64,000 nucleotides of DNA from Blastopirellula marina DSM 3645 (lineage in GTDB: Bacteria > Planctomycetota > Planctomycetia > Pirellulales > Pirellulaceae), in NCBI RefSeq assembly GCF_000153105.1, contig NZ_CH672376.1, forward strand, positions 549,092-613,091. Direction: 5' to 3'. A program made the translations under genes and the position numbers. Shown piece by piece: positions 1 to 64,000 of this stretch (position 1 is the first letter of the stretch; each line of letters starts with the position of its first letter). The notes under the pieces are model-generated. The model worked only from the letters and a program-made list of their open reading frames with translations. It did not search any database and was not told the DNA's origin.

Positions 1-4
1 ATAA

Positions 5-86
5 GTAGGGTCCGTGAAGCGGACCAGCGGTCCTGCGAATTGCTTGCAAGTCTCGCAACACTTCTGGTCCGCACGGCGGACCCTAC
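5..86. repeat. Inverted pair of GTAGGGTCCG-type hairpin elements
   Basis: Two copies of a short palindromic element face each other: 5-26 (GTAGGGTCCG, 5-nt loop, CGGACCA) and 65-86 (its reverse orientation, ending CGGACCCTAC). Each is itself a hairpin and the two together can form a larger one. A third copy lies at 45635-45660. The GTAG foot plus hairpin resembles bacterial REP elements; that identity is inference. Confidence 0.7.
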
Positions 87-144
87 AGTTTGGGTAGTCG
101 ACCCCAGTTCCGTGCGCTTCGTCAAGAGGCAATTTTTGCGCGAC

Positions 145-243
145 GTAGGCGGGTGGAGCAAGCAGGTTCTGGTGGGTTGCGCAAACCGGTCGCGGTGTTT
201 GGCGATGGTGAAATTGTTTGCGGTTTTGCTCCACCCACGCTAC
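145..243. repeat. Inverted pair of GTAG...GGGTGGAGCAA elements
   Basis: The left arm is 145-161 (GTAGGCGGGTGGAGCAA). The right arm is 226-243, whose reverse complement reads GTAGCGTGGGTGGAGCAA. Eleven bases (GGGTGGAGCAA) match perfectly between the arms. The foot is again GTAG. The rest of 1-250 shows no convincing gene; the reading frame at 40-324 runs straight through these repeats. Confidence 0.65.
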
Positions 244-250
244 GGGGCTT

Positions 251-1066
251 TCATTGACCTAGGCAGCTTTTCATGTACTTCAGGCTGCCGTCGACCAGCG
301 CTTCTAGGCCTGGTTCGTAGTTGAAGACTTCGACCGAGACCCAGCCGTCGTAGTTGACTTCTTTGAGGGCGGCGAAGATGGGGTGGAAGTCGATGTCGCC
401 CATGCCGGGGCCTAGTTTGTTGGCGTCGTTGGCGTGGAAGTGGGCGATGTGGGGGACGCTGTCGCGGATGATTTGCGGAATCGGCTTCGACTCGCTCGAC
501 ATCGCTTTGACGTCCAAATGCAATTGGCAGTTGGGGGAGTCGATCATCTCACGAAGTTCCAAACCCTTCTCGGCGGTCAGCAAGAAGTCTCCTTCGGCCG
601 GGCCGAGCGGTTCAAGCGCGAGCGTGATGCCGCATTCTTCGAGCGTGGGCATCGCGCGGCGGAGACAGTTGGCCGCGTATTTCATGGCTTCGGCTTCGGT
701 CACGCCGGGCAATAGATTGCGCTGCTGGGGACTGCCTAGGACCATGATTGTGCCGCCCAGGTCGCGGCAGAGGCGCGCGAGTTCGGCGAAGTAATCGCTA
801 GTGCGGTTGCGGACTTCGTCGTCAGGAGTCGTCAGATAAAAACCTTCGGTCTTCGCCAACAGCCAGTGGAGGCCGATCACGGTTACGCCGGCATCTTCGG
901 CGGCGCGGCGCGTCTCTTCGCGCTGCTGCGGCGTGATATCGTAGGCGCTGTTGGCCATGGTGAAGGGGGCGATTTCGACGCCGGCGTAACCAGCGTTTTT
1001 GGCGTACTCAAAACCGCGGGCCAGGGGCCAGTCTTGGAAGGTCTCGTTGCAGATGCCGAATTTCAT
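251..1066 (-). CDS. Sugar phosphate isomerase/epimerase family TIM-barrel protein
   Basis: A 271-residue protein of the xylose-isomerase-like/AP-endonuclease-2 TIM-barrel superfamily, close to the family's usual size and without a signal peptide, so probably cytoplasmic. Candidate metal and substrate residues lie in the expected strand ends: Glu in LALEPLG, Asp in LHLDVKA, His in HFHAND and Glu in VSVEVF. The N-terminus MKFGICNETF is typical of the hydroxypyruvate-isomerase/sugar-epimerase branch. The substrate cannot be read from sequence. It lies 50 nt downstream of the small membrane protein at 1117-1398 and is probably the last gene of the rarA operon. Planctomycetes carry many paralogues, so specific function is uncertain. 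Confidence 0.85.
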   Translation of the reverse strand: MKFGICNETFQDWPLARGFEYAKNAGYAGVEIAPFTMANSAYDITPQQREETRRAAEDAGVTVIGLHWLLAKTEGFYLTTPDDEVRNRTSDYFAELARLCRDLGGTIMVLGSPQQRNLLPGVTEAEAMKYAANCLRRAMPTLEECGITLALEPLGPAEGDFLLTAEKGLELREMIDSPNCQLHLDVKAMSSESKPIPQIIRDSVPHIAHFHANDANKLGPGMGDIDFHPIFAALKEVNYDGWVSVEVFNYEPGLEALVDGSLKYMKSCLGQ

Positions 1067-1116
1067 AAGACTCGTCAGGTGGGTTAAAGAGGGAAAGGAT
1101 TTGCCAAGGGTGGTCG

Positions 1117-1398
1117 TTATTCGCGACGGCCGGCGCCGCTGATCAAGCGCAGCGCCGCCACAAACAATGCGCCGCCGATGATCGACCAGACAATCGGAAG
1201 TTGCACGCCGCCGATTTCGATCGGCAGCGGCTCAGGCATGCCGGTGTACTGGGCCAACTTGCCGCCGAGCATCGAGCCGACGAACGCGACCGCGATCGAA
1301 ACGAAACAGCCGCCGTTGGCGCCGCCGGCCAAACTGCGCGCGACGCCTCCGCAAATCGCGGCGACAATCAAAAACAGCAAGATTTCAAACAGGGTCAT
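1117..1398 (-). CDS. Small GlsB/YeaQ-like three-helix membrane protein
   Basis: A 93-residue hydrophobic protein with about three membrane helices, rich in glycine (ICGGVARSLAGG and WSIIGGALFVAAL). The pattern resembles the GlsB/YeaQ/YmgE transglycosylase-associated family, which is linked to general stress in other bacteria; the assignment is by resemblance. Its ATG overlaps the rarA stop codon (ATGA at 1395-1398), so it is probably translationally coupled to rarA. A clear paralogue is encoded at 25826-26110: both begin MTL.E, share the PIVWS.IGGALF..AL.LISG ending, and have nearly equal length (93 and 94 residues). The catalytic or structural role is unknown. Confidence 0.75.
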   Translation of the reverse strand: MTLFEILLFLIVAAICGGVARSLAGGANGGCFVSIAVAFVGSMLGGKLAQYTGMPEPLPIEIGGVQLPIVWSIIGGALFVAALRLISGAGRRE

Positions 1399-2759
1399 GC
1401 TTCCGGTTCCTCTGGAGAGGAGGTCGTTGCTTTCGCCGAGCGAAGTTTCGCGCGGATCGATTTCAGCCGTTCGGCCAGTTCCGCTTCAAAGCCGCGGGGA
1501 ACAGGTCGATAGTACTCGCGATCGACGCCCAGGTAGTCTTGGGCGGCGACTCCGTCATCGGCGTTGTGGGCGTATTGATAATCGGCGCCGTGCCCAAGCG
1601 TTTTCGCGCCTTGATAATGCGCGTCGCGCAGATGAACGGGAACCGGGATTAGTCGTCCTTCGCGCACATCTTGCACCGCTTCGCCGATCGCGATGGTCGC
1701 GGCGTTCGATTTGGGGGCGCAGGCCAAGTAGGCGACCGTTTGGGAGAGCGTGAGTTGGCACTCAGGCAGGCCGATGAACTCGCAGGCCTGCATCGCCGAG
1801 ACGGCGAGCGTGAGTGCGTTTGGATCGGCGTTGCCGACATCTTCGCTCGCCAGGATCACAAGGCGACGCGTGAGAAAGCGGACGTCTTCGCCTCCTTCGA
1901 GCATGCGGGCGAGCCAATAGAGCGCGGCGTCGGGATCGCTGCCGCGGATGCTTTTGATCAGCGCGCTGGCGGCGTCGTAGTGCGAGTCGCCGTCGCGATC
2001 GTACTGCACCGCTTTGCGCTGCACCGACTCGGCGGCGAGTTCCTGGGTGAACTCGACGGGGCGCTCTTTGCTTGAGAGCACGCCGATCTCTAAGGCGTTC
2101 AGCGCGCGGCGCGCGTCGCCGTCGCTGACTTCGGCCAAAAAGTGGAGTGCGTCTTCGTGGATGTTGACCGGGATGTCGCCGAGCCCGACTGATTTGTCAG
2201 CTAGGGCGCGGTGGATCAATTGCTTAATGTCGTCTGGCGAGAGCGGTTGAAACTGAAAGACCTGGCTGCGGCTGACCAGGGCGCTGTTGACGGCGAAGAA
2301 GGGATTGCTGGTCGTTGCGCCGACCAGGATGACGACTCCATTTTCGACATCCGGCAGCAGCGCGTCTTGCTGCGATTTGTTGAAGCGGTGGATCTCGTCG
2401 ATGAACAGCAGCGTGCGGCGGCCGCCGACGGCGATCTCGTCTTTCGCTTTTTGCAGCACTTCGCGGAGTTCTTTAACGCCGCTGGTGACGGCGTTGAGTT
2501 GCTCGAAGCGGCTGCGGCATTCGCGGGCCAACAGTTGCGCCAGGGTCGTTTTGCCGGTTCCTGGAGGACCGTAGAAGAGGACCGAGTTGAGCCGATCGGC
2601 CTGAATCAGCCGGCGCAGCAGTTTTCCTTCTCCCAGAAAGTGCGTCTGTCCGGCGAATTCTGCGAGCGTATGGGGGCGCATCCGCGCGGCGAGCGGCCGG
2701 ATGCGATCAAAATTTTTCGCTTCCGCTTTTTCGAATAAAGAGGACACTGGCGCGACCAT
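1395..2759 (-). CDS. rarA: Replication-associated recombination protein A (AAA+ ATPase RarA/MgsA)
   Basis: A 454-residue AAA+ ATPase of the RarA/MgsA/WRNIP1 family, which acts at stalled replication forks and binds single-strand DNA ends and SSB. Walker A is GPPGTGKT (about residues 64-71) and Walker B is LLFIDEIHRFNKSQQDALL, which includes the family-typical HRFNKSQQDA. The N-terminal RPLAARMRP..L.EF.GQ.H is also diagnostic. The C-terminus carries the expected oligomerisation region (HYDAASALIKSIRGSDPDAAL, RMLEGGED, ASEDVGNADP). I chose ATG 2759; ATG 2780 would add seven residues, and the open frame further upstream is non-homologous and overlaps the divergent gene. It is the first gene of a three-gene operon. 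Confidence 0.93.
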   Translation of the reverse strand: MVAPVSSLFEKAEAKNFDRIRPLAARMRPHTLAEFAGQTHFLGEGKLLRRLIQADRLNSVLFYGPPGTGKTTLAQLLARECRSRFEQLNAVTSGVKELREVLQKAKDEIAVGGRRTLLFIDEIHRFNKSQQDALLPDVENGVVILVGATTSNPFFAVNSALVSRSQVFQFQPLSPDDIKQLIHRALADKSVGLGDIPVNIHEDALHFLAEVSDGDARRALNALEIGVLSSKERPVEFTQELAAESVQRKAVQYDRDGDSHYDAASALIKSIRGSDPDAALYWLARMLEGGEDVRFLTRRLVILASEDVGNADPNALTLAVSAMQACEFIGLPECQLTLSQTVAYLACAPKSNAATIAIGEAVQDVREGRLIPVPVHLRDAHYQGAKTLGHGADYQYAHNADDGVAAQDYLGVDREYYRPVPRGFEAELAERLKSIRAKLRSAKATTSSPEEPEA

Positions 2760-2859
2760 CAAAAGGAACGTTTCGGCCATACTATTGGAATCGTACGAAG
2801 CGGCCTGGGCAACCGGGCGGCGTCGCAATTCACTGGCCGTTTTCGCCCCCCTGATCGAA

Positions 2860-3336
2860 ATGAAGTTACGCAAAATGATCTGGATCGCCGTGGCCGTCGT
2901 CGGAGCCGTCCCGCTTCTGTTTGTTTTGGCGGTGGTGATGACGGTCGACGATTGGTCGCGGGATCTTTCGACCAATGTCGCCGAGACGCAGGTCAAAGCT
3001 GCGGATCCGCTGCTGCGGCCGCTGTTGGTGAAAGGAACCGTCGACTGTGCGAGCAACGTGGTTCAGGAGCAAATTGCATCTATCCCGCGGTGGAATGTCG
3101 AGAGCGCCGACGCGGGAGTAGAAACCGTGATTCACGCAACCCGCAAGACGCCGCTATGGGGGTTTGTCGACGACATCCGCGTGACGATCACGCCGGGTGA
3201 ACCAGCGACATCGATCGCGGTCTACAGCAAGTCACGGCTGGGCAAAGGAGACCTGGGGCAGAACCCGCGGAATATTAAAGAGCTGATGCGGCGGCTGCAG
3301 GCGGTGGATGAACAGGCTTGGAAGTGTGAGGAATGA
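2860..3336 (+). CDS. DUF1499 family membrane-anchored protein
   Basis: A 158-residue protein with one N-terminal membrane segment (IWIAVAVVGAVPLLFVLAVV) followed by a DUF1499-type domain: CASNVVQEQ..IP.W, then TRKTPLWGFVDDI and SRLGKGDLGQNPRNIKELM, which match the family's characteristic R-S-R-G-DLG-N--RI ending. The molecular function of DUF1499 is unknown. The start at ATG 2860 puts the transmembrane helix at the N-terminus; the upstream open frame has no family resemblance and overlaps rarA on the other strand. It is transcribed divergently from rarA across about 100 bp. Confidence 0.8.
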   Translation: MKLRKMIWIAVAVVGAVPLLFVLAVVMTVDDWSRDLSTNVAETQVKAADPLLRPLLVKGTVDCASNVVQEQIASIPRWNVESADAGVETVIHATRKTPLWGFVDDIRVTITPGEPATSIAVYSKSRLGKGDLGQNPRNIKELMRRLQAVDEQAWKCEE

Positions 3337-3362
3337 ACGGACGTTTTTCGGCGTAGCTTGTC

Positions 3363-3385
3363 GTGCAAATTTTGAAGTTTTGCAC
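3363..3385. other. Small intergenic hairpin 3' of the DUF1499 gene
   Basis: GTGCAAA and TTTGCAC are perfect 7-bp arms around a 9-nt loop, 27 bp past the stop codon at 3336. There is no U-tract, so it is not a convincing terminator. Nothing else clear was seen in 3337-3578 beyond purine-rich fragments resembling the dispersed GCGCAAGCGA repeat (near 3476). Confidence 0.35.
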
Positions 3386-3578
3386 TTACGGCCGCATTCC
3401 CTCGGCTCGCGCCTCGGACGATGAAATGAAGCTCACGAATTAGCAAGAATCGCTACTGAATTCGCAACTTCAAATCGCGCAAGCGAGAGGGATTCGGTCG
3501 GACCAAATGACGAATGTCGAATGAAGCTCGCAGGACCAGAGTCGTTTCTTGCTTTCTTAGGCATTCGTCATTATCCAA

Positions 3579-4445
3579 CTACGGAATCTCTTTCGGCAGC
3601 GGGCCGATTTCGGCTTTGCGGACGTACATCTCGGCGCCTTCGGTTTGCAGGAGGATCTTGCCTTGTTGGGGGAAGACGTCGCTGGCGCGGTTGACGATGA
3701 CTCCGTTGACGCGATAGACGAGCTTGTCGCCGACGCAGAAGCATTCGAGCTTGGTCCACTCTTGGCCGGGGCTTTCGACATCGTCGGCGCCGCGGAAGTC
3801 AACGACGTCTTGCCAGTCGGGATCGCGGCCGGACCAGTTGATGCGACCTCGTTGGAAGGTGGTCGCTTCTCCTTTGGGTGACCAAACGGCTTCGCCATCG
3901 CGATCACGGACGATGGTGCAGGTCGCTTCGGCTTTCATCGGCTGGCCCGCGGCGTCTTTGCCGGCCAAGACCAGGATATCGCCGACGCCTCCTTCGATGA
4001 TTTGGCATTCGATCGACGTCATCCAAGGCCCAGGCTTGGTGGCCGAGCCGCCGAAGCCGCCGTCGGGGCCTTGGCAATGAAGCAGCAGTCCGCCGTCACG
4101 CGCTTTTCCTTTGCGGGTGAGCAGCGTTTCGGTACCCCAGCGATATTCGAGCACCAGGTAATAGTCGGCATACTCTTGCCGCGTGATCAGACCGCCGAAG
4201 CCGTCGCCGGAGATTTTGAGGATTCCATCTTTGCCCAGCGTGAAGACGCCGCGGGGATCTTCGTAACCGCCGTCGGTCAGCCAAGTGTAGAAATGTTTGG
4301 ACAGGTCGCCGTCGCCGAGCAGCGAGATCGTCTCGGTCGGCGTGATCGCTTGGGCGGCGGCCGGCGAAGTCTCTGCGGCGCTGACAAGCGAAGTCGACAG
4401 ACCAACGAGTAGGACAAAAAGAGCGCACAGGCGATAGGCGGGCAT
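3579..4445 (-). CDS. Secreted DUF1080 (3-keto-disaccharide hydrolase domain) protein
   Basis: A 288-residue exported protein with an N-terminal signal peptide (LCALFVLLVGLSTSLVSA, likely cleaved after SAA). The mature part is one DUF1080/3-keto-disaccharide-hydrolase jelly-roll, seen in FGGLITRQEYADYYLVLEYRW, ARDGGLLLHCQGPDG and the ending VYRVNGVIVNRASD...GKILLQTEGAEMYVRKAEIGPL. This fold is related to concanavalin-like lectins and is greatly expanded in planctomycetes, usually in extracytoplasmic polysaccharide handling. The substrate is unknown. It appears to be a single-gene unit; the next upstream leftward gene (the nuclease at 4630) ends about 185 bp away. Confidence 0.88.
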   Translation of the reverse strand: MPAYRLCALFVLLVGLSTSLVSAAETSPAAAQAITPTETISLLGDGDLSKHFYTWLTDGGYEDPRGVFTLGKDGILKISGDGFGGLITRQEYADYYLVLEYRWGTETLLTRKGKARDGGLLLHCQGPDGGFGGSATKPGPWMTSIECQIIEGGVGDILVLAGKDAAGQPMKAEATCTIVRDRDGEAVWSPKGEATTFQRGRINWSGRDPDWQDVVDFRGADDVESPGQEWTKLECFCVGDKLVYRVNGVIVNRASDVFPQQGKILLQTEGAEMYVRKAEIGPLPKEIP

Positions 4446-4629
4446 GTTCTGGCGTGACCTAATTAAGAAGGCAGGGAAGGGCGACAGATATCAAGATTTC
4501 ACGAGATATCAGCACAGATTACCCAGTATCGCAGGTCACCGGTGGCTATTCCATGCGTTTGTTTCACGCTTTTGGGCGTTTGTTTCACCAGAACGGGCGA
4601 GGAGAGCACATAGTTGGTTCTGGTTGGGT

Positions 4630-5637
4630 TTAGCGAACCGCTTGGGGGGAAGCCGCAATCTTGCCGGGGACGCCTCCTTCGTAGATGCTGAACTCGCCCC
4701 AGACCGGCATGTGGTCTGAGATCTCCAGCGCTTCGTCGATCGACAGATTGAATTCGCGAACGTAGTCATGCACGCCGCCGCGGCCCGTAAATTCGCTGGT
4801 CGCCGGCAAGGTGAAGTAGAGATTGTCGTAAGACGCAGTTCCCCGTGTGTTGGTCATCATGCCGGTCACCGCCGGCGAGAGCCCGGTCAGACTGCCGAAC
4901 TCGCCCAGGTTGCGTTCGTCGGTATTGAAATCGCCCAACAAGATCACGTCATCTTCGCCGCGACCGTCGCCGCGGACGGCGCGGAGGACGTCGTCCATCA
5001 CGTTGATCTCGTCTTTGACTTCGTCGGGATCGGTATGGATGTTGACCAGGGTAAAGGTAAACGCTTGTTCTGGGTTGGGCCCGCGGACGCGGAACCAGGC
5101 GACCAGCGGTTCGCGATGAAGCGCATCGCCGGGATCGTCGATCGTATAGAGCTGCGTTCGATCGAGCTCGATACTCGCGGTGTCATAGATGTAGGCGTAC
5201 TGTTCTTTGCTGTCGCTCCGTCCCAGACGGGGACCGATGACATAGTCGTAGTGGCGCCCTGCGGCGTTAATTTGGTCGATAAATTCCGGTAAAATCGATT
5301 GGTCGAGCGAACGAATCTCCTGGATCGCCATCACGTCGTACTGACGAACAATCTGCGCGAGTCGAGCCATCACATGCGGTTTGTCCGCTTTGCTGCGGCC
5401 AAAGACTTGAATATTGAACGACGCGATCCGGATCGTCTCGCCGCCGCGCGTGATCGGCGCTTTGCGAGCGCTGATCAACTGGCTGGTTCCGGATCCTGAT
5501 GGATCGGCCGACGCCGTTGCGTCACGGGGAACGACTTTGAGGCCGTCGAGCCCTTCGATGCGAAAGTTCTGAAAGAAGAACCAAGTCGCTCCGCACGCGA
5601 TGGCGGCCAGGGCTAGTCCGCTCGCTTTGTTCACCAT
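4630..5637 (-). CDS. Membrane-anchored endonuclease/exonuclease/phosphatase (DNase I-like) protein
   Basis: A 335-residue protein with an N-terminal membrane anchor or uncleaved signal (ALAAIACGATWFFF) followed by an EEP/DNase I-like domain. Family motifs are in order: IASFNIQVFG, MAIQEIRS (metal-binding Glu), TLVNIHTDP (catalytic His), ILLGDFNTD (Asp/Asn) and ISDHMPVWGEF (Asp-His pair). It is predicted to be a phosphodiesterase acting outside the cytoplasm; the substrate could be DNA, phospholipid or another phosphodiester. ATG 5637 was chosen because it starts just before the anchor; the upstream extension has no recognisable domain. It is divergent from the gene at 5825 with a 187-bp shared promoter region. 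Confidence 0.85.
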   Translation of the reverse strand: MVNKASGLALAAIACGATWFFFQNFRIEGLDGLKVVPRDATASADPSGSGTSQLISARKAPITRGGETIRIASFNIQVFGRSKADKPHVMARLAQIVRQYDVMAIQEIRSLDQSILPEFIDQINAAGRHYDYVIGPRLGRSDSKEQYAYIYDTASIELDRTQLYTIDDPGDALHREPLVAWFRVRGPNPEQAFTFTLVNIHTDPDEVKDEINVMDDVLRAVRGDGRGEDDVILLGDFNTDERNLGEFGSLTGLSPAVTGMMTNTRGTASYDNLYFTLPATSEFTGRGGVHDYVREFNLSIDEALEISDHMPVWGEFSIYEGGVPGKIAASPQAVR

Positions 5638-5824
5638 TCGCTCCAGATTAGGAAATTGCGCCAGTTCGGCTTTGGGGGGGACGCGGTCGCTGCACCGGTC
5701 CAGACAGTCGGGAGAAAATTGGTCGGCGAAAAACCGGGACCGAAGATCTCCTTTTCGTTGTATCGGCCGTTGGCTAGCTTTATCTTGGAAGGGCTGTTCG
5801 GGACTCATACGTGCGGGAGAATCG

Positions 5825-7093
5825 ATGCGGTTTACCTGGTTGCTAGCAGCGGCATGCTGGATCATGACGGCACAACCGGCATGGTCGGATACGGTGACCT
5901 TAGCTAGCGGCGGAAAGATTTCAGGCGACTTGCAAGAGACCGCCGGCGACTTGGATGCGCCGCAGCGGATCGTCTCGTCCCATGGCGTGGTCGAGTTGGC
6001 GTTGGACCAGATTGTCGAGATCGAGCGGGAACCGCCCGAGTTGGCCGAGTACCGAGATCGCGCCCGCCGTGCGGCGGCGACCATCGTCGACCAATGGAGC
6101 CTGGTCGAGTGGTGTCGAGAAAACGGTCTGCATGACGAAGCGAATCGACATTGTGAGCGGATCCTAGAGCTAGATCCCGATCATGAGCAAGCGAGAAAGC
6201 TGCTCGGTTATCGCAAGCGAAACGGCGAGTGGAGCCAGCGCGAAGACTATATGCAGTCGCGTGGTTTTATCCGTTACCGGGGACGCTGGCGAACGCATCA
6301 GCAAGTGCAGTTGATGGAAGAAACGCGGCTGATCAAAGCGGCGCAAGTCGAGTGGTACAAGCGTCTGAATCGTTGGCGCGAATCGCTGGGGACGCCGCAC
6401 GAGCGCGAGAACCAGCTCGACTTTTCTCAGCTCCGCGATCCGATGGCGATGCATGGCTTGATGACGCTGCTAGGGCGGGAGGATAACCTCAAGCTGCAGC
6501 GACTTTATATCGAAACGCTGGGAAACTTGGATCGTAACGCGGCGCTCAGTTTTTTGCTGGATCATTCGGTTTATCAAAACAATCCGGATCATCGCGAGAT
6601 GTGCATGATCGAAGTGCTCAAGCATCGCCATCCGCAAATGATCGAGCGTTATGCGAGATTTCTCACCTCGTACGACAATAACCTGGTGAATCGCGCCGCC
6701 GAATGCCTGGCGGCGCTAGAGTATCCAGCGGCGGTGACGCCGTTGGCCAACGCGCTGCGGACGCGGGTGATCATGCAAGAGTTTCGGAAAAGCTCGAACG
6801 GGAAAACGTACGAAAGAAATGCGATCTACCACTACTCTCGTTTTCCGGTTTCGCAGCGTTTTGACATCGCCGGGCCGACTCCCTCTTATCGGATGAAAAC
6901 GGTGGATGATGTGGTCGAGAGGTCGCAAAGCGCCCACGCGATTGCTTGGGTCGAGAATCCCCCTGTTTATGCGGCGCTGCGTAAGCTGACAGGCGGCGGC
7001 GATTTCGGCTATAACGCGGCAAGTTGGAAAGCCTGGTACACGCAGCGGCAAGTGTCGGCGACGCCGGTGATTCAAGCTCGGCGCGGTAACTGA
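5825..7093 (+). CDS. Secreted HEAT-like/armadillo-type repeat protein, function unknown
   Basis: A 422-residue protein with a clear signal peptide (FTWLLAAACWIMTAQPAWS, cleaved before DTVTLAS). After a short beta-rich segment (GGKISGDLQ) it has a TPR-like stretch (WCRENGLHDEANRHCERIL.LDPDHEQA) and then helical repeats resembling HEAT units (LQRLYIETLGNLDRNAALSFL, NRAAECLAALEYPAAVTPLANAL). The region RKRNGEWSQREDYMQSRGF recurs in planctomycete secreted proteins. Probably a periplasmic scaffold; no catalytic motif is visible. ATG 5825 places the signal peptide first; the longer upstream frame has none. Confidence 0.72.
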   Translation: MRFTWLLAAACWIMTAQPAWSDTVTLASGGKISGDLQETAGDLDAPQRIVSSHGVVELALDQIVEIEREPPELAEYRDRARRAAATIVDQWSLVEWCRENGLHDEANRHCERILELDPDHEQARKLLGYRKRNGEWSQREDYMQSRGFIRYRGRWRTHQQVQLMEETRLIKAAQVEWYKRLNRWRESLGTPHERENQLDFSQLRDPMAMHGLMTLLGREDNLKLQRLYIETLGNLDRNAALSFLLDHSVYQNNPDHREMCMIEVLKHRHPQMIERYARFLTSYDNNLVNRAAECLAALEYPAAVTPLANALRTRVIMQEFRKSSNGKTYERNAIYHYSRFPVSQRFDIAGPTPSYRMKTVDDVVERSQSAHAIAWVENPPVYAALRKLTGGGDFGYNAASWKAWYTQRQVSATPVIQARRGN

Positions 7094-7112
7094 AACCCGG
7101 AATAGGATAATC

Positions 7113-7496
7113 ATGAACAAGCCGACCGTCGCCATCTTGGGCGCGAGCACCCATCGATCCAAATACGGAAACAAGTCCGTCCGCGCCCATCTGCAGCAAG
7201 GTTTTGAGGTCTACCCGATCAATCCGCAAGCCGGCGAGATCGAAGGCTTGCAGGCATACGCCAAGCTGGCGGACTTGCCGATCGACAAGCTGGATCGAAT
7301 TAGCGTTTATCTGCCTCCGAAGATCGGGATCGAGTTGCTCGAAGAGATCGCCGCCGCCGGCGCAACCGAAGTCTTCTTCAATCCCGGCGCCGAAAGTGAA
7401 GAGCTGCTGGCCAAAGCCCGCGCGTTGGGGATCGATCCGATCCAAGCTTGCAGCATTGTCGACGTCGGCATGTCACCGCGAGAATTGGCCGATTGA
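7113..7496 (+). CDS. CoA-binding domain protein (YccU-like)
   Basis: A 127-residue Rossmann-fold CoA-binding protein. The N-terminal TVAILGAS..RSKYGN binds nucleotide, VYPINPQA and VYLPPKIGIELLEEIAAAGATEVFFNPGAESEELL-type strands follow, and the end has IQACSIVDV. This corresponds to the single-domain CoA_binding_2/YccU family, related to the succinyl-CoA synthetase alpha subunit N-domain. The biological role is not established. The start lies 19 nt after the stop of the upstream gene, with a purine-rich AATAGGATAA stretch before ATG, so it is probably cotranscribed with the secreted repeat protein. Confidence 0.88.
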   Translation: MNKPTVAILGASTHRSKYGNKSVRAHLQQGFEVYPINPQAGEIEGLQAYAKLADLPIDKLDRISVYLPPKIGIELLEEIAAAGATEVFFNPGAESEELLAKARALGIDPIQACSIVDVGMSPRELAD

Positions 7497-7814
7497 ACGC
7501 GGCAATGCGGCCAGATTTGTAGGGTGCGTCTGGACGCACTTTACCTGACTTTGATGGCCGAGTCACAGGCATTGTCAACGAAACTCTGCATTAACGGTGG
7601 TTACTGTCACAGCCGTAAGCATGGGTTGCCACATCGGAACTGCGGATTGTTCGGCCTCAACGACTTCGTGAGCGTTTAGGATTGCAGCGGTCAGTTGCCC
7701 AGTGCACGACCGCTTACGCGTTAATAATACACACACTTGTGAGGCGCTGACCGACGGTGGCAACTCTAGTAAAACATGATCTCAAATCCCGCCTCACCGG
7801 CGGCTCCGGTTCAC
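7497..7814. other. Intergenic region with a GTAGGGTGCGTC hairpin element
   Basis: The first part contains one hairpin repeat (7519-7539). From about 7575 to 7770 base composition falls and a 62-codon leftward frame exists, but it shows no initiation signal, domain or coding character that I recognise. It may be a gene remnant at the edge of the lower-G+C island. Confidence 0.45.
7519..7539 (+). repeat. GTAGGGTGCGTC-NN-GACGCAC hairpin element
   Basis: GTAGGG followed by TGCGTC/GACGCA arms around a 2-nt centre. Copies or partial copies lie at 10349-10366, 10471-10492 (reverse orientation) and 38018-38040. All are intergenic. Confidence 0.7.
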
Positions 7815-8846
7815 CTATTGCTTTTGCCTTCCTTGCGATTCGCTTGAAGCTTCGCCACTGAGGAATTCTTTATCCGCGGCACTAAGATTAGCGATAGCAA
7901 CGTTTACGGTTGCTCCATCCTTCTTTCGTAACACGACGTGCGTCGTTGACTTCTTGACAAGCTTCGCCTCAACACTGAATTTGCCCGTCGAATCTTTCCA
8001 AGTTCGAAAAACGGGTGTTCTTGCTAGAGGTTTACCTTTTGTTGCTAAATATTTCGAATACTCGATCGTTTCTTTCAGTTCCGGAAGCATCTGACGACTG
8101 TAGTCGGACTCTCTGTTACGAGTGTAATCCATACCAAGCATCAATAAATCTCCGGGCGCTGTTCGCACAAGTAACGGGATCGGGTGTTGGCCTGTAGGTG
8201 TTGAATCACGAAGTGCTTCGACGCTTTTGAGCCACTTGTTGTATGGTCCGGCAGTTCCAAATCCGAACTCTCTAAATTTGGGTTCGTCTTTGAACTTCAG
8301 CAGTTGCTCAAGGAGTACACAGACATTTCTCTTAATCACTGCTGTAGCCGCAATGGCGTCGCTTATTCGCGCCGCCTGAGCGGCGTCTGGGTCTTCACCG
8401 ATAGAAAATCCCGTTCGCTGTGAGACGGTTCTTCCGAAGCGTCCAGTCTCAACGAGTGGCCCGGTAAGTTTCTCCCCTTTATCACCGATCAGCTTTTTGA
8501 CATCAGCGGTTTGAGCAGCAGATATCGGCATTACCGCTTGCGCGATGTATCGTCCGTCTTTGAGTCCATCTCTTGGACCGAACGTTTCGGACCTAAACGT
8601 CCCGTCCTTCGACACAATACAGCTTGATTGCCCTGAAAAGCCATTTTCCATCTTTTCTTTGACGCTCAGCATCAACTTTGTACCTGGTGGCAAATTGGTT
8701 GTGCCAGCAAGTTGAACATGGTTGTCGGGTTGTTCGACGATGGTGAGCACCAACTCTACGTCGTCACCCAATGCAAAAGCGTTGAGCGTAGGAAATAGAA
8801 ACAACGCGAAAACGATAGAGAAGCGAGGCAAAAGAGTTACCTCCAT
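7815..8846 (-). CDS. Secreted SHD1-domain protein, function unknown
   Basis: A 343-residue exported protein. It has a signal peptide (LPRFSIVFALFLFPTLNAFA) at the chosen ATG 8846. The C-terminal ~55 residues form an SLA1-homology-1-type domain (RTWKDSTGKFSVEAKLV, VVLRKKDGATVNVAIANL, LSAADKEFL), which is frequent in planctomycete secreted proteins. The central region (LVLTIVEQPDNHVQLAGTTNLPPGT) looks like a beta-sandwich with a predicted helical part after it; no enzyme motif was seen. The base composition is visibly lower in G+C than the flanks. It follows the PIN-like gene on the same strand (73 bp gap) and may be cotranscribed. Confidence 0.75.
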   Translation of the reverse strand: MEVTLLPRFSIVFALFLFPTLNAFALGDDVELVLTIVEQPDNHVQLAGTTNLPPGTKLMLSVKEKMENGFSGQSSCIVSKDGTFRSETFGPRDGLKDGRYIAQAVMPISAAQTADVKKLIGDKGEKLTGPLVETGRFGRTVSQRTGFSIGEDPDAAQAARISDAIAATAVIKRNVCVLLEQLLKFKDEPKFREFGFGTAGPYNKWLKSVEALRDSTPTGQHPIPLLVRTAPGDLLMLGMDYTRNRESDYSRQMLPELKETIEYSKYLATKGKPLARTPVFRTWKDSTGKFSVEAKLVKKSTTHVVLRKKDGATVNVAIANLSAADKEFLSGEASSESQGRQKQ

Positions 8847-8919
8847 GGCAGATCGCTTGTAAAGCCAAGCCGTCTTGATTGGTATTATAAATTCAAACAT
8901 GCTGTCGAAACCTCTGCAT

Positions 8920-10041
8920 TTATGGGTTGCCTTGATCAACCAATTTCAGCGCTTCCGATGGCTTGTAAACCGCTTGGCACGTAAACTGGTACTCAAACTT
9001 CAAATTTCGGTCTCGAAGCAAGTGGCACAAAGAGCGTTCGGTGAAGAACAAATCGCAATATGGAAGTGCGGCGATTGCGTGGCGAAAATCGAACAGATCG
9101 TTTGGCTTGTATTTGCGGCTTCGGTCCCATCGAACGGCGGCATGCAGCCCAGCTCCAATCCGAAGTGACGGGAATTGATTTGTGATCTTGTTGAGTCGAA
9201 GCGCGTTATAGATCAGATTGATGAACATTTGACCGCTCCGTGTATCTTGTCGCTCTGCGTCACTCAGTTTATTGCCCGTATCGCGTTCGTAGATGTACCG
9301 AAACAAATCACAGAATGCGTCTCGATATACATCGAGAATCCCTTGAACCTCGGAAAGGAACATTTCCTTAAATGATGCGTGTACCTCAAGGTTGGCAAAT
9401 TTTCCGGAGTTTAAGGCGTCGGAGATGTCTTCAAATGGCGATTGCCTTGCAGCTACGTTTGCGGGCCCCATGACGGTCAGCACGTCTATCAAGCCGAGGG
9501 ACCACATGTAATCGGCAAACGATTTTTGAATAGCCATGTTGAGGTCTTTCGGCATGGCATCGCTATCGGGCGTTATAAATCCAAGAACGTAAGCCGTTTT
9601 CGTCCAGACGAGTTCCCAAAGTTGATGGAGCGCGGCGCTTTCTTGTCGAGTTGACTCGACGAAATGAAAGGCCTCAAGTTCGAATCGTTGCGGCATTGGA
9701 AGCAAGCAAACACCGAGAGATAAATCGTCTATGAGCCCAGCGGTTGCCATTAGCGTCTGCTCGTCATCCTGCTTCATTACCTCGAAGTAGATGTCCGCAT
9801 TCAGCGGGCAAATCAACGAACCGTCGGAAACGCGTGACTCTAGAACTCTGAGAAGGCGTTGAGTGTCAGGACAATTTGAGCGACCGAGCCTTACGTCTCG
9901 AAGCAACGCCCAATACTTTGTATCGAGGTAAACCTTGGTCCTAGCACGAATTTCGTGTGCTAGAGCGATTTGTTTACGCCTAACGTAAGTCGTTACATCC
10001 AACCCAGGAGTCGCGAGATGGTCAGTGACGGACGGTGACAT
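8920..10041 (-). CDS. Large PIN-like domain protein (predicted ribonuclease), function unknown
   Basis: A 373-residue soluble protein. The N-terminal TKVYLDTKYW supplies an Asp (about D40) at the end of a strand, E87 lies in ADIYFEVMK, and the C-terminal segment NDLFDFRHAIAALPYCDLFF then FTE supplies D315, D318, D330 and E335. This spacing of acidic residues resembles PIN-fold nucleases, but the protein is much larger than VapC toxins (about 130 residues) and carries a long helical insert. No antitoxin-like small gene is adjacent. Composition is lower in G+C than the surrounding genes, suggesting transfer. The PIN assignment is inferred from motif layout only. Confidence 0.6.
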   Translation of the reverse strand: MSPSVTDHLATPGLDVTTYVRRKQIALAHEIRARTKVYLDTKYWALLRDVRLGRSNCPDTQRLLRVLESRVSDGSLICPLNADIYFEVMKQDDEQTLMATAGLIDDLSLGVCLLPMPQRFELEAFHFVESTRQESAALHQLWELVWTKTAYVLGFITPDSDAMPKDLNMAIQKSFADYMWSLGLIDVLTVMGPANVAARQSPFEDISDALNSGKFANLEVHASFKEMFLSEVQGILDVYRDAFCDLFRYIYERDTGNKLSDAERQDTRSGQMFINLIYNALRLNKITNQFPSLRIGAGLHAAVRWDRSRKYKPNDLFDFRHAIAALPYCDLFFTERSLCHLLRDRNLKFEYQFTCQAVYKPSEALKLVDQGNP

Positions 10042-10496
10042 TGGAATCCGTTCGCGGGAGGATAGCGGAATGCTCAGTCAACAAGAGATAACGAATGGTT
10101 GCGTAAGGTCTGCCTAAGCACATATCAAGAATTCTATGGCGTAGCGCGGGATAGCACCGTCCAGTCCACTTTTTCCAGACACAAAGTCCCATTTCGTCCA
10201 GTGTCTATTCTTTCTACCACACGAAAATTCGGACGCAATGAAAAGCCTGGGATCGGGACGCTGTGGCATTAGCAGACTTCGCCAGCGAGTGAACGCAGTC
10301 AGAGGCGACCAACCGCATTGTCTCGCTTGCGGCGTCGGCCAGATCATTGGTTGCGTCTGGACGCACAAGACTTGCTAACCACCACGGATTCTATCTACGC
10401 GTTGCGACGCGATTCCGCTGCTTGATTGCGTTGCCACGCCATGCGATGGTTGCCCAGTTGGCAGGTTCGCGGTGCGTCTTGACGCACCCTACCCAA
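10042..10496. other. 455-bp intergenic region with two GTGCGTC hairpin elements
   Basis: Beyond the repeats at 10349-10366 and 10471-10492, only a leftward 84-codon frame (10114-10368) is open. It runs into the repeat and has no recognisable domain or ribosome-binding site, so I do not call it. The upstream promoter of the PIN-like gene should lie in the first ~80 bp. Confidence 0.5.
10349..10492. repeat. Two GTGCGTC/GACGCAC hairpin elements
   Basis: The partial copy is 10349-10366 (GGTTGCGTCTGGACGCAC). The full reverse copy is 10471-10492, ending GACGCACCCTAC, that is GTAGGGTGCGTC on the other strand. Both belong to the family at 7519 and 38018. Confidence 0.65.
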
Positions 10497-12062
10497 CTAG
10501 GCCGCTTTCTTTGCGGCTTTGGCGGGCGCGGGGCGACGCGGTAGCCAGCCTTCACCGATCACATGCAGCGCGACGCGATCTTCTAGGTTCGGGCGAAACA
10601 CCGTCAACAGCAGTAGCGGCATGTACCATGCGAGATAGGTCGTGCCGTCATTGGCGTGCCAAAATTGGGCGGCCAGCATGATTGCGGCGCTGCAGCTGAG
10701 CATTGTGCCCAGATTCTTTTGCGCCGGCCAAAAGGCCAAGCCGCACGCGCAGATCACAAACGCCGCCAAGATCGGGATGCGGAAGTCGTTGGAGTAGATG
10801 AAGTAGTTCCAGAAGCCGGTAAAGCCTTCGCTGCGCGGGCTCCACAAGCCGAACATCGCGCTGAACTGATTTAAGAAGGTCGTGAAGTTGGGCGCCACAA
10901 GCGCCAGCGTCAGCGTCAACAGCAGCAGCATCGCGGTCACGCCGATCGCAAAGCGAACGACTCCTCGCTGCCAATAAAAGCTGACCCAGAGCGGCAGCAA
11001 AAAGAGGGGGTAATAGACGGTGCCGATCGCCAATCCCAGGAAGATGCCGGCCCACGTAGGACGTCGATAACAAAGGATCGCCCAAACCAGCAGCGCCCCC
11101 GGCAAGACGTGATCGACGCGACCCGTGTAGAGCGCCGTATAAGGGATTAACAGGTAAAGCAGCGCCGCGCCGATCCCCATCGAGAGATTCTCGAAGTGTC
11201 GATAGCCGATCAGCACCACGCCGACCAGCATCGCCAGATTCGATAAGATCGCGACCAGCTTCGTCAGGATGACGATAATTCGCTGACTGCGGGCCTCTTC
11301 GTTGGTGGTTGGTTCGGACTGGGCGAACTGCGAAGTAGGAATCCGCGGCAAGAAGCTTAACAAGCGATAACCAGGACCAAAGTGGCGCAGCGACTTTTCG
11401 ACCTCTTGCGAGTCGCCGCTGGCCAGCATCATCTCGGCGGCGCGTATGCCGCGCACGTCGGCGTCGCTGGGCCGACCCACAATGATGTTCGCCATCAAGA
11501 AGATAAAGAGGGCGATGCTCATGAAGGTCATGCCGCCGACGGTCAAGTTTGGCTCCAGCATCGGACGACGAACCATCGTCGGATCAATGAATAGCCGCAC
11601 GACCAACAGGCCGCTCAGACAGAAGAGCCAGATGTAGCCATACTTTTCGAGCTGGCGCCCAATGTCGCGAGCGGCGGTACGCGCCGCTTCCTTGTCGTTC
11701 GCTTCGGAGGGATTCTCGGGAAAGGGAACGACCTCCGCCAATTCGGGCTCTTCGCCGGGTTCTAAATCAAACGAATTTGAGAGTTCGGCGGTCGGCGTCA
11801 GGGGCAGATTCTTGTTCGGATCGTCGGGCGAAGCGTCCGGGTTGGCCGCCGCGATCGCCGGCTGCGACGATTCTAAGATTTGCTGTTGGCCAAAGTGGAC
11901 CATCAGCATTCCCGGCGCCATCAAGATGATCAGGAAGATGTCGAGATTGCGAACGCTCCAGACCCGATTGAACTTAAAGTACAGACCAATCGCCAGCAGC
12001 GACGCGACATAGGCCCACGTCGAGGGATTGATGCTTTCGTATTGAAAGAGGATCTCACGCAT
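10497..12062 (-). CDS. Polytopic membrane protein, possible GT-C-type glycosyltransferase
   Basis: A 521-residue integral membrane protein with roughly 11 hydrophobic helices. A hydrophilic acidic loop (about residues 65-130, rich in Pro, Glu and Asn) separates the first two helices from the rest. A second loop (about 205-260) precedes the main bundle. Repeated short helices, the TGRVDHVLPG segment in the bundle and FWNYFIYSNDF are reminiscent of GT-C or DUF2029-like membrane proteins, but no certain catalytic motif was found. The C-terminus is Ala/Lys-rich (PAPAKAAKKAA). It stands alone, with non-coding DNA on both sides. Function is not assigned. Confidence 0.7.
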   Translation of the reverse strand: MREILFQYESINPSTWAYVASLLAIGLYFKFNRVWSVRNLDIFLIILMAPGMLMVHFGQQQILESSQPAIAAANPDASPDDPNKNLPLTPTAELSNSFDLEPGEEPELAEVVPFPENPSEANDKEAARTAARDIGRQLEKYGYIWLFCLSGLLVVRLFIDPTMVRRPMLEPNLTVGGMTFMSIALFIFLMANIIVGRPSDADVRGIRAAEMMLASGDSQEVEKSLRHFGPGYRLLSFLPRIPTSQFAQSEPTTNEEARSQRIIVILTKLVAILSNLAMLVGVVLIGYRHFENLSMGIGAALLYLLIPYTALYTGRVDHVLPGALLVWAILCYRRPTWAGIFLGLAIGTVYYPLFLLPLWVSFYWQRGVVRFAIGVTAMLLLLTLTLALVAPNFTTFLNQFSAMFGLWSPRSEGFTGFWNYFIYSNDFRIPILAAFVICACGLAFWPAQKNLGTMLSCSAAIMLAAQFWHANDGTTYLAWYMPLLLLTVFRPNLEDRVALHVIGEGWLPRRPAPAKAAKKAA

Positions 12063-12467
12063 CGTTACTTTCGGCGTGAGCCAGGGTGCGGCTGCGCATA
12101 TCGGAATCGCCGCCGAGCGATCGCGGAGGCATCCAAGTCAGGTTAGGGATTCAAGTCAATCTATTCAGCATATTGGTTTTTGCGATAGATGCAAGAACAA
12201 GCCCCCTTGCCGATGAATGCGAGCGACGTCGTAAGCCTTTAGTAAAAAGCGGTTTGCGCAGACAAGGCGCCCTATGCCGTGGTCGCGGATCGGCGCTGAC
12301 GAAGCGCGGATGTCTGACCAAAACATGCCCCAATGGGGGCGGAATTCGCTGTCCTGCGCGAAAAGCTTCATTAACCAACTGCGCCGGCCATCGGCGTTTC
12401 TTCATCTTTCCCAACTAGCCTAGGGCGGTATTGCGCCAAATGGGCCAAGGGAACGAAAGCGGCAAGT
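12063..12467. other. 405-bp intergenic region, no gene recognised
   Basis: This is the region between the divergent membrane-protein and zinc-ribbon genes. Two overlapping leftward frames (12151-12414) lack coding character. A short GCCCC-AAT-GGGGGC hairpin occurs near 12327. Promoters for both flanking genes must lie here, but I cannot place them. Confidence 0.4.
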
Positions 12468-13166
12468 ATGTCGGATGACGAGAGGATTCGCTTCAAATGC
12501 GATTCCTGTAAGCAAACACTCAAAGCGAAAGCGAAGCATGCTGGCCGTAGCTTCGCTTGTCCCTATTGCAGCACCAAGATCCGTGTTCCCCAGGTCGCCG
12601 GCGAGAAAGTGACCGCGGACGACAGCGGTTTGCCGGTCGACAGTCAGCCTCCGGCCGATGCCGCGAAAGGGAAGCCGGCGGTCAAAAGCGTCAAGCCAAA
12701 GTCACGCGATCGCTCGACCGTCATTCTCAAGCAAAGCCCTCCGGCCAAAGAGAAGCAAAAGCGGACGGCCCGCAAACTGGGAGTCGAGTTTGAACCCGAC
12801 ATCAGTGAGCGAGAACTGGAGCAATTGATTCAGTGGGCCAAGCAAAACCGCAAGCAGCGGATCAAAGAAGCGACTGACAAGTTTCAGGCGATCGTCAGCG
12901 AGATTACCCCGGTCGAATGGATGGACGAGATGCTGGTTCGCCGGTTCAGCGGCGTGTTAATCTTGTTTGATACGGACGAGTTGGAAGGGAGCGCCGAGAA
13001 CGCCGCCAAAGCGGCGCCGCGAATCTTTTCGACTGAGAATCTTTCGCCTGACGAGATCGAGCGCTTGCTGGAACTCTTTCCACAGCTGTTCACACGCAGC
13101 GACGATGGAGCAATCCGCGCCGTCGAAAACACGATGGCCACGTATCAGTTTGATGAGGATGATTAG
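12468..13166 (+). CDS. Zinc-ribbon protein of unknown function
   Basis: A 232-residue protein. The first 40 residues form a zinc ribbon with two CxxC knuckles (C11/C14 in FKCDSC and C31/C34 in FACPYC), the kind found at the N-terminus of many planctomycete proteins. Residues ~45-105 are low-complexity Lys/Pro/Ala linker. The rest is an acidic, helical domain (ISERELEQLIQWAKQNRKQR, DEIERLLELFPQLFTRSDDG) that I do not recognise. There are no membrane segments. Its start is ATG 12468 after a GGGAACGAAAGCGGCAAGT leader with weak Shine-Dalgarno character. Confidence 0.72.
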   Translation: MSDDERIRFKCDSCKQTLKAKAKHAGRSFACPYCSTKIRVPQVAGEKVTADDSGLPVDSQPPADAAKGKPAVKSVKPKSRDRSTVILKQSPPAKEKQKRTARKLGVEFEPDISERELEQLIQWAKQNRKQRIKEATDKFQAIVSEITPVEWMDEMLVRRFSGVLILFDTDELEGSAENAAKAAPRIFSTENLSPDEIERLLELFPQLFTRSDDGAIRAVENTMATYQFDEDD

Positions 13167-13210
13167 CCCATCGATTTCAGCTCACCGAAAAAATTCGCAA
13201 CGCGCAATCG

Positions 13211-13311
13211 GCCGCACGGCGTTAGCCGCGGTTTCTGATTGACCGCAAATATTCGCTGATGGTTTGTCGCAATGAGGCTCGCGACAGAAACCGGAGCTAA
13301 CGCTCTGCGGC
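13211..13311. repeat. Long inverted repeat GCCGCA..GCGTTAGC..CGGTTTCTG
   Basis: The left arm 13211-13237 and right arm 13285-13311 are 27 nt each and match at most positions (GCGTTAGC, CGGTTTCTG and GCCGCA blocks conserved), with about 47 nt between. It can form a long hairpin between the zinc-ribbon and TMEM175-type genes. I recognise no gene in it; it looks like a mobile or REP-type intergenic element. Confidence 0.65.
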
Positions 13312-13427
13312 TGATATTTTTCCTGAAAACGTAGCGGTTGTTTTTGCTTCAGGTCGGATTGGATCGCTGATCACAGTAAATGCTATAACAACGGCGTTTC
13401 CCGTTTCTCCCTTGGCGATCTCAGCTC

Positions 13428-14006
13428 ATGACGACCACTCGACTTGAAGCGTTTAGCGACGGCGTGCTGGCGATTATTATCACGATTATGGTGCTGAAAC
13501 TGTCAGCGCCGCAGGGAGATAGTTGGAACGACTTGCTTCCGCTGGCGCCGGTCTTCGCCAGCTACGTGATCAGCTTTATCTACGTCGGCATCTATTGGAA
13601 CAACCATCATCATCTAATGCAGTTGACGGAAAACGTCTGCGGCGAAGTGCTGTGGGCCAATCTGCATCTGTTGTTTTGGCTGTCGCTGGTTCCGTTTGCG
13701 ACCGAATGGATGGGCAACAACGGATTCACGCCGCTGCCGACCGCCGTGTACGGTTGGATCTTATTGATGGCGGCGCTCGCCTGGAAGTTGCTGCAAATGC
13801 GGTTGTTGGCCCATGACGAAGCGAATCCGCGTCTGCGAAAAGCAGTCGGTCGTGATTGGAAAGGGAGCATCACGTTGGTGATGTACGTCGCGGCGATTCC
13901 GTTGGCGTTTGTCAATCCGTGGATCGCGATCGCCCTATACGTGGCGGTCGCCGCGTTGTGGTTTACTCCGGATCCGCGGATCGAGCGAGAGGTTTTCGGC
14001 GAGTAA
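13428..14006 (+). CDS. TMEM175-family (DUF1211) predicted potassium channel
   Basis: A 192-residue membrane protein with about six helices. The first helix carries the family hallmark R-x3-FSDGV-x-AI (RLEAFSDGVLAIIIT). YWNNHHHLM in the third helix region is also typical of bacterial TMEM175 proteins, which assemble as tetrameric potassium-permeable channels built on the FSD motif. The length matches bacterial members. Start ATG 13428 lies directly before the hallmark helix. It is monocistronic and convergent with the serine hydrolase gene downstream. Confidence 0.9.
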   Translation: MTTTRLEAFSDGVLAIIITIMVLKLSAPQGDSWNDLLPLAPVFASYVISFIYVGIYWNNHHHLMQLTENVCGEVLWANLHLLFWLSLVPFATEWMGNNGFTPLPTAVYGWILLMAALAWKLLQMRLLAHDEANPRLRKAVGRDWKGSITLVMYVAAIPLAFVNPWIAIALYVAVAALWFTPDPRIEREVFGE

Positions 14007-14010
14007 AATG

Positions 14011-14028
14011 TGCGCAGCGGGCTAGTGT
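14011..14028. repeat. Partial copy of the GCGCAGCGGGCTAGTGT repeat
   Basis: TGCGCAGCGGGCTAGTGT matches the right arm at 38190-38207 and lies between convergent genes. No intrinsic terminator with a U-tract was seen in 14007-14072. Confidence 0.5.
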
Positions 14029-14072
14029 CACAACGATGATCCACCGCGAGCGCTGCGCTGGGATAGTGACGG

Positions 14073-15221
14073 CTACTGCTTCCCCGCATCAACCGCCAAT
14101 GTTTGAAACGCTTTGCGGACATCGCTGTCGTCGCCGTTGCCAAAGCCGCTCCGCTGGATCATCAGGACGAAGATCATCTTCTGCTTGGGATCGATCCAGC
14201 CTTGCGTGCCAAAGGCGCCGCCGTGACCGAACGTGCCGGGGCTGAGCATCTCGGTCACGCCTTGCGGGGTTCGCACCAAGCAAAAGCCAAGTCCCCAGCC
14301 GCAGCCGGCGGTGAAGCCGGTTTCTAGATCGCCGGTTTGCAGCTTGGTCATCTCAGCGACCGACGACTCTGACACGTAACGTTTGCCGTTGGCCTGACCC
14401 CCGTCGAGCATCATTTGGTAGTACTTCACCAGATCGGACGCGGTGGAGTGGAGTCCGGCGCTGGGATTGGGGCCTTTCACTTTAGTGGGGTCCGAGTAAG
14501 GATTGCCCGAGTATTTCAGCGTGCCTGGCTTATCGCCGGGGGAGTAGATCTTCGCGGTGCGAGCTTGTTGCTGTTTGCTGGGAAAAAACGTCGTGTCATT
14601 CATGCCCAGCGGTTGAAAGAGACGCATTTCGAGGAACTTCTCAAGCGGTTGGCCGCTGACGATTTCCACAATCCGGCCGGCGACGGTAATGCCGGGACTG
14701 TACGACCATTTTGTGCCGGGTTGAAACAGCAATGAGCGCGTCGCAATATCTTGTGCGGCGTCGGCCAGCGAAGTCTCAAACGCTTGGCTCCCTTGGAAGC
14801 CGGCGGTGTGGGTCAGGCAATCGCGGAGCGTGATGGGGCGCTCGAGTGCTGCACCATCCTTTAATTGGACGTCGGCGAAGGCCGGCAAGTATTTCGAGAT
14901 CGGCTCGTCGAGCGACAGCTTGTCTTCGTCGACCAGCATCATGACGGCGGTCGCGGTGATCGGTTTGGTCATCGACGCGATAGCGAACATCGTATCGGAC
15001 TTCATCGGCTGACCGGATTCGAGATCGGCTTGGCCATCGGCGGCGTGATGCATGATCTGGCCATCCTGGGTGACCAGCGTGACCGCGCCAGAGATTTTTC
15101 CGGCGGCGGCGAACTTTTGCATCGCCTCCGAGATCGCCGGAATCTGGGGCGTATCGGCCGCCGCAATCGGCGCCAGCAGCAATAGCAAAGGAAGCGTGAG
15201 TCGGACAGTCAGGGGACGCAT
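14073..15221 (-). CDS. Secreted serine hydrolase of the beta-lactamase/class C esterase family
   Basis: A 382-residue exported protein with signal peptide LTLPLLLLLAPIAAA. The beta-lactamase-related fold is indicated by the SxxK nucleophile in FAIASMTKPITA, the Tyr motif YSPG (usually YxN in true class C lactamases) and HGG in FGHGGAFGTQGW near the C-terminus in place of KTG. This combination is typical of EstB-like esterases and penicillin-binding-protein-like hydrolases rather than antibiotic-inactivating enzymes. Start ATG 15221 immediately precedes the signal peptide; the longer frame continues into the divergent promoter region. Substrate unknown. Confidence 0.85.
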   Translation of the reverse strand: MRPLTVRLTLPLLLLLAPIAAADTPQIPAISEAMQKFAAAGKISGAVTLVTQDGQIMHHAADGQADLESGQPMKSDTMFAIASMTKPITATAVMMLVDEDKLSLDEPISKYLPAFADVQLKDGAALERPITLRDCLTHTAGFQGSQAFETSLADAAQDIATRSLLFQPGTKWSYSPGITVAGRIVEIVSGQPLEKFLEMRLFQPLGMNDTTFFPSKQQQARTAKIYSPGDKPGTLKYSGNPYSDPTKVKGPNPSAGLHSTASDLVKYYQMMLDGGQANGKRYVSESSVAEMTKLQTGDLETGFTAGCGWGLGFCLVRTPQGVTEMLSPGTFGHGGAFGTQGWIDPKQKMIFVLMIQRSGFGNGDDSDVRKAFQTLAVDAGKQ

Positions 15222-15352
15222 CAGAAGGCTCCAGGGCGAGGGGCAAAAAAGGGAGAACCCCCAATTTAACTGACTCTGCTGCGGTTTTCCTCCTTTTGCG
15301 GCCGATTCGGGGTGGTTTCGGGGAGAAGTCGATGAAGAATTGAGGATAGCCG

Positions 15353-15380
15353 TTGATTTTGCGGCGAATCTGGATAGTAT
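15353..15380 (+). promoter_or_regulatory. Possible sigma-70-type promoter of the His-rich gene
   Basis: TTGATT (15353-15358), a 16-nt gap, then TAGTAT (15375-15380). It lies just upstream of the palindrome at 15397, which would cover the start of transcription. Prediction by eye only. Confidence 0.4.
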
Positions 15381-15396
15381 TGAGCATGTGCTTGAG

Positions 15397-15411
15397 TGCA
15401 ATTGAATTGCA
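15397..15411. promoter_or_regulatory. Perfect 7-1-7 palindrome, candidate Fur-family operator
   Basis: TGCAATTGAATTGCA is a perfect 7-bp inverted repeat around one base, placed 30 bp before the start of a histidine-rich protein gene and about 16 bp after a possible -10 element. Fur-family regulators (Fur, Zur, Mur, PerR) commonly bind 7-1-7 repeats. The regulator and metal are inference. Confidence 0.5.
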
Positions 15412-15440
15412 AGTCTGGTCCCGATTGCAAAATTCCCCTG

Positions 15441-15857
15441 ATGCAGAATCTGACCGCCAAATTTGTCTTCCTCGCCTATGTCGCTTCGGTGACGTTGGCT
15501 CAAGGAATGCATGGGCTCTCAGGTTGTACTCACGGACACGGGCCGCATCCGCACGTTCATGCACATTCACATGCTCACGACGATCATGGTCATCATCACC
15601 ACCATGATCATTCGCACAACGCGATCGCCCAGGCGCCGCGAACGGTTGTGCTGGGCGAAGTTGAGCTGCGCAGCGATTCGCACGCTTGGCATGACTGTGC
15701 GATCTGCCATTTCCTGCAACAGAATTTAACCTACGCTGCAGCAACGCAATCGGATGTCGCTCAAGACGTCGCGCGTTCGCTAGAGCTGACGCTGCCTGCT
15801 TCGCCGCAACTGGCGATTTTCTCTCCGGCTTCGCCTCGAGCGCCGCCGGTCGTTTAA
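15441..15857 (+). CDS. Exported histidine-rich protein, probable metal binding
   Basis: A 138-residue protein with an N-terminal hydrophobic signal (FVFLAYVASVTLAQG). It is followed by a dense His tract at about residues 31-60 containing HGHGPHPHVHAHSHAHDDHG and a run of five His. After it comes HDCAICHFLQQ, a C-x2-C-H motif resembling the DUF2946-like family. The composition predicts zinc, nickel or copper binding, probably in the periplasm or membrane. ATG 15441 was chosen because it directly precedes the signal segment; an upstream in-frame start would overlap the palindrome. A His-rich DUF1559 protein follows 135 bp downstream on the same strand. Confidence 0.72.
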   Translation: MQNLTAKFVFLAYVASVTLAQGMHGLSGCTHGHGPHPHVHAHSHAHDDHGHHHHHDHSHNAIAQAPRTVVLGEVELRSDSHAWHDCAICHFLQQNLTYAAATQSDVAQDVARSLELTLPASPQLAIFSPASPRAPPVV

Positions 15858-15992
15858 CGGATTGCGCAGATTTTCTGCGCTCTGAACGACGACCTGGTTT
15901 TGGATCGCAGCGGCGTCTGTTGCGATTGGCCTGCCCGATTTTTACAAATCGCAGGCGACTCGAGCATTCCTATCTTCACCGGAGAGCATAAC

Positions 15993-16925
15993 GTGCCCAA
16001 GCGCGATGCATTTACGTTAGTGGAACTGTTGGTCGTGATTGCGATCATCGGCATTTTGATCGCTTTGTTGTTGCCGGCGGTGCAGCAAGCCCGCGAAGCG
16101 GCTCGACGGATGTCGTGCACGAACAACCTGAAACAGATCGGCCTGGCGAGCCATAACTATCACGACACTTTCCAATCGTTCCCTTCGGGTTGGATCGCCA
16201 CCGTCGAGGGAACCAGCACGCCGTTCGCACATGGCGAACCCGGTTGGGGCTGGGGGGCTCAGTTGTTGCCGATGCTAGAGCAGCAAAATGTCGTCGACAA
16301 CTTGATCGACTTTCGGCTTTCGATTCGCGACTCGGCCCATGAAGCCGTGCGGACGCATCATGTCCAAGGGTACCATTGCCCATCGGATCGGGCTCCATTC
16401 ACCTTCGAAGTGCACGGCGAAGAGCATGGTCATGAAGAGTCAGGCGGCGAAGATCACGACGATATCGAACTTGCCTCCGCGAGTTACATCGGCGTTTTCG
16501 GTTCGACCGATAATGGAGCGACGACGATTGAAGATTGCGAGGACTTTACCGCCGGTTCCAAATGCGGCGGCAACGGCGTTTTGCATCACAACAGCAACAC
16601 GAGATTCGCCCATATCACCGACGGCACGTCCAATACGTTCTACTGCGGCGAGCGGATGTTTACCGACGAAGCTCCTTCGACCTGGGTTGGTTCGGTAAGC
16701 GAGTCGGAATACGCGATCGAGCGCATCTTGGGAATTGTCGACGACCATGCGCCGAATGATGATGACAACCATCCCGAAGATTTCCGCAGCCGTCACCCGG
16801 CAGGAACCAACTTTGCGTTTTGCGATGGTTCGGTCCATCTGATCGTGGAAACGATCGATATTCAGATCTATCGCGATCTGGCGAATCGCCAAGATGGGAA
16901 CGTGATTCCGTCGGACGGTTACTAA
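15993..16925 (+). CDS. DUF1559 prepilin-like protein with His/Asp/Glu-rich loops
   Basis: A 310-residue protein. The N-terminal type-IV-pilin-like cleavage and methylation motif is [15 protein letters not shown], followed by the family ending [14 protein letters not shown]. The DUF1559 domain is complete, with [15 protein letters not shown] near residue 45 and the C-terminal H-x-G-x-N-x-x-F-x-DGSV box ([15 protein letters not shown]). Unusually, two loops are rich in likely metal ligands ([17 protein letters not shown], and [15 protein letters not shown]). The GTG start at 15993 has GGAGA nine bases upstream and puts the pilin motif at the very N-terminus. It is probably cotranscribed with the His-rich protein. 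Confidence 0.88.
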
Positions 16926-16951
16926 TCGAGCGATCACGATCAGCGACAAAA

Positions 16952-16975
16952 ACAGGGGCCGACATCGGCCCCTGT
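16952..16975. terminator. Bidirectional intrinsic terminator
   Basis: ACAGGGGCCGA and TCGGCCCCTGT form a perfect 11-bp stem between convergent genes. On the minus strand it is followed by TTTTTG, so it best terminates the leftward gene ending at 17004; on the plus strand the tail is GCTGTTTCTT. Confidence 0.75.
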
Positions 16976-17003
16976 GCTGTTTCTTGCTGTGCGTGCGGCG
17001 CGA

Positions 17004-17885
17004 CTATTTTTGCTTGTCCAACATTCCTTGTTTCTGCATGAACGTGGTCACGACCTGCGGCCAGTGGGTCACTGCATGCTCGGTTGGGCGAAGTCCGTAG
17101 CCATGTCCGCCGGTCGGGTAGATATGGAGTTCGGCCGGCGTTTTCAATCGCTTGAGGCTCAGAAAGAAGGCGATACTGTTGTTGCACGGAACTGGATCGT
17201 CTTCGGCGTGGATCATAATCGCCGGGGGCGTGGTCGCGGTTGCTTGGGCCGTGTCGTTCAGGACGACGCTATCGGGTTCGGTCGTCAGATAGGCGGGATA
17301 AACCAGCACCAAGAAGTCGGGACGGCAGCTGAGTTTGTCGGCGTCGTCGATCGGGTCGTACGTTTTTAGTTCGTGGCCTACTCCGGTGATCGCGGTCAGA
17401 TTACCGCCGGCCGAGAAGCCGAGCAGGCCGATGCGAGCGGGATCGATGCCCCACTCAGCGGCATGTTGGCGCGTGAGACGAATCGCGCGTTGGGCGTCTT
17501 GCATCGGTCCGATCTGATAGTCCCCTTTGGCCCGCGGTACGCGATAGTGGAGCACCACGGCGGTGACGCCGATGTCATTCAGCCATTGGGCGACTTCGGT
17601 CCCTTCCAGGTCATACGCCAAGATGTTGTAACCGCCGCCGGGACAGACGACGACGGCGGCGCCGTTTCGCTTCTCCGCTGCGGGTTGATAGACCGTAATC
17701 ATCGGTTTGGTGACCTTGGTCACTTTGCGACCGATCCGCTCGTCGATCACTTCGACAATTTCTTCTTTGACAGCTTGGTCTTGGTCAGGAACCTGACCTG
17801 CAGGCCAGAGGTTGAGTTCAACATTGTCGGCCAAAACCGGCGAAGCGGCGATGGTGAGCAATGCGGCGGCGAGTATGGTTTTCAT
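17004..17885 (-). CDS. Secreted alpha/beta hydrolase (acetyl-xylan-esterase-like)
   Basis: A 293-residue protein with signal peptide (TILAAALLTIAASPVLA). It has an oxyanion-hole motif VVVCPGGGYN, nucleophile elbow GFSAGGN, acid in HAEDDPV and His in PTGGHGYGL, the layout of the hormone-sensitive-lipase/BD-FAE esterase group common beside polysaccharide-degrading genes. Probably removes acyl groups from a sugar or polymer outside the cytoplasm. ATG 17885 was chosen as it directly precedes the signal peptide. It lies 89 bp downstream of the ankyrin gene and ends at the terminator at 16952. Confidence 0.88.
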   Translation of the reverse strand: MKTILAAALLTIAASPVLADNVELNLWPAGQVPDQDQAVKEEIVEVIDERIGRKVTKVTKPMITVYQPAAEKRNGAAVVVCPGGGYNILAYDLEGTEVAQWLNDIGVTAVVLHYRVPRAKGDYQIGPMQDAQRAIRLTRQHAAEWGIDPARIGLLGFSAGGNLTAITGVGHELKTYDPIDDADKLSCRPDFLVLVYPAYLTTEPDSVVLNDTAQATATTPPAIMIHAEDDPVPCNNSIAFFLSLKRLKTPAELHIYPTGGHGYGLRPTEHAVTHWPQVVTTFMQKQGMLDKQK

Positions 17886-17974
17886 GGGGAAGCCTGGGGT
17901 GAGAGCGGGGAAGGTAGGTATCCGCGAGAATAGCTGACGCTGCAGAGCGAAGCAACTTTGGGCCCCGCGGCGCG

Positions 17975-18517
17975 TCAGCACTGGGCCTGCAGCTCATATG
18001 CGGTTTTCGCGCCATGGCTACGTAGTAGTTCAATCACTTTGGGATCATCGGTCCAGTCGAGCGCCGCAAGTTGGCAACCGGGGTCGCCGTAGAGATCGTA
18101 TCGCCGATTCAAGTCGGCGCCGGCTTCGACGAGCAGCGTCACGTAGCGAAGTCGCCGATCGGGAGAGATCTTCCAATTGAGGGCCGAAACGAGCGAACGG
18201 TCGAGGTTCGGGTTGGCGCCGCGCTCGATCAGCAGCGCGACCACTTCATCCTTTTCGTGCATGATCGCCGTTTGCAGCGGCGTTTCGCCGGTCGGGATCA
18301 ATTGAACATCGATGTTGTAGCCAGCATCGAGCATCACCGCGACGACGGCCGCTGCGCCCCGTTTGACCGCCAAGTTGAGCCATGATCGTTTCAGGTCTTC
18401 GGTCGTGACAAAGTCGCGGATCAGACTGCGATCAGCGGCGAGAATCTCTTGCACCAGGGCGGCGTCGCCGGCATAAATGGCGCGGCCCAGCTTTTTGTTG
18501 GCGATCGGATCAAACAA
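17975..18517 (-). CDS. Ankyrin-repeat protein
   Basis: A 180-residue cytoplasmic protein of tandem ankyrin units: LGRAIYAGDAALVQEIL, NLAVKRGAAAVVAVMLDAGY, TPLQTAIMHEKDEVVALLIE then RGANPN, and RYVTLLVEAGADLNRRYDLYG. No signal or catalytic domain; a protein-protein interaction role is expected. Initiation appears to be a TTG codon at 18517. It begins 41 bp downstream of the site-2 protease gene on the same strand, consistent with an operon. Confidence 0.82.
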   Translation of the reverse strand: MFDPIANKKLGRAIYAGDAALVQEILAADRSLIRDFVTTEDLKRSWLNLAVKRGAAAVVAVMLDAGYNIDVQLIPTGETPLQTAIMHEKDEVVALLIERGANPNLDRSLVSALNWKISPDRRLRYVTLLVEAGADLNRRYDLYGDPGCQLAALDWTDDPKVIELLRSHGAKTAYELQAQC

Positions 18518-18558
18518 CGGACGAAGCTTTCCTGAAACGAGGAGCGAAACGATCCATT

Positions 18559-19719
18559 CTAACTACTGCTTTGCCGCAGCGCCGACCGGATCGCGATAAA
18601 CTCGCCGACGTTTTCTAGATCGACCACGCCGACCAGTTGTCCACCGGCGACAATCGGCATCGAGTTGCAAGCGCCTTGCTGCAGGCGTTCGTAGGCGGTT
18701 TGCAGCATTTCGCCGGGCGTCGCAACCTGAAAATCGGTTCGCATTACGGTGCTGACAGCGGCGGCATTGCCATTTTCGGCCAGCGCCTTCAGCAGATCAT
18801 GCTTGGTCAACATCCCCACCACATGGCCCCCTTCGACCACCGGAAAGTCTTGCTGAAATCCGGCCAGCACATGCGCCGCTGCGGCGCCGAGGGTTTCGTC
18901 AGGGCGAACCGTTTGAAAGTGGGTGATCATGGCGCTGCGGATCGGAATGCCGGTCAGGGCGAATTTTCGCGTGACCATCGCCGCTTCGGCCGTCGCTCCC
19001 ATCCAGACGAAGAGAGCGATAAAGACGAGGAACGGATTGTAAAACAGCCCGGCGAAGCCGAAGAAAAACGCCATCATCTGACCGACTCCGGCGGCGATCT
19101 GCGTGGCTTGAACGTAGTCCATGTTCATCGCCAGAAAAGCGCGGAGCACGCGGCCTCCATCCATCGGAAAGGCCGGGAGCATGTTGAACAGCACCATGAT
19201 GACATTGAAGCCGAACATCACGAAACAGATCGATGCGGCCTGCTCCCATACGGTGTGATCGGTCATCGTCGAAATCGACACGTTGGATTCATCGGAAACA
19301 ACCGAACTGAGATACTCCAGGGCCATGTTGCGATCAGGAGCCAAGCTGCCGATCAAGAGGGTCAGCGCCAGAAAGATCACCGCCAGTACGACGTTGACCA
19401 TCGGTCCGGCGATCGCGACGACCAGTTCTTGTTTGGGATCTTCCGGCATCCGCTCGAGCCGCGCGACGCCGCCGATCGGCAGCAGCGTGATGTCTTTGGT
19501 CCCGATGCCGTATCTACGAGCGGCGAGCGCATGTCCCAGTTCGTGCAGCACCACAATGGTGAAAATAGCGACGACCATCGCCAGCCCCAGCACCGCATCG
19601 CTAAAATCGTCACCACGCGTCCAGTGAAGCGCGGCGAACCAGATTAAGATAATTAGGAAGGTGAAGTGGACGTAAACGCCGATCCCGAACAGCGTGCCAA
19701 TCCTTAACGACCATTTCAT
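18559..19719 (-). CDS. Site-2-type zinc metalloprotease (M50) with CBS domains
   Basis: A 386-residue intramembrane protease. The zinc motif HELGH (H59, E60, H63) lies in the second helix, and the third ligand is D187 in LPAFPMDGGRVL. About six membrane helices are followed by two CBS domains (MLTKHDLLKALAENG and VDLENVGEFIAI), the organisation of group III SpoIVFB-like proteases in which the CBS pair may sense nucleotides. It probably cleaves a membrane-bound regulator. It starts 44 bp after the stop of the P-type ATPase gene and precedes the ankyrin gene, so the three are likely cotranscribed. Confidence 0.93.
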   Translation of the reverse strand: MKWSLRIGTLFGIGVYVHFTFLIILIWFAALHWTRGDDFSDAVLGLAMVVAIFTIVVLHELGHALAARRYGIGTKDITLLPIGGVARLERMPEDPKQELVVAIAGPMVNVVLAVIFLALTLLIGSLAPDRNMALEYLSSVVSDESNVSISTMTDHTVWEQAASICFVMFGFNVIMVLFNMLPAFPMDGGRVLRAFLAMNMDYVQATQIAAGVGQMMAFFFGFAGLFYNPFLVFIALFVWMGATAEAAMVTRKFALTGIPIRSAMITHFQTVRPDETLGAAAAHVLAGFQQDFPVVEGGHVVGMLTKHDLLKALAENGNAAAVSTVMRTDFQVATPGEMLQTAYERLQQGACNSMPIVAGGQLVGVVDLENVGEFIAIRSALRQSSS

Positions 19720-19763
19720 GCGTAAACGCCTTTCGAGCCAATGTTGCGATATCGAGATAAATT

Positions 19764-22514
19764 CTAACGGTCGGCCGCACGTGTCAGCAGCTTATTCGTT
19801 TCCACGGCGAGAAATACCAGGGAACTAATCGCCAGGGCGATCGCCAAATCGCGGGGAGCCAAAGCGACGGTCTGAAAAAGATCTTGGAAGACCGGGATAT
19901 AGATCACGCCGATTTGCAGGATGAACGTCGTGCTGACGGCGACCAGCATCAACCAGTTAGAGAAGATCCCGATTTTCCAGAGAGTCTGTTGGGCGGAGCG
20001 AATCGCCAGAGCGTTGCCCATTTGCGAAAAGGTCAACACGGTAAAGACCATCGTGCGCCAATAACGATGATCGCTTGCGTCGGGGCTCCAATAAAAATAT
20101 CCCGCGGCGAGGGAAGTGATCGCCATCAAGCCGCCGATCCAGATGACTTCCCAGCCTAATCCGCGCGACAAGACTTGCTCGTCTCGGGGATGCGGCGGCC
20201 GCGACATCGTGTCAGGTTCGCCCGGTTCCATGGCCAACGCCAGGCCTGGCAAACCATCGGTGACCAGATTGATCCATAAAATCTGGAGCGGCGACAGCGG
20301 TAGCGGCATGCCGATCAACGGCGCTACGATCATGACCAGCAACTCACCGGTATTGCTGGTCAGCGTGTATTTAATGAACTTGCGGATGTTGTCATAGATA
20401 ATGCGGCCTTCGCGAACTGCAAACACGATCGTTGCGAAGTTGTCGTCGCGCAGCACCATGTCGGACGCTTCTTTCGCGACATCCGCGCCGGTGATCCCCA
20501 TCGCGACCCCGATGTCGGCGCGCTTCAGCGCCGGCGCGTCATTCACGCCGTCTCCGGTCATCGCAATAATTTGGTTTTGTCGCTGAAGGCTGCTGACTAA
20601 CCGCAGTTTGTGGCTTGGCGACACGCGGGCAAAGACGCTCACACGCTTCGATACTTCATCCAATTCCGCATCCGATTCGATCCGCTCCAGATCATTGCCG
20701 GTGAGGACGCCTGCGGAAACGTCAAACAGCAATTGCGTCGCGATGCTCTTGGCGGTCAGCGGATGATCACCGGTAATCATGACGGGGCGAATGCCGGCGG
20801 CTGCGCACATTTCGACCGCATCTCGCGCTTCGCTACGCGGCGGATCGACCAGTCCGAAGAGTCCCAAAAAGATTAAGTCGCGCTCCAAGCTTTCGGGAGA
20901 CGTGTCTCCATTGGCCGCGTACGGCTTGTAGGCCAGCCCGAGAATTCGCATGCCGTGCTCGGCTAATTCGTCATGCTGGGCTTTGATTTGGGCGATCCGG
21001 ACGTCGTCTAAATCTCGCTCCGCGCCTCCCAGCACATAGCTGGTGCAACAGTCGAGCAGACCTTCAATGGCGCCCTTGGTGATGACGACGCTAGGTTGGG
21101 AGAGCAGAGGCGCAAACGACATCGGCTCTCCGTCGTGAACCTGATGGACGGTCGTCATCCGCTTTCGCTCAGAATCAAATGGGGCTTCGGCGATGCGCGG
21201 AAACCTGCTTTCCAGCTCTTCTTTGGAACACAGGAAGTCGGCGGACGCCATGACTAGCGAGCCTTCAGTTGGATCGCCGATGACAATGCGCTCCCCCGTT
21301 TTCGACCGATCCAGCGACGCGTCGCTGCAGAGCGCTCCCCCGGCGACCAGCAGCGCGAAGGATGGATCGGCGTCGATTTGCGATCCGAGTTCGGTGCGTC
21401 TTCCTGCGCTCTGCTCCTGTTCACTGGAAGCGGCGAGATGAGCGTCGTCGATGCGCTGATCGCCGGCGGACAACACGGCGACGGTCATCTGGTTCTTTGT
21501 CAGCGTTCCGGTTTTGTCCGAGCAAATGGTCGAGACGCTGCCCAGGGTTTCGACCGCCGGCAAATTACGGATGATCGCGTTGCGACCCAGCATGCGCTGC
21601 GCTCCGATCGCCAGCGCGATGGTGACGACCGCCGGCAAACCTTCCGGCACAGCGGCGACCGCCATACTGACGGCCGTGAGAAACATGACTCTAGCGCGCT
21701 CGGCGAACGTCTGGCCTTCTTGGCTGAAAAAGAAAAGTCCCGTGAAAAACAAGATCACGACAATCGCCAAGACGATCATCGCCAACTGTCTGCCCAGGGT
21801 ATCAAGCCGTCGTTGCAGGGGAGTTTGCTCTTGATCAACCGTCTGGATCATGTCGGCAATTTTGCCAAGTTCCGTGCTCATGCCGGTGGCGGTCACAACC
21901 AGAACGCCGCGACCATAGACGACAGAGGAGCCCATGAAGGCCATGTTGACGCGATCCGCCAGCGCCGTCTCCGGCGCTAAGGTGGTTGTCGCCTTTTTTT
22001 CGACGGCTTGCGACTCTCCCGTCAGGGTCGCTTCCTGAATCCGCAGATTGGCCGCTTCCACCAAGCGACCATCGGCGGGAATCAGGCTGCCCGCTTCTAG
22101 CAGCACAATGTCGCCGGGGACTAATTCGAAGCCGGGAACTTCTCCCACATGGCCGTCACGGCGAACATGGGCGGCTGGTCTCGCGAGCGTCTGCAGCGCG
22201 GCCATCGCTCGTTCGGCGTTATATTCTTGCCGAAATCCAATGATCGCATTAAGGATGACGATGAAGAGGATGACGACCGCATCCTTCCACTCGTGCATGA
22301 AAAGCGACACGACGGCCGCGACAAGGAGGACAATCACCAGCGTTCCCGAGAATTGCTCTAGGAGGGTCTTCCACGGACTTTTCCCGCCATGTTCTACGAG
22401 CTCATTGGAGCCATATTTTCTTTGGCGGCGCCGCACCTCGTCTGCGGGGAGTCCCGATTGCTGCGAGACGGTGAATTTCGAGAGGGTGTCTTCAATCGAT
22501 AGATCGTGGGACAT
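19764..22514 (-). CDS. P-type cation-transporting ATPase, calcium (type IIA) group
   Basis: A 916-residue pump. The actuator motif is TLTGES (about 163-168), the phosphorylation loop CSDKTGTLTKNQ has D333, the nucleotide-binding domain follows, and the hinge is GDGVNDAPALKRADIGVAMG. The helix-4 motif AVPEGL and the helix-6 motif INLVTDGLP match SERCA/PMR1-like calcium ATPases. The N-terminal cation-ATPase domain (LSKFTVSQQSGLPADEVRRR) is intact. It should export Ca2+ or a similar divalent ion. It is the first gene of the leftward run that continues with the site-2 protease. Confidence 0.93.
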   Translation of the reverse strand: MSHDLSIEDTLSKFTVSQQSGLPADEVRRRQRKYGSNELVEHGGKSPWKTLLEQFSGTLVIVLLVAAVVSLFMHEWKDAVVILFIVILNAIIGFRQEYNAERAMAALQTLARPAAHVRRDGHVGEVPGFELVPGDIVLLEAGSLIPADGRLVEAANLRIQEATLTGESQAVEKKATTTLAPETALADRVNMAFMGSSVVYGRGVLVVTATGMSTELGKIADMIQTVDQEQTPLQRRLDTLGRQLAMIVLAIVVILFFTGLFFFSQEGQTFAERARVMFLTAVSMAVAAVPEGLPAVVTIALAIGAQRMLGRNAIIRNLPAVETLGSVSTICSDKTGTLTKNQMTVAVLSAGDQRIDDAHLAASSEQEQSAGRRTELGSQIDADPSFALLVAGGALCSDASLDRSKTGERIVIGDPTEGSLVMASADFLCSKEELESRFPRIAEAPFDSERKRMTTVHQVHDGEPMSFAPLLSQPSVVITKGAIEGLLDCCTSYVLGGAERDLDDVRIAQIKAQHDELAEHGMRILGLAYKPYAANGDTSPESLERDLIFLGLFGLVDPPRSEARDAVEMCAAAGIRPVMITGDHPLTAKSIATQLLFDVSAGVLTGNDLERIESDAELDEVSKRVSVFARVSPSHKLRLVSSLQRQNQIIAMTGDGVNDAPALKRADIGVAMGITGADVAKEASDMVLRDDNFATIVFAVREGRIIYDNIRKFIKYTLTSNTGELLVMIVAPLIGMPLPLSPLQILWINLVTDGLPGLALAMEPGEPDTMSRPPHPRDEQVLSRGLGWEVIWIGGLMAITSLAAGYFYWSPDASDHRYWRTMVFTVLTFSQMGNALAIRSAQQTLWKIGIFSNWLMLVAVSTTFILQIGVIYIPVFQDLFQTVALAPRDLAIALAISSLVFLAVETNKLLTRAADR

Positions 22515-22622
22515 CGCGATTCCTGGATGCGGCGCTTGCTAATAATCGCCGGGGAACCGGCAGCATGCTTCGTCGTCATGCTATCCCTACGTCGTACGAG
22601 CGCCAACTGCTTGCGTCCTCAA

Positions 22623-22656
22623 CAAAAAAAACGCCGCACCCGTTGGGGTGCGACGT
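22623..22656 (-). terminator. Intrinsic terminator of the glycine-zipper protein gene
   Basis: The stem is 22631-22641 and 22646-22656 (ACGCCGCACCC / GGGTGCGACGT with one wobble) with a GTTG loop. Reading leftward it is followed by eight T residues. It lies 41 bp past the stop codon at 22698. Confidence 0.85.
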
Positions 22657-22697
22657 TTTGCTGAACTTCAGCTATATCAAAGATTTACCAAGCGTGG

Positions 22698-23621
22698 TTA
22701 GTCGCTGCCGATCGCGGCTCCGATGCCGGCGCCGAGATTCGCACCACGTTGTCCGCCAACGGCTCCTCCGATTCCGGCCCCAATATTGGCGCCTTGCTGG
22801 GCGCCGCGGTTGCCACCGTAGTAGCCGGGTCCGTAACCATTTCCGTATCCATTGTTGTAACCTCGGCCGTAACCGTTGTTACCGTACCCATTGTTGTAGC
22901 CTCGGCCATATCCGTTGTTGTAGCCGTTATTGCCGCCGCGATAGTACGTACGGTTCGGGCCGTTGTAGTAGCCATCGTTGTAGTACGCCTGACCGCCGAC
23001 GTTACCGCCGTAATAATTACCTTGCTGCTGATAACCACGGGGGCGCGAGTAGTTCGCACGATCGTAGGTCACCCAGTTGCCGCCGCGGTGATACATCCAG
23101 TGTCCGGCAGGGGTCCAGTACCACCATTCGCCGTTATGCTGCTTGTAGCGCCATTTGGCGTTCCGGTCATTGTTGTCGACATGATCACGATCGCGGTCGC
23201 GATCGTTGTTACGATTACGATCCATCGCGGCGCGGTTGCGCGCATCAATGTCGGTCGTCGCATCGACATCAACACCGGGGTTCGGATTACCCGGAAGAGC
23301 GGGATCGACGTTGGCCCTGGCCTTCATGTCCCCTTCTAGTTGCGAATCAAGTCGCGGGGCGCGATCCGCTTTGACGTCCACGTCGACAGCGGCGTCTCCT
23401 TGAGCTGCAGGCACCGGCAGCGCGTCATCCGCTTGAACGGCCGGAGGAGCGACCGCCTTCGGCGTGTCGACTTTCGGAGCGTTCACGTCGACATCAACGC
23501 CTGCGTTGGCTTTCGGGGGGCCTTCGATCGCCTCGGTCAGATCAACGTCTTGCGCAGCAACAGGCAGCGCCAAAGCACAAATGCCCAATAGGCCCAGCCA
23601 GCTCCAAGTGGTCTTTGTCAT
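22698..23621 (-). CDS. Secreted Gly/Tyr/Asn-repeat protein with C-terminal glycine zipper
   Basis: A 307-residue exported protein. A signal peptide (SWLGLLGICALALPVAAQ) is followed by a VDVDV-rich N-terminal half, then a compact aromatic domain (WRYKQHNGEWWYWTPAGHW, like YXWGXW-type envelope proteins). Next are tandem GYNNGYGRG-type repeats and a glycine-zipper pair (GANIGAGIGGAVGG, GANLGAGIGAAIGSD) resembling OsmB-like outer-membrane proteins. Probably a cell-envelope structural or stress protein. ATG 23621 has a strong GAGGAG ribosome-binding site eight bases upstream. A -24/-12-like promoter lies 77 bp upstream. Confidence 0.8.
   Translation of the reverse strand: MTKTTWSWLGLLGICALALPVAAQDVDLTEAIEGPPKANAGVDVDVNAPKVDTPKAVAPPAVQADDALPVPAAQGDAAVDVDVKADRAPRLDSQLEGDMKARANVDPALPGNPNPGVDVDATTDIDARNRAAMDRNRNNDRDRDRDHVDNNDRNAKWRYKQHNGEWWYWTPAGHWMYHRGGNWVTYDRANYSRPRGYQQQGNYYGGNVGGQAYYNDGYYNGPNRTYYRGGNNGYNNGYGRGYNNGYGNNGYGRGYNNGYGNGYGPGYYGGNRGAQQGANIGAGIGGAVGGQRGANLGAGIGAAIGSD
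22814..22938 (-). repeat. In-frame tandem coding repeat (GYNNGYG units)
   Basis: Imperfect repeats of 21-27 nt encode Gly-Tyr-Asn-Asn-Gly-Tyr-Gly units within the glycine-zipper protein. They explain the repetitive look of this stretch; the spacing and coding frame rule out a CRISPR array. Confidence 0.75.
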
Positions 23622-23697
23622 AGTAGTCTCCTCAGTCAAGTCCATCGGTCGTCCGCGAATCTCGAAACGCGGCGTTGTTTTCATGCCCAGACATAGA

Positions 23698-23713
23698 AGC
23701 AAAGACCATGCCG
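23698..23713 (-). promoter_or_regulatory. Sigma-54-like -24/-12 promoter
   Basis: The minus strand reads CGGCATG-N4-TTGCT, matching 10 of 12 positions of the consensus TGGCACG-N4-TTGCW with exact GG/GC spacing. It lies 77 bp upstream of ATG 23621. Found by eye. Confidence 0.5.
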
Positions 23714-23927
23714 CTTGAGCGAAAGCTGTTTTCTCGGCGTTTTTGACCCCAGACAATCGCCACGGCGCCGGCGCGGCGACCATCGTGAAGCGTCAGCCGC
23801 CAACCAACCAGCGCCAACAAAGCGCGATGCGAGATTCCGACGCTCGAATGCTGTTGAATCGACTGCGCGCACAGTCGCGTTGAGGATGGAAGCGGAACAA
23901 GTTGCGAAAGAGTTCGCAGGCAAGAAA

Positions 23928-23973
23928 TAAAAAAAGCCCGGCGCGCGATTGCTAGGTGTCAACGCGCGTCGGG
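23928..23973 (-). terminator. Intrinsic terminator for the leftward ExoD-like operon
   Basis: CCCGGCGCGCG (from 23937) pairs with the CGCGCGTCGGG-type arm ending at 23973. Reading leftward the stem is followed by CTTTTTTTATT. It lies about 160 bp past the ExoD-like gene. Confidence 0.65.
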
Positions 23974-24133
23974 TTCACGCTACGGGTCAGTTACCTAACG
24001 CTCCGTGTAGCGTCCCTGTTCGACTGCGGTCATCTGGAGCCAGATAAACCGAAAGGGCCCATCAGCCGAACACTTTCAATCTAGGTCGCGATTGGGGGCG
24101 ACGCAAATATTTTTTGTCAGCGGCGGCAACTTT

Positions 24134-24733
24134 TTAGAATGGCCAGAAGACGACTGCCAATACGATCGCCGCAACACTGGCGGCGCAGCCGGCCAAGACT
24201 AATGCTCCATCTTTGGCCGTCATGCCTAAAGCGATCAACGAGATGGCTGTTCCCGGCACGGCGACAGCGAACGGGAGAAATGCGAGCGGGATAAAGAGGG
24301 CCGCCAAGATCATCACGACCAGGGCGATCGCCTGACGAAATGGGGCATCAATCAAAAATGCGAAGCGGTTGTGAATCCAGGGCTCGAACCAGACCGCCCA
24401 AGGACGTGTCGACTTGACCGCGTTGACCAACTTCTCACGCGAGAAGGAAAATGCAAGCAAGCGCTTCGGCAGCCAGATGTGAGATCGCGCGACAAACATC
24501 TGCGCCGCGATGACAAAGATCAAGAAGCCGGTAAAAATGGAAACGCCGGGGATCGCGCCAAGCGGCGAGACAGCCAAAACGGCGGGAACCAGTAGGACGG
24601 GGCCGAAACTGCGACTGTTCAGCGCCTCCAATACGTCGCCGAACGAAGCGTTATCGCCTTTGGTATTGTCTACCAACTGGTCAAGCACATCGCTCAAATT
24701 CTCCGGTTCCTCCTTCGCGCACGCCGTCTCCAT
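24134..24733 (-). CDS. ExoD-family membrane protein
   Basis: A 199-residue membrane protein matching the ExoD family (first linked to exopolysaccharide synthesis in rhizobia; the molecular activity is unknown). Features are the N-terminal LSDVLDQLVDNTKGDNASFGD, then LEALNSRSFGPVLLVPAVLA, SPLGAIPGVSIFTGFLI and the long hydrophobic C-terminal half, about four to five helices. ATG 24733 has GGAG six bases upstream; the preceding TTG is a less likely start. It follows the small lipoprotein gene by 27 bp and is probably cotranscribed with it. Confidence 0.85.
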   Translation of the reverse strand: METACAKEEPENLSDVLDQLVDNTKGDNASFGDVLEALNSRSFGPVLLVPAVLAVSPLGAIPGVSIFTGFLIFVIAAQMFVARSHIWLPKRLLAFSFSREKLVNAVKSTRPWAVWFEPWIHNRFAFLIDAPFRQAIALVVMILAALFIPLAFLPFAVAVPGTAISLIALGMTAKDGALVLAGCAASVAAIVLAVVFWPF

Positions 24734-24760
24734 CAAGATCTCCAGGTTAAGTTACTGCGC

Positions 24761-25012
24761 CTAGTTGGCGGGATTATCGGTTCGTCCGTCGACATCAATG
24801 TCGACTCCTTGTCCGCCGCCGATATCAATATCGATCTTCGCTTTGCTTTCCTCTTCTAACGGAGCGGGATCCGCAGTCGAGTCGATCGTGGGGGGGGCGG
24901 GATCCACAGGGACTTGATTGGGAGGGGGAGCGCACCCGAGTAAGAGCGCGGCCGCACAGACGGCGCCAAGCCCGAGGTGATACAGTTCAAATGGATCAGG
25001 GCGACGAAACAT
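24761..25012 (-). CDS. Small acidic lipoprotein
   Basis: An 83-residue protein with an N-terminal signal ending in the lipobox LLGC (Cys about 27), followed by a Pro-rich linker and an acidic, Asp/Gly-rich tail (IDIDIGGGQG, VDIDVDG). The tail echoes the VDVDV stretches of the glycine-zipper protein at 22698. Lipid-anchored in the envelope by prediction; function unknown. GGAG precedes the ATG by nine bases. An intrinsic terminator lies upstream of it at 25042-25084, so expression may need read-through or a promoter I cannot see. Confidence 0.7.
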   Translation of the reverse strand: MFRRPDPFELYHLGLGAVCAAALLLGCAPPPNQVPVDPAPPTIDSTADPAPLEEESKAKIDIDIGGGQGVDIDVDGRTDNPAN

Positions 25013-25041
25013 GAGAACGACTCCAGTTTGAAGGTATCGCG

Positions 25042-25084
25042 AAAAAAGAACGGCTCGCCCTGCTGGTGACGCGGCGAGCCGTTC
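25042..25084 (-). terminator. Intrinsic terminator after the small anchored acidic protein gene
   Basis: GAACGGCTCGCC (25048-25059) and GGCGAGCCGTTC (25073-25084) form a perfect 12-bp stem. Reading leftward it is followed by TTTTTTCGC. It lies 13 bp past the stop at 25097. Confidence 0.85.
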
Positions 25085-25096
25085 GACTAGCCGAAA

Positions 25097-25462
25097 CTAG
25101 CCAGGTATCGTGGCGGTCGCGTCGTTGTTATCAGCAGGCGGGGCTACCGGCGCCGGTTCGGTTTCGATGTTCACTTCGGTTTCTGGCTCCGAATCGCCGT
25201 CGACTTGATCTTGGACTTCTTCAGCGCCATCCTCGATTGATTTGCCGGCGTCGTTGAGCATCTGCTTGCCCGACTCGACCGCTTGATCGGCGTCCTCTTT
25301 CATTTGCTGCGTGTTAACTTCAATCGTGGTCTTGTCACTGGAGTTCTCGACGGTGGCGTAGCCCATCGCGTAGATGACTCCGCAAGCGAGCACGACTACC
25401 AGGGCGAGTGTCGCCAGAACGGCGCCTATCGAGTTGCCGCGGCGTAATGGGTAATTCTTCAT
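25097..25462 (-). CDS. Small membrane-anchored acidic protein
   Basis: A 121-residue protein with one N-terminal membrane helix (SIGAVLATLALVVVLACGVIY). It then has a helical, charged region (QQMKEDADQAVESGKQMLND, GKSIEDGAEEVQDQVDG) and a Glu/Pro/Ala-rich tail. The helical part resembles the YtxH/CsbD-like stress proteins only in composition. Function unknown; predicted to face the periplasm. ATG 25462 is preceded by GGAGAAACCCC. A weaker -24/-12-like sequence lies about 62 bp upstream and a strong terminator follows, so it is probably a one-gene transcript. Confidence 0.68.
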   Translation of the reverse strand: MKNYPLRRGNSIGAVLATLALVVVLACGVIYAMGYATVENSSDKTTIEVNTQQMKEDADQAVESGKQMLNDAGKSIEDGAEEVQDQVDGDSEPETEVNIETEPAPVAPPADNNDATATIPG

Positions 25463-25523
25463 GGGGTTTCTCCATGGATGTGGATCGGAAGGAAACGGCG
25501 TCGAACGACGCGATCCTTCTTTA

Positions 25524-25539
25524 GGCATTTCGCGGGCCA
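25524..25539 (-). promoter_or_regulatory. Weak sigma-54-like -24/-12 promoter
   Basis: The minus strand reads TGGCCCG-N4-ATGCC: 9 of 12 consensus positions, with invariant GG and GC correctly spaced. It lies 62 bp upstream of ATG 25462. Could be chance on its own. Confidence 0.35.
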
Positions 25540-25825
25540 ATCGATCGCGAAAGACCCTAAGCCTTGTGATAACTTCAGGTTGTGACGTCTGTGCGGCGAA
25601 CTGTGCGTGGGGCATTGTTGGCGGTCTGACGACCAGCCTGATTGCGCTACGCACGCACGGGCGAGGAGATTTGCTGTTGAAACTTGCGCGAGTGGGCGGG
25701 GATGCCGCAGATTTGATCGATTTCGACCTGAACTCAAGAAAAATGAGCTTTCGAAGCAAGGATGGTCGGCTATTTGCTCAGTTGTCGCATCTGGAAAAGT
25801 TGCTGGAGATGCGGGGGGGTGGTGG

Positions 25826-26110
25826 TCACTCCGCGGAGCGATTTCTACCACTTATCAAGGCCAGTGCGGCTGCGAAAAGAGCGCCGCCGATAACGGACCA
25901 GACAATGGGAAACGTGGCGCCGCCAATTTGGATCGCCAATAGTTCGCCGATTCCAATCCAGCGCGATATCCATGCTCCTAGTAATGCTCCAATAAATCCG
26001 AGCGCGACAGAAACAAGGCAACCGCTGTGGGAATAGCCTGCGAGCGATTGTCCGATCGAACCGCAGATTCCGGCAACTAGTAGTAACAACAAAAATTCGA
26101 TCAGGGTCAT
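25826..26110 (-). CDS. Small GlsB/YeaQ-like membrane protein, paralogue of 1117-1398
   Basis: A 94-residue three-helix glycine-rich membrane protein (VAGICGSIGQSLAGY, FIGALLGAWISRWIG, WSVIGGALFAAALALISG). It is clearly homologous along its whole length to the protein at 1117-1398. ATG 26110 is preceded by GAGGT about 10 bases upstream; the ten-residue upstream extension lacks homology. The best -24/-12-like promoter in the window lies 53 bp upstream, suggesting sigma-54 control, unlike the paralogue, which is coupled to rarA. Confidence 0.75.
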   Translation of the reverse strand: MTLIEFLLLLLVAGICGSIGQSLAGYSHSGCLVSVALGFIGALLGAWISRWIGIGELLAIQIGGATFPIVWSVIGGALFAAALALISGRNRSAE

Positions 26111-26162
26111 GGCGATCTTTACCTCAAATGGAATGGGCAAGCCTTACGGAACGGTTCAAGTA

Positions 26163-26178
26163 AGCAAGCGGCGCGCCA
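26163..26178 (-). promoter_or_regulatory. Sigma-54-like -24/-12 promoter, best match in window
   Basis: The minus strand reads TGGCGCG-N4-TTGCT: 11 of 12 positions of TGGCACG-N4-TTGCW with exact spacing. It lies 53 bp upstream of ATG 26110, in the divergent region before the hybrid histidine kinase gene. Confidence 0.6.
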
Positions 26179-26232
26179 AAGTGCGGTCGATTGATTGGGC
26201 AATTCGTTCTACGATAGGAGCTTTCAATTCCC

Positions 26233-29106
26233 GTGGGAGTGATGTTCGTGGACGCCGCTGATCCGCCGAAGAAATTATTTCTCCGACTGATGGAGGCGTT
26301 CGCCGTGGGCGATTCGCTACCCGATTCCGTACGACGTGCATTGCCGTGGCTAGTGCGCGAGTTTGAATGTCGCTTTGGATGCGTCAGCGTTCCCGGCGAT
26401 TCGGCAAACCCGCAGACTTTAGCTGCGCAGCTCTGGCACCCCGAGGAACTGATCGATTGCGACGATGTCGCCCAGCGCTTGCGGCGGCGATATTCAGAAG
26501 CGGCGCCGGCCGAAGCAGGCGCTGCGGTGCGGCGCGCCTTTCTTGAGCAGCGGCCGATGATCGAGCCGCTCGATTCGACAATGAGTGCTGACCAGTCGCT
26601 CTCGATTTTGGCGATCCCCGTATTTCTGGATGACAAGCCGGTGTTGGCGCTCGAGCTATTCGGCGACTCCGAAAGGTTGGAGGATCCGCAGATTGATGTG
26701 AAAATGGCGGATGCGATGCGCGGGCTGTCCGTTTTGGCCGCTTGTTGGCGTCGCGATGAATCGTATCAACGCTTGGCGCAAATCGTTGATTCGTCGTACG
26801 ACGCGATCATCAGTCGCGATGTCGATGACAAGATCACCTGTTGGAACGCCGGAGCCGACGCGGTTTACGGCTACCAGGCCGAAGAGGCGCTCGGCAAGCC
26901 GATTTCCATTTTGTTTCCGCCGACGCGGCGCGAGGAAGAGCCGGAAATCACGGACGCTCGGTTGCACGGCAAGCGATTGACGCAGTTTGAAACGGAACGT
27001 CGTCGTCGTGATGGACGGATCATCTCGGTTTCGATCACGGTCTCTCCGCTGCGCGACGCCAACGAGCGGATTATCGGCGTCTCGACCATCGAACGCGATA
27101 TTTCTGAGCGGAAGTTCGCCGAACGCGAGTTGCAAAAAGCGAAAGCAGCCGCCGAACGAGCGAATCGGGCTCGCAGCGAATTCTTGGCCAATGTCAGCCA
27201 TGAGATCCGAACTCCGATGAATGCGATCATCGGGATGACCAAGTTAACATTGGCCGAAGATCTGCCGGAAGCGGTGCGGGAATATGTCGAAACGGCGAAC
27301 TCGTCGGCGCATACGCTGTTGAGCTTGTTGAACGACATTCTCGACTTCTCGAAAATTGAGGCCGGCAAATTTACGATCGATCGATCCGAGTTCAATCTAC
27401 GGCAGACAATTGACGCAACGATGCGAGCATTGTCGGAACGAGCCTTCTCGAAAGGGTTGGAAGTCGCGATCGACTATGATCCGCGCATTCCCGAAGAATT
27501 GATCGGCGATGCGATTCGACTGCGGCAAATTATCACCAACTTGGTCTCCAATGCGGTCAAGTTTACCGAACGCGGCGAAGTGCTGTTGTCGGTCAAGCTG
27601 TTGCGGCGATTTCCGCGCGAAGTACGCATTCGATTTACGATCAGCGATACCGGGGTCGGCATCACCCCAGCGGATCAAAAGCGGATTTTCGAGCCGTTCA
27701 CGCAAGTCGACAGCTCTTCCACCCGAAATTTTGGCGGCAGCGGATTGGGGCTGACGATCTGTCACGAACTGCTGGAGTTGATGGGGGGACGGCTGGAACT
27801 GAATAGCGAGCCTGGCGTCGGCAGCCGGTTTTCGTTCGCGCTCCTCTTTCCACGCACGCGGACCGCCGAAAGTCGCCTGCGAAGTGCGATCCTGCCGCCG
27901 GAGTTCGCCGGCATGCAGGTGCTGGTCGTCGACGACAACGAAACGAACCGGAAGATATTGCGAGAACTGTTACGTTCGTGGGAATTGGACGCATTTACAA
28001 CGTCCGACGCCGAAGAAGCGATTCGGCTGTTCAGCGAAAAGCAAAAGGTGGGCGACCCGTTTGATTTGGTGCTGATCGATGCGCTGATGCCGGGAATCGA
28101 CGGCTACGATTTGTGCAAACGACTGGGGGAGGTTGCTGGAAAGACTCCGCCGATCGTGTTGATGGCGGCGCCGAGCGATCGACATCACTTTCGCGAGCGC
28201 GAAGAAGATCTGCCGATTCGCTCGACGTTGGCCAAGCCAATCACCGCGTCCAGCTTGCATGACTCCTTGGTCGAAGCGATGTCGATCGCCGCGCCGGAGA
28301 GTCAACGCTCTCGTTCGGTCGAAGTGTTGTCGAGCTTTCACGCATTGCGTGTGATGCTGGTCGAAGACACCGCCGCGAATCGCAAACTGGTGACCAGCCT
28401 GCTGAAAAAGCGGGGACATATCGTCGTCGAGGCGCACAATGGACGTGAAGCGCTCGAGAAATTTCGGGACGACGAGTTTGACGTGATCTTGATGGATGTG
28501 CAAATGCCGATCATGGATGGGTTGCAGACGACCGCAGCGATCCGTCAGATTGAACGTGAAGAAGGTTACGAGCCGACGCCGATCATCGCGATGACCGCCC
28601 ATGCGATGCAGGGAGATCGTGAAAAGTGTCTTGGCGCCGGAATGGACGCGTATATTTCTAAGCCGATCGATATTGATGATCTGCTTGCCACCCTGGAAAG
28701 CCTGGCCAACGATTTTAGTAGCAATATGAACGGCGAAAACGAATCCAATCCGATCAAGATCCGCCCGCAAGGGGAACCTTTGCACCTAGAATCAACCCTG
28801 GAGCGACTGGGAGGCGATCTTGAATTGTTCCGCGATTTCGTCGGCTTTTACGACGAAGACTCGCAAGCGTTGTTAAGCGATCTGGCCGCAGCGTCTCAAG
28901 CAGGCGATGCACGACGGTTAGAACTGGTCTCGCATAGTCTCAAGGGATTGGCCGCTAATGTCGGCGGCGAGACGGCTGCTCATGTGGCGGCCGAAATGGA
29001 AGAAGCGGTTCGTTCTGGAAAGATGGAGCAAGCGCAGGGGATGGTTGATACGCTGCTCGTCGAGTTTGATCGTCTGGCGAAAGCGCTCGAACCATTTCGG
29101 CGTTAA
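26233..29106 (+). CDS. Hybrid histidine kinase with PAS, two receiver domains and HPt
   Basis: A 957-residue soluble hybrid kinase. Its order is: a GAF-like N-terminal region (about 15-175), PAS with PAC (about 178-295, QIVDSSYDAIISRDVDDKIT), a short coiled coil, HisKA with H323 in NVSHEIRTPMN, HATPase (NLVSNAVKF, SDTGVGI, GGSGLGLTI), receiver 1 (phospho-Asp D616 in LIDALMPGIDG), receiver 2 (D755 in LMDVQMPIMDG) and HPt (H901 in SHSLKGLAANVGG). No membrane segment is evident, so it should sense a cytoplasmic signal. GTG 26233 has AGGAG upstream; ATG 26242 is the alternative start. It is surrounded by small stress-type membrane protein genes. Confidence 0.92.
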   Translation: MGVMFVDAADPPKKLFLRLMEAFAVGDSLPDSVRRALPWLVREFECRFGCVSVPGDSANPQTLAAQLWHPEELIDCDDVAQRLRRRYSEAAPAEAGAAVRRAFLEQRPMIEPLDSTMSADQSLSILAIPVFLDDKPVLALELFGDSERLEDPQIDVKMADAMRGLSVLAACWRRDESYQRLAQIVDSSYDAIISRDVDDKITCWNAGADAVYGYQAEEALGKPISILFPPTRREEEPEITDARLHGKRLTQFETERRRRDGRIISVSITVSPLRDANERIIGVSTIERDISERKFAERELQKAKAAAERANRARSEFLANVSHEIRTPMNAIIGMTKLTLAEDLPEAVREYVETANSSAHTLLSLLNDILDFSKIEAGKFTIDRSEFNLRQTIDATMRALSERAFSKGLEVAIDYDPRIPEELIGDAIRLRQIITNLVSNAVKFTERGEVLLSVKLLRRFPREVRIRFTISDTGVGITPADQKRIFEPFTQVDSSSTRNFGGSGLGLTICHELLELMGGRLELNSEPGVGSRFSFALLFPRTRTAESRLRSAILPPEFAGMQVLVVDDNETNRKILRELLRSWELDAFTTSDAEEAIRLFSEKQKVGDPFDLVLIDALMPGIDGYDLCKRLGEVAGKTPPIVLMAAPSDRHHFREREEDLPIRSTLAKPITASSLHDSLVEAMSIAAPESQRSRSVEVLSSFHALRVMLVEDTAANRKLVTSLLKKRGHIVVEAHNGREALEKFRDDEFDVILMDVQMPIMDGLQTTAAIRQIEREEGYEPTPIIAMTAHAMQGDREKCLGAGMDAYISKPIDIDDLLATLESLANDFSSNMNGENESNPIKIRPQGEPLHLESTLERLGGDLELFRDFVGFYDEDSQALLSDLAAASQAGDARRLELVSHSLKGLAANVGGETAAHVAAEMEEAVRSGKMEQAQGMVDTLLVEFDRLAKALEPFRR

Positions 29107-29256
29107 GCGACTTCTGACTGGTCGCCGCACGTTCACAGCGATGGCGATCAAATCATTCGCCTTGAGCGGTCGCACGCATTTCTAATTAGCAGCGAGAATT
29201 CTAACTCGTTGCAGACACTGTGGTTACGAGTGTGCTTTTGTCGCCGCCGCGAAGTT

Positions 29257-29272
29257 TGGCATACCAACTGCA
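29257..29272 (+). promoter_or_regulatory. Sigma-54-like -24/-12 promoter
   Basis: TGGCATA-N4-CTGCA matches 9 of 12 consensus positions with exact GG/GC spacing, 88 bp upstream of the DUF1328 ATG at 29360. Confidence 0.45.
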
Positions 29273-29359
29273 ATGGTAGTTTTATTGAAAGCAACATCTC
29301 GCAACCATCCCAGGCTTGCGAGATCATCCAACGAACCTGCCTTTCTGAAGGAGACTATT

Positions 29360-29530
29360 ATGTTGTCATGGGCCTTGATGTTTTTCATTATTGCGTTGAT
29401 CGCTGCTGGACTTGGTTTTGGCGGCCTCGCTGGCGCAGCGGCTGGTATCGCGAAGATTTTGTTCTTCGTCTTTCTAGTCTTGTTCGTCGTGAGTCTGCTG
29501 AGCGGCGTTGTTCGCCGTCCTGTCGCTTAG
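29360..29530 (+). CDS. DUF1328 small membrane protein (YtjA family)
   Basis: A 56-residue protein with two hydrophobic helices ([39 protein letters not shown]), matching the DUF1328/YtjA family in length and pattern. The family is widespread and often stress-induced; its activity is unknown. ATG 29360 is preceded by the strong ribosome-binding site AAGGAGA. A hairpin at 29562 follows it, then the DUF2383-like gene. Confidence 0.85.
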
Positions 29531-29561
29531 GCGCAGACGCATGTCGAGTATCGTTGAAAAC

Positions 29562-29583
29562 GCCGGGCGTAGTGTCGCCCGGC
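29562..29583 (+). terminator. Hairpin after the DUF1328 gene
   Basis: GCCGGGCG and CGCCCGGC form a perfect 8-bp stem with a TAGTGT loop, 31 bp past the stop codon. No U-tract follows on the plus strand, so it may attenuate or stabilise mRNA rather than terminate. Confidence 0.45.
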
Positions 29584-29665
29584 CCGGGTTGATCAGCGAC
29601 GGCAAGTGAGATGGCCAAGAAGGATTCTCCGAGTCACTTCCTAATTTTTCCAAACGGGAGCCGTC

Positions 29666-30136
29666 ATGTCTCATATGAATACAATCTTTCAACTCGACGA
29701 AGAAACGCTGACGGCGTTGCATGAGCTCACGCGAGTTCTGCACGACAGTCAAACGGCGCTGACAGATTCCGCCGCGAAGGTGGAGTGTCCGCAAACGGCG
29801 CGGCTTTTCTACGAATTGGCGACGCGTCGCGCTCAGCTTGAGCACGAGTTGCGTCAGTACATTCAGCTAAACGACCAGAATCCCCCTTCCTCCGGTACGC
29901 TGATGGGCGAAGCGCAGAAATTATGGATGGCGCTTCGTTCCTCGGTCTCGGGAGGAAAGCTGGAGTTCATCCTCGCGGACATGGAACGCTTGGAGGATTA
30001 TCTGGTCGATGAATATAAGAAGCTGTTACCCAAGACGGCCGGCAGCCCCTTAAGCGCCGTCTTCCACGAACAGTTCGTTGCAGTCAAGCAGGGACGCGAT
30101 CAAGTTCGCGAATTCCGCCAACAGAAACTGCAATAG
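29666..30136 (+). CDS. DUF2383/PA2169-like four-helix-bundle protein
   Basis: A 156-residue all-helical soluble protein (LDEETLTALHELTRVLHDSQ, ARLFYELATRRAQLEHELRQ, LEFILADMERLEDYLVDEYK, FHEQFVAVKQGRDQVREF). The pattern of conserved Glu and His resembles the ferritin-like DUF2383/PA2169 family found in stress-associated loci. Metal binding is possible but unproven. It lies about 135 bp downstream of the DUF1328 gene on the same strand and ends before a strong terminator. Confidence 0.75.
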   Translation: MSHMNTIFQLDEETLTALHELTRVLHDSQTALTDSAAKVECPQTARLFYELATRRAQLEHELRQYIQLNDQNPPSSGTLMGEAQKLWMALRSSVSGGKLEFILADMERLEDYLVDEYKKLLPKTAGSPLSAVFHEQFVAVKQGRDQVREFRQQKLQ

Positions 30137-30186
30137 AGCAACCGAGCCTTCCGAAAGGCGATCGGAAGAAGTTGGGTGATGGGAGG

Positions 30187-30220
30187 GAACGCGGCTGCAG
30201 TTGCAGCCGCGTTCTTTATT
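30187..30220 (+). terminator. Strong intrinsic terminator
   Basis: GAACGCGGCTGCA and TGCAGCCGCGTTC form a perfect 13-bp stem with a 2-nt centre, followed by TTTATTTC. It lies 50 bp past the DUF2383-like gene and 18 bp before the next start codon, so it may also act as a leader hairpin. Confidence 0.8.
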
Positions 30221-30238
30221 TCGCCAAGGAGAAAAATC

Positions 30239-30796
30239 ATGAGCCAAGATTGTCTAATCGGCGCGTTTGATTCGTCGAACGATTGGGAAACGGCCCAACG
30301 CGAAATGGAGTTGCGAGGACTGACGGAGGGCAACTTCAAGCTGGTGCGCGACGTGCACGACCTACGTGCGCTTGCGCCCCATATCGCCATGCAAACGGAT
30401 CAAGCGAAGCCGCGACTTCTGTGGGGCGCCGCATTGGGCGGAATGCTCGGCGCGGTCGGATCATTTTTCGCGATGTTCGCACTCGGCGGAGAGCTGGCTG
30501 CGAGCAGCGCGCCGTTGGGGATCGCCGTAACCGGAGCGATCGTCGGCGCGCTGATAGGCGCTATGTCCGGCTGGGGACGTCCGCGCGACCAGGAAGCGGA
30601 GATCATGGCGCTATTAGCAGGTCGGCAAGGAGTCGTGGTGCGCGGCGATCCCGAGCAACTCGCCCAGGCCGAACATGCGCTGCGTGCGGCCGACGCCGTC
30701 GCCATACGTTACTACGCCGCGCCGGCGGATTCGCCGAATCGAATCGCCGAAGGAATGGATATGAAGGAAGAAAGCCGCCCTCATCAGGCGGCTTAG
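30239..30796 (+). CDS. Predicted membrane protein with glycine-rich helical hairpin
   Basis: A 185-residue protein. The N-terminal ~60 residues (LIGAFDSSNDWETAQREMEL) resemble the soluble domain of general-stress 17M-like proteins. Two glycine/alanine-rich membrane helices follow (LLWGAALGGMLGAVGSFFAM, GIAVTGAIVGALIGAMSGWG), then a soluble C-terminal region (GVVVRGDPEQLAQAEHALRA). Similar architectures occur in stress-response proteins that handle osmotic or envelope stress; function unassigned. ATG 30239 has AAGGAG nine bases upstream, just after the terminator hairpin. Confidence 0.7.
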   Translation: MSQDCLIGAFDSSNDWETAQREMELRGLTEGNFKLVRDVHDLRALAPHIAMQTDQAKPRLLWGAALGGMLGAVGSFFAMFALGGELAASSAPLGIAVTGAIVGALIGAMSGWGRPRDQEAEIMALLAGRQGVVVRGDPEQLAQAEHALRAADAVAIRYYAAPADSPNRIAEGMDMKEESRPHQAA

Positions 30797-30828
30797 CAGA
30801 TTGACATGGAGCCTGCAGTGGGCCGCGG

Positions 30829-32268
30829 TTATTCGTCCCCTTTGACGACCTGCTCGACGGTAATGCCGAGGGCCCGCATTTTGTGGCGCAGGCTGCCGCG
30901 GGTAATTCCGAGTAGAACGGCCGCTTTCGATTGATTGCCGGCCGTTTTGTCGAGTACGAACGAAAGCAGTCGATGCTCCATCCACTCGAGCGATTCGGCG
31001 TACATATCTTCGGAGCCGCGACTTTCGAGCTGGCCTAAAAAGACGTCAAAGGCGTCATCTTGATTGCCGGACGAATCACCGCGCATCGGCGCCGCTTCGC
31101 CAAATACTTCCGGCGGCAGCCATTCTGGCGCTAGGACGGTGGATGTCGCCATCAACATCGATTTTCGCAGGACGCCTTGCAGTTCGCGGATGTTGCCGGG
31201 CCAATCGTAAGACTTGAGTCGAACGAGCGACTCGGCCGATAGTCCAGTGATTTCTTTGCCCAGCTGTTTGTTGAACTGCTTTAGGAAGTATTGCACCAAT
31301 TGCTCTAGGTCGCCGTCGCGATCGCGGAGCGGCGGTATCGCGATTTCAAACGATTTTAAGCGATGAAACAGGTCCAAGCGAAAATCGCCGTCAGCGATCA
31401 TCTCTTCCAGATCGCGATTGGTCGCTGAGATGATGCGGACATCGGTGGTGATCGTTTCGGCGCCGCCGAGGCGCTCAAAACGTTGGTCCTGCAACAAACG
31501 GAGAACTTTGGCTTGGATCGTCAGGGACATGTCCCCCACTTCGTCTAGGAAGATCGTGCCGCCGTTGCATTGCTCGAACTTACCGATGCGACGCGAGTCG
31601 GCCCCGGTAAAGGCGCCTTTTTCGTGGCCGAACAGTTCGCTCTCAAGCAAGGTTTCGCTCAGCGCGGCGCAGTTGACCGCCAAAAAGGGCTGGTCATTGC
31701 GATTGCTGTGCTGATAGATGGCCCGCGCGATCAATTCTTTGCCGCTGCCGCTTTCGCCGCGAACGAGCACATTGACGTTCTGGGCGGCGACGCGGCCCAC
31801 TTCTTTATAGACCCCCAGCATTTGCGGACTGCGACCGACCAGCAAATCGCCGGTCTCGTTTTCGTCTGCTTGCTGCGGAGTCAGCACGACCGGCTCGTGC
31901 ATCAAGCGGCGATTTTCGATCGCGCGCTCGACCAGCTCTTGAACCATGCCTACATCGAGCGGCTTGACCAAATAGTCATAGGCGCCCAATTTCATCGCCT
32001 CGATGGTCGTTTCGCTATCGTCGCGACCCGTCACGAAAATAATCGGTAATTTGGAGTCGATCTTCCGAATCTGGCGGGCAATTTCGAGACCGCTGATCTC
32101 CGGCAGCATGATGTCCAACAGCAGGACGTCGACTGCGTGGTTTTCGATGAGCGGAATCACCTCGGCGGCGCGCTGGGCCGTCAGAACGTCTACATTGCTA
32201 CCCTCAAAGCAACGCTGTACTAAGCGCGCTACTGCTCGATCGTCGTCTACAACAAGAATCTGCGTCAT
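30829..32268 (-). CDS. NtrC-family sigma-54-dependent response regulator
   Basis: A 479-residue transcription activator. The N-terminal receiver domain has phospho-acceptor D52 (LLLDIMLPEISG). The central AAA+ domain has Walker A GESGSGKE (171-178), the sigma-54-contacting loop GAFTGA (218-223) and Walker B GGTIFLDEVGDM. The C-terminal Fis-type helix-turn-helix is NQSKAAVLLGITRGSLRHKM. It should activate -24/-12 promoters after phosphorylation. No paired kinase gene adjoins it; the hybrid kinase at 26233 is the nearest candidate upstream in the pathway. ATG 32268 immediately precedes the receiver domain. Confidence 0.95.
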   Translation of the reverse strand: MTQILVVDDDRAVARLVQRCFEGSNVDVLTAQRAAEVIPLIENHAVDVLLLDIMLPEISGLEIARQIRKIDSKLPIIFVTGRDDSETTIEAMKLGAYDYLVKPLDVGMVQELVERAIENRRLMHEPVVLTPQQADENETGDLLVGRSPQMLGVYKEVGRVAAQNVNVLVRGESGSGKELIARAIYQHSNRNDQPFLAVNCAALSETLLESELFGHEKGAFTGADSRRIGKFEQCNGGTIFLDEVGDMSLTIQAKVLRLLQDQRFERLGGAETITTDVRIISATNRDLEEMIADGDFRLDLFHRLKSFEIAIPPLRDRDGDLEQLVQYFLKQFNKQLGKEITGLSAESLVRLKSYDWPGNIRELQGVLRKSMLMATSTVLAPEWLPPEVFGEAAPMRGDSSGNQDDAFDVFLGQLESRGSEDMYAESLEWMEHRLLSFVLDKTAGNQSKAAVLLGITRGSLRHKMRALGITVEQVVKGDE

Positions 32269-32456
32269 GGATGTATCGAGACTAGCGGATCTTCCGCGCC
32301 CCCTCCTCAAGAGAAATTCCCGGCTAGCGACAGTTTACCCCCTGACGTATCGATCAGTCTAGTTGCGACCGGTCAGCAACAGGGGTTTGCGCGAAACTTT
32401 GTTAAACTACCACAAAAGGTGGGGCAGTGACTGCGGGGTAAATAGCGAAGCCTAGA

Positions 32457-34019
32457 CTACTGGGCCAGGTTTTCGTCCGCCGTCACGGGACGTTGCATCT
32501 GTTCTAAATGAATTTGGTCGATATCGAGACAAGCGCTCTCGACGTAGAACCCCAGTTTTCCCTCCGAAAACGTCTGATCGGCCAGGGAAATCACGATGCG
32601 ATGGTCGATCGAAAACTCGATGTAGCTGCCGTAAGCAACCAGGCGAATCTCGCAAGGACGGTCCAAACGGCTTCGCCAGTAGCCGGCTTGGAGCGTGTCA
32701 AAACGCATCATGTGCTCGCCGGTCGCCGCATGATCAGTCGCCCAGGCTCGCAGCTGAGCGACTCCGCGATACATATCCAGTGACATAAAATAGCCGTCCT
32801 GCGTCTCGGGGTTGATCCGAAAGACGAGCCCGCATTTTCCGTTGCCTTGCATATCTAGCCGCGCCCGAAAGCGAAAACAATCGACCGTTGAGCCAAATAG
32901 AAACGCCTGAAAGCCGGCGTCATTTCGCAAGCGGATCGAACCGGCTTCATGGTTCACTTCGGCCGAACCATCCTTGTCGGCCAGCATTTTCGAGATGTGA
33001 AAAACTTCGCTGGTCATGTCGGACTTGATTCGTTTGTCGAAGCCTTCAAACGACGCGACTTGCAATTGCCCATCCGAGAGTTGGCGAATTCGCTTGGGCG
33101 GGGGAAGCAGATTTTTCACGGTTCGCCGCGTGATATCGTGCGAGTAAAAGTTCCAGATCATCGGGCCATGGTCGTCAAAGCAAATTCGTCCGGCGTAGTT
33201 GCCCTTCGGCAAAAGCACGTTGTCGAAAAAGTTCGCCCAGGGCTGCTCGAGATCCGAAGCGTGCCAGTAACGAATCTTGGCGTCTTCTCGAATGCTGCCG
33301 ATCAAATAACGTTCGCCGCGCAGCTTCATCAAGTTGGGGACCTCGATGTCATCGTACAGTCCGGGATGAAATAAGCTGGGATTCGCCTCAAACTGGTTTT
33401 CGGCGGTTTCTTCCAACAAAGCGACGCAGCCGCGACGACAGACCGGCCCATCCGGAACGCGGGCCGCCGCTAGCAGCCAGCCTTGGTTTTCATCTCGATA
33501 GTAGAAGGGGTCGCGCCAGCTGATCCAGCTGCGACCTTCGGACAATTTGCTTTCGTAATAGGGCGCCGGCGACTCCAACGGGAAATGACTCGTCTCGTCA
33601 TAATGCGCATTAATGTTGCTGGCCGGCGCGTTCGTCACGCGACAACGCTTGCATTGGCTGACCCAGCGGACCGGCGATTTGACCCATTGATACAAGTCGT
33701 CGCTGATCGCCATCCCCAGCCGCTGCACGAGTCCGTTGTCATGCTGCGCGAGTCCTGTGTAGAACATGCGCCACGAATTTGGCTTGAACGGATTGGGCGA
33801 AACGTGCATCGTCCAGAGCATCGAATCGTCCCACGCACCGGGATGTCCGATGAAGAGCGCATTCTCGACGCGATGCCAGGCCAGACCATCATCACTGACC
33901 GCATGGGCGATAAAGTCGTGATTTGGCAGAACGAGGTGAAAGAGGTGATATAGCCCGTCGTGAAACACGACGTCGACGTCACCCATCGTCTTGCGACTGC
34001 TTTCCGACTCTTGATACAT
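32457..34019 (-). CDS. GH32/GH43-like five-bladed propeller protein with C-terminal sandwich domain
   Basis: A 520-residue protein without an obvious signal peptide. The N-terminal ~320 residues resemble the GH32/43/62 propeller clan: VDVVFHDGLYHLFHL in the first blade, WHRVENALFIGHPGAWDDS, the RDP motif in SWRDPFYY, and VPNLMKLRGERYLIGS. The C-terminal ~180 residues resemble the GH32 beta-sandwich (FRFRARLDMQGNGKCGLVFR, FSIDHRIVISLADQTF, GKLGFYVESA). It may hydrolyse fructosides or related glycosides, but the usual GH32 start motif NDPNG is not evident, so activity is uncertain. It is monocistronic. Confidence 0.75.
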   Translation of the reverse strand: MYQESESSRKTMGDVDVVFHDGLYHLFHLVLPNHDFIAHAVSDDGLAWHRVENALFIGHPGAWDDSMLWTMHVSPNPFKPNSWRMFYTGLAQHDNGLVQRLGMAISDDLYQWVKSPVRWVSQCKRCRVTNAPASNINAHYDETSHFPLESPAPYYESKLSEGRSWISWRDPFYYRDENQGWLLAAARVPDGPVCRRGCVALLEETAENQFEANPSLFHPGLYDDIEVPNLMKLRGERYLIGSIREDAKIRYWHASDLEQPWANFFDNVLLPKGNYAGRICFDDHGPMIWNFYSHDITRRTVKNLLPPPKRIRQLSDGQLQVASFEGFDKRIKSDMTSEVFHISKMLADKDGSAEVNHEAGSIRLRNDAGFQAFLFGSTVDCFRFRARLDMQGNGKCGLVFRINPETQDGYFMSLDMYRGVAQLRAWATDHAATGEHMMRFDTLQAGYWRSRLDRPCEIRLVAYGSYIEFSIDHRIVISLADQTFSEGKLGFYVESACLDIDQIHLEQMQRPVTADENLAQ

Positions 34020-34192
34020 GCGTTAAAGCGCTCCGGCTGCGAGATCAAAGTTTCCCCTCTAATCTAGCAGGTCGCTCAGATCAACCAAGATTAGTCTGGT
34101 TGCACGTCGTCGCATCGGAGGGAGCAGTTCCCCCATGGAAATGACGAATGCAGAATCAGAAAAATAGGACAGACCTGGAGATAAGCCAAATA

Positions 34193-34285
34193 CTAGCCCG
34201 CTGCGCAAGCGAAGGAATGCGGTTGGCAGGGCCAACAAGGTTTGAAGTGCTCAGCCGAATTCCCTTGCTTGCGCAGCGTGCTAAT
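34193..34285. repeat. Inverted pair of CTAGCCCGCTGCGCAAGCGAAGG elements
   Basis: The left copy is 34193-34222 and the reverse copy is 34257-34285 (CCCTTGCTTGCGCAGCGTGC core). They are imperfect inverted repeats between convergent coding regions. A closely related pair lies at 38063-38203 and shorter relatives at 43800, 51939 and 14011. Confidence 0.7.
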
Positions 34286-34314
34286 GTTGCGATTTTCGGA
34301 AGTTCGCGTCCCTG

Positions 34315-36747
34315 TTATTGCTGCATTGCAAACAGCAAGATATTCGCCGCGATTCGGGCCGCGTCTTCCCGCACATACCCCTTGCATTGCAGGGAGGAGC
34401 CATTTTCCATCGCGCAGCTCATGTCCAACGGAGAAAAAACGACCACCAGGCGATCGTCCAGCCACAGGCCTTCTAGTTTGGGCGCCTGACGTGATTGGGT
34501 CGCCTGCAATCCTTCGCCTTCCTGACGCTCTTGCGGGTCGTTGACGGTCACGGTGGTGATGTCAAAACCGTTGTAGGCGTCGGAATAAATCGGATGATCC
34601 AGCGGAATTTCCTTTAGCTCGGCCTCGGGAAACATCATCTTCATTTCGCGGCGCAGCGCTGTGGTGAACGGCACGCTGGCGCAAATCGAGTCGGCGAATA
34701 GAAATCCGCCGCGCGTCAAATGTTCGGCCAGCGTGGTCCGATCTTTGGGGGTAAAGCGAAAATCACGCCGACCATGCATGAAGACGATCGGGTATTCGTA
34801 CAGTTTGCTGTAACTGGGCGGAACCAGCTGCGGCGAAGCGTCAAAGCGAAAATCAAGCTGCCGTCCCGCAACTTTGACCATGTTGGTCAGCGCCGCCGGA
34901 GCGTCATCGGCGCCGCCGTTATGTTGCAGCTTGGCGACGACCAGCGTGTTACGCAGCTGTCCATCTTCGACTCCCAGCGTGTCGTCGATCTCGATATCCT
35001 CGAGCTTATCTTTCAGCTTGCGTCCTGTCGCATAGGCCAACACGTTGGCGCCCATCAAGCTGCCGGCTTCGATCTGTCCGCGCACCTTCTCCGGATAGTT
35101 GGCGACCGCTTCGCTACGGTTTAGTTCCCAATAGCATCCGAGATCTTCGGGGCAATAAACGACGCTGGTGCGGCAACAAGCGTCGATGCCGAGCAGCGGT
35201 TTGGCGTACTGTGCTTCGATCGGCGCTTCGGCGAACCAAATCGGGTGATCCGGCGGCAACAGTCGCAGCGGAGCGTCGGGAAAGATCCGTTTCATCAAAG
35301 CGCGAAAGTCGGCGTCAAACTTGGCGCCTCCGCAGGCCGCTTCGGCAAAGACGAAACCCCCTTGCTCGATATACTGCTTCAAGCTTTTTTCCTGCTCCGG
35401 CGTCAGTTTTAATCCATCGCGGCCGCTGATCCACAAGACCGGCGTTTGCAGCAAATCTTCGGTCGTCGCATGCGCGGCGTCGACCACTTGCCAGGTCATG
35501 CGCTGACTGCCCCACCGCGGTTCGATAAAGTGGGTCAAGTTGGCGATGTCACTGCGATGACGATTCCAGTCATTGCTGATCGTATTGCGTGGGCCGGCGG
35601 CGTCATGTTTGTATTTGGCGACCAAGACCGGCCGGCGGCCTTTGGCCAAAAAGAGGAGCGCCAGCGAAGTCGAGACTGCGGGATGGGTGACTTCGGCGTT
35701 GCCGGTGCCGCGCCACGATCCGCTGAGCGCGTCTTGATTGTTGACCAGCATTTCGGCGCCTTCGCGATACCAATCATGCTCGCCGATAAAGCGCCTGCCG
35801 CCCAAGCGTCCGACTCGTTCGACCGCATATAAATAGTAAAGCAAGTTGAGCGAATCGCCCCCGTCGGCTGGGTTGGTATAGACCGTAAAGTTGCGGCCGA
35901 GCCAGGCATAGCCATCTTCAATCGCATCGTTGGGGGTTTGCTGTCCGCAACATTGAATGTGTTCGCCGTTGACCTGGGCGTCTCCCTCGGCCAGCCGTTT
36001 GGTGGTGATGATCATCGACGAAATACCGGCCGCCGTCATGCTGCCGCGTCCCGGCGATTTCGGCAAATAGCCCCACGAGCCGTTGGGGTTTTGCGATTTT
36101 TCCCAGTAGTCGTGCGAGACGCGCCAGGTCGGTTCGTCAACCTTCGCGCCTACATGGGCCGCTTCATCCAGCGCCAAAATGGCGAATTGCGTGTTGGAGT
36201 TGTCGCCGCCGCCGCCGCCGCGCGGATCCGAATAGGTCCACATGCCGCTGCGGTCGCCGCCGCGGATTTGGATTCCGGCTAACTTTTGGGCGTTGGCGAC
36301 GATGCTCGCTTTGCGTCCGGTCGGATCGGTCATGCTGTAGGCCATAATCTGCAGACTGAGCGCATAGGTATGCTCTGGCTGGCCGATCTTCGTTTCTAAA
36401 TACTGCAACCCTTTGGTCAGGGCCGGATCATCTTCATCGATCCCGCTTTCGATCAGCGCCAACATCACCAAGCTGGTCACGCCGCCGGGTTGCCCCGGAT
36501 ATTCGGACCAGCCGCCGTCGGTTTGTTGCTGCTTGCGTAGAAAATTGACGCCGCGGGCAATCGCTTCGTTCACGCGCTGCGGCGTGACCGGGTTTCCCCC
36601 GCGTTGGACATTCTGTGCGGCGGCAGTGGACAAATTGGTCGACAAAGTCGCCGCAATCGTCACAATCGCCAGGGTTGCATAGGCAAGCTGCGTAAGCTTC
36701 CCAGGAACCGTAAACGGGCTAGCTGTGCAGCGTGGGATGGTCGACAT
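34315..36747 (-). CDS. Secreted squalene-cyclase-fold protein with two DUF4159 domains
   Basis: An 810-residue exported protein. After a long signal or anchor (LAYATLAIVTIAATLSTNLS), residues ~45-380 form alpha/alpha-toroid prenyltransferase/squalene-cyclase-like repeats (GVNFLRKQQQTDGGWSEYPG, SQNPNGSWGYLPKS, NNQDALSGSWRGTGNAE). The QxxDGxW and GSW signatures are those of the fold; the catalytic Asp motifs of true cyclases are not evident. Two DUF4159 domains follow: GGFVFAEAACGG...FRALMKRIFP (about 470-510) and GGFLFADSICASVPF...MKMMFPEAEL (about 690-740), each ending with a DHPI motif. It is divergent from the MoxR cluster across 228 bp; such genes often neighbour MoxR-DUF58 loci in planctomycetes. 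Function unknown. Confidence 0.82.
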   Translation of the reverse strand: MSTIPRCTASPFTVPGKLTQLAYATLAIVTIAATLSTNLSTAAAQNVQRGGNPVTPQRVNEAIARGVNFLRKQQQTDGGWSEYPGQPGGVTSLVMLALIESGIDEDDPALTKGLQYLETKIGQPEHTYALSLQIMAYSMTDPTGRKASIVANAQKLAGIQIRGGDRSGMWTYSDPRGGGGGDNSNTQFAILALDEAAHVGAKVDEPTWRVSHDYWEKSQNPNGSWGYLPKSPGRGSMTAAGISSMIITTKRLAEGDAQVNGEHIQCCGQQTPNDAIEDGYAWLGRNFTVYTNPADGGDSLNLLYYLYAVERVGRLGGRRFIGEHDWYREGAEMLVNNQDALSGSWRGTGNAEVTHPAVSTSLALLFLAKGRRPVLVAKYKHDAAGPRNTISNDWNRHRSDIANLTHFIEPRWGSQRMTWQVVDAAHATTEDLLQTPVLWISGRDGLKLTPEQEKSLKQYIEQGGFVFAEAACGGAKFDADFRALMKRIFPDAPLRLLPPDHPIWFAEAPIEAQYAKPLLGIDACCRTSVVYCPEDLGCYWELNRSEAVANYPEKVRGQIEAGSLMGANVLAYATGRKLKDKLEDIEIDDTLGVEDGQLRNTLVVAKLQHNGGADDAPAALTNMVKVAGRQLDFRFDASPQLVPPSYSKLYEYPIVFMHGRRDFRFTPKDRTTLAEHLTRGGFLFADSICASVPFTTALRREMKMMFPEAELKEIPLDHPIYSDAYNGFDITTVTVNDPQERQEGEGLQATQSRQAPKLEGLWLDDRLVVVFSPLDMSCAMENGSSLQCKGYVREDAARIAANILLFAMQQ

Positions 36748-36813
36748 AAATATCTAACTTTTCAGTAGTTAACGCCGATGCAGAAGTGCCCGTACACGTT
36801 GCCGTGGGCGGCT

Positions 36814-36895
36814 GTGATTCCTAAAATCACGCTGTCTGGACGCTTCCCACTATTTTAGAGCCATTCGGCGCTTTTGGGCGACAAAATTGCAATTT
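36814..36895. promoter_or_regulatory. Two palindromes in the divergent DUF4159/MoxR promoter region
   Basis: GTGATT-CCTAA-AATCAC lies at 36814-36830 and the perfect 12-bp palindrome AAATTGCAATTT at 36884-36895. Both sit between divergent starts at 36747 and 36976, where a shared operator would be expected. Their roles are not established. Confidence 0.35.
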
Positions 36896-36975
36896 CGGTT
36901 CGCCCTGACAGGAAACGGCTTGTTATTTAACCATGACATGCCCGCCAACGATTTCAGCCCATTGAGGATCGCTAC

Positions 36976-37992
36976 GTGGCAAAAACCCGCAACCTCGGCG
37001 AAGTACTACAAGAGTTTAAGCAACAAAAGCTGGTCATGCAGCAAGAGTTGCAGAAGGTCATCGTCGGTCAGGAAGAAGTCATCGAGCAATTGTTCGCCGC
37101 TATCTTTACTCGCGGACATTGTTTGTTGGAAGGGGTGCCCGGTCTGGCCAAAACGTTGATGGTCAGCACGTTGGCCCGCGTGTTGGACATGCAGTTCAAA
37201 CGCGTGCAGTTCACGCCTGACCTGATGCCGTCCGACATTACCGGCACCAATGTGTTGGAAGAAGACGAGAACGGCCGCCGCAATTTCCGCTTTGTCGAAG
37301 GGCCGGTCTTCACCAACATTTTGTTGGCCGACGAAATCAACCGGACCCCGCCCAAGACGCAAGCGTCGCTGCTCCAGGCGATGCAAGAACGCGAAGTGAC
37401 CGTCGGTCGCGAGACATATGACTTGCCCGATCCCTTTTTTACGATCGCGACGCAAAACCCGATCGAGCAAGAAGGAACCTACCCGCTGCCTGAAGCGCAG
37501 TTGGACCGCTTTATGTTCAACATCATCATCGGCTATCCGTCGCTGAGCGAAGAAGAGAAGATCTTGTCGAGCACGACGCGGCAAGAGAAGGTCGAAGTCC
37601 GTAAGATTTTTTCGGCCCGCGCGATTCTGAATATCCAAAAGCTGGTCCAATCGGTCGCCGTCAGCGAATACGTGGTCAAATATGTCGCGCGACTCGTCCG
37701 CGCGACCCGTCCAAAAGACCCAGAGACCCCCAAGTTCATCAAAGAACTGGTCGACTGGGGCGCCGGTCCCCGGGCAGGACAAAACCTGATCAACGGCGGC
37801 AAAGCAATCGCCGCGATGGAAGGTCGCTTCTCGGTCGCGATCGAAGATGTCAAGAAGATCGCGATCCCGGTGCTGCGTCACCGCATCAGCACCAACTTCC
37901 AAGCTCAAGCCGAAGGGATGACCAACGAAGACGTGATTCGCAAACTGCTGAAAGAGATCCCGGAGCCGGAGATTGAGAAGTTTGAGAAGTAA
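36976..37992 (+). CDS. MoxR-family AAA+ ATPase
   Basis: A 338-residue ATPase. Walker A is GVPGLAKT, the sensor and Walker B region is NILLADEINRTPPKTQASLL, the DUF-type DLMPSDITG segment and IATQNPIEQEGTYPLPEAQL are diagnostic for MoxR. MoxR proteins act as chaperones or remodellers for vWA-domain partners encoded beside them. GTG 36976 has GAGGATCG upstream. It starts the rightward cluster MoxR, DUF58, BatA-like, vWA; the gap to DUF58 (243 bp) holds repeat elements, so transcription across it is uncertain. Confidence 0.93.
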   Translation: MAKTRNLGEVLQEFKQQKLVMQQELQKVIVGQEEVIEQLFAAIFTRGHCLLEGVPGLAKTLMVSTLARVLDMQFKRVQFTPDLMPSDITGTNVLEEDENGRRNFRFVEGPVFTNILLADEINRTPPKTQASLLQAMQEREVTVGRETYDLPDPFFTIATQNPIEQEGTYPLPEAQLDRFMFNIIIGYPSLSEEEKILSSTTRQEKVEVRKIFSARAILNIQKLVQSVAVSEYVVKYVARLVRATRPKDPETPKFIKELVDWGAGPRAGQNLINGGKAIAAMEGRFSVAIEDVKKIAIPVLRHRISTNFQAQAEGMTNEDVIRKLLKEIPEPEIEKFEK

Positions 37993-38017
37993 AGCGGAAA
38001 GCGGAAAGCGTAAAATA

Positions 38018-38203
38018 GTAGGGTGCGTCACGACGCACCTTCGCCCTGCAAAACGACGGAACACTAGCCCGCGGCGCAAGCCAAGGGAATGCGGCCGGAA
38101 TTAAAGAATCATCGCCACAGATAAAAACATCGCCGCTACCCCCACAAAAACCATGCTGAACAAACATCGCCGCACGCATTCCTTCGCTTGCGCAGCGGGC
38201 TAG
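38018..38203. repeat. GTAGGGTGCGTC hairpin plus inverted CTAGCCCGCGGCGCAAGCC pair
   Basis: 38018-38040 is GTAGGGTGCGTC-AC-GACGCACC-type. 38063-38098 (CTAGCCCGCGGCGCAAGCCA...) and 38169-38203 (its inverted relative, CCTTCGCTTGCGCAGCGGGC core) form an imperfect pair. All lie between the MoxR and DUF58 genes. Confidence 0.7.
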
Positions 38204-38234
38204 TGTTTCGTCCAACGTCCTACGAACGAACTCC

Positions 38235-39131
38235 ATGTCGACCGTTGAGAGCTACTTAAAGCCGGAAGTCATTCGCCAGATTTCGCGGCTCGACCTGCGC
38301 GCTCAGTTTGTCGTGCGGGGGTTCTTTCAAGGTTTGCATGCGTCTCCCTATCACGGTTTCTCGGTCGAGTTCAGCGAGCATCGCCGCTACGAACAAGGGG
38401 ATGATCCCAAAGACATCGACTGGCTCGTCTTCGCCAAGACCGATCGTTACTACATCAAAAAATTTGAAGCCGAAACGAACATCACCGGCTATATCGCGAT
38501 GGATCTCTCGAAGTCGATGGGCTACACCTACCGCCAAGAGATGACCAAGTTCGACTACGCGATCTCGTTAGCCGCCGCGATTTGCTACTTAATGATTCAT
38601 CAGCAAGACCCGGTCGGCCTGGTGACGTTCGACACCAAGATCCGCCAAAGTCTGCCTCCGAAGTCAAAACGGAAACATCTGGGAGACGTCCTCTCGCTGC
38701 TGACCAACTTAAAGCCGACCGGCGAGACCGACATCGCTCATAGCTTGTCGCAATTGGCTGCGATGCTCAAACATCGCAGCGTGGTGATGATCTTCAGCGA
38801 TTTGCTGTCGGACCCCGACGAAGTTTTCAAGGCGCTATATCAACTGCGGCATCGTCAGCACGACGTGATTCTTTTCCATATTCTCGACGAAGCGGAAGTG
38901 ACGTTTCCGTTTGACGGCATGGTCGAACTGGAAGATCCCGAGTCGAACGAAGTCCTTAAACTCGACGCCGGCAGTTATCGGTCTGACTATCGCAAAGAAG
39001 TCGAAGCGTTTCGCGAGCGTTATCGCCGCGACGCATCGAAGGCCGGCGTCGACTACGTCGAGCTGGATACCAGCATGCCGTTCGACAAAGCGTTGACCGA
39101 ATACCTGATTAACCGTCGCACGAGGTTTTAA
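38235..39131 (+). CDS. DUF58 protein
   Basis: A 298-residue protein of the DUF58/vWA-like family. The typical segment FSEHRRYEQGDDPKDIDWLVFAK-type core is present (EHRRYEQGDDPKDIDW), followed by an AMDLSKSMGY MIDAS-like D-x-S-x-S motif and SVVMIFSDLL. It has no membrane segment. It lies beside MoxR and just upstream (4-nt spacing) of the BatA-like gene, as in most MoxR loci, and is a likely MoxR client or partner. Role unknown beyond that association. Confidence 0.92.
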   Translation: MSTVESYLKPEVIRQISRLDLRAQFVVRGFFQGLHASPYHGFSVEFSEHRRYEQGDDPKDIDWLVFAKTDRYYIKKFEAETNITGYIAMDLSKSMGYTYRQEMTKFDYAISLAAAICYLMIHQQDPVGLVTFDTKIRQSLPPKSKRKHLGDVLSLLTNLKPTGETDIAHSLSQLAAMLKHRSVVMIFSDLLSDPDEVFKALYQLRHRQHDVILFHILDEAEVTFPFDGMVELEDPESNEVLKLDAGSYRSDYRKEVEAFRERYRRDASKAGVDYVELDTSMPFDKALTEYLINRRTRF

Positions 39132-39134
39132 GCC

Positions 39135-41486
39135 ATGCAGTTGGCCAACCTCAGCTTGCTGATCGGCGGCCTGTTAATCGGCGTCCCGATCTTGTTGCAT
39201 CTGGTGATGCGGCAGCAGCCGAAGCGGATCGTGTTTCCCGCTTTGCGATTTGTGCGTGCGCGCAACGTGCAAAACCAGCGTCGGCTTGAATTGAAGCATT
39301 GGATCCTGCTCTTCCTCCGCTGCGTTGCGATCTTGCTGCTGGTGTTGGCGCTGGCGCGACCGAGCGTCAGTTCGGCCGCGGTTAGCAGTTGGGTCTTGGT
39401 GGGGCTGCTCGCGTTCGGCGCCGGGATCGCCGGAATCATCGCGGCGGCGACGTGGATGGTGGGCGCTAGTCGGGGGTTGGCCATCGGCATGACGGTGGTC
39501 GCGATTGCGCTGCTTGTTGGCGTGGGGATTGTCACTCCCTTGGCGCTCAGCGCTGGAGGCGCCGGTTCGCTGGGCGATCAAGAGGCGCCGGTCTCGGCGG
39601 TCTTTGTGTTTGATACTTCGCCGCGTCTTTTGTACCAGCACGAGAATCAAACACGGCTGGAGAAAGCCCAAGAAATCGCGATCTGGCTGACCGGCCAACT
39701 GCCGCCAGAAAGTGAAGTCGCGATCGCCGATCGGCGCACCGGCGCGTCGATCTTCGCCGCCGACATCGGCGCCGCGCGTCAAGCGATTCAACGGCTGGAA
39801 GTTTCGCCTGGCGGCGAAAGCATGGATCGGATCGTCTCGCAGGCAATCGATCTGGCCGACTCCAGCGAAAAGAAGCGGAAAGAAATCTACGTCTTTACCG
39901 ATCTCAGCCAGCCGGCCTGGAACGGGGCACAGCAGAGCGATTTGAAAAACAAGCTGGCCGAGCACCCCGATTACCCGTTGTACTTGATCGACGTTAGCGC
40001 CGCCGATGTGCGCAATACGTCGGTCGCCGACCTGCAACTTTCGGCCGATAGCGTCTCAAAAAATAGCGACGTGCTGGTCCAGGTAGAAGTCGCGCAGGAT
40101 GGACCAGAGACGTCAGAGACGTTAGAGCTCTATCTCGAGCAACTCGATAACGCATTGCCGATCGTCGAAGATGGCGAGCTGATCTTGCCGAAGGCCGATC
40201 GACGGGATCGCCGTAATTTGCAATTGACCGATGGAGAGTCGCAGGCAGTTCAATTTCGCCTGTCCGACTTGCCGGTCGGCGTGCATCACGGCTGGGTCAA
40301 TCTGACCGCCGCCGATGGTCTCGATGCGGATGACAAGCGTTGGTTTACGTTTGAAGTTCGTGAGCCATGGCCGCTGTTGATTGTCGAGACGACGCCAGAC
40401 GCGAGTCGCGATTTGATCAACGCGATCGCGCCGCCGGCGTTTCAAGATTCGGGCCGCGCGCCGTTTCAGGTGGATGTTGTGACGCCGGATACGCTTGAGC
40501 GGCAAGAGTTGGACGCTTATCGCGGCATTATGCTGATCGATCCCGGCGCCTATTCCAATAGCGCCTGGCGAAAGCTCGATAAATTCGTCCAACAAGGCGG
40601 GGGACTCGCGATCTTTTTGGGGCCAGCGGCGTCGCTCGACAAGCTGAACGGCGAAGAGCCGCAAAAGCTGTTGCCCGGCAAATTGTCGCGGCAATGGAGA
40701 GCCGGCGATCGAGTCTGGTTTTTGGAGCCGAAGGATTACCAACATCAGTTGCTCGCTCCGTTTCGTGAAATCGGCGCCAGCGTCCCGTGGCGCAGTTTTC
40801 CGGTCGAACGGCATTGGTCCTTTGACGATCTCGCGCCGGAGGCCGATGTGATCATTCCGTTTAGCGACGGCAACAATCTGCCGGCGCTGATCGAACAGCG
40901 CATCGGAGACGGCCTGGTGCTGACCTTCACCACGTCGATCGCTTCGGGCGAATCGCCGCCGTGGAATACGCTCTTCACCGGATTCGACTCATGGCCCTTT
41001 TTCGTGCTGACGAATCAAATCGCGAAATATTTGGTGCGTAGCGGCGAAGAGCGATTGAATTACTTTGTCGGCGAGCGTGCGTCGCTGCAAACGGGGCCGC
41101 TACAAGCCGAACAAACGCATCTGCTGTTCACGCCGCGCGGCGGGGATCCGCAAGAGGTGATCCCCGATCGGGGTTTGATCACGATTCCGTTCACTGACCA
41201 AATCGGCTCGTACCGTTTGCGCCCGCTCGGCGGCGGTCCAGCGATCGGCTTTAGTGTGAATTTACCGCCGTATGCGACGCAACTCATTCCGCTTGCAGCG
41301 GAAGAGTTGAACGGGATCTTTGGCGCTGATCGCTATCAGGTCGCCAAAGAGCAAAGCGAAATCGAGCGCGAGCAAGGGAAGGCCCGCGTCGGCCGCGAGT
41401 TCTTCTCGCCCTTGATCATGCTGGTGGCGCTGATGTTGGCGATCGAATTCGCCCTGTCGCAACGCTTCTATCGACAGGAGGCGTAG
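39135..41486 (+). CDS. BatA-like membrane protein with degenerate vWA domain
   Basis: A 783-residue protein. The N-terminus is the BatA/aerotolerance-type double helix: LIGGLLIGVPILLHLVM, then KRIVFPALRFV, then LKHWILLFLRCVAILLLVLA and LARPSVSS. Two further helices follow (about 90-140). The next domain has FVFDTSPRLLYQ where a MIDAS D-x-S-x-S would be (here DTSPR, so metal binding is probably lost). A GATase1-like region follows (LLIVETTPD, IMLIDPGAYSNSAW, QQGGGLAIFLG), and the last helix (PLIMLVALMLAIEFALS) returns to the membrane. Starts 3 nt after DUF58 and overlaps functionally with it; ribosome-binding sequence is weak. Confidence 0.85.
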   Translation: MQLANLSLLIGGLLIGVPILLHLVMRQQPKRIVFPALRFVRARNVQNQRRLELKHWILLFLRCVAILLLVLALARPSVSSAAVSSWVLVGLLAFGAGIAGIIAAATWMVGASRGLAIGMTVVAIALLVGVGIVTPLALSAGGAGSLGDQEAPVSAVFVFDTSPRLLYQHENQTRLEKAQEIAIWLTGQLPPESEVAIADRRTGASIFAADIGAARQAIQRLEVSPGGESMDRIVSQAIDLADSSEKKRKEIYVFTDLSQPAWNGAQQSDLKNKLAEHPDYPLYLIDVSAADVRNTSVADLQLSADSVSKNSDVLVQVEVAQDGPETSETLELYLEQLDNALPIVEDGELILPKADRRDRRNLQLTDGESQAVQFRLSDLPVGVHHGWVNLTAADGLDADDKRWFTFEVREPWPLLIVETTPDASRDLINAIAPPAFQDSGRAPFQVDVVTPDTLERQELDAYRGIMLIDPGAYSNSAWRKLDKFVQQGGGLAIFLGPAASLDKLNGEEPQKLLPGKLSRQWRAGDRVWFLEPKDYQHQLLAPFREIGASVPWRSFPVERHWSFDDLAPEADVIIPFSDGNNLPALIEQRIGDGLVLTFTTSIASGESPPWNTLFTGFDSWPFFVLTNQIAKYLVRSGEERLNYFVGERASLQTGPLQAEQTHLLFTPRGGDPQEVIPDRGLITIPFTDQIGSYRLRPLGGGPAIGFSVNLPPYATQLIPLAAEELNGIFGADRYQVAKEQSEIEREQGKARVGREFFSPLIMLVALMLAIEFALSQRFYRQEA

Positions 41487-41493
41487 CGCGCGC

Positions 41494-43761
41494 ATGTCTG
41501 GCTGGTACCTGCAACCAACGTTCGATAGCCTTACGGTCGTGTTCATTACGGCAGTGATCCTGGTAGCGCTGTTGGCGATCGCGCCTTCGTTTGCCTCGAC
41601 CACCGAACGTCGGCGTGGACTGATCGCGCTGTTGCGTTTTGGCGCGATCGCACTGCTGGTGCTGACCATGTTGCGGCCGACCTGGTTGACGACCACCACA
41701 CGACCGCAAACGGCGACGTTGGTCGTGATGTACGACGTCAGTCAAAGCATGTCGATCCCCGACTCATCCTCTGGCGAAACTCGCTATGACGCGGTGAAGG
41801 AGGCGCTGAAAGGGGTGCAGTCCGATCTCGCGTCACTCGGTCAGAACATTGAGGTCGCGGTTTATTCGTTTGATTCACAAGCCGAACGCGTCGCGTTTGA
41901 AAATGGCAAGATTGCATTTCCCACAGACGCCGTCGGCCGCTTTACCGATATTGGTTCGTCACTGGATGATGTGGTGCGGCAGATGGCCGGCAAAAAACTG
42001 GCCGGTGTCGTGCTGTTGTCCGATGGTGCACAGCGCGTCTTTACTCCGCGGGTTGAATTGCAACGAGCGGCCCGCGATTTGGCGCGGCTGGATGTGCCGC
42101 TGCATACGCTGACATTTGGTCAAGCGATCGACCCGTCGCAGGCCCGCGATGTGGCGATCAAGACGTTGGCCGATCAGTTTACCGTCTTCGTCAAAAACGA
42201 GATGGTCGTTCAGGCGGCGATTCACATTCAAGGGATGGCCAATCGCCCGGTGCCGGTGCAGCTGATCCTCGAAAACGAAAAGGGAGAAGCGACCGTCATC
42301 GATACGAAGCGAATTCAATCGACGAAAGATCAGGAGACGCTGGATGTCGGTTTTCGCTTCACGCCGCAAACCCCGGGGCAGTACAAGCTGACCGTTGCGG
42401 TCGAACCGCAAGAAGGAGAGCTGATCAGCAAGAATAATCGGCTGGACGCTTACTTGAATGTGCTCTCGGGCGGATTGAAGGTGCTGTATATCGAAGGTCG
42501 CGTAGTCGATCGGTATGAGCAAATGTATTTGCGCCGCGCAATCGCCAAGTCGGCCGATATGCAGATTGATTTTCAATGGCTCGATCGCCGTCGCCGCGAT
42601 CAGTGGCCGATCGATCTGACCAAGCAGATTGAAGAAGGGAAGTACGACGTTTTCATCATCGGCGATCTCGATTCGACCGCTTTGAGCGAACCGACGCTGG
42701 CGCTGTTGGCCAAGCAGGTTGAAGAAGGAAAAGGGCTGATGATGCAGGGAGGCTTTCACACGTTTGGCGCCGGTCGATATCAACGAACCCCGCTGGCCGA
42801 CGTGCTGCCGATCACGATCAACCGCTTTGAAGGGCAAGACTTTGATGCGCCGATTCGTGAAGACCTGCACGTCGCCGGGCCGCTCGCATTGCATCCGACC
42901 AAGCCGCACTATTTAACGACAATCGCCGTACTGACCGAAAATAACAACGCCTGGCAGTCGTTGCCGCCGCTGCGCGGCGCCAATCATTTTGAAGGGATTA
43001 AGCCGCGGGCTCAAGTTTTGCTAGAAACCAATCGCAACGTACCGATCTTGGTCGCCGGCGAGTATGGTCTCGGCCGCGTGTTGGCTTTCGCCGTCGATGG
43101 AACCTGGCAATGGGCGTTGTCTGGCAAGGCCGATCTGCACAAACGGTTTTGGCGGCAGTGCATCTTGTGGCTGGCGAAGAAAGAAGAGCTAGAACGCCGC
43201 GATGTCTTTGTCGAACTGCCGCAGCGCCGCTTCCCGCCGCAGTCGCAATTCACCTTCAACGCCGGCGCGCGGGACGCTGCCGGAGATGTGATCGCCGATG
43301 CGACGTTCCAAGCGTCGCTCATCGCACCTGACGGCAGTAAAACCAACGTACGCTTGGCGCCAGGCGATGAAGGGGTGATCGGCACGGTCGAAACCGGCGA
43401 TACCGCCGGCGACTACATGCTGGAAGTCACGGCGCTGCGCGACGGGAAAGCGCTCGGCGTCGGTAACGGGCGATTTTTTGTCGCCGATCAAGATTTGGAA
43501 CTCGCCGATCCTTCGGCCAAACCATCCCAAATGGCCAGTCTGGCCGCGATCACCGCCAGCGCCGGCGGAAAAGCCTGGGCCGCCGAGCAATTGCCAGAAC
43601 TGATCGAGTTGGTGAAGAAGTCGCCGCCTGAGACCGAGATCGAAGTCCAAACCAAATGGACCTGGCCCGAGTCGGCCCGCGACGCGTGGCTGAATCTAAT
43701 CTTGGTCGTCGGCTTGCTCAGCGGCGAATGGTATCTGCGCAAGAAGTGGGGCATGGTGTAG
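41494..43761 (+). CDS. Membrane vWA protein with glutamine-amidotransferase-like domain
   Basis: A 755-residue protein with two N-terminal helices (LTVVFITAVILVALLAIA, FGAIALLVLTMLRPTWL) and one near the C-terminus (AWLNLILVVGLLSGEWYL). Residues ~80-240 are a vWA domain with an intact MIDAS motif, DVSQS, and SGVVLLSDGAQ-like (LAGVVLLSDGAQRV). Residues ~320-520 form a class-I-amidotransferase-like domain (VLYIEGRVVDRYEQMYLR, DVFIIGDLDS, GLMMQGGFHTFGAG) without a visible catalytic Cys. AGGAGG precedes ATG 41494 at a spacing of 12. It is the last gene of the MoxR cluster and the likely metal-competent partner of the degenerate BatA-like protein. Confidence 0.85.
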   Translation: MSGWYLQPTFDSLTVVFITAVILVALLAIAPSFASTTERRRGLIALLRFGAIALLVLTMLRPTWLTTTTRPQTATLVVMYDVSQSMSIPDSSSGETRYDAVKEALKGVQSDLASLGQNIEVAVYSFDSQAERVAFENGKIAFPTDAVGRFTDIGSSLDDVVRQMAGKKLAGVVLLSDGAQRVFTPRVELQRAARDLARLDVPLHTLTFGQAIDPSQARDVAIKTLADQFTVFVKNEMVVQAAIHIQGMANRPVPVQLILENEKGEATVIDTKRIQSTKDQETLDVGFRFTPQTPGQYKLTVAVEPQEGELISKNNRLDAYLNVLSGGLKVLYIEGRVVDRYEQMYLRRAIAKSADMQIDFQWLDRRRRDQWPIDLTKQIEEGKYDVFIIGDLDSTALSEPTLALLAKQVEEGKGLMMQGGFHTFGAGRYQRTPLADVLPITINRFEGQDFDAPIREDLHVAGPLALHPTKPHYLTTIAVLTENNNAWQSLPPLRGANHFEGIKPRAQVLLETNRNVPILVAGEYGLGRVLAFAVDGTWQWALSGKADLHKRFWRQCILWLAKKEELERRDVFVELPQRRFPPQSQFTFNAGARDAAGDVIADATFQASLIAPDGSKTNVRLAPGDEGVIGTVETGDTAGDYMLEVTALRDGKALGVGNGRFFVADQDLELADPSAKPSQMASLAAITASAGGKAWAAEQLPELIELVKKSPPETEIEVQTKWTWPESARDAWLNLILVVGLLSGEWYLRKKWGMV

Positions 43762-44072
43762 GTAGGGCCTGGGGCCAGACGCAGCGGCGATTTTTCTTTG
43801 TAGCCCGAAGCGCAAGCGAGGGAAATGAGTTCTCTATTCAATGGCGAAGGTCGAATCGCCAATGTCGAATGAATGCCCTAATGTTCGAATGACGAACTAC
43901 GGAGCGATTCGGGCAACGAAGAAAACTTCGTTCCAGTGACAACGCTCCTCCCGAGTCCTACAATGACGCTTAGTAAGCTGAACGACTTGCGCGTGCGTCT
44001 TGCGCGGGAGGTCGGTTTTGCTTCACATCGTCAACAGCGCATCCGGCGAAGGGTGTCAGGGAGGTACGAAAG
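43762..44072. other. 311-bp intergenic region upstream of the catalase gene
   Basis: It contains a GTAGGGCC-type hairpin fragment (43762) and the repeat at 43800-43828 (GTAGCCCGAAGCGCAAGCGA). The catalase promoter should lie in the rest; I see no convincing OxyR or PerR site. Confidence 0.45.
43800..43828 (+). repeat. GTAGCCCGAAGCGCAAGCGAGGG repeat copy
   Basis: Begins with GTAG and shares GTAGCCCGAAGCGCAAGCGA with the palindromic element at 51935-51969. The right arm of the hairpin is missing here. Confidence 0.6.
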
Positions 44073-45527
44073 ATGACCAGTGAGAAACCGCAGCCGACAA
44101 CCACCGACGCCGGGATTCCGGTGGCTAGTGACGAACATTCGCTAACCGTCGGAGCCGATGGGCCGATTGTGCTGCATGATCACTATCTGATCGAGCAGAT
44201 GGCGAATTTCAACCGCGAGCGGATCGCCGAACGACAGCCGCATGCCAAAGGCTCTGGCGCGTTTGGGCATTTTGAGGTGACGCACGACGTCAGCGCCTAT
44301 ACCAAAGCGGCTGTGTTTCAGCCGGGCGTGAAAACTGACACGTTGATTCGCTTTTCGACGGTGGCCGGTGAACGAGGGAGCCCCGATACATGGCGCGATC
44401 CCCGCGGTTTTGCGCTGAAGTTCTACACCACCGAAGGTAACTACGACATGGTGGGGAACAACACGCCGGTGTTCTTCATTCGCGATCCGATGAAATTTCA
44501 ACATTTCATCCGTTCGCAAAAGCGTCGCGCTGACAACGGTTTGCGTGATCATGATATGCAATGGGATTTCTGGTCGCTCTCGCCGGAGTCGGCTCATCAG
44601 GTCACATGGCTGATGGGGGATCGCGGGATTCCCAAGACCTGGCGCAACATGAACGGCTATTCGAGCCATACCTATATGTGGGTCAACGCGGCCGGTGAGC
44701 GGTTCTGGGTGAAGTACCATTTCCACACCGATCAGGGAAATGATTTTCTGACCCAGGACGAAGCGGTTCGCATCGCCGGCGAAGACGCCGACTATCATCG
44801 CCGCGATCTGTTCCAAGCGATCGAGCAGGGTAACTATCCCAGTTGGACGCTCCACATGCAGATCATGCCGTTTGAAGACGCGAAGACCTATCGCTTCAAT
44901 CCGTTTGATCTGACGAAAGTCTGGCCGCACAGCGACTATCCATTACAGGAAGTGGGCAAGCTCACGTTAAATCGGAACCCCACCGACTTCCATACCGAGA
45001 TCGAACAAGCGGCGTTCGAGCCGAACAATCTGGTCCCAGGGATCGGCGTCAGTCCTGATAAGATGTTGCTCGGCCGGATGTTCGCCTATGCCGATGCGCA
45101 TCGTGCTCGCATGGGAGTGAACTACAAGCAGGTCCCGGTCAATCGTCCCCAGTGCCCGGTGCATAGCTACAGCAAAGATGGCGCGCTGCGGATGGATAAC
45201 GTGACCGATCCGGTCTACGCGCCCAACTCGAAAGGGGGCCCGGCCGCCGATCCCACGCTGCATCCGGCCGCCGAAGTTTGGAGCGCCGACGGCGAGTTTG
45301 TGCATGCCGCCTATACGCTTCGCCCCGATGACGACGACTGGGGCCAAGCCGGAACTTTGGTGCGTGAAGTGATGGACGACGCCGCGCGGGACCGCTTGGT
45401 GTCAAACGTCGTCGGACACATTAAAGAAGGGGTCAAAGAGCCGGTGCTGGCCCGCGTTCTGGAGTATTGGCGCAACATCGACAAGACGATCGGCGATCGC
45501 ATCGCCAAGGGGGTCAGCGGCGGTTAG
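44073..45527 (+). CDS. katA: Monofunctional heme catalase, small-subunit clade
   Basis: A 484-residue catalase (2 H2O2 to 2 H2O and O2), the usual length of clade 3 enzymes. The catalytic His is H57 ([14 protein letters not shown]), the catalytic Asn N130 ([11 protein letters not shown]), and the proximal heme Tyr about Y339 in [34 protein letters not shown] contains the conserved heme-channel residues. No signal peptide. Monocistronic, followed by a strong terminator. Confidence 0.97.
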
Positions 45528-45549
45528 TCAACGGATTGAAACACTGCAG

Positions 45550-45589
45550 CGCTCCTGGTCGGAGAAATCCGGCCGGGAGCGTTTTTTTT
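45550..45589 (+). terminator. Intrinsic terminator of the catalase gene
   Basis: CGCTCCTGGTCGGA (45550-45563), GAAA loop, TCCGGCCGGGAGCG (45568-45581; two wobble pairs), then eight T. It lies 22 bp past the stop codon. Confidence 0.92.
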
Positions 45590-45634
45590 GCGCGGATCAA
45601 GTTTGAGGAAATCGCGTCGCAGCCCCGTTTCAGA

Positions 45635-45660
45635 TGGTCCGCACTCACAGCGGACCCTAC
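45635..45660 (-). repeat. Third copy of the GTAGGGTCCG-type hairpin element
   Basis: TGGTCCGCACTCACAGCGGA then CCCTAC: arms TGGTCCGC and GCGGACC(C), ending in CTAC (GTAG on the other strand). Related to the pair at 5-86. Confidence 0.65.
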
Positions 45661-45666
45661 GGCTCG

Positions 45667-45993
45667 TTAATCCTCTTCTTCATCTTCACCCCAGGTGATC
45701 ATGTCGCCGAAGCAGACTTCGCTCTTGCTGATCGCCTTTTCGCGGAGCGGCGCGTGGACGGCGATATCTTCCGGCGTCCAGTCGAACGTGTCGAACAAGA
45801 TGCACCACTCGATGTTGACCAGTTCCAGTTTCTGTTCGGCGATCGACGCTTCAAACAGCTTGACCGCTTCGTAGAAGTTGCCGGTCGGAACGAAGCAGTG
45901 GGTGAAGATGCCGGAGACTTCGGCCGGATTGAAGGCGCTGTCGGCGGTCGGTTTTAGCTCGACCATCAAAAAGTAAGTGCTCGGTTCAGACAA
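45667..45993 (-). CDS. Small acidic protein of unknown function
   Basis: A 108-residue soluble protein ending in an acidic tail (WGEDEEED). Segments include STYFLMVELKPTADSAFNPAE, THCFVPTGNFYEAVKLFEAS and NIEWCILFDTFDWTPEDI. Two Cys (about 33 and 64) are not paired in a known motif. I do not recognise the family. Its first codon appears to be TTG at 45993 with AAGGA about eight bases upstream, which is the best initiation signal available. It lies downstream of the TetR gene on the same strand (71 bp). Confidence 0.55.
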   Translation of the reverse strand: MSEPSTYFLMVELKPTADSAFNPAEVSGIFTHCFVPTGNFYEAVKLFEASIAEQKLELVNIEWCILFDTFDWTPEDIAVHAPLREKAISKSEVCFGDMITWGEDEEED

Positions 45994-46064
45994 CGGACAG
46001 ATCCTTCAGAGGTCGACAGGCGAATAACAATGCCGACATCGTAGCACTTGCCCACGCCGGTTGA

Positions 46065-46718
46065 CTACACGGCGTATTGCTTGAGGAACATCTCGACCGC
46101 AGATTGGATGATCCGTTCTTTTTCGGCCGCCGCCGGCATCGGTTCGATCCCAAAGACTTGCGGCCAGAAGGTAAACGCTTGCAGCAGCCCGCAAAATTGG
46201 GCGGCGGCGAACTCCGTGTCTTCCATTTGAAGTCGCCCTGCTGCGGACGCTTGCTCGAGCCAGCGAACCAATCGCACGCGAAAGCGTTTCTGATCGCCGA
46301 TCGTCTGCTGGGCCAAATGGGGCGACATCAAGAAACGCGAGAGGGTGACCCGTACGAGTCCCTGAAAGCTGCTGGAGGTGAACAGCTCGACCACATGCCG
46401 AGCGTTCTCCGCAAGTTGGTCGGCCAAGTTGCGGTCTGGTTCATGAGGAAAGTCCGGCAGCGATTCGGTCGTTTCGAGCAGCTCTTCGATAATCGCCAGA
46501 AAGAGCGCGTCTTTGCTCTCAAAATGGTTGTAGACCGTCCTTTTGCTGACTTCGGCGGTCTCGGCGATCCGGTTCATGCTGGTGTTGTCGAAGCCGCATG
46601 CTTCAAATTCTTTCACCGCAGCGGCCACGATCGCGGCTCGTTTGCGATCAGTCAGGCGGGATTCGGTGGGGAGCTCGACGGCCAAACTTACACCTTGGGG
46701 TTTACTTTTGCAGGGCAA
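46065..46718 (-). CDS. TetR-family transcriptional regulator of the RND pump
   Basis: A 217-residue repressor-type regulator. The N-terminal helix-turn-helix is MNRIAETAEVSKRTVYNHF, preceded by AAVKEFEACGFDNTS, typical of TetR; the C-terminal ligand domain has a final FCGLLQAFTFWPQVFG segment. It is divergent from the HlyD-RND genes with a palindrome in the 62-bp gap, the standard local-repressor arrangement. The first codon is TTG at 46718; the true start may be slightly downstream. The ligand is probably a substrate of the pump. Confidence 0.9.
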   Translation of the reverse strand: MPCKSKPQGVSLAVELPTESRLTDRKRAAIVAAAVKEFEACGFDNTSMNRIAETAEVSKRTVYNHFESKDALFLAIIEELLETTESLPDFPHEPDRNLADQLAENARHVVELFTSSSFQGLVRVTLSRFLMSPHLAQQTIGDQKRFRVRLVRWLEQASAAGRLQMEDTEFAAAQFCGLLQAFTFWPQVFGIEPMPAAAEKERIIQSAVEMFLKQYAV

Positions 46719-46722
46719 CGCT

Positions 46723-46748
46723 TAAACTATACCGATCGGTTTACTTTT
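46723..46748. promoter_or_regulatory. TetR-type operator
   Basis: A perfect core palindrome ACCGATCGGT (46731-46740) is embedded in a longer imperfect one: 10 of 13 bases per half match. It lies between the divergent TetR and HlyD starts, where it could repress both. Site by inspection; binding is inferred. Confidence 0.7.
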
Positions 46749-46780
46749 CGGCAAATCCGCTGACAAACTAAGGCAATCTT

Positions 46781-48517
46781 ATGGCCTTTACTCGCAGTTT
46801 AACGCATATATCGGCTTTCGTCTCCTTGGTTGGTCTCTTGGTGGGGGGGCTTTCGGGCTGCTCGCCGCAGGCCGAAACTGCGGAAGTTCATAAACCGCCG
46901 CGTCCCGTTTCGACGATCACGCTGAATGCAACGCGACCTGGAATCGCTTCGGAGGTAACCGGATCGGTCGTTTCTTGGAAAACCGAGCAGATTGGTTTTG
47001 AGGTCGACGGCCGCGTTCGTCAGGTGATTGAGCCGAACGAACAGATCGAAGGGCGCTTGGTCGCCCAAAATGGCCAGTCGCAGTTACTTGCGGAAGGGAC
47101 CCCGCTGGCCCGGTTGGATGACGAACGCTTTCAGATCGCCGTGCTGTCGGCGAAGGCCGCCGTCGAAGTGGCTCGCCGGCAGATCGAGGCCGTCCAAGTA
47201 GATATCGAACAGCGAATTCCGGCCAGCATCGCCGCGGCCGAAGCGGAGAAGCAGCTTGCCGCGATTGAGATGGCTCGCACGCAAAAGCTGTTTGACAAAT
47301 CGGCCAGCACCCAGGCGGCGCTCGATCAAGCGATCACGACGATGGCGACTGCCGAAGCGAACGTCGCGCGCGCCAAAGCCGAGCTCTCCTCACGACAAGC
47401 GGAAGTTCGTTCGTTGGAAGCCCAATCGTTGCAAGCCGAACAACAGTTGGCCGATGCGGAGCGTAATTTAGAAGATGTCGTGCTCTACAGCTCGTTTCGC
47501 GGACAGGTCGCCGAGACGCATGTGCTGCCGGGCAGCTACGTCAAAGCAGGCGATCCGGTGATCACGGTGCAGCTGATGGATCCCGTCTCGATCGAGTTTG
47601 AGCTGTCCGCCGCGGCGTCGCGCAAATTTCAACATGGCGATTCGCTGCGGATCTATACGATCAATCCTGGCCAACCGCGGAAAGAGCTATGCGGCTTTGT
47701 CTATCTGACCGACGCCGTCGCCGATTCGCAGACGCGCACCTTTACGGTCAAGTTGCTGGCTCGTAACGAAGAAGTGCAAATGACGCCGCCGATGGAGTTG
47801 GATGGATACCCCGTGGCGCGGACTGTCGATCTTTGGCCGCTGAACATCGGCCCCGTTTTGAGCGGTGACCAACGTCTGTTTGTCGAAGAAGAATCGATTC
47901 ATCATGACTCGCAAGGCGCCTTCGTTTGGAAAGCGACCAATCGGCATATGGGGGAAATTTCCGAAAACAAAAACCGCGTGCTGACGGTCGAGAAGATTCG
48001 CGTCGACGCTCAGTCGGTCAGCGTGCCGTTTTTAGGAAACTGGAACTTTGTGCCGGTCACGATTCGCAGCGATCAAAACTTTGATCCAGAGCGGGATTTG
48101 ATCGCCGGCAAGATGATCGTCGAGGGACAAGAAGTCGACGATTGGAACGGCGATAAGTTGCTCTACGATCGCGGCGGCTGGCTGTTGCGGCCAGGGGATC
48201 TGGTGCGCGTCGAACTCTCGGAAGAATCGGCGGGGAGCGGGTTGTATGTCCCGATGAAAGCGCTGCGGCACGCCAGCGGTCAGGCGTCGGTCTTTGTCGT
48301 AGATCGATCCACGCCGGATCGCCCCCTCGCGCGCGAAGTGCCGGTCACGATTGCGACGGCTGACGCGGCGTTGCGACAAGACGCCGCGCTGCAGCGGATT
48401 GAACCGGTCAAGTCCGGGACCTTGGCGGCCGGCGCACAATTGATCGTCGAAGGAGTCCATTATCTGGTCGATGGCGATGAGATCGTGTTGATCAAGAAAC
48501 CGGGAGCCGCCCAGTGA
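46781..48517 (+). CDS. HlyD/MFP-type periplasmic adaptor of an RND efflux system
   Basis: A 578-residue lipoprotein adaptor. The signal ends in LSGC (Cys 27), so it is probably inner-membrane anchored via lipid. It has a biotinyl-lipoyl half (WKTEQIGFEVDGRVRQVIEP), a long coiled-coil hairpin (about residues 135-235, RQIEAVQVDIEQRIPASIAA to AEQQLADAERNLEDVVLYSS), the second lipoyl half (FRGQVAETHVLPGSYVKAGD) and a beta-barrel part. The C-terminal ~200 residues are longer than usual for AcrA-like proteins. AAGG precedes ATG 46781. Its stop codon overlaps the RND start (GTGA). Confidence 0.92.
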   Translation: MAFTRSLTHISAFVSLVGLLVGGLSGCSPQAETAEVHKPPRPVSTITLNATRPGIASEVTGSVVSWKTEQIGFEVDGRVRQVIEPNEQIEGRLVAQNGQSQLLAEGTPLARLDDERFQIAVLSAKAAVEVARRQIEAVQVDIEQRIPASIAAAEAEKQLAAIEMARTQKLFDKSASTQAALDQAITTMATAEANVARAKAELSSRQAEVRSLEAQSLQAEQQLADAERNLEDVVLYSSFRGQVAETHVLPGSYVKAGDPVITVQLMDPVSIEFELSAAASRKFQHGDSLRIYTINPGQPRKELCGFVYLTDAVADSQTRTFTVKLLARNEEVQMTPPMELDGYPVARTVDLWPLNIGPVLSGDQRLFVEEESIHHDSQGAFVWKATNRHMGEISENKNRVLTVEKIRVDAQSVSVPFLGNWNFVPVTIRSDQNFDPERDLIAGKMIVEGQEVDDWNGDKLLYDRGGWLLRPGDLVRVELSEESAGSGLYVPMKALRHASGQASVFVVDRSTPDRPLAREVPVTIATADAALRQDAALQRIEPVKSGTLAAGAQLIVEGVHYLVDGDEIVLIKKPGAAQ

Positions 48518-51500
48518 ACTATCTGCCAGAATTCGCGATCAAACGGCCGACGGTCGTCGTCTCGATCGTGCTGATGACCGTCATCTGGGGCGTCGTCAGT
48601 TTTATGACGATGCCGCGCCGTGAAGACCCCGACTTTACGATCAAGGTTTGCGTCGTCGCGACCCGTTGGACCGGGGCTTCGGCTCAAAAGATCGAAGAGT
48701 TAGTCACTGATCCGCTGGAAGAAGCGATTGACGGCCTGGAAGAAGTGAAGCTGATTCGCTCGAATTCTAGCAACGGACTCTCAACGATCTTTGTCGAGCT
48801 GGAAGATGCGCTGCCGGGAAACAAAGTCGACGACACGTGGGACAAGGTTCGCGCTCGCGTTCGGAATGTCCCGATGCCGGAGCCGAACATCACGCCGTAC
48901 GTGAATGACGAGTTCACCGATACGAACATCATCTTGTTCGCGGTGCATCAAAAGCCGCTTAACGGCGCCGCCGAAATTGACCCGGCGTACGCTTACTCGC
49001 CGCGCGACTTGGATCTTTTCTCGGAGCAGATTCGAGACGAACTGCGACTGTTGCCAGGCGTGGCCAAAGTCGACCGGTTCGGCGTTTTGGAAGAAGCGAT
49101 CTATATCGAAACCGACGCGGGAACCTGGTCGAAGCTGCAGTTGACCTCGTCGCAATTGAAGTCGCTGGTCGAAGCGCGCAACATTGTTGCGCCCGGCGGC
49201 ACGATCGACGCCGATGACGGGCGATTTTATGTCAAACCGGGTGGTGAACTCGACGCGGTCCAGGAACTCGATTCGATCATCGCGGCCCTGTCGCCCACCG
49301 ATAGCGGCGCCAACCATGTCTATCTCGAAAGTCTCGGTCTGAGCGTCCGTCGCGATTATCTTGACCCGCCGCCGCTGATTTGCCGTTACGGCGACAACGA
49401 ACTGGAACAATCCGCAGTAGTGGTCGCCGTGACGATGAAGTCGGGCTCGAACATCATTGAGATTTGCGATTCGGCCAAAGCCAAAGTTGCTCAAATGCAG
49501 AACGTCGTCGGCTCGTTGCCGCCGGACTTGGGCGTGACGATCATTTCGGATCAGTCCGACAGCGTGAAAGGGCGAATTCGGGATGTGATCGTCAACATCA
49601 TCGAAGCGATCTTGATCGTGATCGTCTTGGTCTATCTGGTGGTCGGATTTCGTACGGCGGCGGTGATGGCGGCGAACATTCCGTTTGTCGTGCTGTCGTC
49701 CATCGGCGTGATCACGTTGTTTGACGTGCAGTTAGAGCAAATGTCGCTAGCCTCGATGATCATCGCGTTGGGACTATTGGTGGACAACGCCGTTCAGATT
49801 TGCGATCAGGCCCGCACCAATCAAATGGCGGGCATGTCGCCAACCGCCGCCGCAGTCGCGGGCGCGCAGATGTTGGGCGCGTCGATGCTGAACGGCACGT
49901 TGACGACGATCGCCGCATTTGTGCCGATGTTGATTGCGCTGGATGGCGCCAATCGCGAGTTCATCTACGGCTTGCCGGTCACCTTGTCGGTCATGCTGGG
50001 GATCAGTTGGATCTTGGCGATGACTTTTTGCGTCATCCTGGCCGCAGCTTTTATCCGAGCGCCCAAAGATCCAGCGAAGCCGACCGCGCCGATTCCGCGG
50101 CTGATGGTCTGGTGCGCCGCGCGATTTCGCCGCGGAGGACGACCGCAGGGAGAAGGGCAGGGGATCGTCTACGCGACCTACGCATTGCTCGGCCGGTTCG
50201 CTTTACGGTTCAAGTTTGCGACGATTGGGTTCGCAGTGTTGATGTTGATTTTGGCGATGCGGTTGCCGGTTGGTAGCGAATTCTTTCCGCTGACCGAACG
50301 TGACCAATTTGTGGTAGAAATCTGGTTGCCGGAAATCGCGACGATCCAGCAGACCGACGCCGTCGCGAAAGAAGTCGAAGCGATGATTCGCGAGCTCTCT
50401 CCGTATGTTGACGCCGAAGGAAATCAACGCGAACGCATGGCTGCCATGCGCACCTTGGTGGGTGGAGGAGGTTCGCGCTGGTATCTGTCGTGGGAACCGG
50501 AGCCGCGTAAGCCGAACTACGCGGAAATTTTGATTCACACGACCGACGGAAAGTTGACGCACGAGTTTGCCGAAAAGTTGCGAGCGGTCTCGAAGCGGGG
50601 GGATGAGCAACTCGGTTTGCAACCGATTGTGGGCGCGCGTGTCGTGCCGATCGAGCTGTTCTTGGGGCCACCGGCCGATCCCGTCGTGCTGCGCGTGGTC
50701 GGAGACGGATTCGCCGATATGAAGCGACTGCATCGAGCGGCGGATCAGGTCAAGTCGATGGTCGAAGCGGAGCCGGAGACGTGGGACGTCAACGACTCGT
50801 GGGGCGTCGAAGGTTACCAGCTGCAAGTCGACGTCGATTCTGACAAAGCGAGCTTGTCGCGTGTCGGCAACTCGCAGATCGCGGAGACGCTTAATGCCTT
50901 TTATTCGGGACGTTTGCTGACCACCTTCCGCGAAGGGGATCATCAGGTGCCGGTTTACTTTCGCCTGCGGCCCGAGGGACGGCGCTCGATCGCCGATATC
51001 GAATCGGCCTATGTCGAAGGAGACGCCGGGAAAATTCCGCTCTCGGCGGTCGCGACCATCTCGGCGACCTGGGAGCCGGCGATGATCGACCGTCGTGATA
51101 TGAACCGGACGATTGAAGTTCGTTCACGCGTGGAGCCAGGAGCGTCAGGCAACGACATCACGATGCGCGTGATGAACTCGCCAGAGATGAAAGAGCTGAT
51201 AGCGCAGTTGCCGCCAGGCTTTCGCGTCGAGATCGGCGGCGCCATGGAAGAGTCGATGAAGGCCCAAGGGAAGATGCTTAAATCGTTTGGGCTATCGTTT
51301 GTGGTCATCGTGCTGCTGTTGATCATTCAGTTCAATAGTTTGTCCAAGATGCTGGTGATCGTCGGCACGTTGCCGCTGGCGATGATCGGATCAATCTTTG
51401 GGCTTTGGATCACGTCCAATCCGCTCGGCTTTATGCCGCAGTTGGGCGTACTGTCGCTGTTTGGCATCGTGCTGAACGCCGGGATCATCTTTATGGAGTT

Positions 51501-51834
51501 CGCCGATATCGTCATTCGCGAGCGAGCTGAAAAAGCGACTGGCGGTCCCATTCTTGGTTTGACGAAAGCCGAGTTTCGCGACGCTTTGGTCGAAGCAGGC
51601 CGCCAACGTTTGATGCCGATCTTTTTGACCACGGCGACGACGGTAGGCGGTTTGTTGCCACTAGCGCTAGCCGGCGGTCCGCTGTGGGAGGGGATGGCCT
51701 GGCTGATGATCTATGGCCTGATGGTCGCGACGCTGTTGACGTTGTTCGTCATACCGGCCTTGTACGCCGTGGTGATCGAGACCTTCGGACTGCGCCCGTT
51801 CGTGAAAGATGAGACGCCAGCGCCCAGTAGTTAA
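48514..51834 (+). CDS. RND-family efflux transporter (HAE-type)
   Basis: A 1106-residue inner-membrane pump with 12 helices in two halves. FAIKRPTVVVSIVLMTVIWG is the first helix and PRREDPDFTIK the conserved start of the porter domain. Helix 4 reads LGLLVDNAVQICDQ, where AcrB has VDDAIV: one of the two proton-relay Asp residues is replaced by Asn. The second porter loop, the central funnel region and the ending QLGVLSLFGIVLNAGIIFMEFADIVIRE are intact. GTG start at 48514 overlaps the adaptor stop by 4 nt. With the adaptor it needs an outer-membrane partner, which is not in the window. Confidence 0.93.
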   Translation: MNYLPEFAIKRPTVVVSIVLMTVIWGVVSFMTMPRREDPDFTIKVCVVATRWTGASAQKIEELVTDPLEEAIDGLEEVKLIRSNSSNGLSTIFVELEDALPGNKVDDTWDKVRARVRNVPMPEPNITPYVNDEFTDTNIILFAVHQKPLNGAAEIDPAYAYSPRDLDLFSEQIRDELRLLPGVAKVDRFGVLEEAIYIETDAGTWSKLQLTSSQLKSLVEARNIVAPGGTIDADDGRFYVKPGGELDAVQELDSIIAALSPTDSGANHVYLESLGLSVRRDYLDPPPLICRYGDNELEQSAVVVAVTMKSGSNIIEICDSAKAKVAQMQNVVGSLPPDLGVTIISDQSDSVKGRIRDVIVNIIEAILIVIVLVYLVVGFRTAAVMAANIPFVVLSSIGVITLFDVQLEQMSLASMIIALGLLVDNAVQICDQARTNQMAGMSPTAAAVAGAQMLGASMLNGTLTTIAAFVPMLIALDGANREFIYGLPVTLSVMLGISWILAMTFCVILAAAFIRAPKDPAKPTAPIPRLMVWCAARFRRGGRPQGEGQGIVYATYALLGRFALRFKFATIGFAVLMLILAMRLPVGSEFFPLTERDQFVVEIWLPEIATIQQTDAVAKEVEAMIRELSPYVDAEGNQRERMAAMRTLVGGGGSRWYLSWEPEPRKPNYAEILIHTTDGKLTHEFAEKLRAVSKRGDEQLGLQPIVGARVVPIELFLGPPADPVVLRVVGDGFADMKRLHRAADQVKSMVEAEPETWDVNDSWGVEGYQLQVDVDSDKASLSRVGNSQIAETLNAFYSGRLLTTFREGDHQVPVYFRLRPEGRRSIADIESAYVEGDAGKIPLSAVATISATWEPAMIDRRDMNRTIEVRSRVEPGASGNDITMRVMNSPEMKELIAQLPPGFRVEIGGAMEESMKAQGKMLKSFGLSFVVIVLLLIIQFNSLSKMLVIVGTLPLAMIGSIFGLWITSNPLGFMPQLGVLSLFGIVLNAGIIFMEFADIVIRERAEKATGGPILGLTKAEFRDALVEAGRQRLMPIFLTTATTVGGLLPLALAGGPLWEGMAWLMIYGLMVATLLTLFVIPALYAVVIETFGLRPFVKDETPAPSS

Positions 51835-51855
51835 GAAATACGAAGGAAGGGACTA

Positions 51856-51919
51856 ACGCTCGTTGCGACGAGCGTACCGGAAAAGGCTTGCATCATGGCC
51901 TCGATGCAAGCCTTTTTTA
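51856..51919 (+). terminator. Tandem hairpins and intrinsic terminator after the RND operon
   Basis: First hairpin: ACGCTCGT-TGCG-ACGAGCGT (51856-51875, perfect 8 bp). Second: AAGGCTTGCATC (51883-51894), 8-nt loop, GATGCAAGCCTT (51903-51914, perfect 12 bp), then a T-rich run ending TTTATT. The second is a strong rho-independent terminator. Confidence 0.9.
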
Positions 51920-51934
51920 TTCCTGCTTCTCCTT

Positions 51935-51969
51935 CTTCGTAGCCCGAAGCGCAAGCGAGGGCTACGAAG
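51935..51969. repeat. Complete palindromic GTAGCCC...GGGCTAC element
   Basis: CTTCGTAGCCC and GGGCTACGAAG are perfect 11-bp arms around GAAGCGCAAGCGA. This is the most complete copy of the GCGCAAGCGA family in the window; GTAG forms part of the stem foot. Confidence 0.75.
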
Positions 51970-52003
51970 AATGTTGGTGCGCAGTCCAGCGGTGGGCTCC
52001 ATA

Positions 52004-52040
52004 AAAAAAGGAGGGCGTGCCGAAGCATGCCCTCCTTTTT
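52004..52040. terminator. Bidirectional intrinsic terminator
   Basis: GGAGGGCGTGC (52010-52020), CGAA loop, GCATGCCCTCC (52025-52035; one wobble), with A-tract before and T-tract after. It serves the leftward gene ending at 52064 and the rightward RND operon. Confidence 0.88.
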
Positions 52041-52063
52041 CTAGCGTCGGCTTGGGCAGCGCG

Positions 52064-53188
52064 CTATTTCTTTTCCTGGCAATCGGCCAGAGCCAGCAGA
52101 GCGAACGAGGTCGCCAGGTTGGCGTCTCCTTCGAGCCATTGCGTGTTGCTGTTGGCCCACGAGCCGTCCTCTTTTTGGCGTTTGGCCAGTTCGGCCAGCA
52201 GTTCTTTGCGCCAATCATGAGCGACGCCGGACGCGTCGGTGATCGTCGGTTGTCCCAATGCGTCGAGCGACTTGGCGAACGTTTGGTAGTAATAGAAAAC
52301 GCCGGCCTGACCCATGCCGGGATTGGCCGTGACGTCGAAGTTTTTCTGGATGTACTTGAGCACCGCTTTCACACGCGGGTCATCTTTGTCGACGCCGGCA
52401 TAGATCATGCTCTTCAGCCCGGCGTAACCCATGGAGCCATAGCTTCGCAGCCCGCCGTCCGGCGTCCCGCGATCTCCCTGATCGCCGCTCACCGCCGGAG
52501 TGTAGTAGAAGCCGCCGTCGTTCACTTTGCCGGCGAACTTGGTCGTGTTGTATTCGCTTTCCAGGTTTTGGCAGCGACTGACGAAGACGAGCGCCTTTTG
52601 AATCGCTTCGTCCTCTTTATCGGCGCCGCTTGAAACGAGCGCGTCCATCAGAAATGCGGTGTTCGACAAGTCGGGGCGCGTTTTGCCGCTATAGCCTGAT
52701 CCGCCGTAGTTGACCTCTTCTTCCCCGACCCCATCGGTGTCAGTGATCTGCACGCCGCGAACAAACTGTTCGGCGTTTTTGACGATCGTGTCGTACTTGC
52801 CGTCGGTGTTCGCTTTGTTGAAGCACATCAATGCGATGCAGGTTTCGTAATTCTTGAGCCGTCCATTGGCCGCGTAGACGCCGCCATCATCGTGGACCGC
52901 TTTTTCGAGATAGGCGAGGCTTTTGGCGATCTGCGGATCATTGGGGCTGCGACCATGTTCGAGCAGGGCCAGCGTCGCGATGGCGGTCGGGCCGATGCCG
53001 ACTTGCGAGCTGTAGGAACCGTCGTCCGCCTGATTGGAGGAGAGGAACTTCACCCCTTTGGCGACAACCGCGTCATAGTCGGCGTCGGCCGCTCTGGCGC
53101 TGCGGAGCGAGCCAAACGCCAAGGTGACGACCAACAGCGGCACAACGGCGCTGAGAAACTTGTGACAAGCCGAGGGGTTCACCAACAT
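52064..53188 (-). CDS. Secreted squalene-cyclase/prenyltransferase-fold protein
   Basis: A 374-residue exported alpha/alpha-toroid protein. Signal peptide FLSAVVPLLVVTLAFGSLRS. Repeats typical of the fold follow: GVKFLSSNQADDGSYSSQVG, DDGGVYAANGRLKNYET, DGGLRSYGSMGYAGLKSMIY and KRQKEDGSWANSN. No catalytic Asp motif of a true cyclase is evident, so it is likely structural or binding. ATG 53188 is preceded by GGAG with a six-base spacing; ATG 53200 is the alternative. It is a domain relative of the first part of the DUF4159 protein at 34315. Confidence 0.82.
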   Translation of the reverse strand: MLVNPSACHKFLSAVVPLLVVTLAFGSLRSARAADADYDAVVAKGVKFLSSNQADDGSYSSQVGIGPTAIATLALLEHGRSPNDPQIAKSLAYLEKAVHDDGGVYAANGRLKNYETCIALMCFNKANTDGKYDTIVKNAEQFVRGVQITDTDGVGEEEVNYGGSGYSGKTRPDLSNTAFLMDALVSSGADKEDEAIQKALVFVSRCQNLESEYNTTKFAGKVNDGGFYYTPAVSGDQGDRGTPDGGLRSYGSMGYAGLKSMIYAGVDKDDPRVKAVLKYIQKNFDVTANPGMGQAGVFYYYQTFAKSLDALGQPTITDASGVAHDWRKELLAELAKRQKEDGSWANSNTQWLEGDANLATSFALLALADCQEKK

Positions 53189-53487
53189 ACGATTCTCCAT
53201 GGGATGTGACAGAGCAGGGGGCCATGTGATTACAACTGGCCAGGATAGCAATTGCCGCGCCAAGCCGATTATCCGTTACAAAGCGGCGATATCGTCGGAC
53301 CGCTTGCTTCTCTATTTGTACCTTGATTTCGGGCGTGGGTATCGGTTGTCGGCGGATTCGACATGTATGTCGGTTTATCCGTCAGCAGGGGAGGTTCAAT
53401 TTTTTGCCGCCGCTGCTCGGCGTGACCTAAAATAGAGAACCCTCTGGGGGGAACCTGCGCTTTTTTGCTACCTCGGAAAGTAGAACC

Positions 53488-54102
53488 ATGTCTCGTTTTG
53501 CATTATTCGTCGCGCTTCTCGTTGGTGGGTTTGGCGCTGCTCCGGTTTCGGCCGCTCAACCGGCGGAAGAAGTCGAACTGGTCGATATGGACGAGCTGTA
53601 TCAGTTTGGACAGTTGGCCGCGACGCTGGCGACCTATCGCCCCAATCCGTATCTCTACCACGACGAAGCGATCAAGCTGCAAGCGATCGCCGATTCGCTC
53701 GTGGGACGAGAAGTGGAGTTCACCGCGGGGGTTCGCAACTTTGATCACGACGAAGTGATGGTCAACGTTTCGTGGGCTGGTCGCACATTGATTGCGATGC
53801 AGCACAGTCATCCGCCGATGTTTGGCAACAACGAAACTTGGATCTATCAGCCGATGCCGCGCCGCAACTTGTTTGTGCAGCCTGTCGGTTTGCGAATCGG
53901 TGAAGAGATTCCGTTTTCGCTGGTGCGCAAGCTGAATGTCGGCGACGGGCTCGTCTTTCGCGGCAAGATCGCGGCGGCGCCGACCTGGCTCACCTGCAAC
54001 ATGATTTTTCCGGCCGTTGGAGTCGTCATTTCGGACTGGCGAATCGTCGCCGCGAATCACAACGTCGTGGAAATCGATCTCGAAACTAGTAATCCTGACT
54101 AG
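53488..54102 (+). CDS. Secreted protein of unknown function
   Basis: A 204-residue protein with signal peptide FALFVALLVGGFGAAPVSA. After a short acidic segment (AEEVELVDMDELYQFGQLAA) it has an OB-like or beta-barrel-looking domain: VGREVEFTAGVRNFDHDEVM, VSWAGRTLIAMQHSHPP, RKLNVGDGLVFRGKIAAAP. I recognise no family; the pattern of a protein acting on mRNA-sized ligands cannot be inferred. ATG 53488 follows GGAAAG. The 299-bp upstream gap (from 53189) shows no other gene. Confidence 0.65.
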   Translation: MSRFALFVALLVGGFGAAPVSAAQPAEEVELVDMDELYQFGQLAATLATYRPNPYLYHDEAIKLQAIADSLVGREVEFTAGVRNFDHDEVMVNVSWAGRTLIAMQHSHPPMFGNNETWIYQPMPRRNLFVQPVGLRIGEEIPFSLVRKLNVGDGLVFRGKIAAAPTWLTCNMIFPAVGVVISDWRIVAANHNVVEIDLETSNPD

Positions 54103-54337
54103 CTTCGTCGCTGTGGGAGTGGCGCGGCGCCCACCGGGCCGGTACTCGCCGCCAGCGCAATTATTTGCCGAGAGAGCGCGAAATAGCCGCTATCGCGGCA
54201 AAATTCGGCCATTCCTGGGACAATGCGTCAGTCGTCGCTCGAACCGGCGTAGTGTAAGATAGAGTGCTTGGGCGACTGTTGATGGTCGCCGCTATGCACC
54301 AGGGCGAATTGTTCACTCTCCACCGGAACTGAGATTC

Positions 54338-55471
54338 ATGCGAATTGCGTCTGCCTGTTTGATCGCACTTCTGTTGGCCGTGTCTACCGCGACGGCGGCC
54401 GATACGCTTGGCGTTTCTAAGACAAAACCAGCCGAGGGCCCGTTTGTCGAAATCGACGGCGGCTTCATGGTCCCTTACGAAATCGACGTCCCTGGAACCC
54501 AGGTCAAACTGTCGATGGTTCCCGTCCCCGGCGGAACTCGCGTCATGGGCGAAGGCGCCGCCGCCTATACGGTCAAGATCGAGCCGTTCTGGATGTCGAA
54601 GACCGAAACGAGTTGGGCGCAGTACAAAGAGTTCATGGAGCTCTATGACATTTTCAAGAAGATCGAAGGCAACGGAGATCGCCTGGTCACGGACGACAAT
54701 AAAGTTGACGCCGTGACGATCCCAACACCGTTGTACGAACCGAGCTTCACCTTTGAGAATGGGGAAGACCCGCTGCAAGCGGCCGTTACCATGACGCAGT
54801 ACTCGGCGATGCAATACAGCAAATGGATGAGCGGCGTCACCGGCGACCAATACCGGTTGCCGAGCGAAGCCGAATGGGAACATGCGGCCGCCGGCGGCGT
54901 GGCCGGGCCCTACTCGTTTGGCGATGTCGACAAGATCGGCGATTACGCTTGGTATGTCGAAAACTCGGAAGGGGCTCAAAACAAGGTGGGCGAAAAGAAG
55001 CCGAATCCCTACGGCTTGTACGATATGCACGGCAACGTTTGGGAATGGGTGTTGGACGCCTATACCGAAGCGCCGCCAGAGACGCTGGCCGGTAAGACGG
55101 TCACCGTCGCTGAAGCGATTCAATGGCCGACCAAACCGTTCCCGCTCTGCACCAAGGGAGGTTCGTGGGACGACGACGCCGAAAATTGTAAGGTTACCTC
55201 CAAGCTGGGTTCGCATGATGACGATTGGAAAGCTTCCGATCCGAACATTCCGCTCAGCCCGTGGTGGTTCACGGAATACCCGGCGACCTGCGTCGGTTTC
55301 CGCCTGATGCGGCCGCTAACCAAATTGCCCAAGGCCGAGATGGTCAAATACTGGGACTCGCTTCCCGAGTTCCTACAGTTTGACGTCAACGATCGTCTGG
55401 GCGGCGGCCGCGGCGTGCTGGGCTTGGTCGACGAAAAGTTGCCGGCCGCGATCAAAAAGGTCGCCGACTAA
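54338..55471 (+). CDS. Secreted FGE/SUMF1-like protein, probably non-catalytic
   Basis: A 377-residue exported protein (signal CLIALLLAVSTATA) with a formylglycine-generating-enzyme fold: MVPVPGGTRVMG, WMSKTETSWAQYKEFM, RLPSEAEWEHAAAGG, GLYDMHGNVWEWV, KGGSWDDDAENC and CVGFRLMRP. In active FGE the GGS-x-x-C-x4-C copper site has two Cys; here the first is Asp and only the second Cys remains. It is therefore likely a binding or structural paralogue, as seen in many planctomycete FGE-fold proteins, rather than an activator of sulfatases. Start ATG 54338 follows a GGAACTGAGATTC leader. Confidence 0.87.
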   Translation: MRIASACLIALLLAVSTATAADTLGVSKTKPAEGPFVEIDGGFMVPYEIDVPGTQVKLSMVPVPGGTRVMGEGAAAYTVKIEPFWMSKTETSWAQYKEFMELYDIFKKIEGNGDRLVTDDNKVDAVTIPTPLYEPSFTFENGEDPLQAAVTMTQYSAMQYSKWMSGVTGDQYRLPSEAEWEHAAAGGVAGPYSFGDVDKIGDYAWYVENSEGAQNKVGEKKPNPYGLYDMHGNVWEWVLDAYTEAPPETLAGKTVTVAEAIQWPTKPFPLCTKGGSWDDDAENCKVTSKLGSHDDDWKASDPNIPLSPWWFTEYPATCVGFRLMRPLTKLPKAEMVKYWDSLPEFLQFDVNDRLGGGRGVLGLVDEKLPAAIKKVAD

Positions 55472-55496
55472 CCGTCGCACGCGCCTTATCCACACA

Positions 55497-55528
55497 ACGC
55501 CGCGGGTTTATCCCTCGGCGTTTTTTTT
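55497..55528 (+). terminator. Intrinsic terminator of the FGE-like gene
   Basis: ACGCCG-C-GGG, loop TTTAT, CCC-T-CGGCGT, followed by eight T. It lies 25 bp past the stop at 55471. Confidence 0.85.
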
Positions 55529-55636
55529 GCGCCGGCGATTCTCGTCATCGCTTTTGCGCAGGATGGGTTCATTCGCGGCCTAAGCCGATGAAATCTGCCC
55601 GAGAGCCAAAGCCCTCTACCATTGGAAAGATCGGCA

Positions 55637-56524
55637 ATGAAATTGCAAGTTTGGAGAGTCGCAACATTCGGGTTGGTCATTGCGGTCACCGCTGGGTGCT
55701 GCTTGATGGGGAGCATGCTTGCGATCAGCCGGGCGGAGGATAGCGTCGCACCAAAATCGATTTTGCAGATCGATGGATTGATCGCATTCTGGGATTTTCA
55801 GGAAGCGGAAGGCCAGCCGCGAATGTCCCAGGGACCCCACCAGTTTGCTCTCCAGGAACAAAACGGGCCGATCCAGAGGGTGCAGGAGGGAGTCTTCGGA
55901 TCGTACGCCGCTCGGATCCGGCTGGGACAGTTTTTCATGATCGACCGGCCTGACGTGGGTGCGTTGAATCAGCATGGTCCCGCTGCTCAAGTGACGGTCG
56001 TCGCTTGGGTTCGCCGCCAATCGAAGTCGCATTGGCAAGCTATTGCCGGGCTGTGGGATGAAACGCGCGGGCAACGACAATACTGCTTATTTCTTAATGC
56101 GCCGCGCGGTACGAAAGCGAGTGAAATGAAGCGGTATCCTCTTTCGAACCGAGTGCATGGACATGTCTCGAATGTCGGCGGAGCGACGCCGGGAGAAAAG
56201 TATTGCATTACCTATTCCAGCGGAGCAACCGAGATTCCGTTGGGGGAATGGGTCTGCATTGCGATGAGCTATGACGGACAAGCGTCGCGAGTCTATGTGA
56301 ATGGTAAATTGGACTCGCTGGACGACTACAATCCTTTTTCCGCTCCAGGCGGCCTGTTTGATGGAAAAAAGGAAGGCTCCCCCTTTACCGTTGGCGCCGT
56401 GCATCGCTCTAACGAGTGGGGGAATTTCTTTGGCGGCGATATCGGAGGCTTGGCCATCTTTAATCGAGCGCTCCGCGAAACGGAATTAGGCCAACTTGCC
56501 GGAGAAGGCGCCGCGACCGAATAA
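55637..56524 (+). CDS. Secreted LamG-domain protein
   Basis: A 295-residue exported protein with an N-terminal hydrophobic signal (VWRVATFGLVIAVTAG). One concanavalin/LamG-like domain fills the rest: GLIAFWDFQEAEGQP at the start, VTVVAWVRRQSKSHWQAIAG, ATEIPLGEWVCIAMSYDGQ then SRVYVNGKLDSLDDYN, and the closing IGGLAIFNRALRETELGQL. Expected to bind carbohydrate or a polymer outside the cell. Start ATG 55637 has GGAAAG about ten bases upstream. It is convergent with the cytochrome c protein gene; a weak CTGACG/CGTCAG hairpin lies between. Confidence 0.85.
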   Translation: MKLQVWRVATFGLVIAVTAGCCLMGSMLAISRAEDSVAPKSILQIDGLIAFWDFQEAEGQPRMSQGPHQFALQEQNGPIQRVQEGVFGSYAARIRLGQFFMIDRPDVGALNQHGPAAQVTVVAWVRRQSKSHWQAIAGLWDETRGQRQYCLFLNAPRGTKASEMKRYPLSNRVHGHVSNVGGATPGEKYCITYSSGATEIPLGEWVCIAMSYDGQASRVYVNGKLDSLDDYNPFSAPGGLFDGKKEGSPFTVGAVHRSNEWGNFFGGDIGGLAIFNRALRETELGQLAGEGAATE

Positions 56525-56553
56525 CCCGGGCCAGACTGGCGCCTGACGCGGCG

Positions 56554-59553
56554 TCAGTCCTGCTGCATCAGGTAAGTCACAAGGTCGGCCATCTTTTCGT
56601 GCGAGATTGATTTGCCAAAGCCTTCCGGCATCAGGCTCTTTCCGGTGGATTGCAGCTCTTCGATATCTTCCCGAAAGATGGCGGTCGATTCGCCATTGGC
56701 TTGCAGGATTGTCAGGCTATGATCCGATTCGTGCGTGATGATTCCTGAAATCACGCGGCCATCGATCGTAGCGATCAGATAGTTCAGGTACTTCGAGTCG
56801 ACCGACTTATTGGGGGCGACAATTGCTTCCAGCAGGTTCTTGGGCGTTCGGTTGGTCAATGATCCCAAGTTGGGTCCGACCTGACCGCCTGCGTCGCGAA
56901 AGCGATGGCAAACGCTGCAGTTCTTTTGGAAGACGATTTTTCCTCGCCCCGCGTCTCCTTGATCAACGAGAATGGTCGTAGAGCTCATCTCCTTCTTCGA
57001 CCCGGCAGGGCTCTCGAAATAGACCCGAAATTGATCCGCCGCAGGGTGATGGAGAAAGCGTTGTTGCAGCGCCAAATCGATATCCGCCGCGACGAGCCTG
57101 CGATCACGCAGCGCCTGAACGAATCGGTCGTGCCAGGCGGGTTGAGATGCGATTACTTCAAGAACGGTGCGTCGCATTTGCGGAGAATAGGCGGACCAAC
57201 CCAAGAGCAACACGTCGCAGCATTCTGGCGTAGACTGTTCCCCGAGTCGGCGGATCAGGGCTTTCTGAAGATCCGAGGAGACCGTGGGCTGCAAGACTTG
57301 CGTGGCCAATTGAAGGTCGGCTGAAAGTTTGTCGGGAACCAGGAACAGCGAATTGATCGCCAACGATTTTAGCCAAGTGGGAGCCGTATCAGACGCAATC
57401 AGATCACGTGACGTCTGGGCGACCTGCGGAATTGCTGCGATCGCCTGGGCGGGAAGTTTTTCCCTCTGGCTCTTAGGCAAACGGCTGACAATGTCGATGG
57501 CGATCATCGTCCTGGCAAGGTCTTGCGCTTCGCCTAGATTTGTCGAAAACGTGTGGAGCAGCGGCTGATGCACATCCAGCGCCAACGCCATACGCATCAC
57601 GTCACGGTAAACTTCTCGGACCGAATCGTTTTCAAGCGGCAATTCTGAGATGGATCGAGCGACCGCGGCAATATTCTCCGCGGTCAGCGAGCTCAAAAGG
57701 GCCGTGCGAGTCCACTTGGTTGCGAGATGCTTGGGCAGCAACTTCGCCATGAGCGCGGCGGCGAAAGGTTGGTTCCATTGTCCCAGCGAGCAGGCCAGTT
57801 GAAATTGAATGACCGGATCCGGATCTTCGGCCAAGTTGGCGATCGCCTGGGAAAGCTCGGGGCCGGGATCGGCGATGTTCTCCGCCATTCTCAGGCTATG
57901 CCGGCGAATCGGCATGGCCGGATCTGCGAGGCCTTTGACGAGCAGTCTTTCGTCGATTTTGCCGACGCCATGCAAGGCGTAAAGTGCATTGAGCCGACCC
58001 AACGGCGTGCGGTCTTGGCTTAAGAAATCGCGGAGCGTGGTTTCCAAAGCGGGATCTTGAGTTTCGAGAAGCAGTCGCTTCGCGGCGTCACGAATCCAAC
58101 CGTTGGAATGATCCAACAGTTCGACCAGCGCCGCGGTCGATTGTTCACCGAGTCGAACAGGAGGGTCGGCGACACCGGCCTCGGGAACAACGCGATAGAT
58201 CCGCCCTCGGCCATCGCCGGCACGAAGATAGGGCGCAACTGCCTGTTTACCCGCTTCGGGCAGCCAATGAGGGTGTTCGATCACGTAACGATACATGTCG
58301 ACCACCCAGAGGGCGCCGTCCGGTCCGGTTCGCACCATGACGGGGCGACACCAGCGGTCTTGCGAGGCCAGAAAGTCAACGGCCTCGTCTGCGGAATCTC
58401 GCTGCATCGTAAAACTGACCCCCTGGCGCGTCAGGACGTTGCGCTGAATGACGTTATGGACCGGCTCGCAGGTAAAGCTATGCGCGACGGCGCCATCTTG
58501 GCGATCGGGAAAGAGCAGGGAATCGCGATAGACCATGCCAGAGCAAGCAGAGGTAAAGCGTCCCGATTGTTGATGGGAGTGAAATCGCGATTCAATTTCG
58601 CTGATCGGATAGACGCGTGGATTGGCCTTGGTGAGCAGGGACCGCGATTCCGGTGCGATCAAGTGAGGGTTTCTCTGGAGATACTTCTCCTCAAGCACAT
58701 AATGCCAAAGTGGGAAGCTGTTCTGCACGCCAAACCAGTTGCCCCACCCATCGGTGTTTCGGCCAAACTGCGAGGGCCCCGAAAGAGGTTCAACAGCGCC
58801 GGTGGTAGGGTGAAATCGAAAGTCGCGGCTGCCGATTTGAAACAGCTCGCCGGTCCGATGAGACTTGATTTTTGTCCCGCTGCCGTAGGATGACGCATGG
58901 CTGCCGCTCGCGCAATAGATCCAGCCATCCAGCCCCCACCGCAGTCCGTTCATTCGCAGCTGCTGGTTTCCTTCGTGAAAGCCGCTGAAGAGCACCTCTT
59001 TGTGATCGCAAACGCTGTCGTCGTTGGTGTCAGTCAGATAGAGGATCTCCGGCGCCGCGGTAACGATCACGCCGTCGTTCCAGGCAACGATTCCGTTGGG
59101 AAAGTTCAGCCCCTCGATAAAGAGCGTGGACTTGTCGTACGGACCATCCGCAGTGGTGTTTTCGAGAACTCGAACGCGGCCTCCCGGCTTCCCGTTCCCA
59201 TCCAGGCCGTTGGGATAGTCGGCCATCTCGACAACCCACAACCGACCATCCGCGTCCCAGTCAATCGCGACCGGATCCATGGTCAGCGGTTCCGCCGCCA
59301 TTAACTCGACGCGAAAGCCAGCGCGAGCCTTCCAGGCCGCAAGGCCTGCTTGGGGTTCCAGCGGCTTGGTAGGAGCCGGCGATTCGTCGGCCGGCAGGAA
59401 GGTCGGTTCCGCTGCGGTAGAAGTTGGTAGATCAACGCTAACGAGCGTCCAAGCCGCAAGGAGCACACCCAGAAGTCCCGCGGTCGGGCGAAGGTTCATG
59501 GAGATGCGATGCGTCTTCGTAGATGGGGCCTGCGTAGTAAATTGTCTGGCCAC
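56554..59553 (-). CDS. PVC-type membrane-bound dehydrogenase / HEAT / cytochrome c protein
   Basis: A 999-residue secreted protein with the planctomycete-verrucomicrobial three-part layout. Residues ~65-470 form a PVC-type beta-propeller (VDWD-like VAIDWDADGRLWVVEMADYP, VWVVDMYRYVIEHPHW). Residues ~480-860 are HEAT-like helices. The C-terminal ~120 residues are a cytochrome c/heme domain with CSVCH (879-883) and distal MPEGF. Likely an extracytoplasmic electron-transfer or sugar-oxidising protein; the substrate is unknown. GTG 59553 has GGAG eight bases upstream; ATG 59499 would be the alternative, nearer to the signal peptide (LLGVLLAAWTLVSVDL). Confidence 0.9.
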   Translation of the reverse strand: MARQFTTQAPSTKTHRISMNLRPTAGLLGVLLAAWTLVSVDLPTSTAAEPTFLPADESPAPTKPLEPQAGLAAWKARAGFRVELMAAEPLTMDPVAIDWDADGRLWVVEMADYPNGLDGNGKPGGRVRVLENTTADGPYDKSTLFIEGLNFPNGIVAWNDGVIVTAAPEILYLTDTNDDSVCDHKEVLFSGFHEGNQQLRMNGLRWGLDGWIYCASGSHASSYGSGTKIKSHRTGELFQIGSRDFRFHPTTGAVEPLSGPSQFGRNTDGWGNWFGVQNSFPLWHYVLEEKYLQRNPHLIAPESRSLLTKANPRVYPISEIESRFHSHQQSGRFTSACSGMVYRDSLLFPDRQDGAVAHSFTCEPVHNVIQRNVLTRQGVSFTMQRDSADEAVDFLASQDRWCRPVMVRTGPDGALWVVDMYRYVIEHPHWLPEAGKQAVAPYLRAGDGRGRIYRVVPEAGVADPPVRLGEQSTAALVELLDHSNGWIRDAAKRLLLETQDPALETTLRDFLSQDRTPLGRLNALYALHGVGKIDERLLVKGLADPAMPIRRHSLRMAENIADPGPELSQAIANLAEDPDPVIQFQLACSLGQWNQPFAAALMAKLLPKHLATKWTRTALLSSLTAENIAAVARSISELPLENDSVREVYRDVMRMALALDVHQPLLHTFSTNLGEAQDLARTMIAIDIVSRLPKSQREKLPAQAIAAIPQVAQTSRDLIASDTAPTWLKSLAINSLFLVPDKLSADLQLATQVLQPTVSSDLQKALIRRLGEQSTPECCDVLLLGWSAYSPQMRRTVLEVIASQPAWHDRFVQALRDRRLVAADIDLALQQRFLHHPAADQFRVYFESPAGSKKEMSSTTILVDQGDAGRGKIVFQKNCSVCHRFRDAGGQVGPNLGSLTNRTPKNLLEAIVAPNKSVDSKYLNYLIATIDGRVISGIITHESDHSLTILQANGESTAIFREDIEELQSTGKSLMPEGFGKSISHEKMADLVTYLMQQD

Positions 59554-59877
59554 AACGATAGCTCCGAGGGAGGTGCGGTTGAGTGACAGATCAGTGTACC
59601 AACAGTACGGGCCGAAGCAAGAGAATACTCCGGAGGCTCACTGCTCGAGGGATTCATTCCGGTCGGATTACTGGTCCGCTCAAGCTAACTTGCAGAGGAG
59701 CAGAGGCATCCCCACGAACCCGCTTCGCCGGCCCCAGAACAGGAGCCAGTGTAGGGCGATAGCAATGCTGCTTTTTTAACGATCAGCAAAATGCTGCATA
59801 ACGGCGTTAAGACTTCGGGCACGGAAACCGCTAGGTGAAGAAAGCTTGAGCCCCGTGATCTGTGGCGGGTCGACAAT
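59554..59877. other. 324-bp intergenic region
   Basis: It should hold the promoter of the cytochrome c gene and the end of the leftward polysaccharide operon. I see no clear terminator; the small open frames (59685-59876) have no coding character. Confidence 0.4.
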
Positions 59878-61461
59878 TTACTCTTGATTGGATTTTGGCT
59901 GATTCAAATCAAAGATGACGTACTTGCCGTTAACGCCTGCTGATATCGTGTATTTTTCGGTAAGGTGTTGGAGGATTTCTTGTTCGCCGTGCACACGTTC
60001 GGTCAAGATGACGACGAAATGGGTCGCTCCACTCTTTCGGAAATTTTCGAGTCGCGTCGTAAAGGATTCAATCTCTTCGCCAGCAGCACGTTGCAGCTTG
60101 ATGTCGCCACCATGGGGCCAGTGTTTTGCATCTAAGTAGCTGTGATATTTCAGGCCCCTAGCATAATCGTCAGTAATCGCCACGACGTTACTTCCCACTC
60201 CAACGGCTCGGCCAATTGCAACATACTCTCCCCCAGTTAGCGGTTCATAATAGGATTGTATTTCTGGTCCCGCCGAAAATCCTATTAGCGTTAGCCAGAC
60301 CGTAAGCAGTATGATTCCTGTCGCTGTGCGAGCGTTCTGACTTGCCTGCTGGAACAGCCCATCAATCAGTGGACAAAGGCAAATGCTTACCAGTGGGATT
60401 AGCACTGCACAATAGTAAGTGTGACTCATGCTCCGATAGTTGGTGGCGATCACGAAGACCATGTACCCCGCAAGTAAGCCGAGGTAAGTCCAGCGCCATC
60501 GATCGCCGCTGAACAGCACGATGCCTAAGACCACAAACAGCAGGGTTGCCCATCCATAGTAATCCTCTAGGTATTGAATCCATTGTCCCCACATGGACAT
60601 GTCCCAAAGCAATGCTGGCAAAAAAGAGACGCCTTGCTGTTGCGGACAAACGACTTGAATCCACAAAATGCTTGGCAACGCGCAGAGGATTCCAAACGCA
60701 TACCAGCGCGGGTCGGTCAGAAGGCGTTTGATTCCCAACGCCGTCAATCCTAATCCTGTAAATCCCGCACACAGAGGAAAAAACATAAAGCCAGGTTTCG
60801 CAAGTAAAAGCATTCCGCAAGCCGTTCCCAGCCAGAGAACGCGCCGCCAAGTGGTTGGATACCCAGAGCGAAGAACCAGCCAAAGAGCCAGCAAAAACGT
60901 GGCGATCATCAAGGGTTCCGGCTGGAACGTGCGGGACACGATCAAGCCCAAGGGACTATTCATGTAAAAGCCGACCGCCGCCATCTGAGTGATCGGGCTT
61001 TTGGTTAATTGGAGGACAGTCAGGAATAAGGCCGCTCCCCCTGCTAGCCATACAAGTGTTGAAAAATAGGTCGAAACATAGGGCGATTCTCTACCGATAA
61101 CAAGATAAGCCAAAGCGGTAAACAACTCGTTAACAGGCGGTTCGTAGACTTCCTCTTTGGAAACTTTCTGATAGTAGATTTGCTCTTTATCGGATTGTTG
61201 AGAGGAAGGTGTGAGCGCCAAATAGATGTCCCGTGCTCGCAACGCTGACATGTATTGCCGCATAATGTGGTAGGTTGAGGGCCACCGATCGCAATTTTCG
61301 ACGCGCTGCCACGCGCCCCAAATCACGAGCCAGGCCAGGGCGGAATAGGCGACAACTCGAATCCAATCGTAGGTCTGTGGAGCGTTCGGTGCAGCGCTAT
61401 CCGCTGTTGGTCCTGAAGCGTTGCTCTTCTGCGCTTTAGAGCCCTTCTTTTTTATTGTCAT
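59878..61461 (-). CDS. GT-C-type membrane glycosyltransferase (ArnT/PMT-like)
   Basis: A 527-residue polytopic protein with about ten helices. After a Lys-rich N-terminus and first helix (VVAYSALAWLVIWGAW), the first loop contains the acidic segment EEVYEPPVNELFTAL expected for GT-C active sites. Several helices follow (LALWLVLRSG, GTACGMLLLAKPGFMFFP, LLFVVLGIVLFSG), then a soluble C-terminal region (RAVGVGSNVVAITDDYARG). It probably transfers a sugar from a lipid carrier outside the membrane. ATG 61461 overlaps the stop of the GT2 gene by one base (TGATG), indicating translational coupling. Confidence 0.82.
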   Translation of the reverse strand: MTIKKKGSKAQKSNASGPTADSAAPNAPQTYDWIRVVAYSALAWLVIWGAWQRVENCDRWPSTYHIMRQYMSALRARDIYLALTPSSQQSDKEQIYYQKVSKEEVYEPPVNELFTALAYLVIGRESPYVSTYFSTLVWLAGGAALFLTVLQLTKSPITQMAAVGFYMNSPLGLIVSRTFQPEPLMIATFLLALWLVLRSGYPTTWRRVLWLGTACGMLLLAKPGFMFFPLCAGFTGLGLTALGIKRLLTDPRWYAFGILCALPSILWIQVVCPQQQGVSFLPALLWDMSMWGQWIQYLEDYYGWATLLFVVLGIVLFSGDRWRWTYLGLLAGYMVFVIATNYRSMSHTYYCAVLIPLVSICLCPLIDGLFQQASQNARTATGIILLTVWLTLIGFSAGPEIQSYYEPLTGGEYVAIGRAVGVGSNVVAITDDYARGLKYHSYLDAKHWPHGGDIKLQRAAGEEIESFTTRLENFRKSGATHFVVILTERVHGEQEILQHLTEKYTISAGVNGKYVIFDLNQPKSNQE

Positions 61462-62399
61462 CAATCTGCTGTTTCTTTGGCTTCAACTTCGGTGAGAATG
61501 CTGCGTAGCCCTCGTGTTGCTCGATCACCGTCGTCTTGCTTCTCCGAGGGCAGTTCGGCATCGGGCTGTTCGTCGGAGGAAAACGCCGGGGTATCGCCCG
61601 AGGGTCGCAGGTCCGGATCATCAGAAGCGTGAGCAGTCGAGTGAAAGTCCGACTCGATTTGCCGCCTGTAATCTCCGCGGCTGAAGTATTTCTCCAGCCA
61701 GACGTACATCGTGATGAAAAAATAGCGGCTCCCCATTTCACGAATTTTGAGCTTCGCCAGTCCCGTTCGACGATTTCGCCAGGTGATCGGAATTATTGTC
61801 CAGGTATACCCGCGTACGATCGCTTTGAGCGGCAACTCGACGGTGAGGTTAAAATGGGGCGCCAAGAGGGGGCGGCAGCCGTCGATCACTTCACGGCGAT
61901 AGGCCTTAAACGCGTTCGTCGTATCGTTCAGCTTGATGCGAAACACCATTTTGATGAACAAGTTGGCCATTCGGTTTAGCATCCATTTAATGGTCGGATA
62001 GTCAATGACTCCTCCCCCCTTGATGAAGCGGCTGCCAAAGACGCACTCGTAGCCTTCCTTGAGTTTCTCCCAGTAGACGACCACATCGCGGCAATCGTCC
62101 GACTCATCCGCCATCATGATCACCACGGCGTCGCCCGTGTAATGTTGCAAGCCGTATTGGATTGCGCGGCCAAAGCCGTGCGGACCAGGATTGCTCACCG
62201 GCTTGACTTCGGGAGTTTCGCCGGCGACCTTTTGCAAAACCTCCCACGTCTGGTCAGTGCTTCCGTCATCGACCACCACGATTTCGTGGGGCACCTTTTG
62301 CAGACGCAACTCCAAGTGCAGATGCTCCACGGTGGACGCAATACAACCCTCCTCGTTGCGAGCCGGAATAACTACCGAGAGTTTATTGAGCGTATTCAT
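61461..62399 (-). CDS. Glycosyltransferase family 2 (DPM1-like)
   Basis: A 312-residue GT-A enzyme. It starts with LSVVIPARNEEGCI, has VVVDDGSTDQTWEVL, the DxD-type MMADESDD and GSRFIKGGGVIDYP, typical of dolichol- or polyprenol-phosphate sugar transferases. The last ~60 residues are a charged, Asp/Ser-rich tail without a domain I recognise. It would load a sugar onto the lipid carrier used by the downstream GT-C protein. ATG 62399 lies beside the family start; the longer upstream frame overlaps the epimerase gene. Confidence 0.9.
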   Translation of the reverse strand: MNTLNKLSVVIPARNEEGCIASTVEHLHLELRLQKVPHEIVVVDDGSTDQTWEVLQKVAGETPEVKPVSNPGPHGFGRAIQYGLQHYTGDAVVIMMADESDDCRDVVVYWEKLKEGYECVFGSRFIKGGGVIDYPTIKWMLNRMANLFIKMVFRIKLNDTTNAFKAYRREVIDGCRPLLAPHFNLTVELPLKAIVRGYTWTIIPITWRNRRTGLAKLKIREMGSRYFFITMYVWLEKYFSRGDYRRQIESDFHSTAHASDDPDLRPSGDTPAFSSDEQPDAELPSEKQDDGDRATRGLRSILTEVEAKETAD

Positions 62400-62445
62400 A
62401 GCGAGGGTTATAAATGCTGGGAAAATCGGGAAGCGGATGCGTACA

Positions 62446-63510
62446 TCAATCTGCAACCAGGTCGAGCCAGTCGGGATGAGATTGAGCGAAGTCAGCAATT
62501 TCATTCAACAGCATATCGAGGGAAATACGCGGCTGAAAATTCCAAACGCGTTTGGCGCGGGCAGAGTCTAGCACCATCCAAGGGACGTCAAACTTGCGCG
62601 GCGTGCGGTCGGCCTGGACTTGATGAGGTCCCAACCTCTGTTCGCACCAACGGCTTAAATTGTATAACGAAATCGAGTTTTCAAGGCCTCCCGAAAGGTT
62701 GAATACACGCTGCTCAGGCGTGCCTGAAAAAGCCATTTGCTGTTCCAACACGGGAGATACGTCGAGCGGGGAGAGTGCCGAACGAACCTGAATTCCGGTT
62801 CCTTCATATCCCAAATAGCGGAGCGGCTTGCGGGCGTGCCAGGAGTGGATCCAGTAACTAAAGATGCCTTGCTCGGCGCGGCCAAATTGACCAGAACCCG
62901 CCATCACGTCGCAGCGATTGACCCACACAGGGAATTCGTAAGCGCTCCCGTATTCCAAGGCCATCGTTTCCGAGGCGAGTTTGGTGGCCCCATAAAGAGA
63001 CAGGGGTGGAGTCGTGGAGAAATCTTCGCTCACCCCTTCGGCAGAAAGCCCAGGCGGAGCGTGTTCGTCCAAGACAGGCCGGCAAGCTCCTTCGTCCATC
63101 ACGAGATCTAATGTCGTTAAAGGGGCAATGGAGTACACCCTGCTGGTGCTCAAGAGAATGAACCCGGCCTGGACTCGACGGCAATACTCAAGCAGGTTGA
63201 TCGTGCCCAGGAGATTGTGTTCGACTAGTTGGCGACTGTTGCTGCGGCCGTCGATTCCGGCCAACACCGTGGGATTGGCTGACGCATCAATCACGTAGTC
63301 CACTTCAGGAAGATCCTGGAGGTCGCTACTACACCTAATATCACCGTGAATGAGTCGAACGCCTCGTTTGCGCAGGTCGTTGCGATTAAGCTCGCTTCCC
63401 GAACGGCTGAGATTGTCCAGGCCGATGATTTCGAAGGCCGACGTTTCTAACCATGCCTTGGCCAATACGCTCCCTACAAAGCCACAAACGCCGGTAATCA
63501 GAAGTTTCAT
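62446..63510 (-). CDS. NAD-dependent sugar epimerase/dehydratase (extended SDR)
   Basis: A 354-residue extended SDR. The nucleotide motif is MKLLITGVCGFVGSVL (G-x2-G-x2-G), an acidic residue follows in IGLDNLSRSG, and the catalytic YxxxK is in SLYGATKLASE with Ser in LLSTSRVYS. The end (RVFNLSGGLENSISLYNLSRW) matches CDP-paratose 2-epimerase-like proteins. ATG 63510 has GGGGA upstream. It starts 65 bp downstream of a second, truncated epimerase gene of the same type and precedes the GT2 gene by 46 bp. Confidence 0.88.
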   Translation of the reverse strand: MKLLITGVCGFVGSVLAKAWLETSAFEIIGLDNLSRSGSELNRNDLRKRGVRLIHGDIRCSSDLQDLPEVDYVIDASANPTVLAGIDGRSNSRQLVEHNLLGTINLLEYCRRVQAGFILLSTSRVYSIAPLTTLDLVMDEGACRPVLDEHAPPGLSAEGVSEDFSTTPPLSLYGATKLASETMALEYGSAYEFPVWVNRCDVMAGSGQFGRAEQGIFSYWIHSWHARKPLRYLGYEGTGIQVRSALSPLDVSPVLEQQMAFSGTPEQRVFNLSGGLENSISLYNLSRWCEQRLGPHQVQADRTPRKFDVPWMVLDSARAKRVWNFQPRISLDMLLNEIADFAQSHPDWLDLVAD

Positions 63511-63575
63511 TCCATCCCCAAAACTAGGCGCTGTCGCTCCTAATCTTGGAAGCGAGCGACGCGCCGTAAGCCGCC

Positions 63576-64000
63576 TTATGCGGTCGCCAGTCGTTTTCGC
63601 CAACTATCCACAATCTGTTCTAGCGAGTTTTTAAGGGATACGCTCACCTCCCAATCAGGATAGTGGCTTTTGATCTTTGCCAAGTCGCTGTAATAACAAA
63701 TGTGATCGCCGATGCGATTCTGTTCAGAATAACTGTAAACTTGCGGGATTCCAGTCAATTCTTCCGTCAGCGCGAAGGCTTCCAAGATGGAACAAGAGTT
63801 TTCTTTCCCGCCGCCTAGATTGTACACTTCGCCGAATCTTGGCTTGGCAGCGAACGCTTCAATAAACCGAGCAATGTCGAGAGGGTGAATGTTGTCCCGA
63901 ACTTGCTTTCCTTGGTAACCAAAAATCGTGTAATGCTTCTGAGTTAAGTTGCACTTGACGAGGTAACTCAAAAAGCCGTGCAATTGTACTCCGGAATGCG
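63576..64000 (-). CDS. CDP-paratose 2-epimerase-like SDR, 5' end beyond window
   Basis: Partial: only the C-terminal ~140 residues are inside the window; the frame is open to 64000 and the start lies outside. [53 protein letters not shown] and [19 protein letters not shown] are typical of the RfbE/tyvelose-epimerase group. A 2-epimerase changes CDP-paratose to CDP-tyvelose in some O-antigens; whether that substrate applies here is unknown. It heads the visible part of the leftward operon. Confidence 0.8.

Follow-up and report, generated by a model that had tools for sequence, protein, structure and literature searches.

The Island and Its Genes

The window, by which is meant the whole 64-kb stretch of Blastopirellula marina DNA analyzed here (genome G000), contains an island of 2.8 kb (∼7540-10351) with a low G+C content that lies between two hairpin copies (Table 1). 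It holds two genes, both on the minus strand between a CoA-binding gene and the gene for a 521-residue membrane protein. One encodes a 373-residue protein that is predicted to be a PIN domain interrupted by a helical insert of ∼160 residues, and the other a protein with an SHD1 domain at its C terminus (Pfam, 4.7e-12, residues 310-361 of the long open reading frame). The SHD1 reading frame is listed from a TTG codon at 8939, the likely start being the ATG codon at 8846, which by eye opens a signal-peptide-like stretch.

Table 1. Coordinates of the island, its genes and the flanking elements in the window.
Feature	Position	Strand	Basis or remark
CoA-binding gene	7113-7496	+	Island flank
Left hairpin, GTAG-type REP (GTAGGGTGCGTCTGGACGCAC)	7525-7539		Same unit found as an inverted pair around a Y1_Tnp gene elsewhere in the genome
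Low-G+C island between two direct hairpin copies	7540-10351		Missing at the same site of G003
SHD1-domain protein, apparent passenger gene	7815-8846	-	Signal-peptide-like start; open reading frame extends to TTG 8939
Predicted solitary split-PIN protein, 373 aa, ATG start	8920-10041	-	AlphaFold2 model, fold search, 16 homologues
Predicted PIN C-terminal half, residues 291-363, with D318, H321, T334 and E335	8953-9171	-	Model; invariant columns
Predicted all-helical insert, residues 132-290; W146 invariant, G154 nearly invariant	9172-9648	-	Model and conservation
Predicted PIN N-terminal half, residues 35-131, with D40 and E87	9649-9939	-	DSSP of model; both acids invariant across 16 rows
Right hairpin, direct copy of left	10352-10366		Sequence match
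Third REP hairpin, outside island	10472-10487		Also in G003
521-residue membrane protein gene	10497-12062	-	Island flank

The G+C content of positions 7540-10423 is 0.497 compared with a window mean of 0.570 (SD 0.018 for stretches of the same size), the lowest value among all such stretches in the 64 kb. GC3 is 0.53 for the PIN gene and 0.48 for the SHD1 gene, and 0.55-0.78 for the remaining listed open reading frames of at least 150 aa. The codon-usage distances of the two genes (0.46 and 0.49) exceed those of most of the 20 other window genes used for comparison (mostly 0.15-0.39), although two of these 20, both ordinary genes, are equally far out (0.46-0.51); the island genes represent the outer edge of the range. 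The initial annotation had described two genes here with a base composition unlike that of their flanks, which agrees with these values, and both reading frames are found where it placed them. A second stretch of lower G+C content (0.51-0.55) at window positions 59500-63600 encodes a membrane mannosyltransferase-like protein, a glycosyltransferase of family 2 and an NAD-dependent epimerase, and is probably a polysaccharide locus.

Flanking Hairpins and the Empty Site

The hairpin repeats that were first noted as bracketing the two genes (at 7519 and 10349) are confirmed as exact direct copies of TGCGTCTGGACGCAC. A search of the genome with the pattern GTGCGTCNNGACGCAC gave 20 places, and none for the reversed control. 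The hairpins are GTAG-type REPs, although only one of the two flanking copies carries the GTAG tag. Elsewhere in the same genome (L067, G000:C2:1354500-1355800) an inverted pair of GTAG-tagged hairpins of the same type flanks the gene for a 182-aa Y1_Tnp protein, which is RAYT-like. An inverted-pair arrangement of GTAG REPs around a RAYT transposase gene has been described, and the same source mentions GTAG or CGTC REPs from Planctomycetes also (PMC3733652). The island resembles the arrangement described there in being bounded by hairpins, one of them GTAG-tagged, and in residing in a genome where such a pair encloses a Y1_Tnp gene, but differs from it in that no transposase gene is present in the island and the tag is confined to one of the hairpins. 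The island may have arrived via a RAYT, or via homologous recombination between REPs.

In the relative G003 (locus L043), DNA of ∼90% identity extends up to window position 7539 and resumes from 10424; the alignment blocks correspond to window positions 5001-7539 and 10424-12867, with 79 bp in between. The junction contains one hairpin in G003 and two direct copies, 2827 bp apart, in G000. The 521-residue protein has a counterpart of 98% identity in G003 and of 89-90% in G001 and G002, but in the latter two the CoA-binding side of the site differs, so that neither bears on the question of an empty site. The PIN-like gene turned up in 1 of the 98 genomes searched, its own, and not in the remaining 97 relatives, which makes gain of the island in G000 a simpler explanation than its loss in G003. 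On sequence comparison the island is foreign, the nearest relative that has the site carrying a single hairpin without the island. Presence of the genes at the same site in all close relatives, which the initial annotation had named, along with a structure lacking a PIN fold, as a refuting observation, is contradicted by the empty site in G003; the predicted structure likewise does show a PIN fold (see below). A short tandem repeat with GCGATTGCATCCT units adjoins the empty site (∼5020-5070 of L043).

Predicted Fold and Active Site of the PIN-Like Protein

Curated models provide no name for the protein: no match was obtained in Pfam, NCBIfam or PADLOC-DB 2.0.0, PHROGs gave only matches of E 0.17 or worse, a Pfam scan of nine family members revealed no family in common, and sequence searches of the PDB returned chance-level rows only. 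An AlphaFold2 model built from ten aligned members (pLDDT 87.2, pTM 0.87) was compared with known folds. With VIA-align 2, PIN-domain entries, most of them VapC, fill the top 14 rows (Z 8.8-6.9, rmsd 2.6-4.4, 126-140 aligned residues, chains of 132-147 residues), followed by protein-only RNase P (PRORP) at Z 4.4 and then by unrelated chains at Z 4.0 or below. Foldseek against the PDB and BFVD yielded nothing significant (E 2.9 for the best PIN row), perhaps because of the insert; the PIN assignment is based on the VIA-align 2 comparison, the order of the motif residues and their conservation. The insert folded alone gave a poor model (pLDDT 63.9, pTM 0.38). A PIN-like fold split by helices, as had been supposed from the sequence, is thus predicted also by structure modeling and fold search, but the length of the insert has to be reduced from the 230 residues originally proposed to ∼160 (132-290).

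PIN domains are characterized by three to four conserved acidic residues in the order D, E, D, D/E/N. In an alignment of 16 members (a seventeenth, L068, was found later and left out), Y38, D40, W44, P79, E87, Q91, S108, E123 and W146 are invariant, as are D318, H321, A322, A325, F332, T334, E335 and L338 in the C-terminal half. D40, E87, D318 and E335, present in all 16 members, provide the acids in the required order, and at the level of sequence the succession D...E...D...T-E fits the PIN motif. The choice of E335 as the fourth acid is supported by the distant relative L015, which has T-D at that position. Among the acidic residues listed by the initial annotation (D40, E87, D315, D318 and D330), D40, E87 and D318 are retained, whereas D315 is not conserved and D330 is kept in 15 of the 16 members; the invariant E335 had been missed.

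Family Membership and Distribution

Seventeen full-length members were detected in Planctomycetota, Pseudomonadota and Nitrospirota, on one conjugative plasmid and on two viral contigs. These comprise the window protein, the proteins of L002-L008 (seven), that of a Bradyrhizobium conjugative plasmid, one from G478, two from contigs of a viral collection, a further copy from the L003 genome, three from two additional Pseudoalteromonas genomes, of which one supplies two, and one from another gammaproteobacterium; two members besides that of the window come from records titled Planctomycetaceae. At the thresholds used, 6 of 392 Planctomycetota genomes gave a match, full length in 2, and the partial matches in G263, G370, G234 and G300 are not counted as members. 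The corresponding figures are 1/398 for Pseudomonadota (the centre itself), 2/369 for Gammaproteobacteria (centre included) and 4/108 for Pseudoalteromonas, in which one genome holds two diverged copies. Four queries of plasmids recovered one member, and a weak row from a Mycobacterium plasmid (E 0.3) was dropped. The window protein alone found no relative among viral contigs; an alignment found two, and a wider alignment the same two. Two queries of phage records found no member, and 5,426 E. coli genomes searched by blastn with one Pseudoalteromonas member gave no match, so that no close DNA relative of that member is present in them. With hhalign, no signal was obtained for two single PIN-looking sequences taken from the loci.

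In a tree of 16 members the backbone is open and the place of the window protein is not fixed, the planctomycete members do not come out as one clade, and one copy from the two-copy Pseudoalteromonas genome groups with the copy of another genome, not with its sister. The distribution is patchy, and horizontal spread of the gene, as cargo on its own, is the best reading.

An unnamed planctomycete PIN-like protein of 322 aa (L015:808-1776, G300; YLDQNVLS ... PYCDILVTDN) that has no Pfam match is full-length distant kin of the family (hhalign probability 97.8, E 7e-13, 299 columns). It differs in having YLDQN instead of YLDTKYW and TD instead of TE.

Genomic Context of the Members

The initial annotation had suggested looking for the gene among phage-defense genes of relatives, and such genes do adjoin it in 6 of the 17 loci. 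These are a type IIG restriction enzyme (L002, PADLOC E 0), an Mrr-type nuclease (L005, Pfam 1.3e-22; a TIR protein is encoded at a distance of 4 kb), a SIR2 protein (L017, ThsA model, 1.6e-33), Upx (L058, 1.1e-143), an AbiE pair on the Bradyrhizobium plasmid (L009), where AbiV and CBASS genes are present within ∼12 kb, and Mrr_cat_2 together with an HNH protein (9.7e-19) encoded by the second gene downstream (L060). The PADLOC scan covered part of the neighbors across the 17 loci, and the enrichment in defense genes is suggestive against a small control of 10 open reading frames of these loci that lie at a distance from the PIN gene, which produced one strong match (to an RtcR/PspF-type regulator model) and one weak match. 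At a distance of a few genes from Upx and the split-PIN gene, L058 also encodes a 903-aa superfamily-1 helicase (AAA_11/AAA_12; 7372-10083) that is possibly part of the same defense cluster. The SEC-C proteins encoded beside the L009 and L060 genes were considered as a conserved partner and rejected, as they share the SEC-C motif only.

Mobile elements form the second type of context. In a Pseudoalteromonas genome (L059, G905:C17:82000-97925) the PIN gene is cargo of an I-F3 CRISPR-associated Tn7-like transposon with TniQ, Cas8/5f, Cas7f, Cas6f, TnsA and an array whose repeats are spaced at 60 bp; its cargo includes, besides the split-PIN gene, three genes that have no Pfam family above the cut-off. 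Carriage of PIN-family and other defense cargo by Tn7-like elements has been described (PMC8649781). In L018/L049 the gene is part of a P2-like prophage, where it lies between S and J but is encoded on the other strand, in L004 two Y1_Tnp genes lie next to it, and L003 contains an M78 metallopeptidase (capP model, 1.9e-26, an ambiguous match) and a phage integrase. In 7 of the 17 loci (the window, L006, L007, L008, L011, L050 and L068) the stretch read contains neither a defense gene nor a mobile element; the L006 and L007 genes, both from Pseudoalteromonas, occupy a common site beside ordinary chromosomal genes. The presence of the gene in a prophage, a conjugative plasmid and a CRISPR-associated transposon, and beside the transposase genes of L004, could also mean that it serves the mobile elements themselves, in the exclusion of rival phages and plasmids or in element maintenance, and not in protection of the cell. 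This is unlikely, given that several copies adjoin restriction, SIR2 or Upx genes with no visible element, and such a role overlaps with defense and may involve the same chemistry.

By eye, no small gene is a constant neighbor in the 17 loci, the neighbor of the PIN gene in the window being the SHD1 gene and not a VapB-like antitoxin gene, nor is any other partner gene conserved, in agreement with the earlier statement that an antitoxin is lacking. Since the best fold matches are VapC chains, the protein might nevertheless be an orphan toxin of the VapC type whose antitoxin is encoded elsewhere or has been lost. That explanation appears improbable: besides the missing antitoxin-like neighbor, the insert is kept in all members, whereas the VapC chains, of ∼130 residues, lack it and are matched along their entire length, and the maintenance of a gene alone across phyla would be hard to reconcile with a free toxin.

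Proposed Function

The window protein is probably a solitary, autoinhibited PIN-type endoribonuclease that acts against phage. An autoinhibited nuclease released by infection is considered the best reading because the gene is single and without a constant partner, the PIN active site is intact and the insert is conserved. In the mechanism that we infer, which involves a ribonuclease activity, autoinhibition by the insert, a phage trigger and an RNA target, a metal-dependent enzyme working alone would use a core formed by residues ∼35-131 and 291-363, with D40, E87, D318 and E335, and the helical insert between the halves would probably keep it silent. Upon sensing of a phage signal the insert would release the enzyme, which would halt either the phage or its infected host by cutting tRNA or some other essential RNA. 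Into this genome the gene would have come in a REP-bounded island that also carried the SHD1 gene.

RNA decay had been offered initially as an option equal to defense, and a housekeeping nuclease for RNA processing or decay (PRORP-like or other), gained for metabolic use, might be envisaged given that the PIN-like folds include the protein-only RNase P noted above. Such a role is quite improbable and no longer ranks equally with defense, the spread being very patchy, the contexts mobile, the site in G003 empty and the neighborhood never constant. Least probable is a two-gene unit of the PIN-like and SHD1 proteins, which is suggested by their shared strand, the 73 bp from the PIN stop codon to the SHD1 ATG and their delivery in one insertion, but is opposed by the signal-peptide-like start of the SHD1 protein, which would be exported, and by SHD1 being common among the relatives (matches in 73 of 98, most of them confined to the domain) while no SHD1 neighbor was seen beside the other 16 PIN homologues; the SHD1 protein looks like a secreted passenger, apparently unrelated to the PIN system.

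If the antiphage endoribonuclease reading holds, the silencing and switching-on of a solitary PIN nuclease become a directly testable question. We regard it as possible, though at present doubtful, that the members constitute a separate, unnamed family of one-protein immune nucleases that is unrelated in sequence to DS-3 (see below), in which the insert is a phage sensor that clamps the split PIN core and opens on a phage product, and which is carried as lone cargo by CRISPR-associated transposons, prophages, plasmids and REP-bounded islands in at least three phyla.

Comparison with Known Systems

With the VapC toxins the protein shares the predicted PIN fold and a set of invariant acids whose order follows the PIN motif, a likeness of motif and not a residue-by-residue map. 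VapC proteins are ∼130 aa long and are paired with a VapB antitoxin, whereas the window protein has an insert of 160 residues and no antitoxin. The fourth acid of the VapC motif is D or N, as opposed to E in the split-PIN family. Of the PIN nucleases known to be toxins, most depend on an antitoxin; the split-PIN family would carry its own control in one chain.

The closest parallel in architecture is DS-3, which the DefensePredictor report (2026) describes as a one-protein split-PIN system of E. coli whose catalytic mutants lose phage defense, which has no antitoxin and which is proposed to be autoinhibited until infection (PMC13092281). As in the DS-3 described there, the PIN domain of the window protein is, in the model, split between the N and C terminus of one protein, by a helical insert, and no antitoxin accompanies it, a comparison of architecture and not of sequence. 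DS-3 is an E. coli protein and the window protein comes from a planctomycete; the latter may be placed with DS-3 by way of working, not as a proven homologue. Were the proposed function correct, the DS-3 architecture would no longer be limited to E. coli but would be shared by Planctomycetota, Nitrospirota and other groups.
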